From: Cryomorpha ignava
GTDB lineage: Bacteria; Bacteroidota; Bacteroidia; Flavobacteriales_D; Cryomorphaceae
NCBI RefSeq assembly: GCF_010686655.1
Contig: NZ_JAAGVY010000010.1
Coordinates: 1 to 64,000 of the forward strand
DNA length: 64,000 nt
Reading direction: 5' to 3'
The position numbers and the translations under genes were made by a program. Under the pieces are notes generated by a model that was given only the letters and a program-made list of their open reading frames with translations, had not been told where the DNA came from and did no database searches. Each line of letters begins with the position of its first letter. The stretch's first letter is position 1. This document shows, piece after piece, positions 1-64,000 of this stretch.

Positions 1-381
1 AAAGATATAGCGAGCTATATCGAGTGAAGACATCGTTGGATACTGAAATTTAGAGGAAAGAATTTTACATTCCACCTCAACTAAGCGTAGCTGTCTCACG
101 TGGTCATTGAGCGCAGTCGAAATCCAGTGAAGCAAGTAATTTAAAGACGGTCTGAATCCCAAAGAATAATACATACGCACTCCCAATGGTCGACGGAGCG
201 GCTGAAGAGTTGCTCGATTAAAAACAAACTAACTCCACTTTGCGCACTCATGCCTGTGGTCTTGCCGTTGGCTGATTCAAGGACTTGATCAGGGATTGAT
301 GTAAAAACTTCGGGTCTTTAGACCAGAAGGAGTCGTATGGAGCGGTTAAAGATCACCCCTTACTCTAACTGGAAAAGAAAA
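1..381. other. Intergenic region with repeat fragments, no gene
   Basis: No plausible coding frame. The stretch holds a short inverted repeat (4-21), a copy of the motif TTGAGCGCAGTCGAAAT near 103-124 (its reverse complement recurs near 37656-37678 as CTCGACTGCGCTCAGC), and a diverged copy of dispersed repeat family A near 316-340. It lies downstream of the polysaccharide export operon, which ends at 382. No obvious U-tailed terminator was found. Confidence 0.6.
4..21. repeat. Short perfect inverted repeat
   Basis: GATATAG at 4-10 pairs with CTATATC at 15-21 around a 4-base loop CGAG. It is not followed by a T run on either strand, so it is recorded as a hairpin of unknown role and not as a terminator. 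Confidence 0.5.
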
Positions 382-1740
382 CTACCTGTTCCAAATGCCT
401 TTAGCTGTACCTTTAATGAGCTTAAAGGTTTGACGTGGCTGAAAAAATAGACGCAATAGAACGCCAAACAGGCTTGCCAGCATTACCCCTGCGCTCCCCA
501 ATTCTGAATAACCCGCAAGCCAGATAGACAATGGGATATTGATGATCATTACCACAATAGAATGGTACAGCGATAGACGTAATTTGCCCACGCCACTCAA
601 AAAAATCCCGAAAATGCTAAGGCCTGTAGTTGCAAGAACCCATATCATCATTACCAAATTTAAAAGCATAGGAATTTCTATTTCATCGCCTATCCAGAGA
701 TTGTAAACGTAGGGAGAAACAAAAAACATAATAACGCCTAAAACGGCAACTCCAAACCAAAGCGTGTAGAGCTTGCGCATAACTTTATTAATCCATGGCA
801 TATCATTCTTTACGTAGGCCTCTGTAAATGCCGACCAAAAAGGGGTGGTAACCAATCCAAAAAAGACAACTATAAGATTAAAATAACGGAATGCAATATT
901 GTAGGCAGGGACTTCTTCGGGCCCCAGTACTCTGGTAATGATTAAATTATCAGTCATAAAGACTACCAGAGCCGCCCCTTGCATTATGAAAAACACAAAA
1001 CCCAACCCCATAAGACTTCGTGAATACTCGAAATTTACGGATTTCAAACTTGGTGCCACATCGCGATACTCTCCACTAAAAAAAATAATATTTGCCAGTA
1101 ATGGCACCAACAGATTAATACCCCCAATGGCCAGCGCCAACGTAAATAACGACGGGGAGCCCTGCTGCGATAAAATATAAAGGGCTACCAGGTGGAGAAT
1201 ATTCACGACCGTATTCATCATGTTGGCTATAGCAGGGCGCTGATCTGCCGTAGCCACCATTTTTATGAGCTGAAGAAAAAATTGCGGACAGAAAAGAATT
1301 GCAAGCACCACAACCATTTTATTTACATCGGCTTTTAAAAAATCGGGTGCGGCAAAAATTACAGACCAGTCAAAGAAGATATTGGCAATCAAAAACAATC
1401 CAAGCAGGGCGACCGAAATCAGAATAAGCAATGCGTAAGTAGTGCTTACAAAAGATTTTGCAAGAATGGTATCGTTAGCTGCTTTGGCTTCAGCAAATCT
1501 ATTTCGCAAGCCGTTGCCCATACCCAAATCAAAGAAATTAAACCAATTGAGCACGGCGCTCACAGTAAGCCAAATACCAAACGATACCTCAGTGAGATAG
1601 GCGAGATAAAGCGGAATTATGAGAAAACTAATAGCTGCGTTTATGACCTTGAGTCCGGCAGAGTAAATAATGTGTCGAAATGCTTTCTGACCACGGGCAT
1701 CAGATTTGTTTACAAATTTTGCAACAAGCCTGTCAATCAT
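382..1740 (-). CDS. Wzx-like polysaccharide flippase (MOP superfamily)
   Basis: A 452-residue polytopic inner-membrane protein with about twelve hydrophobic segments across its whole length, opening with the basic stretch usual for Wzx/oligosaccharide flippases. The family moves undecaprenyl-linked repeat units from the cytoplasmic to the periplasmic face for polymerisation. Its ATG overlaps the stop of the Wzc-like gene by four bases, so it is the last gene of the OmpA-Wza-Wzc-Wzx operon. No glycosyltransferases or polymerase lie within the visible part of this locus; they may sit beyond the left edge or elsewhere. Family assignment is by topology and context. The substrate cannot be read from the sequence. 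Confidence 0.85.
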   Translation of the reverse strand: MIDRLVAKFVNKSDARGQKAFRHIIYSAGLKVINAAISFLIIPLYLAYLTEVSFGIWLTVSAVLNWFNFFDLGMGNGLRNRFAEAKAANDTILAKSFVSTTYALLILISVALLGLFLIANIFFDWSVIFAAPDFLKADVNKMVVVLAILFCPQFFLQLIKMVATADQRPAIANMMNTVVNILHLVALYILSQQGSPSLFTLALAIGGINLLVPLLANIIFFSGEYRDVAPSLKSVNFEYSRSLMGLGFVFFIMQGAALVVFMTDNLIITRVLGPEEVPAYNIAFRYFNLIVVFFGLVTTPFWSAFTEAYVKNDMPWINKVMRKLYTLWFGVAVLGVIMFFVSPYVYNLWIGDEIEIPMLLNLVMMIWVLATTGLSIFGIFLSGVGKLRLSLYHSIVVMIINIPLSIWLAGYSELGSAGVMLASLFGVLLRLFFQPRQTFKLIKGTAKGIWNR

Positions 1741-4148
1741 TTATCGAATCGCTTAAACCACTTTTTGAATCTTCCCCCTCTCTTTTCTTCATCATCAAAG
1801 TAGGTGCCGTAGTCTGATCCATATACATAGCCGTAGCCATAACCGTAACCGGTACGACTGCCATACCCCGTGCGACTTTGACGAACTGCATTGAAAACAA
1901 TAGCCACATTCTTTAATTGACCAGATTCATATAAACCATTGATATGGTGGAGGTGATCTTTGTGCGTTACACCATCGCGAACCACATACAGAGTACTGTC
2001 AGCATGTTTTGCCAAAATCAATCCATCACTAACCAAGCCTATGGGAGGTGTATCGATAACTATTTTATCAAATCGGGTTTTTAACTCCTCAATAAGCTCA
2101 GACATTCTTTCAGACATAATTAATTCTGAAGGGTTTGGCGGATTAGGCCCGGATGGAATAACAAAAAGCGTTTCAAGATAGCCCGATGGATGAATAATGT
2201 CATCGACAGCTGCATTTCTGCTCAAATAATTACTCGATCCTATATCATTTGCAATTTCAAATTGTTCTACTATTCGCGGTTTACGCATATCGAGCCCCAC
2301 AAGCACTACGCGCTCTCCGGATGCGGCCATTACGGCGGCCAGATTCATGGCGGTAAACGTTTTTCCCTCTGTACCAATAGATGAGGTTACCATGGTAACG
2401 GTTGCCGATTCGCCCTTATTAAAAAACTGTAGGTTGGTTCGAATGCTCCGGTATTCTTCGGCAATAGAAGAACGCGGCTTTTCAACCGATACTAGCTGTG
2501 AAGAATGTTTATTGTAGCGCACAACACCCAAGATAGGAACGCTAGTAAGCTTGCGGATTTGTGCTATACTTTTAATTTTATCACTCAATTTCTCAACTAC
2601 AATAATGAGCAAAACCGGAATGATGATTGCCAGTAAAAGCGCAATAGAAAATGCGCGCTGATGGACAGGCGAAATGGGCCCTGGCAATACGCGTGCCGTG
2701 TCTATCAAGCGGGTATCACTCTCGGTGGCAGCAAGTGAAATCGAAAGCTCTGCATGTTTTTGAAGAAGAAAAATGTAAAGATTTTCCTGAATTCTGAACT
2801 TCCGCTCAATTTCAAGCAATTCGCGTTGAGTGGTAGGAATTTGCTCTACACGATTTTTATTGTCACGCAGTTTCCCTTTTAGCTCACCGGCGGTATTCTC
2901 CAGGCTTTTCTCAATATTCTTAATATTTTCGAGGAGAGAAGATCGCGTTAATTCAATTTCGGCATTGATAGGCACAAGGGTTGGATCGTTTGCAGTACTC
3001 TGGTTGATAATGATCTCGCGCTGGCTTTGAAGCTCTGAAAGCTTATTGATTAATTTTATGAGTAAGGCGTCATTGATATCGAGTGCTGCCGGTGCCAGGT
3101 CGCGCAAGTCTTGATTTTCCAAAACATACCGCTTCAACTGACCTATCATGCTCAGCCGCGCATCGTTAATGGCCTTTTGCGCGTCTATGTCTCTAAGTCG
3201 CTCAAGCACCATTTGCGATTCAGACTCCAGATCAATAATCCCTTTTGAGACTTTGTACCGCTCACGGTTAGTTTCTATGCGCTCTAAATCGTCTGTAATT
3301 GATGCGAGCTGGGCATTGAGAAAATCTGATGTGTTTGAGGCTGCATTGTTTTTTACATCTACATCATTTTTCAGATATACATCTATCAATGCATTCACAA
3401 AATCAAGTCCTTTCTGAGGCACTTCATCCTCCAGATAAATTTGAAGAATACTGCTTTGTGGTCGGGCCAATGCCACTGACAATCGCGATAAATATTTGTT
3501 TTGATTGAAACCTATTGTATTAAATGAGATTCGGTACTGCCGCTTTTCAAAACTGGGATGGGCAATTTGGTTTAGCGGGAAATTATCCCTTTTTTCAAGT
3601 GTTATATTTCCCATTCCCATATTAAATCTTTCGCCAAATACACCATTAATTTGTTCGGTTTCAGAAGCTTTTTCGTAATGGAAAACAAAGTTTGTACTAT
3701 CGACGATATCGACAAAAAACGGCTGAGAATATGCGCTAAACTCCAGTTTATCAATGGTTATTTTAAACGGGCAATCAGTATATACCTCCGAAACTTTTAC
3801 ATTTCCAATCAGGAAATAAGACACATCAAAATCGAGCTGATCAAGCGCTTTAGCAAGCAGATTATGTGATCTGAAAATTTCGATTTCGTTTTCAATATTC
3901 TTATCGGCTGCTTCAACATCCATTTGCTTCAGCAGTCTATCCTTGCCGCCGGTGTCATCTTTTACCAAGAGCTTTGCGGTAATGGCGTAAATGGGCGTTT
4001 TGTACCAATTGTAGTATTTGGCAATAAAGAAACCAAGAACAATAGATATCGCAAACAAATACCAATAACGGAGGTATCTGATTAGAAAACTCTTCAGGCT
4101 AAAATCTGACTGCTCGCGGGTTGGAGTATTCAGGTTTTTTTCTTCCAT
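1737..4148 (-). CDS. Wzc/ExoP-like polysaccharide co-polymerase with tyrosine kinase domain
   Basis: 803 residues with the two-membrane-segment architecture of polysaccharide co-polymerases: first segment around residues 27-43, a long periplasmic part with coiled-coil sequence (roughly 270-480), second segment near 510-530, then a cytoplasmic BY-kinase domain. The Walker A motif SSIGTEGKT ends at about residue 597 (K596). Walker A' reads LVGLDMRKP, with Gly where DxD families have the first Asp. Walker B is VIDTPP. The C-terminus carries a Tyr-rich cluster (repeated GYG) followed by a basic tail, the usual autophosphorylation region. These proteins control chain length and export together with the Wza channel, encoded 3 bases upstream. 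No cognate phosphatase gene is visible nearby. Confidence 0.92.
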   Translation of the reverse strand: MEEKNLNTPTREQSDFSLKSFLIRYLRYWYLFAISIVLGFFIAKYYNWYKTPIYAITAKLLVKDDTGGKDRLLKQMDVEAADKNIENEIEIFRSHNLLAKALDQLDFDVSYFLIGNVKVSEVYTDCPFKITIDKLEFSAYSQPFFVDIVDSTNFVFHYEKASETEQINGVFGERFNMGMGNITLEKRDNFPLNQIAHPSFEKRQYRISFNTIGFNQNKYLSRLSVALARPQSSILQIYLEDEVPQKGLDFVNALIDVYLKNDVDVKNNAASNTSDFLNAQLASITDDLERIETNRERYKVSKGIIDLESESQMVLERLRDIDAQKAINDARLSMIGQLKRYVLENQDLRDLAPAALDINDALLIKLINKLSELQSQREIIINQSTANDPTLVPINAEIELTRSSLLENIKNIEKSLENTAGELKGKLRDNKNRVEQIPTTQRELLEIERKFRIQENLYIFLLQKHAELSISLAATESDTRLIDTARVLPGPISPVHQRAFSIALLLAIIIPVLLIIVVEKLSDKIKSIAQIRKLTSVPILGVVRYNKHSSQLVSVEKPRSSIAEEYRSIRTNLQFFNKGESATVTMVTSSIGTEGKTFTAMNLAAVMAASGERVVLVGLDMRKPRIVEQFEIANDIGSSNYLSRNAAVDDIIHPSGYLETLFVIPSGPNPPNPSELIMSERMSELIEELKTRFDKIVIDTPPIGLVSDGLILAKHADSTLYVVRDGVTHKDHLHHINGLYESGQLKNVAIVFNAVRQSRTGYGSRTGYGYGYGYVYGSDYGTYFDDEEKRGGRFKKWFKRFDK

Positions 4149-4151
4149 TGA

Positions 4152-4901
4152 TTATTGGCTCAAACCTATTATTACAACTGCAAAAGTAAGGGTACTTAAT
4201 ACCAGTGGCAAAATTCTGTATGCGTTATCGTCGCGAGATGTTAGTCCTTTTGAAGGTTCTATATAAACCACATCGTTATTGCGGAGATAAAATTTTTCAC
4301 TATTCAGTACATCAGCGCTGTTTAAATCTATTCTGAAATACTCTTTCCCTGCATCCGAATTTCGGATGATCAGAATATTATTTCTCTTTCCAAAAATAGT
4401 GAGATCGCCGGCATAACCCAATGCTTCGAGCACGGTTACTTGCCCATCGGCAATGGCGTACACTCCAGGCATTTTCACTTCTCCGAGAACGGTGATTTCA
4501 AAACTTACCAATCTGATATTTACCGATGGCTTTTGCAGATAGGTTAGTAAGGCTTCTTTAATCAGAGCTTCAGCGTCCTGATTAGTCATTCCTCCAATTT
4601 CAACTTTACCCACCAGCGGAAGATCTATTGTTCCATCGCGGGCAATTTGATACGTGTTGCCCGCATATTTATGATCTATATCTGAGCCACCCTTTTGAAA
4701 GTATTCATTGGCATCTTTGCTAATGCTGGAGATGGCGATTTCTACCACGTCGTTTGGTTGCAGGTTCAATACAGGTGCGTCTGGCATATTCAATGATCCT
4801 GCTATAGTATTGTTTAAATCATTGAAGTAGGTAACCTCTTTATGGGAAACGCATGACGCTAAAAACAATCCGATTAAAACTAAGCTAAAAATTGGTTTCA
4901 T
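4152..4901 (-). CDS. Wza-like polysaccharide export lipoprotein
   Basis: 249 residues. A lipoprotein signal peptide ends in LASC (Cys17). The polysaccharide export domain follows (about residues 45-120, with NDVVEI and DGTIDLPLVGKV), then an SLBB-type domain starting around residue 130 (TVLGEVKMPGVY), and a hydrophobic C-terminal segment. The short length is typical of Bacteroidota Wza homologues compared with about 380 residues in Escherichia coli. It should form the outer-membrane exit of the polysaccharide. Its ATG overlaps the stop of the upstream OmpA-type gene by four bases and the Wzc-like gene starts 3 bases downstream, so the set is translationally coupled. Confidence 0.92.
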   Translation of the reverse strand: MKPIFSLVLIGLFLASCVSHKEVTYFNDLNNTIAGSLNMPDAPVLNLQPNDVVEIAISSISKDANEYFQKGGSDIDHKYAGNTYQIARDGTIDLPLVGKVEIGGMTNQDAEALIKEALLTYLQKPSVNIRLVSFEITVLGEVKMPGVYAIADGQVTVLEALGYAGDLTIFGKRNNILIIRNSDAGKEYFRIDLNSADVLNSEKFYLRNNDVVYIEPSKGLTSRDDNAYRILPLVLSTLTFAVVIIGLSQ

Positions 4902-6034
4902 TCTTTAATTATCAATGCTTCAACGCGCATATTTTTCTCAAACTCTTCAAATGTGGTTGCTTCAGGAATACGCTTTTGGGTATCGCCATATCCCACTGCT
5001 TTCAGGCGTTTTTTATTTATTCCGTTGTCGATTAAATACGTTCTTACGGCATTGGCTCGCTCTTCACTAAGCTCAAAAGCCGACCCTTTAAAATTCCACT
5101 CCTTGCCCTGCCCTTTGAAATTGGGATCGGGTGTAATCTCAGCATTATTATTTGCCGTATGGCCCTGAATTTCCACCTCAATCGTTGGATTTCCCTTTAA
5201 AAATGCTACTAATTGATTTAACTCGTTATCGGCTCCGGGTTTAAGGGCATAAGTATTGTTGTAAAAATAAACTTGATTGAGCACCAGCCTGTCTCCTACT
5301 GTTACAAATCCTTCAGCCTTACTCTGCACTTCTATAGTACTCAAAGCGGTAAAGCCGGAATCTGCTTTAAGTTCATCGACGGGCAGTTCAGCAGCATCCT
5401 CACCAAAATCCAGGTCAATTTGCACATCGTCTGCTACCTTCTTCGCGGCATTAAAATCTGGTACATCTAAATAAATAAAATCATAACACGGCTTGTGAAT
5501 AGCATTTACCGAAAGTGATTTACCCTCTGCCTCCATGTACAAATAGTGTCCACAATCTTCTCTATTCAAGCTTAAAACCGAAATATAAAATGTATCTCCA
5601 GCCGCAGCTTCTATAGTGTTTCTATATAGTATTGAGCCGTCAGTATTAAAAATTGGCGAACGATCAAGGCGCATAGGTTGCATATTATCGTTAATCAGCC
5701 GGTCGCAAAAATCAGCCTTGCCATATTTAAACGCTACCGCTCTATATCTATCATTCGCATTACTGGCCGACACCGAAAACTCAATTTTAATATCTTCTTG
5801 AGCAATAAATTTATACCAAAATGAATATTTGTCATTGTACAAATAGTACAACGCATTGACTTTTTGTTTATTCAGCAGAATTTGGCTCCGGCTAAAATCA
5901 TTGTTTTCTAATGGAAACACGATCTCTTGTGCATTAAAGCAGGTTAAAGGATCTTCTATTTGCGCCTTGAGAACAGGAGAAAACAGAAGAAATCCAATTA
6001 GATAAACAAACGATTTTAAAGCTTTATGGCACAT
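4898..6034 (-). CDS. OmpA-family exported protein heading the export operon
   Basis: I chose the ATG at 6034 (378 residues) because it is followed directly by a signal peptide (MCHKALKSF...LKAQ). The longer frame from 6115 would put a hydrophilic leader before it. The N-terminal two thirds show no domain I recognise. The C-terminal 120 residues form an OmpA/MotB-like domain with EIQGHTAN, LSEERANAVRTYL and KAVGYGD. The Asp that normally follows GHT and contacts peptidoglycan diaminopimelate is Ala here (A294), and there is an insertion before SEERA, so wall binding may be altered. It is the first gene of the operon with Wza, Wzc and Wzx, which suggests an accessory role in export. It is divergent from another OmpA gene at 6212. 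Confidence 0.82.
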   Translation of the reverse strand: MCHKALKSFVYLIGFLLFSPVLKAQIEDPLTCFNAQEIVFPLENNDFSRSQILLNKQKVNALYYLYNDKYSFWYKFIAQEDIKIEFSVSASNANDRYRAVAFKYGKADFCDRLINDNMQPMRLDRSPIFNTDGSILYRNTIEAAAGDTFYISVLSLNREDCGHYLYMEAEGKSLSVNAIHKPCYDFIYLDVPDFNAAKKVADDVQIDLDFGEDAAELPVDELKADSGFTALSTIEVQSKAEGFVTVGDRLVLNQVYFYNNTYALKPGADNELNQLVAFLKGNPTIEVEIQGHTANNNAEITPDPNFKGQGKEWNFKGSAFELSEERANAVRTYLIDNGINKKRLKAVGYGDTQKRIPEATTFEEFEKNMRVEALIIKE

Positions 6035-6169
6035 AGAGATTCGACAGTCTGAGCTATGAGCAAATATAGGAGCATAAGTTCCCTTGCTGCGGTGGGTGTC
6101 ACTGTCATTATCCACATCTAACTGATGAAAGCTTTTTTAATCAACCGCCCACTTTATAAGGCATTGCGG

Positions 6170-6177
6170 TAGCTTTG
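6170..6177 (+). promoter_or_regulatory. Candidate -7 element for the 6212 OmpA gene
   Basis: TAGCTTTG matches the Bacteroidota -7 consensus TAnnTTTG exactly and lies 35 bases before the ATG. No convincing TTG -33 element stands 17-23 bases upstream, so the assignment rests on one motif. Confidence 0.4.
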
Positions 6178-6211
6178 CACGAACAGAGAATTAACTATTT
6201 GTGGAAAACTT

Positions 6212-7417
6212 ATGAAATATACCTCCAGCATATACCTCGTCCTTCTTTTTCTTGGGTTTAGCCTTTCGGCGAAATGTCAAATATTAGATGGATTATTAGA
6301 GCCCGACGGATACTACAACTACGTACCAAACCCCGGCTTTGAAAAAACCGTGAGAGAATATTGCCGATGGAATCAAAATGGCCGAAAATACATGGAAGAC
6401 ATTCACAACTGGGATTCGCCAACGGAGACTACGCCCGATATTTTTAGCCTAAGACTTAAGCCTACCTGCTGGGCAAATCCTACGAAGCACAGTGATGGCA
6501 AGCAAGGTCCCCGAACAGGCGATAATATGGCGGGAATAAAAACGTATGGAAAAGGCGGTACTGAAACCTTTTGGCACGAATACCTCATCGTAGAGCTCGA
6601 CTCGGCTCTTATACCCGGTGAGAAATACTACGCTGAATTTTACACCGCACGGGCTGTGAAATCAGATAAAGCAACCAATAATATCGGGATGTACTTTAGC
6701 GATACCGCTGTGGTAACCAGAGATAGAATGCCCTTGTTTTTTACTCCAGAGATAAATACCGATGAGATTGTAAAATCGAGGTGGAATATCTGGAAAAAGG
6801 TTTCAGGTGTCTTTACAGTCGATGCCGAGAAACGTTATTTGCTGATTGGTAATTTTTACAATGACGACGTTACCAGCACCAATCATTTCCCGGAAGGGGA
6901 AGGCGGAGGCTACTATTACATAGACGATGTAAAAGTGCGAAGAGCAAAACCGGATGAAGGCCTTACGCCAAAACCAAAAGAAAGCATTGCCCCGCGACCA
7001 AAACGGATTTTGGAGAAAACAGAAATTATTTCAACCAAAGAAATTACACTTGATAGCATTGATTACCAAGTTGGAAACACGGTGACGCTCAAAAATATCT
7101 TTTTTGAATTTGATAAAGCAACCATATTACCCGAATCAAAACCCGAGCTCAAAAAGCTTATGGACATCCTTACAGATTATCCATACCTGACCATTCAAAT
7201 AAGTGGCCATACCGATAATGTTGGCTCAGATTCATACAATGAGAAACTGAGCGAAGCCAGGGCAAAAAGTGTTGTGGACTATCTGAAAGATGAAAAAGTA
7301 GACGCTTCTCGACTTTCGTACAAGGGTTATGGCAGCACTATGCCAGTTACATCAAATGCCACAGATGCTGGGCGGGCTATGAACAGAAGGGTTGAATTTA
7401 CAGTTATTAAAAATTGA
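6212..7417 (+). CDS. OmpA-family protein with N-terminal carbohydrate-binding-like domain
   Basis: 401 residues with signal peptide (cleavage after SAKC-Q, about residue 23). The N-terminal part (about 25-250; VPNPGFEK, then YYIDDVKVRR) resembles the beta-sandwich found before OmpA domains in Bacteroidota surface proteins. A Pro/Lys-rich linker follows. The OmpA domain at about 290-401 includes FFEFDKATI, SGHTDNVG, KLSEARAKSVVDYL and GRAMNRRVEF. The Asp and Arg that contact peptidoglycan diaminopimelate in OmpA structures are present (D335, R350), unlike in the divergent neighbour at 4898. It probably links the outer membrane or a surface layer to the cell wall. The region before its start is shared with the polysaccharide operon. 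Confidence 0.85.
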   Translation: MKYTSSIYLVLLFLGFSLSAKCQILDGLLEPDGYYNYVPNPGFEKTVREYCRWNQNGRKYMEDIHNWDSPTETTPDIFSLRLKPTCWANPTKHSDGKQGPRTGDNMAGIKTYGKGGTETFWHEYLIVELDSALIPGEKYYAEFYTARAVKSDKATNNIGMYFSDTAVVTRDRMPLFFTPEINTDEIVKSRWNIWKKVSGVFTVDAEKRYLLIGNFYNDDVTSTNHFPEGEGGGYYYIDDVKVRRAKPDEGLTPKPKESIAPRPKRILEKTEIISTKEITLDSIDYQVGNTVTLKNIFFEFDKATILPESKPELKKLMDILTDYPYLTIQISGHTDNVGSDSYNEKLSEARAKSVVDYLKDEKVDASRLSYKGYGSTMPVTSNATDAGRAMNRRVEFTVIKN

Positions 7418-7476
7418 TAATTCCGGTTTTTCACAGGATTTATAGGATATCTGCTCCTAAAGAAAGCGATAATTCA

Positions 7477-7484
7477 TACTTTTG
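7477..7484 (+). promoter_or_regulatory. Candidate -7 element for the HAD-map pair
   Basis: TACTTTTG fits TAnnTTTG perfectly and lies 15 bases before the HAD gene ATG. No clear -33 TTG was found at the expected distance. Confidence 0.4.
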
Positions 7485-7498
7485 CAAAAAATTAAAGA

Positions 7499-7966
7499 AT
7501 GATTCGTGAAGATGCTCTTACAATAGCCGTAGATTTTGACGGTACCATAGTGGAGCACACGTATCCGGAAATTGGTGATGAAATGCTTTTTGCTTTTGAA
7601 ACTCTAAAGGCACTTCAAAAAAAAGGACATAAATTAATTCTTTGGACCTATCGGGAAGGCAAATATTTGCAGGAAGCTGTAGAATATTGTAAACAGAACG
7701 GAATAACATTTTACGCAGTAAACAGGAGTTATCCCGAAGAAGAAGTGGAGGAAGGCATAAGCAGAAAAATAAATGCTGATATTTTTATCGACGATAGAAA
7801 TGTAGGTGGTTTTTTGGGTTGGGGCGAAATATACCAGATGCTTCACCCTAACGATGGCGACTTTGATCATCAGTTTAAAAACGAAGAAGCACACCGGAAT
7901 CACAAATCGAATAGAACCTTATTAAGTAAATTGCCATGGTTAAAATCAAAACAGAAGAAGAGATAG
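7499..7966 (+). CDS. Small HAD-superfamily hydrolase (BT0820-like)
   Basis: 155 residues. The N-terminal HAD motif I is VDFDGTI, with D12 as predicted nucleophile and D14 as acid/base. Motif II-like LILWTYR follows, then ADIFIDDRN as motif IV. The size and the sequence between the motifs fit the cap-less family that includes Bacteroides BT0820, a sugar-phosphatase-like structure. The physiological substrate is unknown. The last 31 bases overlap the methionine aminopeptidase gene, so the two are co-transcribed. Confidence 0.85.
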   Translation: MIREDALTIAVDFDGTIVEHTYPEIGDEMLFAFETLKALQKKGHKLILWTYREGKYLQEAVEYCKQNGITFYAVNRSYPEEEVEEGISRKINADIFIDDRNVGGFLGWGEIYQMLHPNDGDFDHQFKNEEAHRNHKSNRTLLSKLPWLKSKQKKR

Positions 7967-8754
7967 AAATAATGCGTCAAAGCGCGTTGATTGTATCAAG
8001 AACACTTGGGCTGATGGCCGAAAAAATAGCCCCCGGTGTTACACCACTCGAGTTAGACAAAATAGCTTACGAATACATAAAAGACCAGGGAGCCGAACCC
8101 GGATTTCTCGGTTTTGGCGGCTTCCCAAACTCGTTGTGCATCTCCGTAAACGAGGCGGTTGTACACGGAATTCCGGGGAAGATTTCTTTTAAAGAAGGTG
8201 ATATTGTGTCAATTGACTGCGGTGCTGTAAAAAACGGTTTTTATGGCGACCATGCTTATAGTTTTGCAATTGGCGATGTAAGCGAAGAGGCGAAAAACCT
8301 ATTAAAAGTCACTAAAGAAAGTCTCTACCTGGCAATTGCCCAAACAATTGTGGGAAACAGAATTGGCGATATAGGCTACGCCATACAACACCACGCCGAG
8401 AAACACGGTTTTGGTGTAGTGCGCGAACTGGTAGGCCACGGCTTGGGAACTGATATGCACGAAGATCCGCAGGTACCAAACTACGGAAAGCGTGGAAGAG
8501 GTAAAAAAATTGTAAATGGAATGGTTCTCGCTATTGAGCCGATGATTAACCTTGGAACCAAAGATATTTTAATGCTTGATGACGACTGGACTATTGTAAC
8601 AGCCGATAGAAAGTATAGTGCCCATTTTGAGCATGATATAGCCGTGGTTAATGGCAAACCTGATATTCTTTCCAGCTTTGATTACGTAGAAGATGCCTTG
8701 GAAAAGCGTGGACTCGATGCGATGAGAATGGGAGTAGATATTCTGGTAGCCTAA
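7936..8754 (+). CDS. map: Methionine aminopeptidase, type I
   Basis: 272 residues, a full-length type I enzyme that removes the initiator Met from nascent proteins. The metal ligands are visible: D94 (SIDCG), D105 (YGDHAY), H168 (GHGLG), E201 (AIEPM) and E232 (FEHDI), with H77 (VVHGIPG) in the active site. There is no N-terminal zinc-finger extension. It starts 31 bases inside the HAD hydrolase gene in another frame and ends 15 bases before the convergent NRDE gene. Confidence 0.96.
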   Translation: MVKIKTEEEIEIMRQSALIVSRTLGLMAEKIAPGVTPLELDKIAYEYIKDQGAEPGFLGFGGFPNSLCISVNEAVVHGIPGKISFKEGDIVSIDCGAVKNGFYGDHAYSFAIGDVSEEAKNLLKVTKESLYLAIAQTIVGNRIGDIGYAIQHHAEKHGFGVVRELVGHGLGTDMHEDPQVPNYGKRGRGKKIVNGMVLAIEPMINLGTKDILMLDDDWTIVTADRKYSAHFEHDIAVVNGKPDILSSFDYVEDALEKRGLDAMRMGVDILVA

Positions 8755-8769
8755 GCAGCTTTTTGTCTC

Positions 8770-9471
8770 TTAGTCAAAGATATACTTCGTTTGCCCATCC
8801 CTTACAAGATCAAAATGCACAATTGCTTTTTGATCTTCTTTTTCAGAAACCTGAGTAATTGACACCGTGCAAACTTTACCTCTGTTCATTACCAAATCAT
8901 TTTCGGGATCGCCATTGCCCCCTTGAAAATGAAAATCGAGAATTTCTTTGGCAGTAATATTTTCTTTATCAAGTAAATTACGAAACCACTTCAGCCTGTT
9001 TTCCAGTACCTCTGGGCTGTACAGTTGGGCTGATGCCCAAATATGAGGTTCATCTAAAGAAAACTCTTTCTTAAAAATGGTCTCACCATCCCAGCGCAAT
9101 TCACGAATGGAATCAGAAAAATCTATCAGGGTAAAAGGCTGAATATTCTCCTTTTTAAATTGAAATTGATCAGCAAATTCGAATGCATTTTTACAATCAA
9201 GGCTCTTCAACAAGACTATACCTCGGCTCATCCCATAGGTTTGGTGCATATTGTGAGGCTCAAAAGCACCGTTTAGCAATACCGAGTGGCGTCCATTTTG
9301 ACCAAGGGCTATATTGGTTCCTCCGCGCAGTGGCTCTTCGGCGATATAAAAAGCTTGCCCTCCGGCTGAGAAATAAGGACTTAAAAGGCTTGCATTTCTC
9401 GAAGGACTTTCATCGCGATTAGCTGTAATTATCTTTTCGTTTTTTAGCGGGACATACGTTAGCGTACACAT
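8770..9471 (-). CDS. NRDE/TANGO2-family protein
   Basis: 233 residues. The N-terminus MCTLTYVPL and the motif ITANRDESPSR (about residues 15-25) define the NRDE (TANGO2) family. The conserved Cys2 becomes N-terminal after Met removal, as in N-terminal-nucleophile hydrolase folds. Eukaryotic members have been linked to haem handling, but a biochemical function is not settled and none is proposed here. The start codon lies immediately after the stop of the unknown 106-residue gene, so it is the third gene of a tight operon with the SiaB-like protein. Confidence 0.88.
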   Translation of the reverse strand: MCTLTYVPLKNEKIITANRDESPSRNASLLSPYFSAGGQAFYIAEEPLRGGTNIALGQNGRHSVLLNGAFEPHNMHQTYGMSRGIVLLKSLDCKNAFEFADQFQFKKENIQPFTLIDFSDSIRELRWDGETIFKKEFSLDEPHIWASAQLYSPEVLENRLKWFRNLLDKENITAKEILDFHFQGGNGDPENDLVMNRGKVCTVSITQVSEKEDQKAIVHFDLVRDGQTKYIFD

Positions 9472-9792
9472 TTAATAGTGATTGATTTTTGAACGGCGTT
9501 CACTATACTCCTCTTCCGAGATGTCATCGTTTACCACCAGGACATTCAACTCAGCGAGTGGTTTTAATTTCTCAAAATCGGCTTTGCTGATTTCCCTTCT
9601 TTGATTATTTTCAGCTACAATTAAAAAATAACGTGTAGCTGTGGGAATTGTTGGAATGAAGAATACCCGAAACCAGGATTTGATATACACAAGATCTACA
9701 AATCCTGAAGGTGCTTTTATATAGAGGTCATCTTGTGAAAGTGGACCAATCACTTTTCGTGTTTCATGACCCCAATCGAAAATAAAAATCAT
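9472..9792 (-). CDS. Unknown 106-residue protein between SiaB-like and NRDE genes
   Basis: I chose the ATG at 9792 because it sits 4 bases after the stop of the upstream gene. A longer frame from 9873 would overlap that gene by 77 bases. The protein begins MIFIFDWGHETRKVIGP, which resembles the opening of Bacteroidota zinc-ribbon proteins, but it has no Cys and therefore no zinc site. The middle reads LVYIKSWFRVFFIPTIPT, a possible membrane-interacting strand, and the C-terminal half is charged. No function is assigned. The tight spacing on both sides (4 and 0 bases) indicates co-expression with both neighbours. Confidence 0.7.
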   Translation of the reverse strand: MIFIFDWGHETRKVIGPLSQDDLYIKAPSGFVDLVYIKSWFRVFFIPTIPTATRYFLIVAENNQRREISKADFEKLKPLAELNVLVVNDDISEEEYSERRSKINHY

Positions 9793-9796
9793 TTTA

Positions 9797-10375
9797 TCAC
9801 GAACTATAATCCACGCAAATGGTGTTTTTGAAAATCTCATTATGCTCTGAAAGTGGAATAAGCTCAACTTCACACGGATTTTGAGATCTCAGAACAATGG
9901 TGATGATTCCAAGCCCGGCACCACCCTTTTTCGACATTTCTCCATTCATCATTTGATCGAGATACATCGTTTTCAACTCAGTTCTGTCTTTCTCATTGAT
10001 CAATTCATAGCGATTTATCAATTTTTCGCCGAACCTTTTCTCAATAATGTTTAGAAATGTGGCGCAGATTTTTTTACCATTTACAGAAACTGTTACTGCA
10101 CCGGATACTCGACTGTCTTGATCCCTGCTTCCGTGCAATTGAATATTTTGGATGGCTTCAATATACGCGGTGTAAAAGCGCTTTCTTGCCTGTTTATCAG
10201 ACACTTTGCTCTCTACAAGTTGCTCCAATTTAGATGAAATAGCGTTGGTATAGCCCACATTAAGGTCTCCCACGAAGTGAACTATCACATCTTCGGAATC
10301 TGATTTTTTCACCTTTTCGTACGTTACCTCAGCATATTTTTCGAATATTCCCAAGGCACTTGAGTCCACTTTCAT
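9797..10375 (-). CDS. SiaB-like (DUF6272) GHKL-fold protein
   Basis: 192 residues. The segment YIEAIQNIQLHG (E73, N77, H81) reads as the N box of a histidine-kinase-like ATPase fold, and KKGGAGLGI (150-157) as the glycine-rich ATP-lid motif. This matches the SiaB/DUF6272 family, where the Pseudomonas SiaB is a kinase acting on SiaC in a biofilm-signalling partner switch. No SiaC (DUF1987) or SiaA/SiaD homologue is encoded in the window. It is the first gene of the trio with the 106-residue protein and the NRDE protein. Whether it has kinase activity here is inference. Confidence 0.8.
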   Translation of the reverse strand: MKVDSSALGIFEKYAEVTYEKVKKSDSEDVIVHFVGDLNVGYTNAISSKLEQLVESKVSDKQARKRFYTAYIEAIQNIQLHGSRDQDSRVSGAVTVSVNGKKICATFLNIIEKRFGEKLINRYELINEKDRTELKTMYLDQMMNGEMSKKGGAGLGIITIVLRSQNPCEVELIPLSEHNEIFKNTICVDYSS

Positions 10376-10471
10376 CTACAAAGTTTTGGCTTTGCCAAGG
10401 TAAAAAAACTCTCGATTGGATTGATGATTTTTATACTAAGCTCATTTATTTTTTGTTAACAGTGTGTTAAT

Positions 10472-11497
10472 TTAAAATTTTGCACATGGCATAACTCTTC
10501 TTTTATTACGTTTTTTATTCCGCTTGCTCGCAAATTCCATAGTCAGTGAAAGTTCGTGCGCTCCTCCACTGTTGGGGCTAAATTTTGAAACAGTGAGATC
10601 GTAACTATACCCTATTTTAATGTTATTTATTTCGTATCCCACTAACACGGCAATCGCATCGTGATTTAAATAGTTATAATCATTGTTTTTGAGCAGTGGA
10701 ATTCCGCGATACCACAACCCTATCACCACCGGATCGTACTCATAATAAAATCCCAAATCGAGCTGATCAAACATTCCCTGCATTTGATAGTTAAAGGCGG
10801 GCACAAGATACTGTCTGCTTCTAAATGCGCTTACATCAGAGAGCTTAAACCGCACACCCCCATGCACACCTATCTTTTTTGGTAGTTGAGTATCGCTTCC
10901 TGTTAGAGATTGAACAGGTTCATTAATATGATTAATAGCCGCACCAAACCAAAAAGCTTCTGAAAAAATGAGTAATCCGGCCCCAAAATCGGGATAGTTT
11001 ACAGGCTCTTGAACAAATCGTGATCTATCCGGGTCGAGGGTTGTTACACCATCATCTTCACGGGCAAGCTGATCACTAAAAGTGAGTTTATCAATATCCA
11101 GAAAATTAGATCCAAACCCAAAACTAAGCGCCGGTCGGAGACTTATTTTTCTGGTTATATTAATTTCATAAGCGTAATGCAGCGCGGCCGAAGTATAGCT
11201 CATACCACCGGTACCGGCTTTGTCGTGCTGCACAGTTAATGCCACCCCGCTGTTTACTTCCGACACAAAATGATCGAAAGCAACGTTGTAAGAAACAAAA
11301 GCCTTTGGAATGGCAGGCCATTGATTCCTATAACTCATCGCAATTCTACTCTGAATACTCGTACCGGCAAAAGCGGGGCTCAGATACATCGGGTTCGCAT
11401 AGAACTGTGTGTATTGCTGATCCTGGCCCTTTGCATGATTTATTGTAAAAACAAAACCTACGGCAAGAAGTAGTGATATTTGTAGAAATTTCGTCAT
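10472..11497 (-). CDS. PorP/SprF-family type IX secretion outer-membrane protein
   Basis: 341 residues with signal peptide, then QDQQYTQFYANPMYLSPAFAG, the signature opening of PorP/SprF proteins. The rest is a series of amphipathic beta strands ending in a basic tail after the barrel. Family members form an outer-membrane barrel that pairs with a specific T9SS cargo carrying a type B sorting domain and keeps it on the cell surface, as SprF does for SprB. The gene lies 5 bases after the TPR/PD40 gene, downstream of the 1683-residue PKD protein, which is the expected partner. Confidence 0.93.
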   Translation of the reverse strand: MTKFLQISLLLAVGFVFTINHAKGQDQQYTQFYANPMYLSPAFAGTSIQSRIAMSYRNQWPAIPKAFVSYNVAFDHFVSEVNSGVALTVQHDKAGTGGMSYTSAALHYAYEINITRKISLRPALSFGFGSNFLDIDKLTFSDQLAREDDGVTTLDPDRSRFVQEPVNYPDFGAGLLIFSEAFWFGAAINHINEPVQSLTGSDTQLPKKIGVHGGVRFKLSDVSAFRSRQYLVPAFNYQMQGMFDQLDLGFYYEYDPVVIGLWYRGIPLLKNNDYNYLNHDAIAVLVGYEINNIKIGYSYDLTVSKFSPNSGGAHELSLTMEFASKRNKKRNKRRVMPCAKF

Positions 11498-11502
11498 TCA
11501 GT

Positions 11503-13056
11503 TTATTTAGATAAAAATATTTTTTCCTCCACCTCTACCGTGCCATTTTGGTCTTCATCAAAAAACACAGCTTTCTCTACAGGCTGATAGCCTTCGGCTT
11601 CTACTAGCATTGTATATTCCTTATTCGTATTCAAAGCCAAAACAAATGTACCAGCAAGTGGATCGGTCTGGTAAAGCCCCTCCATACTTCCGCTCTCCTT
11701 ATTAAACAGGGTTACTGTTGCATTTTTGGGAATCTGATCGCCAATAGATGTAATTTCACCTTTGTATATAATGTTGTTAGCATCATCAAACACAATCTGG
11801 TAAATATCCTGCAAGCCAGACCCTCCTATTCTTTCAGAAGAAAAATAAGCCATTTTTCCAGTGGGATCAATTGTGAAAAACACATCGTCGCCGGGCGTAT
11901 TTATAGGGTAACCCAGGTTGATGGGTCTGTCAAAGCCATCGCCATTTTTTGCGGCACAAAAAATATCAAATCCACCCATATTTGCATGACCTTGCGACGC
12001 AAAGTATAAGGAGCCATCTATAGAAATATAGGGACCATCATCATCAAAAGGTGTATTTATTTTATCACCAAGATTTTGTGCTTCGCTCCAGCTTCCGTCA
12101 GGTAGTTTTGTGACCTGGTAAATATCTTTAGCTCCATATCCTCCGGGTCTGTCGCTGGAGAAGTAAATCAATGTTCCTTCCCGATTTCCAAAGCAGGCGC
12201 TGGCCTCCTGATATTTTGAGTTTATTTCCTGATTGAGTTTTTCGGCTTCACTCCAGCTGTAGCCTTCCTTTTGAGAAATATAGAGGTCGCCAGAGAAACC
12301 ATCTCTACTGGTTCTGTAAAAAATAAGTGATTTTCCATCTGGCGAACAGGCGACTGCCGCATCGTTTGTGCGCGTATTTAGCAGATTACCGGCTCCCCGT
12401 GCAGTCATTTTGTCTGCATTTAAATCAACGATATAAATGTTTTCATCGTACTGTTTAGAAAAATCTTTTTCACTCCCCGCATCATACCTGCGGCGCGATG
12501 TGAAATAGAGCTTATTGCCCTGTGCATCCCATACGGGAGCGTAATCGTGCATTGGAGAGTTTACGTTTTCGCCCAGATTTTTTATTGTTACCGACAGTGG
12601 CTTCTGCACCATTTTAATAGATAGTTGAGCGGTTGCTATTACATGAATTATTTCTGTTTCAGAACGCAATCTGTTTGATCGCTCCTGATAAGTGTCCATC
12701 AAATCAAGAGCATCAAAAAACATATAGTCAGAAATGCGCTTTTTGGCGAGATAATACAAAGCCTCGGTGTTCCCATCATCAACCGCCTTTTCAAGGTACT
12801 TTTCTGCCTGACCTTTAAGGGTAGGCAAATGGAAGTAGCATATTCCGAGTTTTCCGGTTATTTCTGCGTCATCAGGCGCAGAAGTATGCAACTCGCTGTA
12901 AAGTTCAGAAGCATAATAATAATCGCCTTGCAGAAAATAGATTTCGGCTTCGTACATCAGATTTTTCTGATACCGGCTTAGTTTCTGACCCTGCATACCC
13001 GTGGAAAAGCATAAGAATAAGAATGCTGGAAAAATAAAAATTCTATTCATAATCAT
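11503..13056 (-). CDS. TPR/PD40 beta-propeller protein (PorE-like without OmpA domain)
   Basis: 517 residues. Signal peptide, then TPR-like helices (about 30-110: YFLQGDYYYASELYSEL), then PD40/WD40-like propeller blades (about 165-410) with repeated YFSSDRPGG/YFASQG/YFSSERIGG motifs, then a carboxypeptidase-regulatory/CNA-B-like strand domain (about 425-505). The similar T9SS protein PorE has the same order plus a C-terminal OmpA domain, which is absent here. The ATG overlaps the stop of the PKD giant by one base (TAATG), so translation is coupled. It probably serves as a periplasmic accessory for presentation or anchoring of the PKD adhesin; that role is inferred from context. Confidence 0.85.
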   Translation of the reverse strand: MIMNRIFIFPAFLFLCFSTGMQGQKLSRYQKNLMYEAEIYFLQGDYYYASELYSELHTSAPDDAEITGKLGICYFHLPTLKGQAEKYLEKAVDDGNTEALYYLAKKRISDYMFFDALDLMDTYQERSNRLRSETEIIHVIATAQLSIKMVQKPLSVTIKNLGENVNSPMHDYAPVWDAQGNKLYFTSRRRYDAGSEKDFSKQYDENIYIVDLNADKMTARGAGNLLNTRTNDAAVACSPDGKSLIFYRTSRDGFSGDLYISQKEGYSWSEAEKLNQEINSKYQEASACFGNREGTLIYFSSDRPGGYGAKDIYQVTKLPDGSWSEAQNLGDKINTPFDDDGPYISIDGSLYFASQGHANMGGFDIFCAAKNGDGFDRPINLGYPINTPGDDVFFTIDPTGKMAYFSSERIGGSGLQDIYQIVFDDANNIIYKGEITSIGDQIPKNATVTLFNKESGSMEGLYQTDPLAGTFVLALNTNKEYTMLVEAEGYQPVEKAVFFDEDQNGTVEVEEKIFLSK

Positions 13057-16000
13057 TATCTTATAAGTGTTACGTCTCCCATTTCTGTGAGATCTCCGCC
13101 ATCCTGGAAGGTTACTTTAACCCGCCACACATATACATCTTGCTGACATATCATACCGCGATAATATCCATCCCATCCCTGGCGCACATCTTTCGATTCG
13201 AAAAGAAGCTCACCCCAGCGGTTAAAAATTTGCATTTCAAACTCTTCCACACCTTTGTACATAGGGAAGAAAATATCGTTATTAAACATATCGTCAACAG
13301 TCCAATAGCCACCATTGGGGCCATTCGGATTTGGAGTAAAGGCATTTGGAAAAGCAATCCTTGTGTCAACATTTCCGCGTACAGCCTGATCTACTACAAA
13401 CGTATCGGGACAATTAAATTCATTATTCGCGATAAGCGTAACCCCGTGCCAACCCGTTGTTTCATAAAAATGGTACGGTGAAAACTGATCTGAAGTTCCT
13501 CCATCTCCAAAATTCCAGGTAAAAATGGTGGCATCTGTAGAAACGTTCAAGAAAAACACCTGATCGGGAATAGTTATTACCGGAGGATTTACAGTAAAGT
13601 AAGCCTCTGCCCTCGGGTGAACGATTGCCACACTTGTTTTAATTTTTATATCAATATCGCCGCCAGGACCGGTTACCGTGAGCATAACGTTGTATGTCCC
13701 AGACTGGTAATAGGTATGAGTTGGATTCACTTGATTGCTATTGGTTCCATCTCCAAAATCCCAGAGATAAGTAACGCCATAAGTAGAGGTATTTGTAAAT
13801 GAAACCACCAGCGGCATACATCCGATACCCTCGCCTTCAAAATCAGCAATAGGTAATGGTGGCTCAATACGTATATCCTGCTTAGCAGTATCATTACATA
13901 CTTGATTTCCAACGATTAGGTTAATGGTATATTCTCCCCATGTTTCGTAAGTATGAGCGTTTGGTGTTGCCGGATCGTCAGATAGTTCAATGATACCATC
14001 GCCCCAAACCCACTCAAATTCAGCGGTACTGTTGGCAGCGCTCAAATTGGCAACATTTACTGTTGCTGCCGGGAATGTTTGTACAGATGGAGCGGCAACG
14101 AAAGCTGCCTGTGGTTGCCCTACTACCGGAATATCAAACACCAGTGTATCGCCGCAACCCCATAGCGATGAAGCGATAAACCTTACGGTATAAACAGAAT
14201 CTTCGGCATTTGCATTGGTATAAAAATGCGTTGGTTCAGCATCCTGTGAATAAGTATTATCACCAAATTCCCAATAATAGGTAAAGGCACCTACAGAATT
14301 ATTTACAAATTCGGCGGTATATGGCGAGCACCCACCCTGAGGCTGCACTACATCTGCGATTATTTCTGGTATTACGTCTACATCTACAGTTGCGGCTGCG
14401 GTACATCCATAATCACTTGTACCGTTTAAGGTTACAGAATAAGTAGCGAGTTCCGTACCACTATTCACATAGGTATGCGTATGCAGCGAGTCGCCATTAT
14501 TTGAATTGGTACCATCGCCATACACCCAGTTAAATGTGCTTGCTCCTCTGGAGTAATTTCCAAAAGTAAACTCTGCCGGGAAACACCCTTCTATACCTGC
14601 AACAGCAAAACTAATGTCGGGATTGGGGTGAACTTTTACAGCAATACTTGCGGTATCGGTACAACCAAAACCGCTTTGAGCAACCATGGTAACCGTGTAA
14701 TCATTAATTGTATCGCTTAGATTTACGAAGTTGTGAGCCGGATTTGGGCTATACGCCTCGCTGCCATCACCAAAATTCCAAAAGAAGGTGGAAGCACCGA
14801 ACGATTGATTTACAAAATTGGTAGCGAGTGGAGAACATCCTTCAAGCGGATTTCCTGTAAAGGCGGCAATAACATCAGGATAAACCGTAATTTCATAGGC
14901 TGCCGTATCGGTGCATCCAAAATCTGTAGAAGCTACCATACTTACATCAAAAAACTGAGGCGCAGTGGAAGTTGATAAAAAAGTGTGTGAATGTATCACA
15001 GCTGCCGTATCTGAAATAGATCCATCGCCATAATTCCACGCATAAGAGTCAGCCGTAGAGCTGTTGTTTTGGAACACAACCTGCAGCGGACTACAACCAG
15101 TAGTTCGATCGGGAACAATGCTGGCATTTGGCTTGGGATAAACTACAATCTGACTTCGCGCGGTATCTTCACATCCATAAATAGAAGTTGCGATAAGGCG
15201 AATATCGAATGTATCTGGAAAAATAGTATTGTTTTGATATCCGCCAATGGGTTCGTCTGCAAGGCTTACTACTCCATTTCCAAGATCCCATTGATAAATA
15301 TTTCCGTTAAGACTATTGTTTTCGAACGTAAATGAAAGCGGAGAACAGCCTTCAAGGGGATGTGTGTACGACGCGACAACACTTGGATATACTTCTACAT
15401 TTCGTGTAAACGATCTGCTACATCCATTTGCCGTAAAGGCGTTAAGGCCTATGGTATATGTTACCGTTTGATTTGTATTGTTTACAAATTCGTGGCCATG
15501 GATTACTGCCATGGTATCTGAAGTAGCTCCATCGCCATAAGTCCACACCAGCGAATCGCCGAGAATGGTTTGATTTTCAATAGAAACTGTAAGCGGGCTA
15601 CAACCGGCGGTGCGATCTACCGAAAACTGTGTAATCGGATTGGGGTGAACCACAATATCGGCAGTAGTGGTATCATTACAACCAAAGGCAGAAGTAGCTA
15701 CCAATTGAACCGTGTAAGTTCTGTCAATCAAAGTGTTATTTGCATAAGTATGCGATGGATTTGGCGCAATAGAAATCGTTCCATCACCAAAAGTCCAATA
15801 GTATGCCACTGCCCCACTCACCACTGGAAATTGTACTGAGAATGGCGCACACCCCGAATCAACATCGAGTGTAAAGTCAAAGTTTGGCTGTGGGTATACC
15901 GAAATTGTTGTCGTGCTCGTGTCAGCACACCCAAAGGGTGTATTTGCAATAAGCGTTACCGTATAATTAACAAGGGTATTGTTTGAGTTTGTAAATAAAT

Positions 16001-18107
16001 GCTTTGGATTAATCACATTTGTTGTTGGCGAACCATCTCCAAAATTCCATTCAAAGCTTGATGCATTAAGCGAATTATTCAGGAATATGGCAGAATCGGC
16101 ATTACAAGCTGGCGTATAGAAAGTTTGAAATTGTGAAACGGCATTTGGATGAACCGTAATATTAGACTGCACGGTATCAGTACACCCAAATGCATTTCGG
16201 GCAATTAATTTTACAGTGTAAACAGAGTCAACATTTCCATAATTATTAAAAGTATGGTTTGGGCTTACACTTGCAGAACCGCTACCATCACCAAAAATCC
16301 ATGTAAAAGTATTACCTCCTACGCTGGAATTAGTAAAGTCAACTTCAAGGGGTGCACAACCTGCTGCAATATCGGGTGAAAATGAAGCCGTGGGCGCATT
16401 CTGCACATTGATATTCAATGTTTTTGTATCGGTACAAGTAGCAGTTTCTACTGTAAGAGATACTACATATGGCCCAGGCACGGTATAGGCATGGGTAGCA
16501 TTGGTATCAACGCTAGTGGCTCCATCACCAAAATCCCAAAACCACGTTGTAATGGGGTCGCCTCCGGCATGGGTTGATAAGTCGAGAAAACTACCTATTG
16601 AACCAATACATACATCATCGACCATAAAATCGGCAACGGGACTTTCGTAAACCCTAACAATTTGTGTATCCGTATTTTTACAGAGGTTTGGAGCCTCTAC
16701 GGTAAGTGTAACGTTATAATTTCCGGGAGAATTATAATTCTGCACCGGCGGATTTTGAGCTGAACTGGTATTTCCATTTCCAAAATCCCAAGCATATGAA
16801 GAAATAACACCAGTAGAACTATCAGTAAAAGTAGCTACGAGTGTATCGCAGGCAGCGGTGTTATCTACTGAAATAATAGCTTCGGGTGCAGGCAAAACGG
16901 TAATGGGCACATAGGCAGTATCGGCACAACCGCCCGATAAGCCCCCCACGGCCGCTATGAGTCGCACGGTGTAATTTCCAAAATTTGAAAAAACATGATC
17001 TACAGTGTTGCTTCCGGAATAAACCGGAGGAGTACCATCACCAAAATTCCATTCAAAATCTGTAGCCGAAGAAGATGAGCTATTGGTAAAGGTTATTGTT
17101 TCACCTTCACAAATTGAGGCTGCATTGGCCGAAGCTCCGGCAGTGGGTGGTGGAACAATTTGAATTGTAATTGTAGCCACATCAATTCCACAAAGATTGC
17201 TATCGAGCAAAGTTGTGGTATAAGAACCAATACCCGGATACTCAAGCGTATGCGGGAAGGTAGGTGGCCAGGCTCTCCAGTCTATAATTGAGTCGTATCC
17301 AAGGCCCCAGTAATCACCAAAATTCCAGTATTCATAACGTTGATAGATATTTCCCTGAAAAAGGCAATTACGCTCTGTAGTATTCGTATAAGTTACCTCA
17401 TTATCCGGAAAACAAAGAATGGTTTCAGAAGCGGTAATTCCCGCGTCGTCAATATCCCATATCCGAATGGGGTTAAATGTCGCATTACTCGGCCCACCCT
17501 GTACAGTATTACAGTTATTCTCTGCCGTAAGAGTTACCACAGTTTCACAATCTACCGTTCCTTGTTGGTAGGTATGCGAAATGGTTTGACCCAGATTGGT
17601 ATAATCATAGGTTTCGTTTGGCGATCCATCTCCAAAATTCCAAATAAAAGTTGTGGTGGTAGAGGTATTTGTACTGGAATTAATAAATTCCATTACTTGC
17701 GGAGCACAGGCTTGTGTAAGCCCGCCAACAGGAATTTGGATAGAAGCATTTGTAGCTTCTTCCATTATTACGGTTCCGGTTATAGTACAGCCTGTTGCTG
17801 TCTCTGTAAATGTAACAGTGTAAATATCAACAGTAGCGCCATAAATGTGGTACACAGCATTTGGTGGAACTAACCCGGGACCGTTTTGAATTGGCGATCC
17901 ATCACCCCAGTCTATGGTATATGCTCCTATTGAGTTTGGCGATTGAATGCTCAGTGTAAAATCGTTACCATTACAGCTGTACCAAACAGGGTTGCTGGAC
18001 GGATTCCCGTAGAAATCAAACAATTCGCACTGCGCAAATGAATTGGAGTGCATACAAAATGCGGCTATGAAGAGCCCTATCCCAATTTTAGTCATTTTCC
18101 TCATCAT
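13056..18107 (-). CDS. Giant PKD-repeat surface protein with T9SS type B sorting domain
   Basis: 1683 residues. Signal peptide (MMRKMTKIG...NSFAQ), then about 18 PKD-like modules recognised by W-x-FGDG or variants (DWGDG, WNFGDG, WTYGDG, WDLGNG) about 85-100 residues apart, many with a following HTY/HxF strand and YxVxLIA. Most begin with a Cys-containing GCxPL segment and contain a second Cys (F/YGCxDT), suggesting one disulfide per module. The last 90 residues (FPNAFTPNPNG, IFNRWGELLFES, QGWDGYYRG, DVYVWRV) form a type B sorting domain for the T9SS. It is presumably an extended surface adhesin or gliding-type filament. It leads the operon with the TPR/PD40 and PorP/SprF genes. Confidence 0.93.
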   Translation of the reverse strand: MMRKMTKIGIGLFIAAFCMHSNSFAQCELFDFYGNPSSNPVWYSCNGNDFTLSIQSPNSIGAYTIDWGDGSPIQNGPGLVPPNAVYHIYGATVDIYTVTFTETATGCTITGTVIMEEATNASIQIPVGGLTQACAPQVMEFINSSTNTSTTTTFIWNFGDGSPNETYDYTNLGQTISHTYQQGTVDCETVVTLTAENNCNTVQGGPSNATFNPIRIWDIDDAGITASETILCFPDNEVTYTNTTERNCLFQGNIYQRYEYWNFGDYWGLGYDSIIDWRAWPPTFPHTLEYPGIGSYTTTLLDSNLCGIDVATITIQIVPPPTAGASANAASICEGETITFTNSSSSSATDFEWNFGDGTPPVYSGSNTVDHVFSNFGNYTVRLIAAVGGLSGGCADTAYVPITVLPAPEAIISVDNTAACDTLVATFTDSSTGVISSYAWDFGNGNTSSAQNPPVQNYNSPGNYNVTLTVEAPNLCKNTDTQIVRVYESPVADFMVDDVCIGSIGSFLDLSTHAGGDPITTWFWDFGDGATSVDTNATHAYTVPGPYVVSLTVETATCTDTKTLNINVQNAPTASFSPDIAAGCAPLEVDFTNSSVGGNTFTWIFGDGSGSASVSPNHTFNNYGNVDSVYTVKLIARNAFGCTDTVQSNITVHPNAVSQFQTFYTPACNADSAIFLNNSLNASSFEWNFGDGSPTTNVINPKHLFTNSNNTLVNYTVTLIANTPFGCADTSTTTISVYPQPNFDFTLDVDSGCAPFSVQFPVVSGAVAYYWTFGDGTISIAPNPSHTYANNTLIDRTYTVQLVATSAFGCNDTTTADIVVHPNPITQFSVDRTAGCSPLTVSIENQTILGDSLVWTYGDGATSDTMAVIHGHEFVNNTNQTVTYTIGLNAFTANGCSRSFTRNVEVYPSVVASYTHPLEGCSPLSFTFENNSLNGNIYQWDLGNGVVSLADEPIGGYQNNTIFPDTFDIRLIATSIYGCEDTARSQIVVYPKPNASIVPDRTTGCSPLQVVFQNNSSTADSYAWNYGDGSISDTAAVIHSHTFLSTSTAPQFFDVSMVASTDFGCTDTAAYEITVYPDVIAAFTGNPLEGCSPLATNFVNQSFGASTFFWNFGDGSEAYSPNPAHNFVNLSDTINDYTVTMVAQSGFGCTDTASIAVKVHPNPDISFAVAGIEGCFPAEFTFGNYSRGASTFNWVYGDGTNSNNGDSLHTHTYVNSGTELATYSVTLNGTSDYGCTAAATVDVDVIPEIIADVVQPQGGCSPYTAEFVNNSVGAFTYYWEFGDNTYSQDAEPTHFYTNANAEDSVYTVRFIASSLWGCGDTLVFDIPVVGQPQAAFVAAPSVQTFPAATVNVANLSAANSTAEFEWVWGDGIIELSDDPATPNAHTYETWGEYTINLIVGNQVCNDTAKQDIRIEPPLPIADFEGEGIGCMPLVVSFTNTSTYGVTYLWDFGDGTNSNQVNPTHTYYQSGTYNVMLTVTGPGGDIDIKIKTSVAIVHPRAEAYFTVNPPVITIPDQVFFLNVSTDATIFTWNFGDGGTSDQFSPYHFYETTGWHGVTLIANNEFNCPDTFVVDQAVRGNVDTRIAFPNAFTPNPNGPNGGYWTVDDMFNNDIFFPMYKGVEEFEMQIFNRWGELLFESKDVRQGWDGYYRGMICQQDVYVWRVKVTFQDGGDLTEMGDVTLIR

Positions 18108-18322
18108 AGGGCAGTATACGGCAGATGATGGGAAAGGTTAGGGTACCCGTTAAGGCACACTATGGTCGAAAAACTTCAATAGTTTTTATTAGTTTTTAGG
18201 TTACGCTTCCGCGAAAAGAAAAAAATTAACCAATATCTTTGAAACCAGTGTTAGTTAAATTCAAAGGTTTTAGTGAGAAAAATTCAAGCCGAATTATTGG
18301 AAAATGTTTGATTCTAAAGGTT

Positions 18323-19243
18323 TTATTCCAATACGATTTTTTTGTGAATCACACCTGCCTCAGTTCGAATATTTAATACATATAGTCCGGGAGAAAGGAT
18401 ATCAGTATTTACGGTATGCATTTCATTTTGCATTTGACCTGAATAAACCAAACTGCCGCTTATTGAATACAAGTTTATTTCTGCTGTAAAGTTTTTTGAG
18501 TTATAAACTGCAAAAGAGCCCTGCGATGGATTAGGCGCAATCTGAAAAAAGTCAGAGACTTGAGGATTATTCAACCCTACCGTGCAAGAAGTAAAACCGT
18601 CACCAACATACGAGGTGGTTGCATCTGTAAAACACAGAAGGAATGTTCCAATAACACCTTCGCATACATGCCAGTACCCAAATGGCACAAAGAATATTTG
18701 AGTTGCACCCATTTTTTCGATAACAGTGTATTGCTCTAACTCCATTGAGCTAGAAGGCTCACCCGAGATAAGATTATAATCTAGAAACATGACCTTTAAA
18801 TCCTGGCCATCTTGCTGAACGGTCGAGATTGAATCTACGGTAACAAGGTAAGTAGTATAATCACCATACACTTCTACAGGATAAGTGAATTCCCAGGAGT
18901 CTCCCGGCTCTGCTCCAAAATCAAAAGCTAACCGAAAAGTCTGGTCGTAATCGCTGGCAAAGAAAATTGAATCGTTTGTTTCGTAAAAATAATATGGGGC
19001 AGGATTGGCATTGCAGCCTAAAGGATTAGGATTGTCTCCAACGGCTTCCATCCTAGCACAAGGCTGACTATTAAGGGTTGTTTGCTCCGTAATGACATAT
19101 TCGGCTCCAACAGTTTCAATTTCATCTAAAAAACCAAAAGTTTGGTATTGATATTTCCAGGATGTTCCGGTCTCAAACCAAGTTGCCTCCTGTGCAAATA
19201 AACTTGAAGAAATGAAAGTGAGAAGGAGTAGAAAATTTTTCAT
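18323..19243 (-). CDS. T9SS cargo protein with type A sorting domain, function unknown
   Basis: 306 residues with signal peptide (MKNFLLLLTFISSSLFAQ). The body (about 20-225) is a beta-rich domain with four or more Cys and no recognisable active site; WFETGTSWKYQY near the start occurs in many Bacteroidota secreted proteins. The C-terminal 80 residues (IAPNPSQGSF, INLYSISGSLVYSG, LSPGLYVLNI, HKKIVLE) are a typical type A sorting domain. It is a single gene with about 215 bases on each side, and neither flank contains a clear promoter or terminator. Confidence 0.88.
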   Translation of the reverse strand: MKNFLLLLTFISSSLFAQEATWFETGTSWKYQYQTFGFLDEIETVGAEYVITEQTTLNSQPCARMEAVGDNPNPLGCNANPAPYYFYETNDSIFFASDYDQTFRLAFDFGAEPGDSWEFTYPVEVYGDYTTYLVTVDSISTVQQDGQDLKVMFLDYNLISGEPSSSMELEQYTVIEKMGATQIFFVPFGYWHVCEGVIGTFLLCFTDATTSYVGDGFTSCTVGLNNPQVSDFFQIAPNPSQGSFAVYNSKNFTAEINLYSISGSLVYSGQMQNEMHTVNTDILSPGLYVLNIRTEAGVIHKKIVLE

Positions 19244-19458
19244 GATTTAAATGGTTTATAATGAAAACTCTGTTTCCATTAAAGTGAGCATTCTGTATAA
19301 AACTGAGCGCTTTGAAATTAGCCTTTTTTAATTAGATCTCAAAATCGTTTTAACCATAATTACAGAATCTTTAATTCTTAATATGCTGTATACCTATAAA
19401 ATATAGCAATGCGACACCTGAATTGAACAAAATTACTGGCGTAAATACGATTCTAATC

Positions 19459-20598
19459 TTACGGCTTGCCAAAGTTTGTATTATTCACAAAACTAGTATC
19501 AGTCAAGGTTTCGAGAAAACTTACCAAGTCATCAACATCTTGCTCTGAAAGGCCCAAACCAACATTCGGAAATTTCATCAGCGGATCTAAAGTTTGGGAT
19601 AAATGACCACCCGAATTATAGTGTTCTACTACTTCGTGAAGGGTACCAAAACGACCATCGTGCATGTAGGGAGCGGTGAGGGCGATATTTCGAAGCGTAG
19701 GCGTTTTAAAAAGTCCCCGATCATAAGCTATACCTGTTACTCCTTCCCTTCCGAGATCAGTAAAAACGGAGTCGAGACCGTTGTTGTGAAACTGGTGATC
19801 AGTAAATTGTACAAAAGCGCCCCCGTGGCAATGGAAGCAATCGCCACCATTTTGGCCACCAATATATATATTGGGGTCGCCCCCTTCTGCAAGAAACAAT
19901 TCCTGGCCGCGAATTTCTGAGGGGCTTAGTGGAAGTCCACCATAATAATATGCCTTATCAAATTGTGAATTAGCAGAAACCATTGTGCGCATAAACTGTG
20001 CTATGGCATACGAAATGCGTAATGTATCCACACAATCGTTTCCAAAAGCAGCGGCAAACATTGTGGGGTATTCAGCATCTTGCTTCACGCGCGAAACGGT
20101 CGTTGGCCAATCCATATCCATTTCAATGGGATCGTGAATAGGGCTGGCAATCTGTTCTTCAAGCGTATTTACACGGCCATCCCAAAAGAAATTATTGTTC
20201 CAGGCGAGATTAATAAGTGCCATGCTGTTTCTGGGTGTAAAATCGCCATAGAGCCCAACACTTCCTGCCACATTATCGGCAAAGGCGTGCTCGGGAGCGT
20301 GGCATGAGCCGCAGCTCAATGCATTATTTCGCGAAAGCTGCTCGTCCCAAAAAAGTTTGCGTCCGAGAGCTATTCCTTCTTCGGTCATCGGATTATAAGC
20401 CGGCAAAGAAGGTTCGGGAAAGAAATACGGTTTTTGAAATTCGTGTGGAGTTCCACTGCCGGGTATTACTTCACATAAAATACTTTTGGGCGCGGGCTCA
20501 CCCGGTTCTCCATCATCATCGGGCTTGCAGCTAAACAGCAAACCCAAAAGGACCAAAGGCCAGATTAATAAAACGCTATTTCTAATAGATATCTCCAA
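19459..20598 (-). CDS. MauG/MbnH-like dihaem cytochrome c peroxidase family lipoprotein
   Basis: 379 residues. The lipobox LLFSC (Cys24) is followed by an acidic linker. There are two haem-binding motifs, CGSCH (96-100) and CFHCH (254-258), giving one haem per domain as in bacterial cytochrome c peroxidase and MauG. TLRNIALTAPYMHDGRF (301-317) is the conserved C-domain motif. The gene directly follows an MbnP-family gene (14 bases), the arrangement of MbnH-MbnP pairs in which MbnH converts a Trp of MbnP to kynurenine. The sixth ligand of the second haem cannot be fixed by eye (Y311 or a later Met such as M341), so peroxidase or MauG-type chemistry remains open. It should be a periplasm-facing lipoprotein. 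Confidence 0.88.
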   Translation of the reverse strand: MEISIRNSVLLIWPLVLLGLLFSCKPDDDGEPGEPAPKSILCEVIPGSGTPHEFQKPYFFPEPSLPAYNPMTEEGIALGRKLFWDEQLSRNNALSCGSCHAPEHAFADNVAGSVGLYGDFTPRNSMALINLAWNNNFFWDGRVNTLEEQIASPIHDPIEMDMDWPTTVSRVKQDAEYPTMFAAAFGNDCVDTLRISYAIAQFMRTMVSANSQFDKAYYYGGLPLSPSEIRGQELFLAEGGDPNIYIGGQNGGDCFHCHGGAFVQFTDHQFHNNGLDSVFTDLGREGVTGIAYDRGLFKTPTLRNIALTAPYMHDGRFGTLHEVVEHYNSGGHLSQTLDPLMKFPNVGLGLSEQDVDDLVSFLETLTDTSFVNNTNFGKP

Positions 20599-20612
20599 AT
20601 ATATTGATTGAC

Positions 20613-21386
20613 TTATTGAATTATTTCAAAACATGCCGCGCTATTATCTGCCACTTTAATTCCGAGGGGCATTTGGGTCATATTGCCATGAAACTGGGTT
20701 TCGTATTTTAAATCTATATGCGAATTTTCATTCAAAAAGAAGGTGTCGAGATTCAGCTTAAACGAAATCAATGCCACATCATTTGACCCTACATCAAACT
20801 GTCGGCTGAAAGGCGGAATTTCTCTGTAAAGCGTGTCTAGACCGGAATGAAGTCCAAAAGAGATTGGAAGAGCGGCAGCCGTATTTGGCACGGTATCGCA
20901 AAAACCTTCTATCGAAAAAAACCGGTATCCTCCCTGCCAGCTCCAAAACATGCCGTTTGATTCACTAAGCGGATGATTGGAATCAAAATCGCCGATAGAA
21001 AAATCAGGATTTTCAGGGCTGTTAAGTTCTGCGGGTACACCAAGATCAAAAGCAATGCCCACATATTTTCCGTAAGGAATGGTATAAGTGGCGCTTGTAC
21101 GGTGATTTCGAACGCTGAAAATTTCAATGTCGCTTAGCGGCACAATCGAAGAATCTTCGGCAATGAGGCGAATATTTGAAAGATAAAAGTTTAGATCTTT
21201 GAAAAAAAGCGGATAACCATCTACATTTACATAAGGTTGTGCGATTTGCATCTCCTGATTACCAATCATGGGTAAAAACATAATGGATAATTCTGCAGGA
21301 CGTTCCGCGGGTGTCTCATCATCTTTGGTACAGCCGCCAATAAAAAGCACTGAAAAAACTACTGCCAGCAAGTTTGTGATTCTCAT
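20613..21386 (-). CDS. MbnP-family copper-binding-type lipoprotein
   Basis: 257 residues. Lipobox FIGGC (Cys19). The sequence follows the MbnP family: YVNVDGYPLFFKDLNFYLSN, then YGKYVGIAFDLGVP, then the motif GMFWSWQGGYRF (145-156), and HIDLKYETQFHG near the end. W148 and W150 are the only tryptophans in the protein and lie in the motif where the characterised MbnP carries a Trp-derived kynurenine that binds copper with nearby His residues. The gene lies 14 bases upstream of the MbnH-like dihaem gene, so the pair is an operon. Copper binding here is inferred from the family. Confidence 0.87.
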   Translation of the reverse strand: MRITNLLAVVFSVLFIGGCTKDDETPAERPAELSIMFLPMIGNQEMQIAQPYVNVDGYPLFFKDLNFYLSNIRLIAEDSSIVPLSDIEIFSVRNHRTSATYTIPYGKYVGIAFDLGVPAELNSPENPDFSIGDFDSNHPLSESNGMFWSWQGGYRFFSIEGFCDTVPNTAAALPISFGLHSGLDTLYREIPPFSRQFDVGSNDVALISFKLNLDTFFLNENSHIDLKYETQFHGNMTQMPLGIKVADNSAACFEIIQ

Positions 21387-21421
21387 AGTGATCCAGTTTC
21401 TTTGAAATCTTTGTTAAAGTA

Positions 21422-21472
21422 CAATATTAGACCAGATTTCCCCATTTCATTTTCATTATAATTGTAAGTTTA
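21422..21472. promoter_or_regulatory. Candidate divergent promoters between mbnP-like and addA-like genes
   Basis: On the minus strand TAATATTG (21429 to 21422) is one base from TAnnTTTG and lies 35 bases before the MbnP ATG. On the plus strand TAAGTTTA (21465-21472) is also one base off and lies 16 bases before the helicase ATG. No -33 elements were found. Low confidence. Confidence 0.25.
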
Positions 21473-21488
21473 TCGGCATTAAAGCGCT

Positions 21489-24400
21489 ATGTCAAAATTC
21501 CTCATTTACAAATCTTCGGCCGGATCGGGTAAAACGACTACCCTGATTTACATTTTCCTCAAGCTAAGCCTTGCTTCTACTGATGCGAATCGGTTTAAGA
21601 AAATTCTCGCCATTACATTTACCAATAAGGCTGCCGCCGAAATGAAAGAAAGACTCATTTCGGAGCTGAACAAAATTAGCACTATTTCTGCTGATTATAA
21701 AGGAGGCGATTTCGTTATTGACGGTCTTCTGAAAGAGTTAAATACAGATCTTGCAACCCTCTCGCAGCGTGCGCTAAGCAGCTTTAAAATTCTGCTTCAC
21801 GACTTTAACGATCTGTCTATTGGCACCATAGATCAATTTAACCACCGCCTTATTCGCTCATTTAGCAGAGACCTTCGCTTAAAATCAGATTTTGAAGTAG
21901 AGCTAGATGAAAAAAGTCTTTTTCATGAAGCTGTGCAGCGACTCATTGACCGCGTTGGCGACGATCCATATATTACCACTCATCTTTTGGGCTATATGGC
22001 CTTAAAGCTCAATGATGAAAAACGGGTTGACATAGCCAGAGACCTGGAACAAATGCGCGGTTTGGTGCTTGGCGAATCTGCTTTGGAAGCGATAACGACT
22101 TTAAAAAATCAGGAAGATTTAGATTTTGTTGCTATCCGCAAGGACCTCCTGGCAAAGCGGAAAACCGCACAGAATTCCATTCAGAAAAAGGGAAAAGAAG
22201 TTCTTGAATTTCTTGCCGCTAAACAAATCGAAATAAACGATTTCTCGCATAAAGCAAGTGGATATGGCGGCTATTTTCTTAAAATGGCCGATTATCCAGA
22301 TAAGACTCCACATTGTAATTCATACATCAAAAAAGCTTTGGAAGGTGAGCTTGTCGCCAAGTCGGCAGCGGGGCATCTAAAGTCAAAAATTGATTCCTTT
22401 TCGGGTCAGTTGATTTCAAAACTTGAAGAAAGCATTGCAGTGTTTGAAGAAAACCACCGCGATTTCACTTTGAGTAATGCTTTGATGTGGCAAATAGATT
22501 TGATAGCCGTGCTCGAAGAATTGAGTTTGTGTATTGAAGAAATCTGCGAAGAGCGAAATATTCTGCCCATTTCAAAATTCAACAAACTAATTTCTGAAGC
22601 CCTTCGCAAAGAACCGGTAGCCTATCTCTACGAACATTACGGAATGCGGTTTAACCATATTCTGATTGACGAATACCAAGATACTTCAGAGCTGCAATGG
22701 TTTAATATCCTTCCACTTATTGAAGAGTCGCTCGCAAAAGGACAAACGAGTATGGTTGTAGGCGACGCTAAGCAAAGCATTTACCGCTGGCGTGGAGGAA
22801 AGGCCGAACAGCTTATTGCATTGCCCGAATTGCTTTCGCCACCCGAAGACTTGAGAATTGTAGCAGCCGAAACGCTTAGACGCACTTCAGAAATTAACGA
22901 GCTCGCCACAAATTACCGAAGCAGAATAAATATCGTAAATTTTAATAATGCCCTGTTTTCTCAACTCGGCGAAAATCTCACCCGTCTTGATTCGCTGTAC
23001 GAAAAAGAGTACAAAGAAGAGAGCGTTTCGCAGAATGCTAATCCCAAACTAACTGATGGCTATGTGCGCATTGATCATCTGGGAAAGAAGCCCGAAAAAG
23101 ATGCGAACTGGGATAAATTGCTTGAAAATATTGCGCTTTTTACCAATCAGGGCTATGCGTATAGCGATATGGCCATCCTCGTGCGCAGTACCGCTAAGGA
23201 AGGTCGGCTAATTTTAGACAGACTTCAGGATGCCGATATTCCAGTGGCAACGGCAAATAGTTTTGAAATTGACAAAAACATCCAAGTCAGGCTTATTCTG
23301 GCTTTCATGCGTTTGGCTTACGATCGCGAAAATACTCCGGCAAAGCTTTCGATTATGCGAAGCATGCAAACCATTTTTCACTTGCCTTTCGAACCCCATC
23401 TTTTTTTATTTAAAAATGGAATAGACCTCAACTCCTATTTAAAAAAGCACCGCAAACCAATTTTCAGCGGATTAAAAAATTCGGAGGGGATTTATGAGCT
23501 TACCGAAAGATTAATTGCCGACTATTTGCCTAATTCCAGAAATAGTTTTCTGAATGCACTTTTAAATGTCATTGTCAGTCGTGTAGGTCTCAATGGTACC
23601 TGTCGTGAATTTTTTGATTGGTGGGATACCTTGAACGAAAAGCCGAGCGTACCCGGAAGCGAAGGTTCCAACGCCATACAGCTTATGACGATTCACAAAG
23701 CAAAGGGATTGCAGTTTAAAGTGGTTTTTGCTCCGGATATCGACTGGAGGTTTCGTGCGGTAAGCACTGAATTAAAATGGTTTGACTTGCGTGATAATCC
23801 CATTTCTACGATTCCATTCGCTCCGCTTCCGCTAAACAATCGCCTAAAAGATATGGGACTTACGGCAGAGTGGGAAGAAGACGAGGATGCTTCAAAATTC
23901 GACAATCTCAATCTGATTTATGTAGCGCTTACCCGAGCCGAAGAAGCTTTGTGTATATCGTTCGGCTCAAATGGCGATTCAAAAATAGGCGAAACAATTA
24001 TGAATGCGCTTGAGCAAATACGCGATTCGAAACTAGCTTCAATGTCAGGATATAACTCCACAGACCACAGTGAATCAGGCTCTACCATAGAAATCGGCGT
24101 ATTGCCTGAAAGCGAAAAACCAGAAACTGATGTAGTTGAGGGCGGGGCAATAGAATGGATAAATCCCGATAATGAGCCCTGGTTTACAAAAGTGCTCACC
24201 GCTCCGCAAATTCAAAAAGCCGATCGCCTGCGAGGTGTCCGTTTTCACACTATTGTTTCTGTGTCAAAATCGGCAGAGCAGGCAAAGGCAAAGCTAGATA
24301 GATTGATGGCCGGAGGCGAAATTACTCCATTGGAGCACATCGAATTATTAGCAATGGCCGATAGTTTGTACAGCGATAAGCGATTTGTCAAATTACTCGA

Positions 24401-24671
24401 GTCGTCAAAGGTTTTGGCCGAACGGGAGCTATTTTACAATTCGGAAATATTGCGTCCCGATATGGTACTCGAAAATGAAGAAAACACAGTATTAATCGAT
24501 TTTAAAACGGGCGAAGAAGATGAGAAATACGAGGAGCAGGTTGCCAGGTATGGCGCGGCTTTACAGCAAATGAGTGCGAAGCCGGTAAAAGCTTTTATTC
24601 TTTATATCTCTCCTGTATTTTGGGTGCCAGTGACTTTAAATTCCGGTGCGCATCAGGGTTCTCTTTTTTGA
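21489..24671 (+). CDS. AddA/RecB-like UvrD-family helicase with C-terminal nuclease domain
   Basis: 1060 residues. Superfamily 1A helicase motifs in order: Walker A SSAGSGKT (9-16), Ia AITFTNKAAAEMKER, II IDEYQDTSELQW, III VGDAKQSIYRWRGG, IV NYRS, V LMTIHKAKGLQFKVVF, VI LIYVALTRAEEALCI. The C-terminal 120 residues carry a PD-(D/E)XK nuclease of the RecB type (GVRFHTIV, RPDMVLE, LIDFKTGEE, YEEQVARYG). This is the AddA half of an AddAB-type enzyme that resects double-strand breaks. The partner AddB, often adjacent, is not in the window. The stop abuts the convergent SRAP stop with no spacer. Confidence 0.92.
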   Translation: MSKFLIYKSSAGSGKTTTLIYIFLKLSLASTDANRFKKILAITFTNKAAAEMKERLISELNKISTISADYKGGDFVIDGLLKELNTDLATLSQRALSSFKILLHDFNDLSIGTIDQFNHRLIRSFSRDLRLKSDFEVELDEKSLFHEAVQRLIDRVGDDPYITTHLLGYMALKLNDEKRVDIARDLEQMRGLVLGESALEAITTLKNQEDLDFVAIRKDLLAKRKTAQNSIQKKGKEVLEFLAAKQIEINDFSHKASGYGGYFLKMADYPDKTPHCNSYIKKALEGELVAKSAAGHLKSKIDSFSGQLISKLEESIAVFEENHRDFTLSNALMWQIDLIAVLEELSLCIEEICEERNILPISKFNKLISEALRKEPVAYLYEHYGMRFNHILIDEYQDTSELQWFNILPLIEESLAKGQTSMVVGDAKQSIYRWRGGKAEQLIALPELLSPPEDLRIVAAETLRRTSEINELATNYRSRINIVNFNNALFSQLGENLTRLDSLYEKEYKEESVSQNANPKLTDGYVRIDHLGKKPEKDANWDKLLENIALFTNQGYAYSDMAILVRSTAKEGRLILDRLQDADIPVATANSFEIDKNIQVRLILAFMRLAYDRENTPAKLSIMRSMQTIFHLPFEPHLFLFKNGIDLNSYLKKHRKPIFSGLKNSEGIYELTERLIADYLPNSRNSFLNALLNVIVSRVGLNGTCREFFDWWDTLNEKPSVPGSEGSNAIQLMTIHKAKGLQFKVVFAPDIDWRFRAVSTELKWFDLRDNPISTIPFAPLPLNNRLKDMGLTAEWEEDEDASKFDNLNLIYVALTRAEEALCISFGSNGDSKIGETIMNALEQIRDSKLASMSGYNSTDHSESGSTIEIGVLPESEKPETDVVEGGAIEWINPDNEPWFTKVLTAPQIQKADRLRGVRFHTIVSVSKSAEQAKAKLDRLMAGGEITPLEHIELLAMADSLYSDKRFVKLLESSKVLAERELFYNSEILRPDMVLENEENTVLIDFKTGEEDEKYEEQVARYGAALQQMSAKPVKAFILYISPVFWVPVTLNSGAHQGSLF

Positions 24672-25466
24672 TTAACGCGGTCTTGACCTGGCTCGTGAAA
24701 AACCCATTCCTTCCAGCATTAATTCCTGTTCTAACTTCAAACTCGTTTCAGAGGCTACGGCCGGGCCGATGGGCTTAAGCAAATCAATACCATTGTTTCT
24801 GGGGTTTTTGATATCAGTAGAGATCGGATAGGCATTCATATCACCTCCTTCGTATGGCTGCAGCATGGCAGTAACTTCACCAAGCGATAAGTTGGGATCG
24901 AGCCATTCGCGTTCTTTTCCTTTCGGTAAAATAACCGGCGAACGGTGGTGCGGCAACATTTGCAAAAGCTTGTTTGGCGTAGTGGTTATAATGGCAAATG
25001 AATTTACCACTTCGCCGGTTTCCACGTCAACCCATTCGTCCCAAATACCCGCAAAGGCAAATGGTCGTTGTCCTTTTGAGAGGTGCACCACGTATGGCTC
25101 ATCGAGTTTTTTTGTAGTAGTGCCCTCAATAAATGAATCAGCAATAACCAGGCAACGCTTGCTGCGAATAGATTTCCGAAAGGCGGGTTTTGAAATGATA
25201 CCCATTGCTCCGTGGTACTTCGGATCGTTTTCCTTATTGTGATCCCCTTCAGCACGTGCATTGAAAAAGTAGAGCTTCTTCTTAGCCCAAAATGGTGTCA
25301 TTCCAAACATAAAATACTGTAATTTATCAGGGTCTTTATCCGTGATAACCGGCGCAAAACTACCGGGGCCGATATTAAAATTGGGATTATACGGCCCGAG
25401 AGCGTGCACTCCAAATCGCTCTTCTATTTCTGAAATTTTTGAAATAACTACGTATCTGCCACACAT
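24672..25466 (-). CDS. SOS response-associated peptidase (SRAP, YedK/HMCES-like)
   Basis: 264 residues from the ATG at 25466. This start is certain because SRAP proteins need the catalytic Cys2 (MCGRYV), exposed after Met removal; the longer frame would bury it. Conserved residues follow: NARAEG (the Asn/Glu that hold the abasic-site link), LVIADSFIEG, and the His motif HHRSPVIL. The family forms a thiazolidine DNA-protein crosslink at abasic sites in single-stranded DNA. It converges on the AddA-like gene and is divergent from the GNAT gene. Two of the three adjacent genes therefore concern DNA repair. Confidence 0.94.
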   Translation of the reverse strand: MCGRYVVISKISEIEERFGVHALGPYNPNFNIGPGSFAPVITDKDPDKLQYFMFGMTPFWAKKKLYFFNARAEGDHNKENDPKYHGAMGIISKPAFRKSIRSKRCLVIADSFIEGTTTKKLDEPYVVHLSKGQRPFAFAGIWDEWVDVETGEVVNSFAIITTTPNKLLQMLPHHRSPVILPKGKEREWLDPNLSLGEVTAMLQPYEGGDMNAYPISTDIKNPRNNGIDLLKPIGPAVASETSLKLEQELMLEGMGFSRARSRPR

Positions 25467-25473
25467 GTGCTTG

Positions 25474-25481
25474 TATCTTTG
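25474..25481 (+). promoter_or_regulatory. Candidate -7 element for the GNAT gene
   Basis: TATCTTTG matches TAnnTTTG exactly. Transcription would begin near 25488, after the first possible ATG-like frame extension at 25467, which supports a start at 25500 or 25524 for the GNAT protein. Confidence 0.4.
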
Positions 25482-25499
25482 TCGGAAAAGTACAAAGAA

Positions 25500-25988
25500 A
25501 TGAGCGACATCCAAAAACCGGAAATGACTTGGGAAATAAAAACATTTGGCGAGCTCTCGACAAATGAGCTTCACGATTTACTAAAAACGAGAGTCGATGT
25601 TTTTGTTGTGGAACAGGAATGCGCCTATCCCGAAATAGACGGAAAAGACCCGCTCTGCATCCATGTTTTGGGAAAAAACAGCTCCGGTAAAACTTTAGCC
25701 ACTGCCCGCATAGCTCCGGCAGGTGTAATTTACGGCGAGGTGAGTATTGGCAGAGTCGCCATTGACAAATCACTGCGCGGAACGGGAGTTGGAAAAATCG
25801 TTATGGAACAGGCAATGACATTTTGCATTGAAGAGCTAAACGCGAAAACCATCAAAATTGCTGCCCAGCTCTATCTGAAGAAATTCTACTCCGGTTTTGG
25901 TTTTACTCAGATAAGTGATGTTTATTTATGGGATGGGATTGAACATATTGATATGCGGTTTCCTAAGAAAATTGGCAATAGGCAATAG
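25500..25988 (+). CDS. ElaA-like GNAT N-acetyltransferase
   Basis: 162 residues from the ATG at 25500; 25524 (MTWEIKTF) is an equally good start by homology. The ElaA-type opening is LLKTRVDVFVVEQECAYPEIDGKD. The acetyl-CoA-binding motif A is IGRVAIDKSLRGTGVGKIVM (R/Q-x-x-G-x-G/A form RGTGVG). The C-terminal strand is AAQLYLKKFYSGFGF. The substrate is unknown. The last residues IGNRQ and the stop codon are encoded inside a GGCAATA tandem repeat, so the original C-terminus may have been modified by repeat insertion. Other family members usually end near this point. Confidence 0.9.
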   Translation: MSDIQKPEMTWEIKTFGELSTNELHDLLKTRVDVFVVEQECAYPEIDGKDPLCIHVLGKNSSGKTLATARIAPAGVIYGEVSIGRVAIDKSLRGTGVGKIVMEQAMTFCIEELNAKTIKIAAQLYLKKFYSGFGFTQISDVYLWDGIEHIDMRFPKKIGNRQ

Positions 25989-26008
25989 GCAATAGGCAAT
26001 AGGCAATT
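25974..26008. repeat. GGCAATA heptamer tandem repeat
   Basis: Five consecutive copies of GGCAATA, the last imperfect, begin inside the GNAT gene and run 20 bases past its stop. A related GGCAAT-rich run lies at about 26311-26354. Confidence 0.85.
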
Positions 26009-26563
26009 TTGTAATTGACAACCGTATTAATTACTACTCAAATCCTCCATTTAAATTCTAATATTCACTATACCGCGATGTGAACTCCCTTTCCTGCATC
26101 CGACGAGGCTTTTCGCCGACGACCGAAGGGAGTGCGTAGGCATAGAGGCCTAGTATGTAAGATAGTTCACCCCATTCTTTTTTTTATTCACAATTTTACG
26201 AAGTTTTGAGTCTCCCCCAAACCCCCTCTTTTCAACAACACTATCAACAATCTTGAAAAGATTAAAAGGGTGAGACAAATCTAAAGGTATGTAGAGGAAT
26301 GCACAAGGGAGGCAATGGGCAATTTTGCAATAAGCAATTGGCAATTGGCAATGGCATTATCTTCAGTGACAATTTTTAATTTTCTCAATTTCTCAATGGT
26401 TTAATAAAGCGCATCGTCTTTCTCTTAGGTAAATACAGGAGAGTCTGAATATCTGCACTTAAAGGTATGTCAAATCAAAATTATTTGTATTTTTAGTGAA
26501 ATCAAATAGGTGAAATATTCTAGCCGACCGCAGTAACCATTTAAAATACCATACCTCATAGCC
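25989..26563. other. Repeat-filled intergenic region
   Basis: No supported gene. It contains the end of the GGCAATA array, a segment GGCAATTTTG-x-AAT that appears twice (about 26002 and 26318) as a direct repeat about 315 bases apart, a copy of dispersed family A (GACCGAAGGGAGTGCGTAGG, 26120-26139), and further GGCAAT runs to 26356. The sequence between the direct repeats could be a degenerate inserted element; no transposase remnant is readable in any frame. Confidence 0.6.
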
Positions 26564-27415
26564 ATGCTTTACACGATGCAAGATTTTCGAAAATTGAAAT
26601 TGATTGGATTAAGTCTTTTGTTAGGTCTTATTTCATCCGGTTTAAAAGGTCAGTCTGTTTCTACGATAGGAGAAATATATGATTACGAGATCAATGATGT
26701 TTTTGAAATTAAGGAAACTGGTTCTAACGGTTTTTCTGGCTTTCTCGAGTATTCAAGTATTCTAATTTCAGGAAAATATTATTCAGCTAATAGCGATACT
26801 GTCTTTTATATACGCAGTGTAAACACTTATTATTCGGGAACAAATAACCCGGAGGGTAGTTATAACTTCTTTGTTGATACGATTTCTTATACGAATTTGA
26901 GTTCCCTACTTGGCAATATGGATTCTGTATACTATTCGGCGGATTATAATGGGAGAAAAGTGAATTTAAGCACTCCTCCAATATTTGATAGCTGGGTAAT
27001 AGAAACAAGTTATATTGAGGGTTGTGGAGGGCCTTACGATGATACCAATTGGTATGGAGACGACGAAGGTTTTATTACATCTCACTGGTTAGGTTTAACT
27101 TATTTTAAAAAAGGATTGGATGAATGGGGCACTATTTATTATTTTCCCACATCAATTGAAAAACTAAATTCTAAACTCAATTTTAGAGTTTATCCAAACC
27201 CAACTTCCAACATACTCTTATTAGATTTAACTGATCAAAATTTTAGCTCTTGTTACGGAACTATCTACTCGAGTACCGGCAAACGCATTGAGGAACTTAT
27301 GTTTTCAAAAACTGAAAAGAAGCAACTTGATATTTCAACTTTAAATAAGGGGCTTTACATTATAAGGCTTAATATCGATGGTGATTTTTATAGTGCCACG
27401 TTTGTGAAGAACTGA
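26564..27415 (+). CDS. T9SS cargo protein with type A sorting domain, AT-rich, function unknown
   Basis: 283 residues; an in-frame ATG at 26576 directly precedes the signal peptide (MQDFRKLKLIG...LKGQ) and may be the true start. The middle is a beta-rich domain rich in Tyr and Ser without a motif I recognise. The C-terminus (FRVYPNPTSNILLLDL, GTIYSSTGKRIEEL, LNKGLYIIRLN) is a type A sorting domain. By eye it is clearly richer in A and T than its neighbours, and repeats flank it on both sides (25974-26356 and 27550-27596). This fits an acquired or fast-evolving cassette. Confidence 0.8.
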   Translation: MLYTMQDFRKLKLIGLSLLLGLISSGLKGQSVSTIGEIYDYEINDVFEIKETGSNGFSGFLEYSSILISGKYYSANSDTVFYIRSVNTYYSGTNNPEGSYNFFVDTISYTNLSSLLGNMDSVYYSADYNGRKVNLSTPPIFDSWVIETSYIEGCGGPYDDTNWYGDDEGFITSHWLGLTYFKKGLDEWGTIYYFPTSIEKLNSKLNFRVYPNPTSNILLLDLTDQNFSSCYGTIYSSTGKRIEELMFSKTEKKQLDISTLNKGLYIIRLNIDGDFYSATFVKN

Positions 27416-27549
27416 GGGTTGTGATCTGTATTGCTCCAAGACCCAAAACTTCATTTTCTTAACTCCTTAATGATTTAAAGAAATTTGAGCTATCATGTGC
27501 CACAGCAATTTACCTTCAGCAAAACAGATTTTTGTTTCAGGAAACTCGG

Positions 27550-27596
27550 CAAGATGCCGTACAAAGCGTCCCCAAGCTAAAAGCTTGGCGACGGCG
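27550..27596. repeat. Dispersed hairpin repeat, family C, copy 1
   Basis: The unit AAGATGCCG, about 10 variable bases, then GTCCCCAAGCTAAAAGCTTGG and CGACGG. CCAAGCT (27572-27578) pairs with AGCTTGG (27582-27588) around AAA. A second copy lies at 54821-54865, where the stem changes CCAAGCT to CCGAGCT and still pairs by a G-U wobble. Confidence 0.75.
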
Positions 27597-27637
27597 CAAT
27601 TTGCGGAGCGTTCTTAAGACCTACAGCGGAGCAAAAA

Positions 27638-28366
27638 TCAATCAACTCCTTCAAAAAAATCTTCTCCCAACCCCATTTCAGCAAGGGTTTTACCGGCTTT
27701 TAAATTACCAATAGGAATAGAAAATGATCCCAAATCATGAGAAGTGGATATTTTGGCGCCCATTACTTCTTTCCAATCGCCCCATGTGGCTTTCATTCCT
27801 CCTACAGGAATAATTGAAACCCACATTTTGTAATAAATGGGAAGTCCCGCTTCATCAAGTGCCCAGAGGTATGCATCTCCTGGCGTAACACCTCCAGATG
27901 TATATTCTACGAGCAGTCCATCGGTTCCATCGTCCATTTTTACAATTGATCGCATGGTACCTGAGTCTCGAATTTTTGCGGGAGCATTGAGCCAGAAAGA
28001 ATCGTTGCACCAATAGCCCCAAGCCTTTTCAAGCGCCTCTTGCTTTTCTTCTCCCTCTATTTGTTCGCCGGCTTTAGTTACAGACCCAGATTGATTGTCC
28101 AGATTCATCTTTACCACATTATCATCCCATTTAATTTCGGCGCGGTCGTTTTGCTTATCCCAAACATAGTGTCGGGCATCTTTAAATGTCCATTGAATAT
28201 AAGGAATAGCATCCCAACTATCTTTGCCGATGGCTGAAAGCATCTTGTCAGCAAGCGCCTCTGCTGCTTCACCTTTTTTACCGGAAGGTGGAGATTCATC
28301 AAAATATTGATAAGCAGCAAATCCCGCCACGGCGAGAACGAGTAATACAATTAAAAATTTCTTCAT
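27638..28366 (-). CDS. Exported or membrane-anchored protein of unknown function
   Basis: 242 residues. An N-terminal hydrophobic segment (MKKFLIVLLVLAVAGFAAYQYF) acts as a signal anchor or uncleaved signal. The remaining domain has several Trp-rich strands (WTFKDARHYVWDKQ, WGYWCNDSFWLNAPAKI, LPIYYKMWVSI) reminiscent of lipoprotein-localisation (LolA/LolB-like) folds, but I cannot claim membership. It resembles conserved Bacteroidota hypothetical proteins. It starts 3 bases after the PKD/type B gene and is co-transcribed with it. Confidence 0.8.
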   Translation of the reverse strand: MKKFLIVLLVLAVAGFAAYQYFDESPPSGKKGEAAEALADKMLSAIGKDSWDAIPYIQWTFKDARHYVWDKQNDRAEIKWDDNVVKMNLDNQSGSVTKAGEQIEGEEKQEALEKAWGYWCNDSFWLNAPAKIRDSGTMRSIVKMDDGTDGLLVEYTSGGVTPGDAYLWALDEAGLPIYYKMWVSIIPVGGMKATWGDWKEVMGAKISTSHDLGSFSIPIGNLKAGKTLAEMGLGEDFFEGVD

Positions 28367-28369
28367 GAA

Positions 28370-31024
28370 TTAGCGAAGTAAGCTTACAGAACCGGTATAT
28401 TCAAAATTCCAGCTCAGATTGTCAGTGAGAATTATAACATAATGATAAACATCGGGCGGAGCAAAAAAGTTGTCATTCGGGCTTGATCCATTCCACCCCG
28501 TCTTATCATTCAAATTGCTATACACCTCCATGCCCCAGCGATTGTAAATGTGCATTTCAATGTTTACTGCTCCTGTTGCTACAGGAAAAAAGAAATCATT
28601 GAGGCCATCAGAGTCGGGTGTGAATGCATTGGGCACATAAATGAGGTGATCTGAAATTTTAATATCTGTTTCTATTCTGGCTGTGCATCCATATTCATTT
28701 TCAACAGTCTGCACAATAGTTTGTGGCTCAACAATCTGGAGCATATGCTCAAAATTACAATCATTAAAAATCTGGCCATCAAAGATATATTCACATGAAA
28801 TACTGCCCTCGCTCATGTCAATAATTTCAATTATTGGTTCAATTGCAGAAACTACTAGCGGATCGGCTTTGAAACCCGGTTTGGGAGTTGGAACCACTTC
28901 TACAATTGCTTCTTTTAATTCGTCGTCAGAATCAATACAGCCGTTTAGGTTTTGAATGTAAAAATGTACTGAGTAAACGCCGGGCTCTGTGTAAGTATGA
29001 TTGGTGCTTCGCGCCGAAGACTGGGTGCCGTCGCCAAAATCGTAGGTATAGCTCACGGCAGTGCTCTGTGTAAACGACTGATCGCTAAAAGCCACTGTTA
29101 GAGGCGCGCAGCCATATAAAGTTCCGGCGCTAAAATCGGCTATGGGGTTAGCGTGTATAGGCATATTACCCTCGGCTGTGCGCGTGCAGCCGTGTTCTGA
29201 AATGGTGAGCTGTACGGGATGAATACCCGCTGCTTCGAAAGAAATACCCACAGGATTCTGGAGAGTGCTCGTGGCGGGACTGGCCTGGTCAAATTCCCAG
29301 GCAAATACAGCCTCATTCGAAAAGCTTCCCGCAGCTTCGAAACTGATGGAGTTTCCTTCAAGACATACAATACTGTGTGGAGCAATTTCAGGTGCAAGAA
29401 GCGTTTGTAAATCAAATGTTTCAGTAACGGTTATCGGGCAATTTTGTGAGCTATTCCCCGTAAGGGAAACCGTATACACTCCCGACTCGGGAAAAGTAAA
29501 AATGGGCGTAGCCTGGGAACTCACATCTGCATTGGTGCCGCTTACGCCAAAATTCCATGAAAATATTCCTGCGTTTTCACTTTCCTGATCAAACTGATAG
29601 GTGTAACCATTGCAAAAAACATCTTGTGGCACAATTGAAATCTCAGGTGGGTCAGGAATCACTACGGTAACCTGATCTTGTGCATTGCAGGCATTATCTA
29701 ATACTTCCACATCAATTTCTTGCGGACCCAAGGTAGAGAAAGTGAGCCCACTGACAGAAGTTCCATTCCCAAATTGAGGTGTTGCATTTGGCCCAAAATT
29801 CCAGTTAATTGTAGCGCCCTCATCAAATACTCCATTGGCCGCAAAGGTGAAAATCTGCTGGCCGTTAATGCACTCAAAACTTGCTATTTGGACATTGATC
29901 TGAATTTCGTAATAGAGCGGGATCTCCAAAAAAGCTGTATCGGAACAAAAGAATCCCGGATTGGTAATCAGCATTACGCTATAAACACCGGTATCGGGAT
30001 AGGTATATGAAGGGCTATAAGCGGTACTCACATCACTTTCTGTAGTCGGGTCGCCAAAAATCCAAACGAATTGATTGTCGGGATCGCTTAAATTCTCAAA
30101 TTGAAAATTCAAATCATCGCATAAATCGGCAGGCTCCGGCTCGGCAATAATCGCTGTATAAGTTTGCTCGCAAAGGGCCACATTAAACTGAAAATCGCGT
30201 GTATTCACACTCAGCAACTGACCATTTCGCCATTCTTCCACACAGACTCCAACTACGAACTGCCCAAGCTGGGTGGGTGTACCCGTGAGCAAACCCGTAA
30301 TTGGGTCGATAGAAAGTCCCGGATTTGCATTGAGTGGATTTAGTGCTCCGAATCCCGCTCCCCACGCTACCAGAGTATAGGGAGGACTAGAAGGCGGATC
30401 GGGTGCAGGATTATTAGTGGTGCCGCCAATAAAAGGGGAACATAACGAGTAAACCAGCGAATCTCCATCCAAATCTGTTGCACTATGGTCAAATTCAAAA
30501 TATTCCTGACCACAAAGCACCGGTGGTGGGAAATTGTTGTAGGAAGGCATAGAATTGCACTCCGCAAGATCAATTGCCGGTACTTCTGCTACGATAGTAA
30601 GCCCCTGATCGCCCGGATTTATCAAATTTTGAATGGTTCCGTTCCGGCAACAGCGCTGATAAACAATTTGATACGACTGCGTATTGGATGGCAGTTGCAC
30701 TGTGAAAACATAAATTCCCTCCTGCACGCAAATATCGGGCGGGAAGGTGAGGCAGGGCGAGCTCAAATCAGGTTCAATATTCGCCTCAGAGGCAAGAAAT
30801 GCAGACTTGCCGGTAACCAGATTATTGGACTCATCGAAAATTGCAAACATGGCAGGTGCATCAAAAGGAGCTCCCGAACTATTACAATCCCGGTAAAGCT
30901 TCATAGTAACCTGATACAGATTACCTCCCAGGCATTCATAATACATTTCGCCACCAATTATATGAGCCGCGAATCCCTTACCGGTTAGGAATAAGAGTAT
31001 GAATATGAATAGAACTTTACGCAA
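28370..31024 (-). CDS. PKD-domain surface protein with T9SS type B sorting domain
   Basis: 884 residues with signal peptide ending FAAH. The N-terminal 280 residues (HIIGGEMYYECLGGNLYQVTMKLYRDC, ATDLDGDSLVYSLC, PITGLLTGTPTQLGQFVVGVCVEE) form the module found at the front of many Bacteroidota gliding-related surface proteins, followed by five or so PKD-like modules (WIFGDP, WNFGPN, WNFGVS, WEFDQ, YDFGDG). The C-terminal 95 residues (VPNAFTPDSDGLNDFF, IYNRWGMEVYS, YHYVIILTDN) are a type B sorting domain. It is probably a cell-surface adhesin. No PorP/SprF gene is adjacent, so it would rely on one elsewhere. Confidence 0.9.
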   Translation of the reverse strand: MRKVLFIFILLFLTGKGFAAHIIGGEMYYECLGGNLYQVTMKLYRDCNSSGAPFDAPAMFAIFDESNNLVTGKSAFLASEANIEPDLSSPCLTFPPDICVQEGIYVFTVQLPSNTQSYQIVYQRCCRNGTIQNLINPGDQGLTIVAEVPAIDLAECNSMPSYNNFPPPVLCGQEYFEFDHSATDLDGDSLVYSLCSPFIGGTTNNPAPDPPSSPPYTLVAWGAGFGALNPLNANPGLSIDPITGLLTGTPTQLGQFVVGVCVEEWRNGQLLSVNTRDFQFNVALCEQTYTAIIAEPEPADLCDDLNFQFENLSDPDNQFVWIFGDPTTESDVSTAYSPSYTYPDTGVYSVMLITNPGFFCSDTAFLEIPLYYEIQINVQIASFECINGQQIFTFAANGVFDEGATINWNFGPNATPQFGNGTSVSGLTFSTLGPQEIDVEVLDNACNAQDQVTVVIPDPPEISIVPQDVFCNGYTYQFDQESENAGIFSWNFGVSGTNADVSSQATPIFTFPESGVYTVSLTGNSSQNCPITVTETFDLQTLLAPEIAPHSIVCLEGNSISFEAAGSFSNEAVFAWEFDQASPATSTLQNPVGISFEAAGIHPVQLTISEHGCTRTAEGNMPIHANPIADFSAGTLYGCAPLTVAFSDQSFTQSTAVSYTYDFGDGTQSSARSTNHTYTEPGVYSVHFYIQNLNGCIDSDDELKEAIVEVVPTPKPGFKADPLVVSAIEPIIEIIDMSEGSISCEYIFDGQIFNDCNFEHMLQIVEPQTIVQTVENEYGCTARIETDIKISDHLIYVPNAFTPDSDGLNDFFFPVATGAVNIEMHIYNRWGMEVYSNLNDKTGWNGSSPNDNFFAPPDVYHYVIILTDNLSWNFEYTGSVSLLR

Positions 31025-31124
31025 TATATTTATTTTGCCTCGCGATAGATCGCTTTTCTAGGATTGATAAAACTAATAAATTCTTCGACCAAGACCTAAT
31101 TTACCGATAATTAGCGTCAGTTAA

Positions 31125-31376
31125 TTAATTCTGTTTCTTGAATTCCTTTTCGCAATTTGATTTAAAACCATTATACGCTTCCGCAGAAATTTCGATCCAC
31201 CCTCCTCCTTCCATTTCTATCATATCTTTGATAAAATTCCTGTCGGGAAGTATCTTTGCAACAAAAGGATAAATCCAGTAATTTGATCCCAATACCTGAA
31301 TTTCTTCAAATGAATTTGAATCGAACACTTTAAAGAACGACTTGTTATTTGAGTACTTTCTATAAATCGGAAACAA
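31125..31376 (-). CDS. Small conserved protein of unknown function, non-ATG start
   Basis: 83 residues with a TTG start at 31376; no ATG is available upstream in frame before a stop codon. Motifs YRKYSNNKSFFKVFDS, FEEIQVLGSNYWIY and AKILPDRNFIKDMI look like a soluble alpha/beta protein conserved in Flavobacteria. I recall similar proteins only as hypothetical. It is divergent from the TPR gene with 18 bases between the starts, which leaves little room for promoters. The alternative is that the TTG is wrong and the protein begins further in. Confidence 0.6.
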   Translation of the reverse strand: MFPIYRKYSNNKSFFKVFDSNSFEEIQVLGSNYWIYPFVAKILPDRNFIKDMIEMEGGGWIEISAEAYNGFKSNCEKEFKKQN

Positions 31377-31394
31377 GATTTTTAAATTTTTTAC

Positions 31395-31979
31395 ATGTCA
31401 AACTTAACTAAATACACCGAAAAAGCCGAGAAGTTCTATTCGGAGCACAAATTTAAAGAAGCCATTTATTGGTATACCCGCGCTATTTCAGAAAATAGTA
31501 GTGCTGATCTATACAGCGAGCGAGCTGTGGCATTTTTTCATAACAATCAATTAAAAGAATCTCTTGAAGATATGAATCGCGCGCAAGAACTGGAGCCTGC
31601 ACGTTCATACAGATACTCGAGCCGCGCGTACATTCGCGATGCCATGGGCGACGTGGAAGGGGCAGTAAAAGACTACGAAAAAGCTGTAGAATTAGACCCC
31701 GACGATGCCATTGCGCACAACAATCTGGGCTTATTGATTGAAAAACTGGGGCACCATCAAAAGGCGAAAGTCTTTTTTGATTTTGCTGATAAGCTCGCCC
31801 AAGATCAGTCTGGCGATCCCAATGCTACAGCCGAAAGACCTCGAAACATTCAAACAGACCTCAACAAGGAAAAGAAAGGCACGACTCTGGGAGCCGAAAT
31901 AGCAAAGGTATTTTCTTCTGGAGATCAGTTTAATGAGTTTTTGCGTTTCGTCAAAAACGGATTTAAGCATAAATCATAA
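31395..31979 (+). CDS. TPR protein
   Basis: 194 residues, no signal peptide, presumably cytoplasmic. Three tandem tetratricopeptide repeats (about 7-40, 41-74 and 75-108: FKEAIYWYTRAISEN, LKESLEDMNRAQELEP, VEGAVKDYEKAVELDPDDAIAHNNLG) with a partial fourth helix pair, then a charged 60-residue tail. TPRs mediate protein contacts; the partner is unknown. Downstream is a repeat-rich 390-base gap. Confidence 0.85.
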   Translation: MSNLTKYTEKAEKFYSEHKFKEAIYWYTRAISENSSADLYSERAVAFFHNNQLKESLEDMNRAQELEPARSYRYSSRAYIRDAMGDVEGAVKDYEKAVELDPDDAIAHNNLGLLIEKLGHHQKAKVFFDFADKLAQDQSGDPNATAERPRNIQTDLNKEKKGTTLGAEIAKVFSSGDQFNEFLRFVKNGFKHKS

Positions 31980-32250
31980 ACCGCAACAACCTTTTGATGG
32001 GTGTAGCTAATCAGTCATCCTGAAAAGTAAGGTTTCGAGCCATTTCTTACGATGCTTCCAGACATTTGACCAGTACACCGAAAAAGCAGGTTGTATTGAG
32101 CGTAGATTATCGAGCGAAATCAAGATGAGTAGAAGTATTCGTATGGACAGTGGCCGTTAATTTCAAGTAAGACATAAACAAGAATTTTCATGTGACACAG
32201 CCTAATCATTGGTACAATTAATTTCAATAAACCCTAAAATCGACCCTGTC

Positions 32251-32275
32251 CATACGGATTCCCTTCGGTCTAAAG
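32251..32275 (-). repeat. Dispersed repeat family A copy
   Basis: On the minus strand the core reads TTAGACCGAAGGGAATCCG followed by TATG. Other copies: 37494-37519 (nearly identical), 26120-26139 and 42521-42540 (core with GGGAGTGCGTA), 316-340 (diverged). Confidence 0.7.
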
Positions 32276-32318
32276 GCGTCGCAGGTCTGTAGGAGAAATA
32301 TTACATGATGGGCAAAAA

Positions 32319-32339
32319 CGACCCTGTAAGGTGTCGCAC
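32319..32339 (+). repeat. Dispersed repeat family B copy
   Basis: CGACCCTGTAAGGTGTCGCA is followed by C. The second copy at 37435-37459 has CGACCCTGTGAGGTGTCGCA and extends into a perfect inverted repeat. Such palindromic units are common in Bacteroidota intergenic DNA. Confidence 0.7.
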
Positions 32340-32366
32340 ACTAAGAAATTACAATTGTTGTTCTTT

Positions 32367-33206
32367 CTACCATGGCCTTTTGGTATCCAATGCGCCAAAC
32401 AAACTCTCGCTTTTACTTCGCTTTTTGTTTTTCGGGCATTTCCTGTCGGGTTTATTGTCCATTACCAAAACGGTAAGTCTGAAAATAACCGGGCGATAGC
32501 GTGAGTTAAAAATTGAAAGCGTAGATTTTAAGTCGTCGTATTCGTGAAAAGTAACCAGCGGAGTTTCCACAGATGGGATAAGCATAAGGTTTTTGCCCAT
32601 TGTAAATCCAAAACCAAGTTTATAATGTGCCTGAAATACAAACCGTCCGGGAACATTTAAGTCCATTGGCAAGCTACGATCATTGTATTCATAATACTCA
32701 GTAAGGCGGTAATCGGCATTGATTCCTATAGTATTGTGCATAGATGTCCCGCGGCTTAGAGGCTGTGCGTTTGTAACATTAAAACTCGCCGTAGCATAGT
32801 TTTGCGAAAACACCCCTTCGCCATTCAAAATATAAGGTTCAGCGCGATCTGGATCATCAAGGGTAGCTTCAAATTTTTCGGCACCGCGCAGTATTTTTAT
32901 ACCCAGCGAGAAATCAACATAAGAGATAATCCGCGAATTGTCTATGGCGTAGAAGCGCCCTATTTCAAGCCCTACTCCCATTTTTCCTTTGGCATTAATC
33001 AGCACATCATACACCGAATCTGAACCGGTAAACATGCGTTGCTGGTTCTTCTTAAACGGCTTTAGGGTATAGGTAATTGCCGGATTTATCAACCACCCCT
33101 TGCGCTCGTAATTTCCAAAATTTGGAAATATATCATTGCTACGCTGGTATTGCCCTACAGACAGTAATGGCAAACAAAGGGAGACTATCAAAAGGACTTT
33201 TCTCAT
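32367..33206 (-). CDS. Putative outer-membrane beta-barrel protein
   Basis: 279 residues from the ATG at 33206, which begins a clear signal peptide (MRKVLLIVSLCLPLLSVGQ); the frame extending to 33239 adds a hydrophilic leader. The mature part alternates hydrophobic and polar residues over many strands (KMGVGLEIGRFYAI, YVDFSLGIKILRG, FVFQAHYKLGFGFTMG) as in small barrels, and ends in a basic tail (KCPKNKKRSKSES). No family recognised. It lies 63 bases after kmo on the same strand and may be the third gene of the kynurenine operon. Confidence 0.72.
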   Translation of the reverse strand: MRKVLLIVSLCLPLLSVGQYQRSNDIFPNFGNYERKGWLINPAITYTLKPFKKNQQRMFTGSDSVYDVLINAKGKMGVGLEIGRFYAIDNSRIISYVDFSLGIKILRGAEKFEATLDDPDRAEPYILNGEGVFSQNYATASFNVTNAQPLSRGTSMHNTIGINADYRLTEYYEYNDRSLPMDLNVPGRFVFQAHYKLGFGFTMGKNLMLIPSVETPLVTFHEYDDLKSTLSIFNSRYRPVIFRLTVLVMDNKPDRKCPKNKKRSKSESLFGALDTKRPW

Positions 33207-33269
33207 ATACGCTTCTCTTAAAACGGAATAATCCGCCATTAAAATACGCAGAAAGACCCGAATTGTTAC

Positions 33270-34613
33270 CTACTTTAACGCTTTGAGCTTCTCTAATATT
33301 GCCTCCTCCACTTCAGCGCTATCCCAAGTAGATTCAATATCAGGGCGTTTCATCACCTCTTCCATAATTCGATCTTGAATCATTCCGGTTTTTAAAGCCT
33401 GGCTGTATCTCGTATGGCTAAATGTAACTTGCGAATAGAGCGGCATCCATTGTTCGGGATGCTTGCGGTAAATCTTGCCCTCAATTTTTTTGCGAAGTAC
33501 AAAACCCGGATCGGCCACCAGGTCGCGCATTTCTACATAGTTGCGCATGGCTAATGTCGCTATAGCATCAGCGTCGGGCTTGCGCAATTGCTGAAATTCG
33601 GGAAGAATTTTTTCCCAGTCATGATTGTGTTTTTCAATAAGCTCGTCCATTACCGAAACATCTTCAAAACCCGAGTTCATCCCCTGTCCGTAAAAAGGAA
33701 CAATGGCATGAGAAGCATCGCCCAGAATTGCCGTATTCTTGTTAACCCACGGATAGCAACGAATAATAACCAAATCAGCAAGTTGGTGCTCGCGGTAATT
33801 TTTGATGATGTCGGGCATCATTTCTGTAAAATCCGGAAATACTTCCGTAAAAAAGCGTTTTACTTTCTCATCATCCTCCAGTGCAGCAAACGAATCTTTG
33901 CCTTCGTAAGGCATAAAAAGGGTACACGTATAGCTACCGTCCAAATTTGGGAGAGCAATAAGCATATACCCGCCTCGGGGCCAAATGTGGAGTGCATTTT
34001 TCTCAATTTTGTGAGATCCATCGGCATTTGCGGGCATGAGCAACTCGCGGTAGCCGTGGGGAATAAATTCTTGCTGGTAATCAAACCTGCGGGTAAGCTG
34101 CATATTTGCACGTACCTGCGAAAATGCTCCGTCGGTTCCAAAGATTAAATCAGCCGTTTCTTTTCGCTTCTCTCCGGTTTCCGTATGTTCAAACTCGGCT
34201 GTAGTTGTTTCAAAATCAACATGTACACAGCGCCAGTCGAAGTTCATTTCTACATCGTATTCTTTTTCTGCTTTATCAAGTAGGCACACATTTAGTTCGC
34301 CTCGCGATACTGAATAAATGGCCTGACCCTCTTTGCCGTATGGCTGTAATGATTTATTCCCCTCTTCATCGTGCACCATACGCCCGTACATCGGAATGGA
34401 AATCTTCTCAATTTTTTCGCGTAAGCCAATTAAATCTACCGCTTTCCAACCGCGTGTACTTAAGGCCAGATTAATCGATTTTCCAGCCTGAAGTTCTATG
34501 CCACGCACATCAGGCCGGCGTTCATAGAGTTTCACCTTATATCCGTGGCGCGAAAGATTTGCAGAAAGCAGCGAGCCCACAAGTCCGCCTCCAATTACCA
34601 GTACTTTTTTCAT
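33270..34613 (-). CDS. kmo: Kynurenine 3-monooxygenase
   Basis: 447 residues. FAD-binding GxGxxG at G8-G13 (VIGGGLVGS), ERRPDVR, the segment GKSINLALSTRGW characteristic of KMO, and the second FAD motif AILGDASHAIVPFYGQGMNSG around 295-315. The C-terminal membrane-interacting region of eukaryotic KMO is reduced, as in bacterial enzymes. It hydroxylates L-kynurenine to 3-hydroxykynurenine with NADPH and O2. Kynureninase is encoded upstream on the same strand with an 80-base gap, so the two steps to 3-hydroxyanthranilate are paired. No tryptophan dioxygenase, formamidase or 3-hydroxyanthranilate dioxygenase gene occurs in the window. Confidence 0.95.
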   Translation of the reverse strand: MKKVLVIGGGLVGSLLSANLSRHGYKVKLYERRPDVRGIELQAGKSINLALSTRGWKAVDLIGLREKIEKISIPMYGRMVHDEEGNKSLQPYGKEGQAIYSVSRGELNVCLLDKAEKEYDVEMNFDWRCVHVDFETTTAEFEHTETGEKRKETADLIFGTDGAFSQVRANMQLTRRFDYQQEFIPHGYRELLMPANADGSHKIEKNALHIWPRGGYMLIALPNLDGSYTCTLFMPYEGKDSFAALEDDEKVKRFFTEVFPDFTEMMPDIIKNYREHQLADLVIIRCYPWVNKNTAILGDASHAIVPFYGQGMNSGFEDVSVMDELIEKHNHDWEKILPEFQQLRKPDADAIATLAMRNYVEMRDLVADPGFVLRKKIEGKIYRKHPEQWMPLYSQVTFSHTRYSQALKTGMIQDRIMEEVMKRPDIESTWDSAEVEEAILEKLKALK

Positions 34614-34693
34614 ATTTTTTCAATAAGCGCGCGTGAAGAACGCAATTTTCTCGTATTCAATTTCTTACAGACTCACTTGGATATCGAGTCGTT

Positions 34694-35971
34694 CTATTTT
34701 TTATACTTCTTTAGCGCATTGTCAAGCAATTCACCAAATTTATAACAATCGTAAAACGAATTGTACAGCGGCACAGGTGCAATTCTTATAACATTGGGTT
34801 CACGCCAGTCTGCAAATACGCCATTTTTTTGAATATCGTGAAACAATCCTTTACCATATCCGTGTGCCAGAATGCTTAGTTGCGCTCCCCGCGCATCGGG
34901 ATCAGAAGGTGTAATCAATTCTATTTCAGCAGTATTCTTTTCGGCAACATGGTTTATTATCCTTTCCAGAAATGCGGTCAGCTTTACACTTTTAGCTCTT
35001 AGTCGATCCATTCCGGCCTTCTCAAATATTTTTAGCGAAGCTAAATGTGGCGCCATGGCAAAAACCGGAGCATTGCTTAGTTGCCATCCTTCTGCCCCCG
35101 GAATAGGATCAAAACCAGATTCCATTTTAAACCGCTTTTCCTTGTTGTATCCCCACCACCCGGCAAAGCGCGGAAGGTTTTTGGTGTTGGCGTGCTTGTG
35201 ATGTACAAAAACTCCGCCAACCGATCCGGGACCGGAATTGAAATATTTATAAGTACACCAGGCTGCAAAATCAACATCCCAATTGTGCAACTCAAGCGGC
35301 ACATTTCCGGCGGCGTGCGCCAAATCAAACCCAACTACCGCCCCCTGTGCATGAGCGGCTTCCGTAATACCCTTCATATCAAAAAGCTGTCCGGTATAAT
35401 AATTCACTCCGCCCCAAAAAACGAGTGCCAATTCATCTTTATGCTCTTCAATAGCTGCTTCAATATCCTCTTGGCGTATGGTGTGCTCGCCCTTTCGGGG
35501 ATGCACTTCCACTATGGCATCATGGGGGTTAAATCCATGAAAAAGCACTTGAGATTCCAGTGCATATTGATCGCTTGGAAAGGCTTTAGCTTCACAAATT
35601 ATCTTGTAGCGGTGCTTTGTAGGGCTATAAAAACTCACCATTAAAAGGTGAATATTTGTGGTGAGCCCATTCATATGCACCACCTCTCCCGGAAGAGCAC
35701 CAACCATTTTTGCAGCAGGCTCCATAAGCAATTCGTGATAGCTAAACCAGGGATGCTCGGCCTCAAAATGCCCTTCTACACCGTATTTAGCCCAATCTCT
35801 TAACTCAATATCTATTTCATCACGTACCGTTTTTGGTTGCAGCCCAAGCGAATTTCCTGTAAAGTACACACAGTGATCGGCTTCCGTTTCCGGAAAATAA
35901 AACGAGTTTCTAAAATCCGCAAGGGCATCTTGCGCATCGTGGTTTTTGGCTTCTTCTTTATACTCCTGCAT
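34694..35971 (-). CDS. kynU: Kynureninase
   Basis: 425 residues from the ATG at 35971 (MQEYKEEAKNHD). The longer frame to 36019 overlaps promoter-like sequence of hemL and is not favoured. Motifs: YFTGNSLGLQPK, HMNGLTTNIHLL, GFDLAHAAGN (PLP Asp) and the PLP lysine in WCTYKYFNSGPGSVGG (K242). It is a fold-type I PLP enzyme that cleaves 3-hydroxykynurenine to 3-hydroxyanthranilate and alanine. It is the first gene of the kynU-kmo unit and divergent from hemL. Confidence 0.95.
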   Translation of the reverse strand: MQEYKEEAKNHDAQDALADFRNSFYFPETEADHCVYFTGNSLGLQPKTVRDEIDIELRDWAKYGVEGHFEAEHPWFSYHELLMEPAAKMVGALPGEVVHMNGLTTNIHLLMVSFYSPTKHRYKIICEAKAFPSDQYALESQVLFHGFNPHDAIVEVHPRKGEHTIRQEDIEAAIEEHKDELALVFWGGVNYYTGQLFDMKGITEAAHAQGAVVGFDLAHAAGNVPLELHNWDVDFAAWCTYKYFNSGPGSVGGVFVHHKHANTKNLPRFAGWWGYNKEKRFKMESGFDPIPGAEGWQLSNAPVFAMAPHLASLKIFEKAGMDRLRAKSVKLTAFLERIINHVAEKNTAEIELITPSDPDARGAQLSILAHGYGKGLFHDIQKNGVFADWREPNVIRIAPVPLYNSFYDCYKFGELLDNALKKYKK

Positions 35972-35994
35972 TTCGCAAATGGGGATTAAAACAT

Positions 35995-36002
35995 TAAATT
36001 TG
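35995..36002 (+). promoter_or_regulatory. Candidate -7 element for hemL
   Basis: TAAATTTG matches TAnnTTTG and lies 54 bases before the hemL ATG. It lies upstream of the chosen kynU start, supporting 35971 over 36019. On the minus strand a near match TATTTTG (36014-36008) could serve kynU. Confidence 0.4.
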
Positions 36003-36055
36003 CGCACAAAATACGGCATTTCAATTTATTGCCAATAGTTAAAATACGATAGCTC

Positions 36056-37348
36056 ATGAAACGTACTATTTCCGACCAACTTTTTGAGAAGGCTAAAACC
36101 CTGTTTCCCGGTGGTGTAAACAGTCCAGTAAGGGCATTTAAAGCCGTGGGTGGCCATCCGCTTTTTATTGAACGCGGCGAAGGAGCACATATTTACGATG
36201 CCGACGGAAATGGATTTATAGACTTTTGTTGTTCGTACGGCCCTTTAATTTTGGGTCACGCTCCTGCGGAAGTTGTTTCGGCTGTGAATGAAACGGTTAA
36301 AAAAGGAACCACTTTTGGCGCACCGACAAAATTGGAAAATGAGCTGGCAGAAATGATTATTTCCAATCACAGCTATATTGAAAAAATACGTTTTGTAAAT
36401 TCGGGTACCGAGGCAGTTATGTCTGGCGTGAGGCTTGCACGTGGATATACGGGTCGCGATAAAATCATAAAATTTGAAGGGTGCTACCACGGCCATGTTG
36501 ATTCGCTGATGGTAAATGCCGGCAGCGGTCTGGCCACGCTGGGTACCTCATCGTCGGCAGGTGTACCTGAAGCTTATGTAAAAGAAACCATTGTTCTTCC
36601 GCTTCACGACGAAGACGCTGTAAAAAAGGCTATTGAAGAATACAAAGACGATATTGCCTGCATTATTATCGAGCCGATTCCGGCAAATAATGGATTGCTG
36701 CTTCAGGATAAAAAGTTTCTTCAGTTTTTGCGCGATATCTGCACCAGCGAAGGAATTATGCTCTTTTTTGACGAGGTGATTTCCGGATTCCGGGTGGGAT
36801 TTGAAGGCGCGGCAGGACTTTACGGCATTGCTCCCGACATTATCTCTTTTGGAAAGATTATCGGTGGCGGATTGCCTGTAGGAGCTTACGGTGCCAGCAA
36901 TGAAATAATGAGTTGCGTGGCTCCCGATGGCCCTGTTTATCAGGCCGGAACCCTAAGCGGAAACCCGGTAGCCATGGCTGCAGGAAAAGCCCAGATTAAA
37001 GCCTGCCTAAGCGATGGATTTTACGAAAATCTTGAAAGAAAAGCAGCTGGATTTGCAGGTGAAATAAACGCATTCGCGGAAGCAAAAGGATATGCCTTTA
37101 AGATTTTTAGAGTAGGCTCTATTTTTTGGGTTGCCTTTACAGAAAAAGAGGCGATTGTAAGAAGCTCTGATATTGACCAAAATAGCATGGCAAATTTTAA
37201 AACACTGCACGGAGCGTTGCTTGAGCGTGGTGTTTATATCGGCCCTTCCGGATTTGAAGTCGGGTTTATTTCGCGGGCGCACTCATCAGACGATTTAAAG
37301 AAAGCGGTAGCTGCCTTTAAAGAAAGTTTGGAGATGATTTTTGGATAA
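36056..37348 (+). CDS. hemL: Glutamate-1-semialdehyde 2,1-aminomutase
   Basis: 430 residues, the usual length. Class III aminotransferase fold with the HemL-specific opening LFPGGVNSPVRAFKAVGG, substrate/PLP motifs NSGTEAVMSGVRLARG and FDEVISGFRVG, and the PLP lysine K267 in SFGKIIGGGLPVGAYG. It makes 5-aminolevulinate from glutamate-1-semialdehyde in the C5 route to tetrapyrroles. It stands alone on the plus strand, divergent from the kynurenine genes, and is followed by a repeat-rich gap. Confidence 0.97.
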   Translation: MKRTISDQLFEKAKTLFPGGVNSPVRAFKAVGGHPLFIERGEGAHIYDADGNGFIDFCCSYGPLILGHAPAEVVSAVNETVKKGTTFGAPTKLENELAEMIISNHSYIEKIRFVNSGTEAVMSGVRLARGYTGRDKIIKFEGCYHGHVDSLMVNAGSGLATLGTSSSAGVPEAYVKETIVLPLHDEDAVKKAIEEYKDDIACIIIEPIPANNGLLLQDKKFLQFLRDICTSEGIMLFFDEVISGFRVGFEGAAGLYGIAPDIISFGKIIGGGLPVGAYGASNEIMSCVAPDGPVYQAGTLSGNPVAMAAGKAQIKACLSDGFYENLERKAAGFAGEINAFAEAKGYAFKIFRVGSIFWVAFTEKEAIVRSSDIDQNSMANFKTLHGALLERGVYIGPSGFEVGFISRAHSSDDLKKAVAAFKESLEMIFG

Positions 37349-37434
37349 TAATGTTCACCTGTAAAACTCCTCTTTTCATCATGAGCCTGTTAGGGTCAAA
37401 TGTCTGTAGATTGATTAAAATATAACGTATTTTA

Positions 37435-37459
37435 CGACCCTGTGAGGTGTCGCACCTCT
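37435..37459. repeat. Dispersed repeat family B copy with perfect palindrome
   Basis: GAGGTG (37444-37449 region) and CACCTC flank TCG, forming a 6-base-pair hairpin directly after CGACCCTGT. The copy at 32319-32339 has the same left half but only part of the right arm. Confidence 0.65.
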
Positions 37460-37493
37460 TCGTACTTAACTTTTTGTTTTTTAATATGCTACA

Positions 37494-37519
37494 CCTAAAG
37501 ACCGAAGGGAATCCCTATG
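37494..37519 (+). repeat. Dispersed repeat family A copy
   Basis: Core AAGACCGAAGGGAATCC followed by CTATG. It differs from the 32251-32275 copy at only a few positions. Confidence 0.7.
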
Positions 37520-37777
37520 CGCCGCGTTGAGGCACTCGAAATGGACAGCTTCGATTTAAAGGTTTATGGAATTGAATTCTAACAACAGTTATATCGTCCT
37601 GCGATAATTTTACGTTGATAATCCACGCGAAAATCAGAATTCTATTACACGGTTACCTCGACTGCGCTCAGCACGTCACATTTATATTTATTGCCCAAGT
37701 GTCTGTAAAATCGAGTAAGAATAAATTGAAACCATTCCATTGCTAAATGACTCAATAGTATTGAATTTATACTAATC

Positions 37778-38617
37778 CTATACAGCCAACACCAACAAGC
37801 CCTGCAGCAGTATCATTCCATCTAATACAATAGAATAGTAAAGCGGAGAGCGGTGTGTTTTGCCACGGGCGACAACAAAAAAGCCGAGAGCGGAGATTCC
37901 CATCTGCATCAACATTTGCGGAAACGCGAAAAAGCCAATCAAATAATTGAAAAAGGCGAACAAAAAAGCGGCGATCATAGCCCTTTGAGCAAATTTAATG
38001 CTCCACTCTATTCCAAAAACCATGGGCAATGTGCGTTGAAATGGATAATCATCTTCCAGATCGCGCACATCGAATGGAATAGTTAAAGCCAGAATAAAGG
38101 CGCCTTGTTGCAAAGCAAATAAAATGGTGCTTAGACGGTCGTCAGCAGAATTGAGATCAACAATTTCGATAAGCGGAACGATGGTGGTGCTAAGAATCCA
38201 TGCCAAAACAATTACCCATAATTTCAGATAGGGAATTCTGCGAATTGAATAACGCTCGCCCTTATACGGAATGAACGGGTATGCGTAACCCAACGAAATG
38301 GCACCTGCCACGGCCAGACCAGCCAATTCTATAAGTGTGAGATGGAAGGCAAAAGGAATCAATCCTATTGCACCCAGAATCATCAAAATGGTTTTGCTTT
38401 TGTAAAAAACCGCCGAAGCATTTAAATCACCAATACGGCGCTGTAAGTTGTAAATGAGTAGGGTGGCAAAGAATATAAATGCCACAAGATTGTAGCTGGG
38501 CGCAACATCGTGAAAAGCATACGTAGCCAATGTGCACGCGCCGGCCGCAAAAGCGATAAAAATATTTGTTTCGCCTAACCAAAACAAAGCTCTGGAAATC
38601 GAAGATTCAGATTTCAT
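37778..38617 (-). CDS. UbiA-like membrane prenyltransferase homologue, divergent
   Basis: 279 residues with eight or nine hydrophobic segments. The layout, with a polar loop after the second segment (LLIYNLQRRIGDLNA) and a second polar loop (PFDVRDLEDDYPFQRTLPMVFG), matches the UbiA superfamily. The second Asp-rich motif (DVRDLEDD) is intact. The first, normally NDxxDxxxD, is degenerate (YNLQRRIGD) with a single Asp. UbiA proteins transfer prenyl groups to aromatic or other acceptors in the membrane; with one motif weakened, activity or substrate may differ. Its start overlaps the stop of the upstream unknown gene by one base (TAATG). Confidence 0.75.
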   Translation of the reverse strand: MKSESSISRALFWLGETNIFIAFAAGACTLATYAFHDVAPSYNLVAFIFFATLLIYNLQRRIGDLNASAVFYKSKTILMILGAIGLIPFAFHLTLIELAGLAVAGAISLGYAYPFIPYKGERYSIRRIPYLKLWVIVLAWILSTTIVPLIEIVDLNSADDRLSTILFALQQGAFILALTIPFDVRDLEDDYPFQRTLPMVFGIEWSIKFAQRAMIAAFLFAFFNYLIGFFAFPQMLMQMGISALGFFVVARGKTHRSPLYYSIVLDGMILLQGLLVLAV

Positions 38618-39372
38618 TACCTGTTATTGTCGATAATGGAGTAGGCAATAATTCCCAATACCGTTCCTATTGCACTGCCTTTCAAAGCTTCGATGGTGTT
38701 CTTGCTTCGCGCAAAAGATTCAAAACCCGATGCGTAATCTTCATTGTATTGATAAGCCTTATCAGCGATGTATCGTTCTTTGATATGAATGGTAGGGATT
38801 TTGGCGGTAAGCGCAAAAAGTGGAGGCACCGCAAGGGATACTACGCTGGTTTTGAGCGCATACCCCGTAATTGCTCCGGTAGCCAAGCCGCCATAAAACC
38901 AACCTTTTCCTGTTACAGCATTCCGCGCATCGCGCTCGCCGTAAACGAAAGCACGCATTTGGTCTTCTCTTAAGTAATTCCCCATCGGTTCGTCAAAAAA
39001 GTAATATACCTTTTCATCGCCCGATGGATAGGTTACCGAAAACACATCTTCGCGATCTATGCCACCATTTTTCAAAACAATAGGAATCGCTTCTGCCTTG
39101 GGAGTAGAGAAATTGGGATTAAACAACACACCTTGCTTGCGAGCGGCCTTGATATTCATGCGTTCCTTTTTAAAAAAATTCTTGTCATACTTATACTGAA
39201 GGGGTACGTACGAAGTATCATTTAAATCGTACACTTCCAGCCTCTTGCCATTCATAAACAGGAGCTCTGCCGGTTTTTGAGCCAAAAGACCGAATGGCGT
39301 AAAAAGAATCAGAAAAAGAAATAATCTCAACAGGGTAAAATTAGGAGTCAAAGATAGATTGAAAATGGCCAA
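38617..39372 (-). CDS. Exported protein with C-terminal membrane segments, function unknown
   Basis: 251 residues. A hydrophobic signal ([19 protein letters not shown]) preceded by a polar 13-residue leader; no later ATG gives a better start. The middle is a soluble domain ([36 protein letters not shown]) like the short beta domains of Bacteroidota envelope proteins. The C-terminal part has two glycine-rich hydrophobic stretches ([30 protein letters not shown]), possible glycine-zipper helices. Translationally coupled to the UbiA-like gene. No family assigned. Confidence 0.72.
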
Positions 39373-39406
39373 TTCAAAATTGGATTTCCAAGATTTCAGA
39401 TGGAAG

Positions 39407-39414
39407 CAAAAATA
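39407..39414 (-). promoter_or_regulatory. Candidate -7 element for the 39372 minus-strand gene
   Basis: On the minus strand TATTTTTG matches TAnnTTTG exactly, 34 bases before the ATG. It lies back to back with the gcvP promoter elements. Confidence 0.35.
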
Positions 39415-39417
39415 ATG

Positions 39418-39445
39418 TTTGTGATATCATTTGTATGTATATTTG
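39418..39445 (+). promoter_or_regulatory. Candidate gcvP promoter
   Basis: TTTG at 39418-39421 as -33, a 16-base spacer, and TATATTTG at 39438-39445 as -7. The spacer is one base shorter than the usual 17-23. Transcription would start near 39452, giving a leader of about 28 bases before the ATG at 39480. Confidence 0.5.
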
Positions 39446-39471
39446 CGGCTTTAAAAAACAAGGTAAAGCCG
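39446..39471 (+). promoter_or_regulatory. Inverted repeat in the gcvP leader
   Basis: CGGCTTTA (39446-39453) and TAAAGCCG (39464-39471) are perfect inverted arms separated by 10 bases, beginning right after the -7 element and ending 8 bases before the ATG. It could be an operator for a dimeric repressor or an RNA hairpin covering the start. No T run follows, so it is not a terminator. Confidence 0.45.
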
Positions 39472-39479
39472 AATATATT

Positions 39480-42359
39480 ATGCCACTAAGAGATTTTCCA
39501 AAAAGACATATCGGACCGCGCGAAGCAGATGCGGAGCAAATGCTGAACGACATGGGTTACAGCACTATGGATGAGTTAATTGACAAAACCATTCCGGCGC
39601 AGATCCGCTTAAAGAAACCACTTGACTTACCGGGTTCGCGCAGCGAGCACTGGTACCTGCGCGAATTGGAAAAAATGGCAGCGAAGAATAAGCTATTTCG
39701 CACGTATATAGGCATGGGTTACAACAACACCATTGTGCCGCCTGCTATTCAGCGCAATGTGCTTGAAAATCCGGGATGGTACACGGCCTACACTCCTTAC
39801 CAAAGTGAAATTGCACAAGGCCGTCTGGAGGCGTTGCTCAACTTTCAAACCATGGTAATGGATCTTACTAAAATGGAAATGGCCAATGCATCGCTTCTCG
39901 ATGAGGCTACTGCCGCTGCCGAGGCTATGAATATGTTTTATGCATTGCGCAGCCGCGAAGCACAAAAAAACGGAGCCAATAAGTTTTTCGTTTCGGCACA
40001 GTGTTATCCACAGACGATAGATGTATTGCGCACGCGAGCAGTACCAATGGGTATAGAGCTTATTTTGGGAGATCACACCAATTTTAATTTTAATGATAAA
40101 GTATTTGGAGCCATTGTACAATACCCTGATTCAACAGGTAATGCGGCAGATTACAGAAAATTTGTAGAAGAAGCCCACTCAAATAATACGCTTGTAGCCG
40201 TAGCAACAGATTTAATGAGCCTGGCTCTTTTGACTCCTCCTGGAGAGTGGGGTGCCGATGCCGTATTGGGAAACAGTCAGCGCTTTGGCGTTCCTATGGG
40301 TTTTGGCGGACCTCACGCAGCATTTTTTGCTACCCGCGAAACTTATAAAAGGCATCTTCCCGGACGTATTGTAGGTGTTTCTACTGACAGACATGGTGCA
40401 GCGGCCTTTAGACTTGCATTGCAAACCCGCGAGCAACATATAAAACGAGATAAAGCGACTTCTAATATCTGTACTGCCCAAGCCTTGCTTGCCATTATGG
40501 CTTCTATGTACGCCGTATATCACGGTCCTGATGGAATTCGCACAATTGCCCAAGACATTCACAATAAAACAGTGCGTCTGGCTCAAGGGATAAAATCTCT
40601 TGGCTATAAAATTGACAATGATGTATATTTTGACACCTTATTTGTAGAACTTCCCGAAGGGATTACCAAAGTACGTATTGAAGAATTGTCGGAGGCGAAA
40701 GAAATCAATCTGCGCTATTACAATTCAAATCACATTGGCGTAAGCCTTGACGAAACAATTAGCAGACAAGATTTTGAAGATCTCTTTGCCGTATTTGTAG
40801 AAGCTGCAAAGACCCCTGATTCATCGCCTGAAATTTCAACTGAAATTGATTCTCCGATCAAAGGATTTTTTGAACGCGAGTCGAGATTTATGGAGCATCC
40901 TGTATTTAACAGCTTCCATAGCGAAACCGAATTAATGCGTTATATCAAGCGATTGGAAAATAAAGACCTCTCGCTTACCCACAGCATGATTTCGCTCGGT
41001 TCATGCACTATGAAATTAAATGCCGCGAGTGAGCTTATGCCAATTACCTGGCCGGAGTGGGCTAATATTCATCCTTTTGCACCGCCATCGCAAACGGCAG
41101 GCTACCGCCAAATGTTTGAGGAGTTAAAGCGTATGCTTTGCGAAATTACCGGTTTTGCGGGTATGTCTTTGCAGCCAAATAGTGGCGCTCAAGGCGAATA
41201 CGCAGGACTGATGGTTATTCGCAATTACCACATAAGCCGGGGCGAAGGTCACAGAAATATTGCCTTGATACCCAGCAGTGCACATGGCACAAATCCTGCA
41301 AGCGCCGTAATGGCCGGGATGGAGGTCGTGGTAGTAAAATGCGATGAACACGGAAATATTGATGTGGAAGATCTGCAGGCAAAGGCAGAAAAACACGCAT
41401 TACACCTTTCGGCATTGATGGTAACTTACCCATCTACCCACGGTGTATTTGAAGAGCGCATTATGGAAATGAACGCCATTATTCATGAAAATGGCGGACA
41501 AGTGTATATGGACGGTGCCAATATGAACGCCCAGGTAGGATTGACAAATCCAGGAATTATTGGTGCAGATGTATGCCATTTAAATCTCCACAAAACCTTT
41601 GCGATACCTCATGGAGGTGGTGGTCCCGGTATGGGCCCCATCGGCGTAGCAGCCCATTTGGTACCTTTCCTTCCCGGGCACAGCATTGTAGAAACCGGAG
41701 GTGTGCACAATACCACCGCTGTAAGCGCAGCACCGTGGGGAAGTGCCCTCATATTGCTTGTATCTTATGGCTATATTAAAATGCTTGGCGGTTATGGCGT
41801 AACACTTGCAACAAAGTATGCCATTCTGAATGCTAACTACATTAAAATGCGCCTTCAGAAGCATTACCCCGTTCTCTATTCAGGCAAAAACAAAACAGTA
41901 GCCCACGAAATGATTCTTGATTGCCGACCATTTAAACAAATGGGTATAGAGGTGCAAGATCTTGCGAAAAGGCTTATCGACTATGGTTTCCACGCACCAA
42001 CTGTTTCATTTCCTGTTGCCGGTACGCTGATGATTGAGCCTACTGAAAGTGAATCGAAACAGGAATTAGACCGCTTTTGCGATGCTATGATTTCTATTCG
42101 GCAGGAAATAGATGAAGTAGAAAAGGAGATTTATCCAAAGAATGATAATGTATTGGTTAATGCGCCACACACAGCGGTTGAGGCTACTGCCGATAAATGG
42201 GAACACCCCTACTCGCGTGAAAAAGCAGTGTTTCCATTGCCCTACACCAGAGCATCTAAATTCTGGGCTCCGGTAGGAAGAGTAGATAATGCTTATGGCG
42301 ATAGAAACCTGATGTGCTCATGCCCTCCTATTGATGAGTATGAAGATTTGCTTATCTAA
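39480..42359 (+). CDS. gcvP: Glycine dehydrogenase (decarboxylating), P protein
   Basis: 959 residues from the ATG at 39480 ([13 protein letters not shown]); the frame extends 15 codons upstream but those overlap the leader hairpin. It is the long, single-chain form with both halves fused. The N-terminal half has the conserved RHIGP and [11 protein letters not shown]; the C-terminal half has [10 protein letters not shown] and the PLP lysine K705 in [23 protein letters not shown]. It decarboxylates glycine and passes the aminomethyl group to H protein. No gcvT or gcvH gene lies nearby, so the system is split in this genome. Confidence 0.97.
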
Positions 42360-42367
42360 TCGAATCG

Positions 42368-42409
42368 TTTCAGATTTCAGAGTGTTGATTTCAGATTTCA
42401 GAGTGTTGA
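42368..42409. repeat. 21-base tandem repeat, two perfect copies
   Basis: TTTCAGATTTCAGAGTGTTG plus A, copies at 42368-42388 and 42389-42409, then a partial third copy TTTCAGA. The same GATTTCAGATTTCAG text recurs at about 42562 and at 54570-54590. Confidence 0.85.
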
Positions 42410-42870
42410 TTTCAGAATTAGGATTTAGAATTCGAAAATTGCCATCACTGAGTTAATCAAAAGTGCAAAACATGCTGAATTAACTCTTGAAACTCTAATT
42501 TGTGTGCGGGATTCCCTTTCGACCTTTTGGGAGTGCGTACGTAAGGGCTAGGGCGCGGGAGGATTCAGATTTCAGATTATTCCCTACTGTCATGAGATCC
42601 CTGAGTTTAGGATTTAACAAGAACTTGAAGCTTCCGGGTTAGCTTGCAGTTAAACTGTCGGATGGATTACAAGAAGGTGCAAATTTAAGATTAGGGTACA
42701 CGACTTGCGGAGAGTGTTTGATTTAAAAACTTCATTGTCAACTACTTAAATCTATATTTAAACCAAATCAATGCCTTAAAATCAAATAAATACTGGATTT
42801 TATCGCTTCATAATATTCTAATTTCGCATTTAGGAAATGCATAATGTGAAAAATTGCTATCAGAATACCC

Positions 42871-42900
42871 TTGCCAGTTCGGTATTAATATATACTTTTA
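42871..42900 (+). promoter_or_regulatory. Candidate promoter of the 706-residue T9SS gene
   Basis: TTG at 42871-42873 as -33, a 19-base spacer, and TACTTTTA at 42893-42900, seven of eight matches to TAnnTTTG. The leader to the ATG at 42931 would be about 24 bases. Confidence 0.5.
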
Positions 42901-42930
42901 GGCTTCTTAACACAAAAAACAAAAATCAAT

Positions 42931-45051
42931 ATGAAAAAACTGTACACATTAAGTATAGCTCTGTCAATGGTTGCTTTTGGAACGCAATCGTTTGCACAGG
43001 TAAACAAAACAGTGAAATTTGCTCCTGAGTATCCGGATGCAGAGCGCACTGTAGCAACAGACAATCAAGTAGTAAAAGGCAATCTTGACACTAAATCTAC
43101 AGACGCAATAGTATTTTGGTCTGAAGATTTCAGCAATGGATTTGACGGACAAGGTGACAATGGCGCCTGGAATTTCGATTTGGACAATGGTGAGCTGTGG
43201 TTTCAAACATTCCCTGCTGATCAGCCAAATGGTTATGATCCTGACGCGCCACTTGTTGGTCAGCCAGCTTATCAAGATGCCCTATCAAGTTTCTATGGTG
43301 GTGCTGAGGTAAACTCACCAACACGCGATAATGGATTCATGATGATTGACGCTACCCGTTGGGATAATTCCGGTGGTGCTGAAATTATTTCAGCTCTTGT
43401 TTCTCCTTCAATTGACCTTAGCGGTCAAGGCATTACCAACGCAAACCTTGTATTTTATCAGCGACTACGTATGTGCTGTGCAGGTAGCGGACTGGTTGCC
43501 AATGCTGAAGTAAGTGTTGATGGTGGTGTTACTTGGGTTCCTTACGATGTTTTCTATCCATACGGAAGTACGAATGACAATATCAATCAGGAAATCAGAA
43601 TTGATATCTCTGAAACGCTTCAGGGTGCAATAACCCTTGATAACGTTAAGGTTCGTTTCTTATGGGCCGGCGCTCAAACAGACTACTTCTGGCAAATTGA
43701 TGACGTATCTATTCAAGAACTTGAAGACAATGATCTTCAAGCCGGAGCTACATGGTATAACAACCACTCTACCGGATATACCGATTACAATGAAGGTCTT
43801 TTAAATGGTGAAGAATATCTTCGCACATTTGAGAATTCAAGAACCCCTATTTATTTTGCACGTCCACTTACTTTTGGAATGGTCGTAACGAATAATGGTT
43901 TTGAAACACAAACTGGTGTTCAGGTTGTAGTTACAGGAATTAAGCCTGATGGTTCTACTTTCCCCATAGGCGCAACTGAGTCTATTAACATGCCTTACGG
44001 TATGACAGATACAATTAATTTAGAGCCCACTTCAATTCCGGATCTTGAAACAGGTCTGTATCGATTTGCTTATACTGTTATTCAAAATGAAGCAGACTCA
44101 CGACCTATGGATAACGTAGGTGATACAACTGCAACGCGCTTTACTGATGAGAGCAGTGCATTTGATTACTTTTCTATTATGCAAAACACGAGAAATGTTA
44201 ACGGTGGAAGATATCCATTCGCCGATAATATTATTTGGTCAACAGCATACTCTTTTCCAGAAGTAGCCGAAGGTGTAGGGCCTAAAGCTATTACTCACGT
44301 TGAGGCGGTATTTATGTTCACAGGACCAACTTTTGCTCCAACAGTTGTTGGTACAACAGTATATTTCAACGTTCGTAAAGGTTCACTTATAGACGAAGAT
44401 CCAGATGTTCCGGAATCACTTACCACTGTTGAATTTGGTAATGACCCGCTAAACTACGAAGGAATTGATATTGAGTTTACGATTACTGAAGACGATATTT
44501 GGTACACAGCTGACGGTATAGCAGCGTACCACTATGCTTCTTTTGAGTTGCCTACTCCTGTTCTTATAGAGCCAAATACAGCCTACCAGGCAGAGGTTAG
44601 AATTCCATTCGGAAATGCGGTTTACGTTCCGGTATCTTCACCAGAGGAAGAATTGGGATCGCTTGTTTATCTTTTCAATTACAACGCCAACGCTCCAGGC
44701 TGGTATGGTTTGGGTGATGCAGTAATGCCGCTTCGTTTTAGAGTTGCAGATCCTGTTACCATAAATGTTGATGAGATTACTTACGAAACAGGAATTTCTT
44801 TGGTACAGAACTATCCGAATCCTTTTACAGATGTAACAAGAATTCAGTATAGTATTGACAAAGCTGATAATGTAAAACTTGAAGTAAGAGACATTTCAGG
44901 AAAACTTGTATTCGAAAAAGATATGGGTACAGTTCCTGCAGGTATGCCACAAAGCTATGAGCTTCAAAGAGGTAACCTTGCTCCAGGTATGTACACATAC
45001 AGCATTGTAACTTCAGAATACCAGGTTTCACGTAAACTTACAGTTCAGTAA
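42931..45051 (+). CDS. Large T9SS cargo protein with type A sorting domain
   Basis: 706 residues with signal peptide (MKKLYTLSIALSMVAFGTQSFAQ). The N-terminal half contains a jelly-roll-like domain (about 55-265; WSEDFSNGF, GFMMIDATRW, ISALVSPSIDLSG, YFWQIDDVSIQ) similar to MAM/concanavalin-like domains of Bacteroidota secreted proteins. Then follow Ig-like strands (DLQAGATWYNN, VTNNGFETQTGVQV) and a further beta domain (about 410-610). The C-terminal 80 residues (SLVQNYPNPFTDVTRIQYSI, LAPGMYTYSI, SRKLTVQ) are a type A sorting domain. A near-consensus promoter and a strong terminator frame it as a single, probably well expressed gene. Confidence 0.88.
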   Translation: MKKLYTLSIALSMVAFGTQSFAQVNKTVKFAPEYPDAERTVATDNQVVKGNLDTKSTDAIVFWSEDFSNGFDGQGDNGAWNFDLDNGELWFQTFPADQPNGYDPDAPLVGQPAYQDALSSFYGGAEVNSPTRDNGFMMIDATRWDNSGGAEIISALVSPSIDLSGQGITNANLVFYQRLRMCCAGSGLVANAEVSVDGGVTWVPYDVFYPYGSTNDNINQEIRIDISETLQGAITLDNVKVRFLWAGAQTDYFWQIDDVSIQELEDNDLQAGATWYNNHSTGYTDYNEGLLNGEEYLRTFENSRTPIYFARPLTFGMVVTNNGFETQTGVQVVVTGIKPDGSTFPIGATESINMPYGMTDTINLEPTSIPDLETGLYRFAYTVIQNEADSRPMDNVGDTTATRFTDESSAFDYFSIMQNTRNVNGGRYPFADNIIWSTAYSFPEVAEGVGPKAITHVEAVFMFTGPTFAPTVVGTTVYFNVRKGSLIDEDPDVPESLTTVEFGNDPLNYEGIDIEFTITEDDIWYTADGIAAYHYASFELPTPVLIEPNTAYQAEVRIPFGNAVYVPVSSPEEELGSLVYLFNYNANAPGWYGLGDAVMPLRFRVADPVTINVDEITYETGISLVQNYPNPFTDVTRIQYSIDKADNVKLEVRDISGKLVFEKDMGTVPAGMPQSYELQRGNLAPGMYTYSIVTSEYQVSRKLTVQ

Positions 45052-45077
45052 GCAAACGTAAATCTCAAATATTTAAA

Positions 45078-45107
45078 CCCCTCGGCGCTTGCGTTGAGGG
45101 GTTTTTT
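45078..45107 (+). terminator. Intrinsic terminator after the T9SS gene
   Basis: CCCCTC (45078-45083) pairs with GAGGGG (45096-45101), extended by G-U and GC pairs inside, followed by TTTTTT (45102-45107). It lies 27 bases after the stop codon. Confidence 0.85.
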
Positions 45108-45384
45108 ACGTGCTTTAGTTTAGGAGGTCATACGGCTCGTAAAATCAGATGTGCATTCCCAAAAAAAAGTCAGACCGGCTTATCTATACCTGCCCCTTGC
45201 GCAAAAACAAATAGAATTATCACATGTGATACAATACACCCTATCAACTTCAATATCTGTACTTTGGAATATATGGAGACATATTATCCCACGTAAATAT
45301 TTTAAATTTCTTTTCCGATATTGAATCTTTGCCTTTACATTCACAAATATCAATTGAAACTTGATTATAAAAACAGAATTAACA
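45108..45384. other. Leader region of the SDR-led gene series
   Basis: No gene. It holds the palindrome at 45218-45231 and weak -7-like sequences (TACTTTG near 45262-45270; AATCTTTG at 45324-45331). With the terminator upstream, any promoter for the following gene series must lie here. Confidence 0.5.
45218..45231. promoter_or_regulatory. Perfect 14-base palindrome, candidate operator
   Basis: TATCACATGTGATA is its own reverse complement. It lies about 150 bases before the SDR start and upstream of the weak -7 candidates. A dimeric regulator such as a TetR- or CRP-type protein could bind; no regulator gene is adjacent. Confidence 0.4.
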
Positions 45385-46128
45385 ATGAAATCGTTGGAAG
45401 GAAAAATAGCCATAATTACAGGTGGCGCGAGCGGCATAGGTCGTGAAACTACACTCACATTTCTTAAAGAAGGAGCTACCGTAATTATTTGGGATATAAA
45501 TAAAACCAATGCGGAAGAAACACAGAAACTTACAGGAGAACATACATCGGTTGTGGAGTTTATGCACGTTGATACCCGCAACTACACCGAAGTAGAGAAT
45601 GCTACAAACAAAGTATTTGATAAGCACGGTAAGATTGATATTCTAATTAATAATGCGGGAATAACGTCCGACTCGACCCTCAAAAAGATGGAGCCGGAGC
45701 AATGGCAAAAAGTGATTGATGTAAATCTAACGGGCGTTTTTAATTGCGGAAAAGCGGTAAGCCTTAAAATGATGGAAAAGAATTCGGGTAAGATTATCAA
45801 TACATCGTCGGTTGTGGCGCACAATGGCAATTTTGGACAGAGTAACTACGTAGCTACAAAAAGCGGAGTAATTGGTCTTACAAAAGTCTGGGCGCGCGAA
45901 CTTGGTAAATACGGAATAAATGTAAATGCAGTAGCGCCTGGTTTTATAGAAACCGAAATGATTCTCTCCGTTCCTGAAAAGGTGCTTGAAGGATTGCGTG
46001 GTAAAACGCCGCTTGGGCGTCTTGGTAAACCGCAGGATATTGCAGATGCCTATGTTTTTCTTTCATCTGACAAATCAAATTACATCACTGGAACCGTCTT
46101 GAATGTAGATGGCGGAATGGTATTTTAA
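45385..46128 (+). CDS. FabG-like short-chain dehydrogenase/reductase
   Basis: 247 residues from the ATG at 45385; a TTG-started extension to 45361 is not needed. Classical SDR: cofactor motif TGGASGIGR (about 10-18), NNAG near residue 88, catalytic Ser in NTSSVV, and YVATK (Tyr and Lys) around 152-156. The C-terminal GRLGKPQDIADAYVFLSSD and GTVLNVDGG are typical of 3-oxoacyl-ACP/CoA reductases and 3-hydroxyacyl dehydrogenases. It interconverts a 3-oxo and 3-hydroxy group with NAD(P)H. It is the first gene of a same-strand series with a KAS III-like enzyme 12 bases downstream; the housekeeping fabG is probably elsewhere. Confidence 0.9.
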   Translation: MKSLEGKIAIITGGASGIGRETTLTFLKEGATVIIWDINKTNAEETQKLTGEHTSVVEFMHVDTRNYTEVENATNKVFDKHGKIDILINNAGITSDSTLKKMEPEQWQKVIDVNLTGVFNCGKAVSLKMMEKNSGKIINTSSVVAHNGNFGQSNYVATKSGVIGLTKVWARELGKYGINVNAVAPGFIETEMILSVPEKVLEGLRGKTPLGRLGKPQDIADAYVFLSSDKSNYITGTVLNVDGGMVF

Positions 46129-46140
46129 ACGACGCGTGAA

Positions 46141-47136
46141 ATGGAGAACAGAAATGCCATAATAGCAGGTACAGGAATGTACGCACCACCTAAAGTGGTA
46201 ACCAATAGCTATTTTAATGAATTGCTAGGCGAAGATGTTGACACTTGGTTGCGCAATAACGTTCAGATTTATGAACGTCGCTGGACCGGGCCAGATGAAT
46301 CTACCGCCGACCTTGCTGAAAAAGCTGGTTTAATGGCTCTAGAAAATGCAGGGGTTACCGCCGCAGATCTCGATCTCATTATTATATCTACAGATACTCC
46401 CGAGTTTGTATCGCCGTCAACTGCCAGTGTGGTACAAAACCGCTTAGGAGCTTTAAACGCAGGTACATTTGATATAAATGCTGCCTGTGCCGGATTTGTT
46501 ACAGCCCTTGATATGGCTGCAAAGTACATTAAAGTTGATTCGCAGTACAAACATATCTTGGTAATCGGGGCTTACAATATGTCAAAGTTCCTGAATTTAA
46601 AAGACAAGAAAACCGTTACACTTTTCGCAGATGGTGCTGGTGCAGCAGTTTTATCGGCCATTGAAACTGGCAACGGAGGCATGCTGGCTTCTGTGCTGGA
46701 ATCAAAAGGTGAGTACAACGAGTGGATGGGCATTTACGCTGGTGGCGCAAAAACCCCGGTTTCTGTAAAGGTTCTGGAAGAAAAAACCCAGTTGCTGCAG
46801 TTTGTCCATAAGTTCCCGAAAGAGCTAAACCCCGTTACCTGGTCGCGGATGATAAAAGAACTGTGCGAAAAAGCCGGAATCGATCCGGATGATATCGCCC
46901 GGTTTTATATTACTCAAATAAATATCAATGCTATTCACGAGACACTTGACATTCTCGGTGTTAAGCATGATAAAGCAGAATATGTAATGCACTACTATGG
47001 CTATACCGGTTCGGCCTGTATTCCTATGGCTTTGCATCAATCCGTAGAAAACAACGCTATTAATCGAGGTGACTATTTAATGTTCATTGGTTCGGGTGGA
47101 GGACTTGCATTTGCCGGAGCACTCTTTAAATATTGA
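46141..47136 (+). CDS. KAS III (FabH)-like thiolase-fold enzyme with altered catalytic triad
   Basis: 331 residues aligning over the whole length with FabH. The nucleophile Cys is conserved (C116 in NAACAGF), as are LFADGAGAAVL and the C-terminal GSGGGLAFAGAL. The His motif PHQAN of FabH reads ITQIN here (T258 in place of His), and the Asn motif GNTS reads GYTG (Y288 in place of Asn). Thus decarboxylative condensation by the usual triad is unlikely; transacylation, thioester cleavage or use of nearby H266 or H284 are possibilities. The gene is in a tight series with the SDR, hydrolase, symporter and CoA ligase. Confidence 0.88.
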   Translation: MENRNAIIAGTGMYAPPKVVTNSYFNELLGEDVDTWLRNNVQIYERRWTGPDESTADLAEKAGLMALENAGVTAADLDLIIISTDTPEFVSPSTASVVQNRLGALNAGTFDINAACAGFVTALDMAAKYIKVDSQYKHILVIGAYNMSKFLNLKDKKTVTLFADGAGAAVLSAIETGNGGMLASVLESKGEYNEWMGIYAGGAKTPVSVKVLEEKTQLLQFVHKFPKELNPVTWSRMIKELCEKAGIDPDDIARFYITQININAIHETLDILGVKHDKAEYVMHYYGYTGSACIPMALHQSVENNAINRGDYLMFIGSGGGLAFAGALFKY

Positions 47137-47142
47137 TTAATC

Positions 47143-48183
47143 ATGGTTGAAAGTTCCTACATATCGGCAAATGGAATTCGCCAACACCTGCTGGTAAACG
47201 GGAGCGGTGAAGACACGATTTTGTTTGTGCATGGAAATGGCTCAGATTCTGTTTTTTGGAAATCGCTGATGCGCAAACTTTCAAAGAAGTATAGAGCTCT
47301 TGCGCCCGATCTGCGCGGATTTGGAAAAACCGAAGCCATTCCCTGCGATGCTTCCAGAAGTTTTGGCTGCTTTGTAGATGATATCACAGACCTACTTGAT
47401 GAACTGGCAATTGAGAAATACCATTTCGTTGGTCATTCTCTTGGTGGCGGGGTGGGTTGGGAACTTTTGATAAAAGATCATGCCCGGATAAAATCGCTTA
47501 CTATGATTAATCCGGCTTCCCCATTTGGATTTGGCGGAAGCAAAGACGAAAAAGGCACACCAACTTTTGAAGATGGTGCCGGTAGTGGCGCGGGAGTGAT
47601 AAATCCCGACTTTGTAAAGCTACTTCAGGAAAAGGATAAATCAATGGACAATCCATCCAGCCCATTGAATATAATGAACAATTTTTACTGGGATCCTCCA
47701 TTCGTTCCAGAAGATATTGAAGAGCTTTTAGACGGACTTTTAAAAATGCAAACCGGAGATAAATTTTATCCTGGAGATTCGAAACCATCAGAGAACTTTC
47801 CATTTTCTGCACCGGGCAAATTTGGGCAAATTAATGCTGCTGCTCCGCTTACAAAATTCGATATACTGGCAAATCTTTGCTCCTTGAAAGTCAAGCCTCC
47901 AGTGCTTTGGTTACGGGGTGCAAAAGATAAAATTGTATCAGACAATTCGCTTTTTGACACAGCTGTGCACGGCGCTGCGGGTCACATAAAGGGGTGGCCC
48001 GGAGCCGAGATTTGTCCCCCGCAGCCCATGATTAAGCAAACCCGCTTTGCACTTGATGCTTATAAAAAGTCGGGTGGAGAATACAGCGAGCTCGTATTGG
48101 ACAACTGTGCTCACTCCCCTTATATAGAAGATTTCACAGCCTTTAATGCATTATTTATTCCCTGGTTAGAAGCGCATGAATAG
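47143..48183 (+). CDS. Alpha/beta hydrolase, cytoplasmic
   Basis: 346 residues, no signal peptide. HGNGSD forms the oxyanion region (about 30-35). The nucleophile elbow is GHSLGG (S99). The acid D262 is in WLRGAKDKI and the base H324 in NCAHSPY. A long insertion between strands 6 and 7 (about 125-235) forms the cap and contains an unusual NPASPFGFGGSKDEKGTP segment, conserved as far as I recall in a subfamily without known function. Ester, thioester or C-C bond hydrolysis is possible. The stop overlaps the symporter start by 8 bases. Confidence 0.88.
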   Translation: MVESSYISANGIRQHLLVNGSGEDTILFVHGNGSDSVFWKSLMRKLSKKYRALAPDLRGFGKTEAIPCDASRSFGCFVDDITDLLDELAIEKYHFVGHSLGGGVGWELLIKDHARIKSLTMINPASPFGFGGSKDEKGTPTFEDGAGSGAGVINPDFVKLLQEKDKSMDNPSSPLNIMNNFYWDPPFVPEDIEELLDGLLKMQTGDKFYPGDSKPSENFPFSAPGKFGQINAAAPLTKFDILANLCSLKVKPPVLWLRGAKDKIVSDNSLFDTAVHGAAGHIKGWPGAEICPPQPMIKQTRFALDAYKKSGGEYSELVLDNCAHSPYIEDFTAFNALFIPWLEAHE

Positions 48184-49696
48184 TTCAGAATACATATTGC
48201 CTACCATTGGAATGCTCGCTGTGCTTATGGCGGTAATCTTATATCTGGTTTTTCGGGGTGCCAAGAAAACAACCACCATGTCAGATTATGCTCTTGGCAG
48301 CTTTGCTTTTTCGCCTGTCGCCGTAGGCTTGGCACTCGCCGCCAGTATGACCAGCGCTGCGACTTTCATTATAAATCCGGGTTTAATAGGTCTTTACGGA
48401 ATTTCGGGGGTCATCTCTTACGCCATCGTTCTTCCAGTCGCCGCATTTGTTTCACTTGTAGTGCTCACCAAGCGATTTAGAGCGCATGGCACAAAGGTAA
48501 AGGCACTTACTATGGCGCAGTGGATGGGTAAGAGGTACGACAGCAAAGGCTATGCAACCTTCTTTTCTATTCTTTCAGTCTTACTGATTACTTTTATTGT
48601 ACTTATTGTGGTGGGATTGGCGCAACTTCTTTCACAATCTCTTCAAGTAGAGCCAATTATAGTAATGATTGGTATTGTAGCATTTGTATTTACCTACATG
48701 ATGTTTGGTGGTGCCAATTCGCTGGTTTACACCAATACTATACAAGCCGTGCTCATGCTTATCGTGGCTATTATCCTGCTCGCTTCGGGAAGAAATTTTT
48801 TCTCTGATGGTATCGCGGGGTTTATGGATCAGCTCGCCGCCATAAGCCCAAATTTGGTGAAGACCACAAATCCCGAAAGCTTTTTATTCAGAGACTATTT
48901 TGAAATTATTGTTTGCCAAATTGTGATTGGAATTGCGATAGTGTGCCAACCTCACATTATTACTAAATCTTTGATTCTGACTAAGGAATCTCAAGTAAAC
49001 AAGTTTCTTGCTGCCGGAATTGGTACGATGGTTATCTTCTTTCTGGTGGTGATTGTGGGGCTTTATGCTCGACTTACCTTTCCGGCTTTTACCCTTGATG
49101 GCACACCCATTAAGCCAGATCAGCTTGTGCCCTTGTATATCGTTGAACATTTTAAAGTAGGCACCGGACTAGTGGTAACCCTGGGCCTGATCGCAGCCGG
49201 TATAAGCACGCTGGAAGGTTTAATACAAAGCTTGTCGGTAACATTTACTTCAGATTTGCTTATCGCGAATAGCCCCAAACTTGAGGTTCTCTCTGACAGA
49301 AAAAAAATTAGATTAAACAGAATGGTTATTGTGGTGCTTGCGCTGATCACCATTGCCCTATCAACCAGGCAAATTCTGGAGCCGGAATTGAGCGTTGCCA
49401 TTTTCGCACAAAACGGTGTCTACGCTTTTTTTAGTGCTGCATTCTTTCCATTGGTTATGGGAATGTTTTCAAAAAAGACCAACGCCGGAGCGGCGATTGC
49501 GAGTTCGCTCACAGCTCTGGTTGTGCACTTTTCGGTGTATTATGGCAATATAGGAAGCTATATGCAAAACCCGGTAAATAATCCGGCAATAGCGGCTACT
49601 TTCGCTATCTTGTCTTCAGTAATGGTGGGACTGCTATGGCTGCGATTTTCAAATTCGAATGAAACATTTCTAAGAACAGAATCAATCAAGACATGA
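48176..49696 (+). CDS. Sodium:solute symporter family (SSS) transporter
   Basis: 506 residues with about 13 hydrophobic segments. SSS signatures: LAASMTSAATFIINPG in the first core helix region, and GLIAAGISTLEGLIQSLSVTFTSDLL in the sodium-binding helix region. SSS proteins import solutes such as monocarboxylates, amino acids or sugars with Na+. The substrate cannot be told from sequence; its neighbours (CoA ligase, SDR, thiolase-fold enzyme) favour an organic acid. It overlaps the hydrolase gene by 8 bases and the ligase gene by 4 bases (ATGA). Confidence 0.92.
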   Translation: MNSSEYILPTIGMLAVLMAVILYLVFRGAKKTTTMSDYALGSFAFSPVAVGLALAASMTSAATFIINPGLIGLYGISGVISYAIVLPVAAFVSLVVLTKRFRAHGTKVKALTMAQWMGKRYDSKGYATFFSILSVLLITFIVLIVVGLAQLLSQSLQVEPIIVMIGIVAFVFTYMMFGGANSLVYTNTIQAVLMLIVAIILLASGRNFFSDGIAGFMDQLAAISPNLVKTTNPESFLFRDYFEIIVCQIVIGIAIVCQPHIITKSLILTKESQVNKFLAAGIGTMVIFFLVVIVGLYARLTFPAFTLDGTPIKPDQLVPLYIVEHFKVGTGLVVTLGLIAAGISTLEGLIQSLSVTFTSDLLIANSPKLEVLSDRKKIRLNRMVIVVLALITIALSTRQILEPELSVAIFAQNGVYAFFSAAFFPLVMGMFSKKTNAGAAIASSLTALVVHFSVYYGNIGSYMQNPVNNPAIAATFAILSSVMVGLLWLRFSNSNETFLRTESIKT

Positions 49697-51192
49697 TGGC
49701 TTTTGACTGGATAGGAAAATGGGCTGAATATTCGCCTGAAAAAGTTGCAATACGCGATGTGAAGTTGGCTATTGACTTTACATACAAGGCACTCAATGAG
49801 CTGGCCCAAGATATTGCATTTAATCTTCATAAGAATTTCGGACTTGTAAAAGGCGATAGAATTGCGATTTTATCTGCATTCAATGCCGAATTTATAGCTC
49901 TTTTTAGCGCCGCCCAAAAAGCAGGGTATATTCTGGTGCCAATAAATACACACCTCACCGCACACGAAGTGGCGTACCAGATTGAAAATTCGCAAGCCAA
50001 ACTCATTATTTTTGAAGATGCCTTTGCCGGTAAGCTTAAAGACTTGAAACCGCCGAAGATTAACTGGAATGAAATATCTGGCAGTTCAAAGGAGACTTAT
50101 TCCAATTCAATTTCTGAAGACGACCCAATTTTTATTCTTTACACTTCGGGTACTACAGGAAGACCCAAAGGATGCATTTACACTCATAAAATGCTCTTTT
50201 GGAACAGTATAAATACAGAGCTACGTCTTGATATTACATCAAATGATATTACACTTAATTGCATGCCGTCCTTTCATACAGGTGGCTGGAATGTGTTAAT
50301 AACCCCATTTTTACATCATGGTGGTACAATTTGGCTGCTTAATGAGTTCGAACCACATTTGGTGTTGGAATGCCTTGAAAAAAGTAAATCAACACTTTTT
50401 ATGGCGGTTCCAACTATGCTCAAAATCATGTCAGATTCAAACGCATTTGCGGAAGCAGACCTCACCGCAATTCGCTACTTTATTGTGGGTGGCGAGGCAT
50501 TGCCTATTCCTGAAATTGAAACTTGGGATAAGAAAGGAATTCTAATCAGACAAGGATTCGGCCTTACAGAAGTTGGACCCAATGTTACTTCACTTCACCA
50601 ATCAGATACTACCCGAAAGCGTGGATCAATCGGATTTTTCAATTTTTACATTACCGGCAAGGTGGTAAACGAGGCCGGACAAGAATGCAAACCTGAAGAA
50701 GTTGGCGAATTGCTTATCAGCGGCCCGAATGTATCGCCGGGCTATTGGAACAACCCGGAAGAAACGACTAAAGCCTTTGCAGACGATTATTTTAAAACCG
50801 GCGACTTGGTAAAGCGCGATTCCGAAGGATATATCTATGTGGTAGGCCGCAAAAAGGAAATGTACATCAGCGGCGGCGAAAACGTGTACCCGCGTGAAGT
50901 TGAAAAAGTGCTGCAAACAAATCCGGCTATTTCAGAAGCGGTTGTAGTTGGAGTACCACACGAAAAGTGGGGAGAAACCGGAGCTGCATTCGTGATTAAA
51001 AAACCGGGAAGCGAAATTACAGAAGAGGAAGTTTTGAATTATTGCAAGGAATATCTCGCAAAATTTAAGCTCCCTAAACACATTGTTTTCCTGGATGAAT
51101 TTCCAAAAAACGCAACAGGGAAAATCGATAAAAAAGAAATTAAATCTAAATTAAATCAAACAATAAAAACAAGTAATCATGAAAACAAGTAA
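49693..51192 (+). CDS. AMP-forming acyl-CoA synthetase
   Basis: 499 residues, full-length ANL enzyme. P-loop-like YTSGTTGRPKG (150-160), GFGLTE (288-293), FKTGDLV (367-373), hinge region VGRKKEMYISGGENVYP (384-400) and the catalytic lysine K477 in NATGKID. It activates a carboxylic acid to the CoA thioester through an acyl-adenylate. The medium/long-chain or aromatic substrate is not decided by the visible motifs. ATG overlaps the symporter stop by four bases and its 3' end overlaps the Fn3 lipoprotein start by 14 bases. Import followed by CoA activation is the likely sequence of events. Confidence 0.93.
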   Translation: MMAFDWIGKWAEYSPEKVAIRDVKLAIDFTYKALNELAQDIAFNLHKNFGLVKGDRIAILSAFNAEFIALFSAAQKAGYILVPINTHLTAHEVAYQIENSQAKLIIFEDAFAGKLKDLKPPKINWNEISGSSKETYSNSISEDDPIFILYTSGTTGRPKGCIYTHKMLFWNSINTELRLDITSNDITLNCMPSFHTGGWNVLITPFLHHGGTIWLLNEFEPHLVLECLEKSKSTLFMAVPTMLKIMSDSNAFAEADLTAIRYFIVGGEALPIPEIETWDKKGILIRQGFGLTEVGPNVTSLHQSDTTRKRGSIGFFNFYITGKVVNEAGQECKPEEVGELLISGPNVSPGYWNNPEETTKAFADDYFKTGDLVKRDSEGYIYVVGRKKEMYISGGENVYPREVEKVLQTNPAISEAVVVGVPHEKWGETGAAFVIKKPGSEITEEEVLNYCKEYLAKFKLPKHIVFLDEFPKNATGKIDKKEIKSKLNQTIKTSNHENK

Positions 51193-51937
51193 ATTTTTCT
51201 TTTTAGGGCTTTTAAGCCTTGGTGTAGCATTTTCATCGTGTAGTAGCGATGATGAAGAGACCCCACCTGCAGGAACCTGTGCAACACCAACAGATTTGAT
51301 CATTGACAACACGACTGCCAGCTCGGTAACTCTTAGCTGGACGTCTACCGGAAGTGCATGGACCATTGAATACGGTGCAGCCGGCTTTACCCAAGGTTCT
51401 GGCACACAAGTAGAAGCTAACACGAAACCCTTTACAATCAATGGTTTAAATTCTAATACCGAGTACAACTTTTACGTACGTAATAATTGCACGGATGGAG
51501 CAAGTGGTTTCTCAAGTTCAGTTAGCATTTCTACACCAACCCCGCTAGTGGGCTCGTGGACTGCTTATGATGTTTCACCTCTTTTGGCTAGTTTCGGAAT
51601 TACGGGCATTACGGCCGAATTTAGCTCAAACAATGGCTATGTGGTAACTTCAGAAGCTGCCGGTGCCCAAACCGTACTTGAAGGTACATACACAATTGGT
51701 GACCCAAATTCTGAAGGAATTTATTCAATTGTACTAAATCAATCATCGCCAAATTCATTGACATCAGAGGGTATATTTAAAGTATATGCAGCTTCTCCAG
51801 ATTCAATGTGGTATGAAGTAGCACAGACTGACCCAGGCATTACAGGAGTTACTCCGCCTACTCAGGAAGCTGGTTTTGGATCCACTTCCGGTGGTGCTTT
51901 TGGAATGACGAATATCCAGAAATACAACAGACAATAA
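51179..51937 (+). CDS. Fibronectin type III lipoprotein
   Basis: 252 residues. Lipobox AFSSC (Cys21), then an acidic linker SSDDEE that may favour surface exposure in Bacteroidota. One Fn3 domain at about 35-120 (CATPTDLIIDNTTASSVTLSW, TNGLNSNTEYNFYVRN-type strands). The C-terminal 130 residues start LVGSWTAYDVS and look like a lipocalin-like barrel. It begins 14 bases inside the CoA ligase gene, so it belongs to the same transcript, and is followed by a strong terminator. A ligand-binding surface role is inferred. Confidence 0.87.
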   Translation: MKTSKFFFLGLLSLGVAFSSCSSDDEETPPAGTCATPTDLIIDNTTASSVTLSWTSTGSAWTIEYGAAGFTQGSGTQVEANTKPFTINGLNSNTEYNFYVRNNCTDGASGFSSSVSISTPTPLVGSWTAYDVSPLLASFGITGITAEFSSNNGYVVTSEAAGAQTVLEGTYTIGDPNSEGIYSIVLNQSSPNSLTSEGIFKVYAASPDSMWYEVAQTDPGITGVTPPTQEAGFGSTSGGAFGMTNIQKYNRQ

Positions 51938-51940
51938 TTA

Positions 51941-51981
51941 AATATCTCCCTTCTCATCAAAATGCGAAGGGAGATATTTTT
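51941..51981 (+). terminator. Strong hairpin terminator inside the gene series
   Basis: AATATCTCCCTTC (51941-51953) pairs perfectly over 13 bases with GAAGGGAGATATT (51966-51978), 12-base loop, then a T run. The next gene starts only 20 bases further, so the barrel gene depends on readthrough or on a promoter upstream of the hairpin. Confidence 0.85.
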
Positions 51982-52001
51982 CACAATCAAACTCATTACT
52001 T

Positions 52002-53597
52002 ATGCGATTGAAATTCTACTTATTAACCCTTTTAGCTAGCTCTCCTTTCGCCCTCTTTTCGCAGTCTAATCCAGACTCTGCATTGGTAGCCATACCGTAT
52101 TATTTCAATCAGGAAATACCCGTAAAATCAGGAAAGGAGCTCACTTTTATCGCTTATTATTTCAATCAAGCCGTTACATCCAATTATTTTCCGACAAGTG
52201 ACTTTTTTCAGGGACAAGTTATTGGTCGTTTATTTGGTCGTAGCACGGCACGCACTTCAGATACCCTATCAACGAATTTTGTTGAACAGCGCCTCCTGCC
52301 TTTCTTTATTTACACACCTAAATTAATGGACGGAAAAGTTACCCTGCGCGCCTCATTTGAAATAGACTGGACATGGGGAGATGCCTCTTACGGCTCAGGC
52401 GGAAACCAGGGAGCAGGTTTTAATGGCGACTTTGTAAACATTCAAACACAAAATATTGAAGTTGAGATCGTTCCCGCAGCGGGCTACGCGATCAATTTTG
52501 GGCTAATGCGCGCTTTCGATTCGCCGTATCATCCTTATAGAACCACCTTTGACAAACTACAACTAAGCGGATACCGCCTTATGTACTGGGCCGGTGATGC
52601 TGCAGGAATAAGCGGACGTAAAGATTTTGATCGCGGAACTATCTCAGCGGGAATCTATAATCTTTGGGAAAACAAAATTGAACTTCAAGACGACGTATGG
52701 TTGTCAAAAATAATGGGAATGTATCGCTTTTCTCCCCAATTCAATTTGGGTGGATCGGTTTATTGGATGAACGATAATTCAACCGGAAAAGGCGGTACTT
52801 CGATTCTGGGCCAGGGACCAAAAAGCCTGCTTACAGAATATACGGGAGCATATCGTTTCGTATTTCCAGATAAGGAGTACAAAACCAATGTTGCCTGGCT
52901 GGGTACCTTCTTTGATTACAATCAAGACTATGCCTATAACAATCATCGCGTATCGGGATTCTTTAATTACAATACCGGAAATATTGAAGGTGAGAATGGT
53001 GAAATTGCCTCCATCAGCGGTTTTGGTACCAACCTGCGTTATGGATATCGCTACGGTAAAACCGAAGATGATGAAGTGGGATTTGATTATATATATACTA
53101 CCGGTGACGAAGATGGAATTACTGATGGCAATTATACTGGGGTAATTACCGGAAATACCTGGGGAGCACCCGGTAACCTACCTATCAGTACGGGAGCTAA
53201 TATTCTCTTCCCTTCCGGGAATGTGGTAAACCGCTATATGCCACTAGTTTCTGACATCTCTAACATGGGTTATGGGCTCAATGCAGCTACGGTGAGGGTT
53301 AAGAAAGCCATTGTACCACACAAATTTATCCTTTCGGCAAATGGTGGTTTTGCTTTCGCCAATGCCGAACCAAACCAGGGCGGATTGCACCTGGGAACAG
53401 AAGCAAACCTGGGATTAATCTGGAAAATAAAAACATTCATGGAGCTCGAGCTTCGCGGAGCCCACGTTTGGCTCGGCGATTTTTATGATGCGCCTTACGC
53501 AAATGGCGACCAGTTTGTAGATGCCGATAAAAGGCTTAATAAGCGACCCATTGATCCCTGGACCGCATTCTTAGCATTTAAATGGCTTATGTTTTAA
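52002..53597 (+). CDS. Outer-membrane beta-barrel protein, porin-like
   Basis: 531 residues with signal peptide (MRLKFYLLTLLASSPFALFSQ). The mature protein is a long series of amphipathic strands (RASFEIDWTWGDASYG, TISAGIYNLWE, TNLRYGYRYGK, LGLIWKIKTFMELELRGAHVWLGD) ending in aromatic FKWLMF, as in barrel proteins recognised by the Bam machinery. The strand pattern and length recall the alginate-export/OprD-like porin size class, but I cannot name a family. It lies between the Fn3 lipoprotein and the exported hydrolase, so it probably admits the substrate of the pathway. Confidence 0.82.
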   Translation: MRLKFYLLTLLASSPFALFSQSNPDSALVAIPYYFNQEIPVKSGKELTFIAYYFNQAVTSNYFPTSDFFQGQVIGRLFGRSTARTSDTLSTNFVEQRLLPFFIYTPKLMDGKVTLRASFEIDWTWGDASYGSGGNQGAGFNGDFVNIQTQNIEVEIVPAAGYAINFGLMRAFDSPYHPYRTTFDKLQLSGYRLMYWAGDAAGISGRKDFDRGTISAGIYNLWENKIELQDDVWLSKIMGMYRFSPQFNLGGSVYWMNDNSTGKGGTSILGQGPKSLLTEYTGAYRFVFPDKEYKTNVAWLGTFFDYNQDYAYNNHRVSGFFNYNTGNIEGENGEIASISGFGTNLRYGYRYGKTEDDEVGFDYIYTTGDEDGITDGNYTGVITGNTWGAPGNLPISTGANILFPSGNVVNRYMPLVSDISNMGYGLNAATVRVKKAIVPHKFILSANGGFAFANAEPNQGGLHLGTEANLGLIWKIKTFMELELRGAHVWLGDFYDAPYANGDQFVDADKRLNKRPIDPWTAFLAFKWLMF

Positions 53598-53606
53598 ATT
53601 CACACT

Positions 53607-54572
53607 ATGAAAAAGATTGGACTAATACTCGTAATAGCATTTCTTTCACATGGCTTTGTACACGCCCAGGGAATGTATCAGGATTTGGAAAAAGTGAGCA
53701 GCTATGAAGAAATCACTTATCCCTTTCCGGTAAAAAAAATAACCGTTTCAAATGGAATTGAAATCGCCTACATGGATGAAGGCAACGGAACAGAAACAAT
53801 TATCTTTGTTCACGGCCTGGGAAGCTACGCTCCAGCCTGGAAGAAAACGGTAGCCGGTCTGAGCAAAAACTATCGCTGTATTGCTATTGATTTACCCGGT
53901 TATGGCAAATCTTCGAAGGGAAATTTCTCTGGCAGCATGACGTTTTATGCAGCTGTGATAAGTGAATTCGCCGAAGCGCTCAATTTAGATAATATCGTCC
54001 TTGCTGGCCACTCAATGGGCGGACAAATCTCTATTATAGCTGCGCTAAAATATCCCGAGTTGGTATCAAAACTCGTCTTGATCGCTCCGGCAGGGATAGA
54101 AACTTTCAGCATAGGCGAAAAAGATTGGTTTAGAAATGCCCTTACGGCAAAAGGCGTAATGCTGAGCAGCCTTCAGGACATTGAAACAAACTTTGGCAGC
54201 AACTTCTATAAAATGCCAAAAGACGCTTTTTTTATGGTTAGAGACCGATACGCCATGACCGGCGCGGGAGAAGAATTTCAATGGTATTGCAATATTATTC
54301 CCAAATGTGTGCAGGGAATGGTCAATCAGCCGGTAATTCGCGATTTGCCAAAAATCATACAACCCACACTTGTCGTTTTTGGCGATTCTGATGCATTGAT
54401 TCCAAATAGATATCTTCACGGAGGTCAGACCGCAAAAATTGCTGAAAAAGCGGGAGAGCTTATTCCCCACAGCAAAGTTGAAGTTATTAAAAAAGCGGGG
54501 CACTTTGTGATGTACGAAAAAGCTGAGGAGGTGAATCAGATGATTTCTGGATTTTTGAATTCGGATTTTTGA
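53607..54572 (+). CDS. Exported alpha/beta hydrolase
   Basis: 321 residues with signal peptide (MKKIGLILVIAFLSHGFVHAQ), so periplasmic or outer-membrane associated. VHGLGSYAPAW near 68-78, nucleophile S136 in AGHSMGG, acid D260 or D262 in VFGDSDALIP, base H299 in KAGHFV. Resembles the serine esterase/lipase branch. It starts 9 bases after the barrel gene. The last residues (FLNSDF) and the stop TGA fall within GAATTCGGATTTTTGATTTC, at the edge of the intergenic TTTCAG repeat, so its C-terminus may be repeat-derived. It likely releases the transported acid from an ester in the periplasm. Confidence 0.9.
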   Translation: MKKIGLILVIAFLSHGFVHAQGMYQDLEKVSSYEEITYPFPVKKITVSNGIEIAYMDEGNGTETIIFVHGLGSYAPAWKKTVAGLSKNYRCIAIDLPGYGKSSKGNFSGSMTFYAAVISEFAEALNLDNIVLAGHSMGGQISIIAALKYPELVSKLVLIAPAGIETFSIGEKDWFRNALTAKGVMLSSLQDIETNFGSNFYKMPKDAFFMVRDRYAMTGAGEEFQWYCNIIPKCVQGMVNQPVIRDLPKIIQPTLVVFGDSDALIPNRYLHGGQTAKIAEKAGELIPHSKVEVIKKAGHFVMYEKAEEVNQMISGFLNSDF

Positions 54573-54896
54573 TTTCAGATTTCAGATTGTTGGTGCAAAG
54601 TGTACTCGGCTTTGGAGGCTTCTTGCACACGCTCGCGTCTCTGTTTATACCAAAGGAATCGCGACGAGGGTGCCGTGCTCTGGCGTCTCGTTTCGAATCC
54701 CGAAGCAATCGGGGCAAGGCTTCTTTGAACAAGTTTGTTCTATGGATTAAAAAAAGCTCAAATAAAAACTAACGATCTTTCAACAGAGCCCGGCCTCAAC
54801 CTTCGGTTTTTACGGGCAAACAAGATGCCGGAAGAATAGTCCCCGAGCTCAAAGCTTGGCGACGGAGAGCACATAAAATTTTCATAACTTCGGTTT
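54573..54896. other. Repeat-rich intergenic region
   Basis: No supported gene. Contains a GATTTCAGATTTCAGATTG run (54570-54590), a hairpin CCCGAAGCAATCGGG (54699-54713), and the second family C hairpin copy (54821-54865). A TTCGAATCCC string near 54692 recalls a tRNA T-loop but no acceptor or anticodon stem surrounds it. Confidence 0.6.
54821..54865. repeat. Dispersed hairpin repeat, family C, copy 2
   Basis: CAAGATGCCG, about 10 variable bases, GTCCCCGAGCTCAAAGCTTG and GCGACGG. The stem CCGAGCT/AGCTTGG pairs with one G-U wobble. Compare copy 1 at 27550-27596. Confidence 0.75.
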
Positions 54897-56264
54897 GTGA
54901 AAAAGCCCCTCCAGAAATTTGACTCTTTTGCTCTATCGCTCTTCCCTACCGAAGTAGAACACGTTAGAAATAACAATGAGATTTCAGATCCAGAGCTGAT
55001 TTCTATTCTGGATAAGCTTCACATACTCGTCAATTTTCCCGAAAGACATATTGTATTTAATCCTGAAATTGACCCGAGAAAATACTCGCGGATAATTAGT
55101 TACTTCAATACCAAACTCGATAAAATTGATGTAGATGCCTATTATGCATGGATCACGAAAATTGATTATCAAATCACTACAGACGCTATTCCTCCTGAAG
55201 AGCAGCAACGCATACTGCGCGAAATAGAAAGCTTTGAGCCCGGGTGGTTTCACGCAGCGAGCTTTTACCGTACAATGCAAAACTATAAGCGGTATTTGCT
55301 TATCCGATACCGCGAAAAAGAGTATCTCATCATTAAAAACTTCCTTGAGCAATATGAAATATATTATGCTGAAAATGAAGAAATTGAAAAGCATATTGAC
55401 GATTTAACATCTAAATTCGTGTTGCCTGAATCACTTCATTCAAATTCTGTAGAGACCGCCGACATTGATTGGCTTCTTAATACATTTAACAATGATCAAA
55501 TAAGCAAGAAAAATCGCTACCAGGCTATTGTAGCCTACAATCTCTTTCACATTATTTCACGGCAAATTACGCCTATGCACGCTCCCATGGCGGCTTTGGA
55601 AAAAAGTCTATTGAAAGGCGATTTTTATTCAAGAAGAATCTTGGCTAACTATTACGCCAACAAATTGCTCTTGCGAAACTATGAAGGCGACCATGAGCGC
55701 GCAGCGTTCTGCGGACTTCAATCTATTAAGCAATACACCGAAGATTATTTGTACTACTTGAATAATTACTGCAGCGTATTGATGAATTTAAATAAATTTG
55801 ATGAAGTACTGTACCGATCAAGAGATGCAATGCACGTGTACAAATCTTCGCAAGATAGCGGACGCAGACTTATATTTATGGCAAATTATTGCCGCTGCCT
55901 GAACAATTATCTGGAGTACAAAAAAAGTATCCGTCTGGCCAAAAGATTGATTGATGAACTTGGAAATTCCATTTTCCAGTTCAAGTGGCATTACCTCTTT
56001 CGGGTTTACTTTTCGGCTTTAATGCAAGATGACAGACACGCCGACTTGCTGCGAATGGAGCGGAAACACAAACTTAATGACCGGGAAAATCAATTGGAAT
56101 TTGCTCCATATCTGCAATTATATACCCTGGCTGCAGGGTTTTTGGAAATGAAACTGGCTTCGGCGCATTATAAATCAAAACTGGAAAAAATAAGATCAAT
56201 TATAAAACCCGAGCAGAAAGCAGAAATGCAATCACTTTTAACGGAAGTTGAGAAATTGAATTAA
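54897..56264 (+). CDS. Large helical protein of unknown function
   Basis: 455 residues with a GTG start at 54897. No signal peptide; the whole protein is predicted by eye to be helical and rich in Tyr, Leu, Lys and Arg. The C-terminal 250 residues have TPR-like spacing (ERAAFCGLQSIKQYTEDYLYYLNNYCSVLMNLNKFDEVLYRSRDA and KKSIRLAKRLIDELG), suggesting a helical-repeat scaffold. I do not recognise the family. Its start lies 30 bases after the family C hairpin; the 3' end faces the convergent gene at 56368. Confidence 0.75.
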   Translation: MKKPLQKFDSFALSLFPTEVEHVRNNNEISDPELISILDKLHILVNFPERHIVFNPEIDPRKYSRIISYFNTKLDKIDVDAYYAWITKIDYQITTDAIPPEEQQRILREIESFEPGWFHAASFYRTMQNYKRYLLIRYREKEYLIIKNFLEQYEIYYAENEEIEKHIDDLTSKFVLPESLHSNSVETADIDWLLNTFNNDQISKKNRYQAIVAYNLFHIISRQITPMHAPMAALEKSLLKGDFYSRRILANYYANKLLLRNYEGDHERAAFCGLQSIKQYTEDYLYYLNNYCSVLMNLNKFDEVLYRSRDAMHVYKSSQDSGRRLIFMANYCRCLNNYLEYKKSIRLAKRLIDELGNSIFQFKWHYLFRVYFSALMQDDRHADLLRMERKHKLNDRENQLEFAPYLQLYTLAAGFLEMKLASAHYKSKLEKIRSIIKPEQKAEMQSLLTEVEKLN

Positions 56265-56367
56265 TTAAAGTCTTTGTATAGCCTAACAACCAAAAAGCAC
56301 CCTTAAGGACTATCAAAAATTTTGACCGACACACTAGCGTTTATTTACAGACTCTAATTAAAAGAGT

Positions 56368-57513
56368 TTACTTAACCCCTCTTTCGCGCTCCATCTCCAC
56401 GGCAGTGCTGATACTTATTTTTTTCCCATTGTTAAAGGGCACAATGAATGCATTTGCTATGGCATTGTTTCGCACATAGTCATTACCCACGTCGGCATCT
56501 TTATAGGAGTAAAACAAGCCAGCATAGAAGCGCGCCAGGTCTTTGCGTACGGTTTCACCGGATATTGGAAACAAACCGTGGAAATTTTCGATATCCACAT
56601 CGCTCGGATAGTAGCCTAGCTGAATTTTGTAAACCAGCCCATCGGGTACTTTTTTATCCATTTCAATCTTTTCTTGGGTGCCCGATGTCTCAAAATAAGA
56701 AAGATGTTCGGGTTCTTCCACATTCTTTACATCATCAAGGTGCTTTTTATTGAGCAACTGCCTTATTTCCTCAATTCTAAGCGATGTATCCTTCAACCGT
56801 GAAGTACTTTGAGCCATCATCTTATCAACCTTATCGAGGTTTTGACGAAGCGCAAAGCGGGTTTTTTGATCAGAGGCACTATTGATTTTCGTCTGAATGG
56901 AAACTGCGAGAACATCCAGTTCTGTAAGCTCTTCTTCCAAAGCATTTGAAGCCATCTGGAAAGCTGTTTCATCCGTTTCAAGACGGGTTACTTCATCTGC
57001 AAAAGGCAATACTTCATATCGCTTCTCTTCAGAATTCGGTGCATTTGATTCTGCATTAAGCAGTAATGAGGCATTGTAGAAGTCCATGACCGAATTACTG
57101 AGATTTAAGGCGGCTTCCCTGCCAAAAATATTGTGAGAACCTATGGCAGTCATCGGATAATATTCTCTGATAACCCTGTCCGCTTCAACGGTTTTCGTCC
57201 GACCTATATTTAGATAGTCAACCGCCGGGTAATTGATTGCCGGGGCATAAAAAAGGGCTGTATCGGCGAGCATTAGTGAGCGCTTTACAAAAAACAGGGC
57301 CGTATCGGCAAACATGCGCGAACTGTCAACCGCACTGATATAAGTAGTAAACTTGGTGTAATAATATCCTTCCTGTGCATAACGCGCTGCAGCAATAGCC
57401 GAATTTTTAGCCCGAGCTCCAGGAAAGTATTCTCTCTCAATTACGTCTTTCTGCTGCGCAAATAGCGAAACGGTGAAAAGAGCAAAAAGTAAGGTTAAAA
57501 TTGAATGGCGCAC
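56368..57513 (-). CDS. Exported protein with SPOR-like C-terminal domain
   Basis: 381 residues with signal peptide (MRHSILTLLFALFTVSLFAQ). The N-terminal two thirds are helical with heptad-like stretches (about 165-270). The last 90 residues (VYKIQLGYYPSD, GLFPISGETV, ARFYAGLFYSYKDADVG, NAFIVPFNNGKKISI) follow the pattern of SPOR-related domains seen at the ends of Bacteroidota cell-envelope proteins, which can bind denuded peptidoglycan. A periplasmic cell-wall role is plausible but not shown. It is divergent from the barrel gene at 57653. Confidence 0.8.
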   Translation of the reverse strand: MRHSILTLLFALFTVSLFAQQKDVIEREYFPGARAKNSAIAAARYAQEGYYYTKFTTYISAVDSSRMFADTALFFVKRSLMLADTALFYAPAINYPAVDYLNIGRTKTVEADRVIREYYPMTAIGSHNIFGREAALNLSNSVMDFYNASLLLNAESNAPNSEEKRYEVLPFADEVTRLETDETAFQMASNALEEELTELDVLAVSIQTKINSASDQKTRFALRQNLDKVDKMMAQSTSRLKDTSLRIEEIRQLLNKKHLDDVKNVEEPEHLSYFETSGTQEKIEMDKKVPDGLVYKIQLGYYPSDVDIENFHGLFPISGETVRKDLARFYAGLFYSYKDADVGNDYVRNNAIANAFIVPFNNGKKISISTAVEMERERGVK

Positions 57514-57652
57514 AAAAAATGTTTAGTTAACAATTTTAGACAATAAAGGAAACATTTATTCTGGAAATTCAGGATGTTTTCAACATTTTGTTCCTAACAA
57601 AACATAAATCGTTTCCTTGTCGTATCCAAATTAAAAATACAGATTTGATACT

Positions 57653-58762
57653 GTGAAAAAGTATATCTCCCCTTTACTCGCTATCATGCTGATTTCCTTT
57701 ACATTAAAAGGATTTTCGGCATCCAGCCATTCCAATGATGGTTCGTTTTTAGAAACGCAAGGTTTAAAAAAAGCCATTTTTCTTGCAGAAGATACTGGCA
57801 CAACCAAAAAATTAGGTGCTTTTTTCAATGGATTTTCCGTTGGAGCGAGTGCCGGAGTTGGCCTTTTTCATGGTTCATTAGCAGATTACGACATTTTTGC
57901 ACCAATGGACGATTTTAGCAAGTACTATAAATTTGCCTGGCGAGTAAATATTGAGCGTGAAATAAAATGGGGGCTCGGCGCTAAACTGCAATTTGAAAAG
58001 GGAAAATTGGGCGGTGGTCGCCTTCCGGGAAAACAAAGCCTTCCGGTAGATTTCGAATCAATATACAACACGGTTGGCCTGGTGATTACTTACGATATTT
58101 TAGATGCACTCACCCGAAAAAACGGACTTGAAAATCACAAGCTTTTTTTGAATGCCGAAATTGGAATCGGACTTACCCTCTACAGATCGCTGTCATACTG
58201 GCGCGCTGAAGATGGTCGTGTGCGCGATTTTGTGGGCTACACTGTTACCGACGACAATCCGCCAACCCAGCGCTACACGGCCGACAAAAAAACAGCGCCA
58301 GCAATGGCATTTAATGTACCTGTTGGATTTACTTTTGGCTATAGAGCAAATTACAAAACCGATATTACATTTAGCTACACCCTCAATAATTTGAGCACTG
58401 ATCGCCTTGACACCTGGGATCGTGATTTCTCTGCACAAGACAAATACTCTTACTTCGGCCTTGGTGTGCGGTACAACTTTAACCGCGAAAAAAGCCAGTA
58501 TCCAGAAAAAAAGATAAAGGAAGAAAAGGCGCCGAAAGCAGAAGATGAAAAGTGGAAACTTTTTGGTTCTAAAAAAGAAGATGTGCAGCCCAACGCGGTA
58601 GATCTCGAAGAGCCTATTGCATCTCGTAAATCAGGGAAAATAGATCAAGCCCAGCAAAGCGAAGAATTGGAAAATGTAAAACTAAAAATGTTTGAGCTTC
58701 AGCTTAAACTTTTTGAAATGCAATATTTGCTGAATGGTGGCGACCCTGCAAAAACGGAGTAA
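57653..58762 (+). CDS. Outer-membrane barrel protein with C-terminal coiled coil
   Basis: 369 residues, GTG start. Signal peptide about 1-23. A barrel domain (about 50-285) has strands such as FSVGASAGVGLFHGS, WGLGAKLQFEKGKL, LFLNAEIGIGLTLY, YSYFGLGVRYNF. A charged linker follows (YPEKKIKEEKAPKAEDEK), then a terminal amphipathic helix (ENVKLKMFELQLKLFEMQYLL), probably periplasmic coiled coil. Barrel plus periplasmic helix suggests contact with another envelope component. No family recognised. The space to the divergent SPOR-like gene (139 bases) contains a TTTTGTT/AACAAAA inverted repeat at 57586-57602. Confidence 0.78.
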   Translation: MKKYISPLLAIMLISFTLKGFSASSHSNDGSFLETQGLKKAIFLAEDTGTTKKLGAFFNGFSVGASAGVGLFHGSLADYDIFAPMDDFSKYYKFAWRVNIEREIKWGLGAKLQFEKGKLGGGRLPGKQSLPVDFESIYNTVGLVITYDILDALTRKNGLENHKLFLNAEIGIGLTLYRSLSYWRAEDGRVRDFVGYTVTDDNPPTQRYTADKKTAPAMAFNVPVGFTFGYRANYKTDITFSYTLNNLSTDRLDTWDRDFSAQDKYSYFGLGVRYNFNREKSQYPEKKIKEEKAPKAEDEKWKLFGSKKEDVQPNAVDLEEPIASRKSGKIDQAQQSEELENVKLKMFELQLKLFEMQYLLNGGDPAKTE

Positions 58763-59437
58763 GCTTATCGACAAGAGCAATTCCTTAATAGTTTTCATTA
58801 CAATTAAAACAATGAATTGAATACAGAACCGAAAGGTTTACTTGCTGCGCTGCGCTATGTTCAAAAACCTTTGGGGTCTATTGAGTAAATTCAGCTATTC
58901 ACCATTACCGGCAGCCGGCAACTACCACTCGATCCGAAATCCAAATTACTTTGTAAGAGTCATTCCGCAGGGTGGATACCGCTGCGGAGCAGAACGGAGC
59001 ACAGCCAAAATATCTATCATCCATATGGGGCGATTTTTTTACGACATAGAGACATAGTTACATAGGTTTTTGTTTGAAGACCGGGATAGATGCCTTCGGC
59101 ATTTCATAGCAGCCGGTGGTTTCCAAGCAGTGATCAAATGTTTATTACCTTAGGTAACTATCCATCTCTCACTCACAATTTCTATATTCCTATATCTCTG
59201 TGTGGTGAAAACAAAGAAATCTTTAACCACATAGCATAGAGACATAGCACTATCATCGTACTGCGTTTTCCGGTTCAATTAGTTAATATAATATTAAGAA
59301 TATCGATCTATACTTATCCGAACTCGGCGTAGAACCTTTGCGTCTCAAGCCTTCGGCTTGACCCATGATTTGCGCTTAAATTAATACACATTTTCATCAA
59401 TTCTACGTTGATCAATAAATTTTAGATTGTACAACAA
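58763..59437. other. Long intergenic region with repeat debris
   Basis: 675 bases without a supported gene. Contains CATAGAGACATAG twice (about 59044-59056 and 59236-59248), a small hairpin TCAAGCCTTCGGCTTGA (59346-59362), and a GATGCCTTCGGCATTTC stem (about 59088-59104). The short open frame at 58842-59057 has no recognisable protein character. The region may be the remains of an inactivated gene or element, but no homology can be read by eye. Confidence 0.55.
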
Positions 59438-61045
59438 CTACCACCCTATCCGAAAACCCAATTCAGTTGAAATAATCTCTCCGGAAAGATATTCAGGAGT
59501 ATAAACCGGATTTCCTTCCGAGTTTTGGTACGTAAATTTCGCGAAGAGAACCGCGTCGTTTATTATCTCCCAATTTAAATTGAGCTGCATTCCCAGCTGA
59601 TTCCAGTCAACTGATTCAAGAAATTGCAATCCGGTTACATTGGCATTGCCAGCAATAATATCGTACTCATGCTGCGGCCCTTTTCTCGCCGACCAAATTG
59701 ACCCGATGGCGGAGAAAGTACGCCAGGGTTTGAATGCGGCCTTCAGAAAAATCTCATCCGCATTCTCGCCAAGATAATGACCCAGATTATACCCGTTTGA
59801 AGCAAAAGTGGTCGATTCTATTTGATGCCTGTATGTCCAGGGATTTGTGCGCGTATATTCAGCTGTGAGGTGAAGATTAGGTAAAGCATTGTACCAGGTT
59901 CCGCCTAGTTTCAAACTTACAATATTAGTCTGATTATCTCGATCAAACATATTGCTCAAACTCACCTCATCCACAAAAACCGATGCAAAAACATGGAGTT
60001 TCTTTAAAGGCCTTGCACTAATATCAAAAAAGAGCTGCGCATTTTGTCCCAACTCATTGCTTCCCGTTCCATTGTAAGTATGATCGGCCGATTTGAAAAA
60101 CATAAATGGAATTAAGAAAACCGGTTGAATACCATTATCGCTGTAAACAATCGAATTACCAAAAGTGAAATCGACTTTAAAATTTGATTTAATGGTTAGA
60201 TAATTAGCTGCAATATTCTTATTCATGTAAATCTTCCGAGTACCATGTGGCGTAAGATAAGTTCGCGCACTATCAAGTTCTTCGCTTATCAGCCAGCCGT
60301 GCATATATTGAAATTCGAGCCATTTTACGGGATAGAGTCGGTAAGAGATCGCGGCGTAAGAAGGAGCTTTTCCTGAAAATATATTCGCATCGCGCTCAGT
60401 ATTTCCCCAGGTATATCTGTCTTTCAGCAGCGATATATCCCCCCATTTCCACTGGTAACTAATTCCACCGATAAACTCATTGTAATCGCTTGTATTATCA
60501 GCCGAAATACTCTTGTAATTTTGACCTTCACGGGTTGTGAGGTACTGTGGGGCTGCCAATACTTCAGTCACCGAATTATCGCGTAGCGAGCCGTAAAATC
60601 CAAACTTTCCTGCTGTAGCTATAAAAGAAGCTCCTACCCTTGTGTGAATGCGATTTCCGTTTTCATTTACCATAACCGATCCTCCCAAAATAGGATTTAC
60701 CGTAACGCTAAAAGTGGAATCGCTGTAATAAAAAACATCGCGACGTCTGTCCCAATCTTTTCCTACATGAAGCTCTTTTCCATAATCTTTAAGAAAAAAA
60801 TCAAGCTCATATTGCTGGCGTTTATTGAGCTCATCGCGATTCACATCTATGCTATCGAGTAGCGCGGCAATAAAATTCCGGGCATAAGGTCTGGCAAAGG
60901 TATTTATGGAAATAAGTCTCTCGGCCGCCATTTCATCCAGAAAATCGTAAACCTGATATTTTGAAGGCTCAAAGACTACCTGAGCCTTTATGGAATGTAA
61001 TTGAAATAAGAAAACAAAAAAAATGGTGAGTCTAAGGTGCTTCAA
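59438..61045 (-). CDS. Wzi-family-like outer-membrane capsule assembly protein
   Basis: 535 residues with signal peptide ending IKAQ. An N-terminal helical part (about 25-110: YQVYDFLDEMAAERLI, NKRQQYELDFFLKDYGKEL) precedes a large barrel, the same order as Bacteroidota Wzi-like proteins. Strand motifs include WGDISLLKDRYTWGN and LHLTAEYTRTNPWTYRHQ, which I recognise from that group. Wzi proteins organise capsule at the outer surface. The ATG overlaps the sugar transferase stop by four bases, so it belongs to the polysaccharide operon at the right end of the window. Confidence 0.82.
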   Translation of the reverse strand: MKHLRLTIFFVFLFQLHSIKAQVVFEPSKYQVYDFLDEMAAERLISINTFARPYARNFIAALLDSIDVNRDELNKRQQYELDFFLKDYGKELHVGKDWDRRRDVFYYSDSTFSVTVNPILGGSVMVNENGNRIHTRVGASFIATAGKFGFYGSLRDNSVTEVLAAPQYLTTREGQNYKSISADNTSDYNEFIGGISYQWKWGDISLLKDRYTWGNTERDANIFSGKAPSYAAISYRLYPVKWLEFQYMHGWLISEELDSARTYLTPHGTRKIYMNKNIAANYLTIKSNFKVDFTFGNSIVYSDNGIQPVFLIPFMFFKSADHTYNGTGSNELGQNAQLFFDISARPLKKLHVFASVFVDEVSLSNMFDRDNQTNIVSLKLGGTWYNALPNLHLTAEYTRTNPWTYRHQIESTTFASNGYNLGHYLGENADEIFLKAAFKPWRTFSAIGSIWSARKGPQHEYDIIAGNANVTGLQFLESVDWNQLGMQLNLNWEIINDAVLFAKFTYQNSEGNPVYTPEYLSGEIISTELGFRIGW

Positions 61046-62094
61046 TGGCTTCGTGCTTTGTGCAAAAAGATATTGTTAAAAGCCTTAAAGCAATACGTCA
61101 AGTCAGTAGTAAACGGATCTTGGCCATATGAATGAATGTACCTTGATTCAGAGGCCATTATTTCTTCAATACTTTTCGGCATATCTGCATAAAATGGAGG
61201 GATAAGTCCGGGCTTCCCTTTTACTCTCAAATCTTTATGTTCGGGAGTGTATAAACTCAAATAGTGCTCGCTGAGTGGGCGTACTCCAACGAGTTTTAAA
61301 TCGCCTCTCAAAATATTGTAAATCATAGGAAGTTCATCTATCCAAAATTTACGCATCCAGCGACCCCACTTCGTAATTCTAAAATCGTTGGCAAACTTGC
61401 CACCCTCTTTCAGATGGTTTTGCTTAAACACATATTCCTGAATATACTGTGCATAAGGGTGCATTGTCCTGAATTTATATACAGTAATCGACTTCCCATT
61501 TCGCCCTATGCGATTAATGCGAAGAATCAAACCGGTACTCGGTTCACAACATTCATTTGGCTCGGCAATTTTTCGGGCTGTGAAATAAAGGATGTTTTCT
61601 ATTTCTTCAACACCTTCTATTTCAAAACCGCAATACACAAGGCGACCCAGTATTTCCGATTTAGAAAGCGCCCTATTCCGGCCATTTGTAAGGAATAAAT
61701 AAAATCGTTTAGTGAATTTAAATTTTGGGAATACCCGCTTGAAAATAAAATCAAGCATATAGTAAATCAGGTTTATTCCCAGAGGAAACTTCTTAAATAG
61801 CCGCGTTTTTCGCTGCTCAAGAGTTTCTACACAACCGGTAAAACTCCCGTGATTGTGAAGTTTAGCATTGGCAACCCTAAAATAGTTGTTAATGCCATTG
61901 ATGTCATTTACCCGCTGAAGATTAATTAAATTATCGAGCGAATCGTCTTTATGTTTTAACAAATTAGCCGAATCGGTAATTTTAAAAATCTCTGTGCGTT
62001 CGTGCTTGTTCTCCATGTATGGCGCGAGATAGCCTAATAATCTACTTCCCGCAATACCTGTAAGCTGAGTCATCTCAGTAGCAACGTGTATCAT
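61042..62094 (-). CDS. Bacterial sugar transferase with atypical N-terminus
   Basis: 350 residues. The C-terminal half is the undecaprenyl-phosphate sugar phosphotransferase domain: VYKFRTMHPYAQ, RITKWGRWMRKFWIDELPMIYNILRGDLKLVGVRPLSEHY, GKPGLIPPFYAD. The canonical lead-in, a hydrophobic membrane helix followed by PVFFKQERVG, is absent; residues 1-190 are a mostly polar domain (ETLEQRKTRLFKKFPLG, LTNGRNRALSKSEILGRLVYCGFEIEGVEEI) with one hydrophobic stretch about 118-135. An alternative start is M27 at 62016. It would start lipid-linked repeat unit assembly. Next to the Wzi-like gene (overlap 4) and 86 bases from the DUF354 gene. Confidence 0.85.
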   Translation of the reverse strand: MIHVATEMTQLTGIAGSRLLGYLAPYMENKHERTEIFKITDSANLLKHKDDSLDNLINLQRVNDINGINNYFRVANAKLHNHGSFTGCVETLEQRKTRLFKKFPLGINLIYYMLDFIFKRVFPKFKFTKRFYLFLTNGRNRALSKSEILGRLVYCGFEIEGVEEIENILYFTARKIAEPNECCEPSTGLILRINRIGRNGKSITVYKFRTMHPYAQYIQEYVFKQNHLKEGGKFANDFRITKWGRWMRKFWIDELPMIYNILRGDLKLVGVRPLSEHYLSLYTPEHKDLRVKGKPGLIPPFYADMPKSIEEIMASESRYIHSYGQDPFTTDLTYCFKAFNNIFLHKARSH

Positions 62095-62180
62095 CTATAA
62101 GTTTTTGTGATCGTCGCATAAATTTAAGGGTGTTGACAAGGCATATTGATCCTTGTGCGAATAGTTTTTAACAAAAGAAA

Positions 62181-63287
62181 TTAACGATTTTTAAGGGCCA
62201 TTTTTTCAAAAACTTCAACCCAAAACGGAGTTACCGAAATGTATTGGTTGAGCATCGCTTTACGACGGTCTAACCACGTTTGTTTCAGGTTTTTATCACC
62301 AACCCACATTTTTAACATTTCGATTAATTTCTGGGGCTCGTTAGACCGTATTCCTTTGGTTAGCTGAAATTTATGTTCCAGCTCTTCAAGGTAGCTCAGT
62401 TCGCCCACAAAATCGTTGAAGCGAATGGCGGGAACACCGAGAACGGCCGCCTCTGCCGCCATGGTTTGCGAATCGCCAATATAGATAGATGCGTGCGCCA
62501 TAACCTGGTGCATTTTAGCGGGGTGCACTGGGAGCCTGTAGGGTTCCAGCCTTTCGGCAAATGGCCTTTCGGAAGTGATAAAAACGCGGCCATGCGGTTC
62601 TAAAATCGCGATTATCTTTAAAGCCAGTTCATCACTAATACCGTTTCGCCCCTCGTCGTGGTGGGCGTGAAGTGAGGCAAATCGCAAGAGGTAATAGTTG
62701 CCGCTTTCGCGGAAAACGGCGGGAAGCTCGCTTAAATCTTCCTTAAAAACATCGGGGTGAAGATAGGCCAGTTCGTGATTGCCTTCGTACCCTATTTTCT
62801 TTGCATTTGCCGGCGACTGATCACAGCAATTTGGTGCAAGAATCGCCGTGGCATACGGAAACGCGTACTTCGCCATGAGCGGAATGGCAGCACTATCGTC
62901 TTCATTCACCACAATAGATGGAATATTGAGCAGTTTTCCAACGTGTGTAATCACCAAATCTGTCCCGATCATTACATCTGGCTCAAATCGACGAGCAATT
63001 TTGAGCATTGAAAGCTCTCGCCTGGCAATAGCTGCTGCGATACCCAATTTGACTGTCAATGACCAAGCGGAACGCATGGACGGCTTACGCGCCGGAAATT
63101 TCACAATATCCCAGTCTTCAGATTCCAGAAGGTCGAATAAAACATCCTTTCCGCGGGCAACCACTTTTACGTCATGACCCTTGGCTTTCAATATGGAAAT
63201 AGCGTGTTTAAAATTATGATAATGAGCCGGATGCCCCATGTAGAAAAGAAATCTACGCGTATTTTCGTCCTGCTTTTCAGCCATCAA
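62181..63287 (-). CDS. DUF354 family glycosyltransferase-like protein
   Basis: 368 residues. The opening FLFYMGHPAHYHNFKHAISILKAKGHDV and the later SIYIGDSQTMAAEAAVLGVPAIRFNDFVG define DUF354, a GT-B-like fold with a UDP-GlcNAc 2-epimerase/glycosyltransferase look; the second motif resembles the donor-binding D/E-x7-E region. It probably acts in assembly of the same polysaccharide as the sugar transferase. The start overlaps the upstream gene by four bases. Donor and acceptor are unknown. Confidence 0.87.
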   Translation of the reverse strand: MMAEKQDENTRRFLFYMGHPAHYHNFKHAISILKAKGHDVKVVARGKDVLFDLLESEDWDIVKFPARKPSMRSAWSLTVKLGIAAAIARRELSMLKIARRFEPDVMIGTDLVITHVGKLLNIPSIVVNEDDSAAIPLMAKYAFPYATAILAPNCCDQSPANAKKIGYEGNHELAYLHPDVFKEDLSELPAVFRESGNYYLLRFASLHAHHDEGRNGISDELALKIIAILEPHGRVFITSERPFAERLEPYRLPVHPAKMHQVMAHASIYIGDSQTMAAEAAVLGVPAIRFNDFVGELSYLEELEHKFQLTKGIRSNEPQKLIEMLKMWVGDKNLKQTWLDRRKAMLNQYISVTPFWVEVFEKMALKNR

Positions 63288-64000
63288 TTCGGGGTCTTTT
63301 CGCGCCCCAGCGGACTGTGAACATTCTTGTCTAATTTCTGCAATTCTGCGGCGTGAATCATTGACGCCAGGGCGAGAAACATCCAGGCATTTCCCCAGCG
63401 CATATAGCTCGTTCGGTCTGTAAAATTCTTGTGCTTTCGGTAATAGAAAAAACCACGCTTATCCTGAAAATTAGCAATTGTATATTTCAGCACATTTTTG
63501 CCCAGCTCAACCCCTCTCCTGCTTCGGCTGTAATGGTGATATCTAACCGCTGTGATAATGCCCTGCGCCTGATGGTGAATATCGGCAGGGAAATCGCCCG
63601 GGAGGCGCCACACAGCGCGTCCATCGCGCTTAAATTGGTAGTCGCGGTAAAACTCAAACCCTTCCTGAAGAGATCTTTCAACCGGTTCGGGACAATAATC
63701 GAGGGCTTCGCAAATAGCCAGACAAGAATCTATAATAAACCCCTGGTGAAAATCAATCTGAACCCTTTGTTTTCCCGATTCCATGTTCTCACTGTAATTC
63801 CAGCTTCCATCGCTTTTCTGTCTCGAAAGCACGGTTTCCATTGATTTTCGGGCGATTTCGTAGTACGAGCGATCTTGGGTATGTGCATAAGTAAGCGCAT
63901 AAACCTGCGCGGCCAGAAGCGACGCATTATAGCAAAAATCGGGTTTTACAGTGCTGTAACTTATCATGTAATCGGCATCACGCTCGGTGTGGTGAAGCGA
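63284..64000 (-). CDS. Alpha/alpha-toroid protein of polysaccharide locus, 5' end beyond window
   Basis: The reading frame has no stop through the right edge (SLHHTERDADY precedes M at 63967), so the true start lies outside and at least 238 residues are visible. The motifs DFCYNASLLAAQVYALTYAHTQD, ETVLSRQKSDGSWNYSEN, IDFHQGFIIDSCLAICE and RWGNAWMFLALASM are typical of (alpha/alpha)6-barrel proteins with repeated aromatic-rich helices, seen next to DUF354 genes in Bacteroidota polysaccharide clusters. Cyclase or lyase-like activity is possible, but no catalytic residues are identified. Confidence 0.8.
   Translation of the reverse strand, partial: SLHHTERDADYMISYSTVKPDFCYNASLLAAQVYALTYAHTQDRSYYEIARKSMETVLSRQKSDGSWNYSENMESGKQRVQIDFHQGFIIDSCLAICEALDYCPEPVERSLQEGFEFYRDYQFKRDGRAVWRLPGDFPADIHHQAQGIITAVRYHHYSRSRRGVELGKNVLKYTIANFQDKRGFFYYRKHKNFTDRTSYMRWGNAWMFLALASMIHAAELQKLDKNVHSPLGREKTPN

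Follow-up and report, generated by a model that had tools for sequence, protein, structure and literature searches.

FabH enzymes carry a Cys-His-Asn triad whose His-Asn pair serves malonyl decarboxylation, and their R36 and R249 contact CoA or ACP. KAS III relatives with an altered triad are already known, and the characterised ones compared here retain at least one active-site His. The His is dispensable for formation of the acyl-enzyme and is needed later (PMC4807248). In HMG-CoA synthase, the residues central to condensation are a Cys and a Glu, which in the archaeal enzyme are Cys114 and Glu82 (PMC6392133). Ltp2 and Sal provide a precedent for Tyr as an acid/base in C-C cleavage by enzymes of this fold (PMC12329534). 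The window, by which we mean the whole 64,000-nucleotide stretch of Cryomorpha ignava DNA analysed here (contig NZ_JAAGVY010000010.1), contains an open reading frame with an ATG start for a further altered-triad protein, belonging to a clade that we term TY. Literature searches turned up nothing relevant to this clade or its operon. The gene and its active-site codons are listed below, with conservation counted over 68 distinct Bacteroidota sequences that share 46-79% identity with the query.

46141..47136, + strand: KAS III-fold enzyme of the TY clade, 331 aa (Pfam ACP_syn_III and ACP_syn_III_C; FabH fold; clade support 100/98)
46393..46395, + strand: codon of Asp85, the proposed acid/base, which falls on the catalytic Glu of HMG-CoA synthase in the alignment (Asp in 68/68; 0/26 FabH-type sequences)
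46486..46488, + strand: codon of Cys116, nucleophile (68/68; aligned with the FabH Cys)
46912..46914, + strand: codon of Thr258, in place of the FabH His (67 Thr and 1 Ser of 68; His in 26/26 FabH-type sequences)
47002..47004, + strand: codon of Tyr288, in place of the FabH Asn (Tyr in 68/68; Asn in 26/26 FabH-type sequences)

In a full-length alignment with solved FabH proteins, C116 (NAACAGF) fell on the FabH Cys, T258 (ITQIN) on the His of PHQAN and Y288 (GYTG) on the Asn of GNTS. The sequence-only reading, which had described a retained Cys with the His and Asn replaced, was thus borne out by both this alignment and the conservation among the 68 sequences. By contrast, Cys-His-Asn is present in each of the 41 other KAS III-superfamily sequences sampled from 17 Bacteroidota genomes, a set made up of FabH and several divergent paralogues. 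The replacement of His and Asn in the TY clade is no chance substitution, and gene decay is disfavoured by the invariant residues, the open frames and an operon that is packed in many genomes. Retention of the Cys only should allow acylation and not the usual condensation. A His and an Asn brought to the canonical positions from elsewhere in the chain, which the same reading had named beforehand as grounds for giving it up, did not appear in the sequence alignments. Its suggestion that H266 or H284 substitutes for the His did not hold, with position 266 being Trp in 37, Arg in 16 and His in 7 of the 68 sequences, and position 284 being Asp in 28, His in 22 and Ser in 10. No His is conserved across the 68 sequences, the most His-rich column having His in 46.

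The polar positions specific to the TY clade and at least 97% conserved include D85, S91, N113, T121, Y145, Y199, N230, W234, T258, Y288 and S318. Among them, D85 aligns with the Glu of HMG-CoA synthase from a related genome, and the acid-to-Cys spacing is 31 in the TY protein and 32 in the archaeal HMG-CoA synthase. The equivalents of FabH R36 and R249 are Arg in 26/26 FabH-type sequences and mostly Asn in the TY clade. Because these Arg residues have been lost, we infer that the TY enzyme does not use ACP and would take CoA as its carrier instead. Asp85 and the Arg losses had gone unremarked in the sequence-only reading, as had the full transport and hydrolysis operon, the PRK06840 sister family and the thiolase and DUF35 neighbours described below.

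The AlphaFold model of the protein (mean pLDDT 82.5, pTM 0.85; minimum at residues 193-203) superposes on FabH structures from one end to the other; the best match has a VIA Z of 39.2, with an rmsd of 2.1 A over 297 residues. The TY protein thus has the KAS III fold and the nucleophilic Cys of FabH, and Thr/Ser and Tyr stand in place of the catalytic His and Asn in all 68 sequences. It scores 256 bits against 249 for the broad NCBIfam model PRK09352, which along with the FabH fold would suit a FabH of unusual type still able to initiate fatty-acid chains. However, it falls below the cut-off of the curated fabH model TIGR00747 (228.8 versus 292.1 bits), both catalytic residues are replaced and the R249-equivalent Arg is lost, and the genome already has its own Cys-His-Asn FabH (G000:C28; 29% identity to the TY protein), leaving an unusual FabH with only a very slim chance of being correct. 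Decarboxylative chain initiation by the TY enzyme is improbable on these alignments, in agreement with the earlier expectation that normal initiation would fail with the His-Asn pair gone from the whole clade. The protein is also far from the HMG-CoA synthase models (PRK04262, 49.3 versus 244 bits; TIGR01835, 29.3 versus 360 bits) and is not a member of PRK06840 (NF005308; 147.9 versus 315 bits).

A scan of a genome collection returned 13 orthologues with 62-72% identity, all from Bacteroidota. Matches at E <= 1e-75 occur in 57 of 395 sampled Bacteroidota genomes, and since library models call the TY enzyme only a beta-ketoacyl-ACP synthase, misassignment to fatty-acid synthesis may be repeated across many genomes. 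The distribution is patchy, because only 5 of 60 near relatives carry a TY enzyme, all five in the window's own family. Occurrence beyond Bacteroidota rests on one Chloroflexota plasmid, whose KAS III protein (locus L109) shares 39% identity and the same four residues, D85, C116, T258 and Y288. In the phylogenetic tree, the TY clade is monophyletic, set off by a branch supported at 100/98, and the PRK06840 family is its sister, the pair having the same 100/98 support. The branch leading to the HMG-CoA synthase row is very long, and the tree is therefore uninformative on how that row relates to the TY clade.

The genes that accompany the TY gene in the window, with their frequency over 69 loci, are as follows; the counts depend on greedy picking of open reading frames, and the loci include some that share a genome or belong to near-identical ones.

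45385..46128, + strand: FabG-like SDR, NAD(H)-type by Asp37 (Pfam/NCBIfam; 12 bp upstream of the KAS gene; upstream neighbour in 54/69 loci)
47143..48183, + strand: alpha/beta hydrolase 1, cytoplasmic (Pfam; a minority, 14/69 loci)
48176..49696, + strand: sodium:solute symporter-family transporter (Pfam SSF; 57/69 loci)
49693..51192, + strand: AMP-forming acyl-CoA ligase (Pfam; best NCBIfam model PRK06839, 459 bits, under the cut-off; 67/69 loci)
51179..51937, + strand: FN3-containing predicted lipoprotein (Pfam fn3; conserved Cys21; 38/69 loci)
52002..53597, + strand: predicted outer-membrane beta-barrel protein without a Pfam family (beta-rich low-confidence model, pLDDT 45; 38/69 loci)
53607..54572, + strand: alpha/beta hydrolase 2, predicted secreted (Pfam; signal-peptide-like N-terminus; conserved GxSMGG Ser136 and His299; 61/69 loci)

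From the SDR gene through the KAS, hydrolase 1, symporter, ligase and lipoprotein genes, the successive gaps are 12, 6, -8, -4 and -14 bp, followed by 64 bp to the barrel gene and 9 bp to the secreted hydrolase gene. An SDR gene lies near the KAS gene in 64 of the 69 loci, directly upstream and co-directional in the 54 noted above, and its product has a conserved Asp37 after beta-2, as is usual for NAD(H) use. A MarR/GbsR-like regulator is encoded nearby in 42 loci, and TonB-dependent receptors or MFS transporters are present in other loci. The operon thus appears, from the predicted functions of its genes, to import and break down a carboxylic acid. The linkage to a CoA ligase and hydrolases that had been noticed earlier is real and conserved. 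A 455-aa protein without a Pfam family (54897-56264) is encoded close to the operon, or to parts of it, in 15 of 69 loci, and its gene often runs in the opposite orientation.

One locus has a MaoC-type hydratase gene between the ligase and lipoprotein genes (L081:13169-13597), a possible sign that an enoyl- or 3-hydroxyacyl-CoA is formed on the way, and open reading frames of similar size occupy that position in L085 and L089. The SDR, the ligase, this hydratase and weak depolymerase-like hits of the hydrolases would fit catabolism of PHB or 3-hydroxybutyrate. That candidate was kept as a substrate lead only, the depolymerase-like hits of both hydrolases being weak and generic, and no PHA synthase was found in the Cryomorpha ignava genome. 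The MarR-like regulator, esterase and transporters would also fit a candidate pathway of hydroxycinnamate type. The operon offers a practical route to the substrate, and its context is insufficient to fix the reaction of the TY enzyme.

Because both other catalytic residues are replaced throughout the clade and the operon is of the uptake and breakdown type, the TY enzyme probably performs a different, unstudied reaction. Considering these results, we tentatively propose, from sequence comparison and gene context, that it may be a CoA-specific enzyme of thiolase/KAS III fold that makes or breaks a C-C bond adjacent to a thioester in the catabolism of an imported carboxylic acid. Claisen- or aldol-type chemistry on CoA thioesters is favoured because an acid occupies the place of the HMG-CoA synthase Glu and a Tyr has replaced the Asn. 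Breaking of the bond is more likely than making it, the breakdown direction being favoured by the operon content. In the following scenario, the secreted hydrolase would free the acid from an ester or lactone, the barrel protein and symporter would bring it into the cell, the ligase would convert it to a CoA thioester, and the NAD-type SDR would oxidise a 3-hydroxyacyl-CoA. The KAS-like enzyme would then carry the acyl group on Cys116 as an intermediate; Asp85 would serve as acid/base in the manner of the Glu in HMG-CoA synthase, with Tyr288 and Thr258 possibly standing in for the Asn and His hydrogen bonds to an enolate or alkoxide. We infer this role of Asp85, the C-C chemistry and its direction from the invariance of D85, C116 and Y288 and near-invariance of T258, the alignment of D85, the loss of the FabH-type Arg and an operon whose closely spaced genes cover uptake, hydrolysis, CoA activation and oxidation. 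The precedent of Ltp2 and Sal applies to the fold; their Tyr residues lie at other positions, in SCP2-type proteins, unlike Tyr288. Against C-C chemistry, HMG-CoA synthase uses a His that the TY enzyme lacks. The simplest version of the scenario would be direct thiolysis of a 3-oxoacyl-CoA, which would be redundant because three ordinary thiolases are encoded elsewhere in the Cryomorpha ignava genome and some TY operons also include a thiolase.

Cys116 might instead accept an acyl group from CoA and transfer it to an acceptor with a hydroxyl, amine or thiol, as in CerJ and ChlB3, or act in reverse through thiolysis of an ester by CoA. Such pure acyl transfer would agree with the dispensability of His for acyl-enzyme formation, the existence of KAS III acyltransferases (PMC9573744) and the ester hydrolases linked to the TY gene. 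However, in CerJ and ChlB3 the Asn is replaced by a His that is paired with an Asp, whereas the TY enzyme has Tyr288 and no conserved His, and an acyltransferase leaves unexplained why an acid is invariant where HMG-CoA synthase has its Glu; we regard this alternative as somewhat unlikely. The acyl-transfer role put forward in the sequence-only reading thus stands in part, being supported by the linked ligase and hydrolases, while Asp85, the operon as a whole, PRK06840 and the thiolase and DUF35 neighbours point at least equally to C-C chemistry.

PRK06840 was found in 6 of 395 sampled Bacteroidota genomes, in each of which a TY enzyme is encoded in the same gene cluster (6/6; p 7e-6), so that within this sample the family occurs only alongside the TY operon, in agreement with the proposed C-C chemistry. 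This second KAS III-like protein (L076:13316-14338, with equivalents in L067, L075, L077, L078 and L101) carries a Glu at position 85 and is likewise without the canonical Asn, for which it has a His. The His position of the PRK06840 motif shifts by one between alignments and is uncertain. On Halobaculum plasmids, the genes for PRK06840-type proteins (L107:9001-10035 and L108:8950-10017) immediately follow those of an ABC transporter of the branched-chain amino acid type, which suggests that the haloarchaeal role is also tied to uptake.

The earliest-branching TY members are those of L101 and the Chloroflexota plasmid L109, and both clusters include an SCP2-type thiolase and a DUF35 protein (60% and 38% identity between the two loci, respectively), also in keeping with C-C chemistry. 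In L109, a CoA-transferase and an ABC transporter replace the ligase and symporter. A zinc-ribbon pattern recovered no DUF35 protein in the loci, but the DUF35 protein of L101 is itself without the motif, so this result does not speak for the absence of such partners elsewhere. A DUF5640-like small protein (L109:10352-10660) may resemble the C-terminal part of the lipoprotein encoded at 51179-51937, the match not being significant (E 0.10). The DUF35 and thiolase neighbours at these two loci, and the loss of catalysis in the KAS III-fold subunits PhlA and PqsB, would accord with a non-catalytic or regulatory scaffold that supports a partner enzyme of the operon. This explanation is quite unlikely, in that the TY nucleophile and acid are invariant, whereas PhlA lost both, and a thiolase-fold partner is absent from most TY operons.

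Extending the proposed C-C chemistry to the clade, it is possible, though doubtful, that Asp85-Cys116-Thr258-Tyr288 marks a His-less thiolase-fold class acting on C-C bonds of CoA thioesters in an unrecognised catabolic pathway across Bacteroidota and at least one Chloroflexota, with PRK06840 as its sister and occasional partner. With no active-site His, yet a fixed nucleophile and an HMG-CoA synthase-like acid, the clade is a testable case of a fold changing its chemistry.

In comparison with known systems, the TY enzyme shares with FabH the fold, length, nucleophilic Cys, and Gln and second Asn of PHQAN, and differs in His to Thr, Asn to Tyr, the gain of Asp85, the lost R36 and R249 equivalents and the uptake and breakdown operon. 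PRK06840 is alike in the acid at 85, the Cys and the operons, and differs in having His where the TY enzyme has Tyr288. HMG-CoA synthase shares the Cys and acid pair at similar spacing, whereas the TY enzyme lacks a catalytic His, has Asp for Glu and lies far under the family cut-offs; the archaeal thiolase/HMGS/DUF35 complex has the same gene set as the neighbours of the two deep TY members. CerJ, ChlB3, OleA and PqsC were compared through published residues, outside the tree. CerJ and ChlB3 resemble the TY enzyme in KAS III fold, Cys and altered triad, and differ at Tyr288 (published triad, PMC9573744). PqsC shares the fold and the loss of Asn, which in that protein is replaced by Val, but its His is retained (His269). 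The Ole cluster resembles the TY operon in its mix of a thiolase-fold enzyme, a hydrolase, an AMP-ligase-family enzyme and an SDR, but an Ole-type assignment was rejected because the SDR is FabG-like, the ligase is CoA-ligase-like and the OleA Glu117-Pro inter-subunit position corresponds to Ser91-Pro92, as placed through the FabH Phe-Pro alignment without OleA itself; transporters and a secreted hydrolase further set the TY operon apart.
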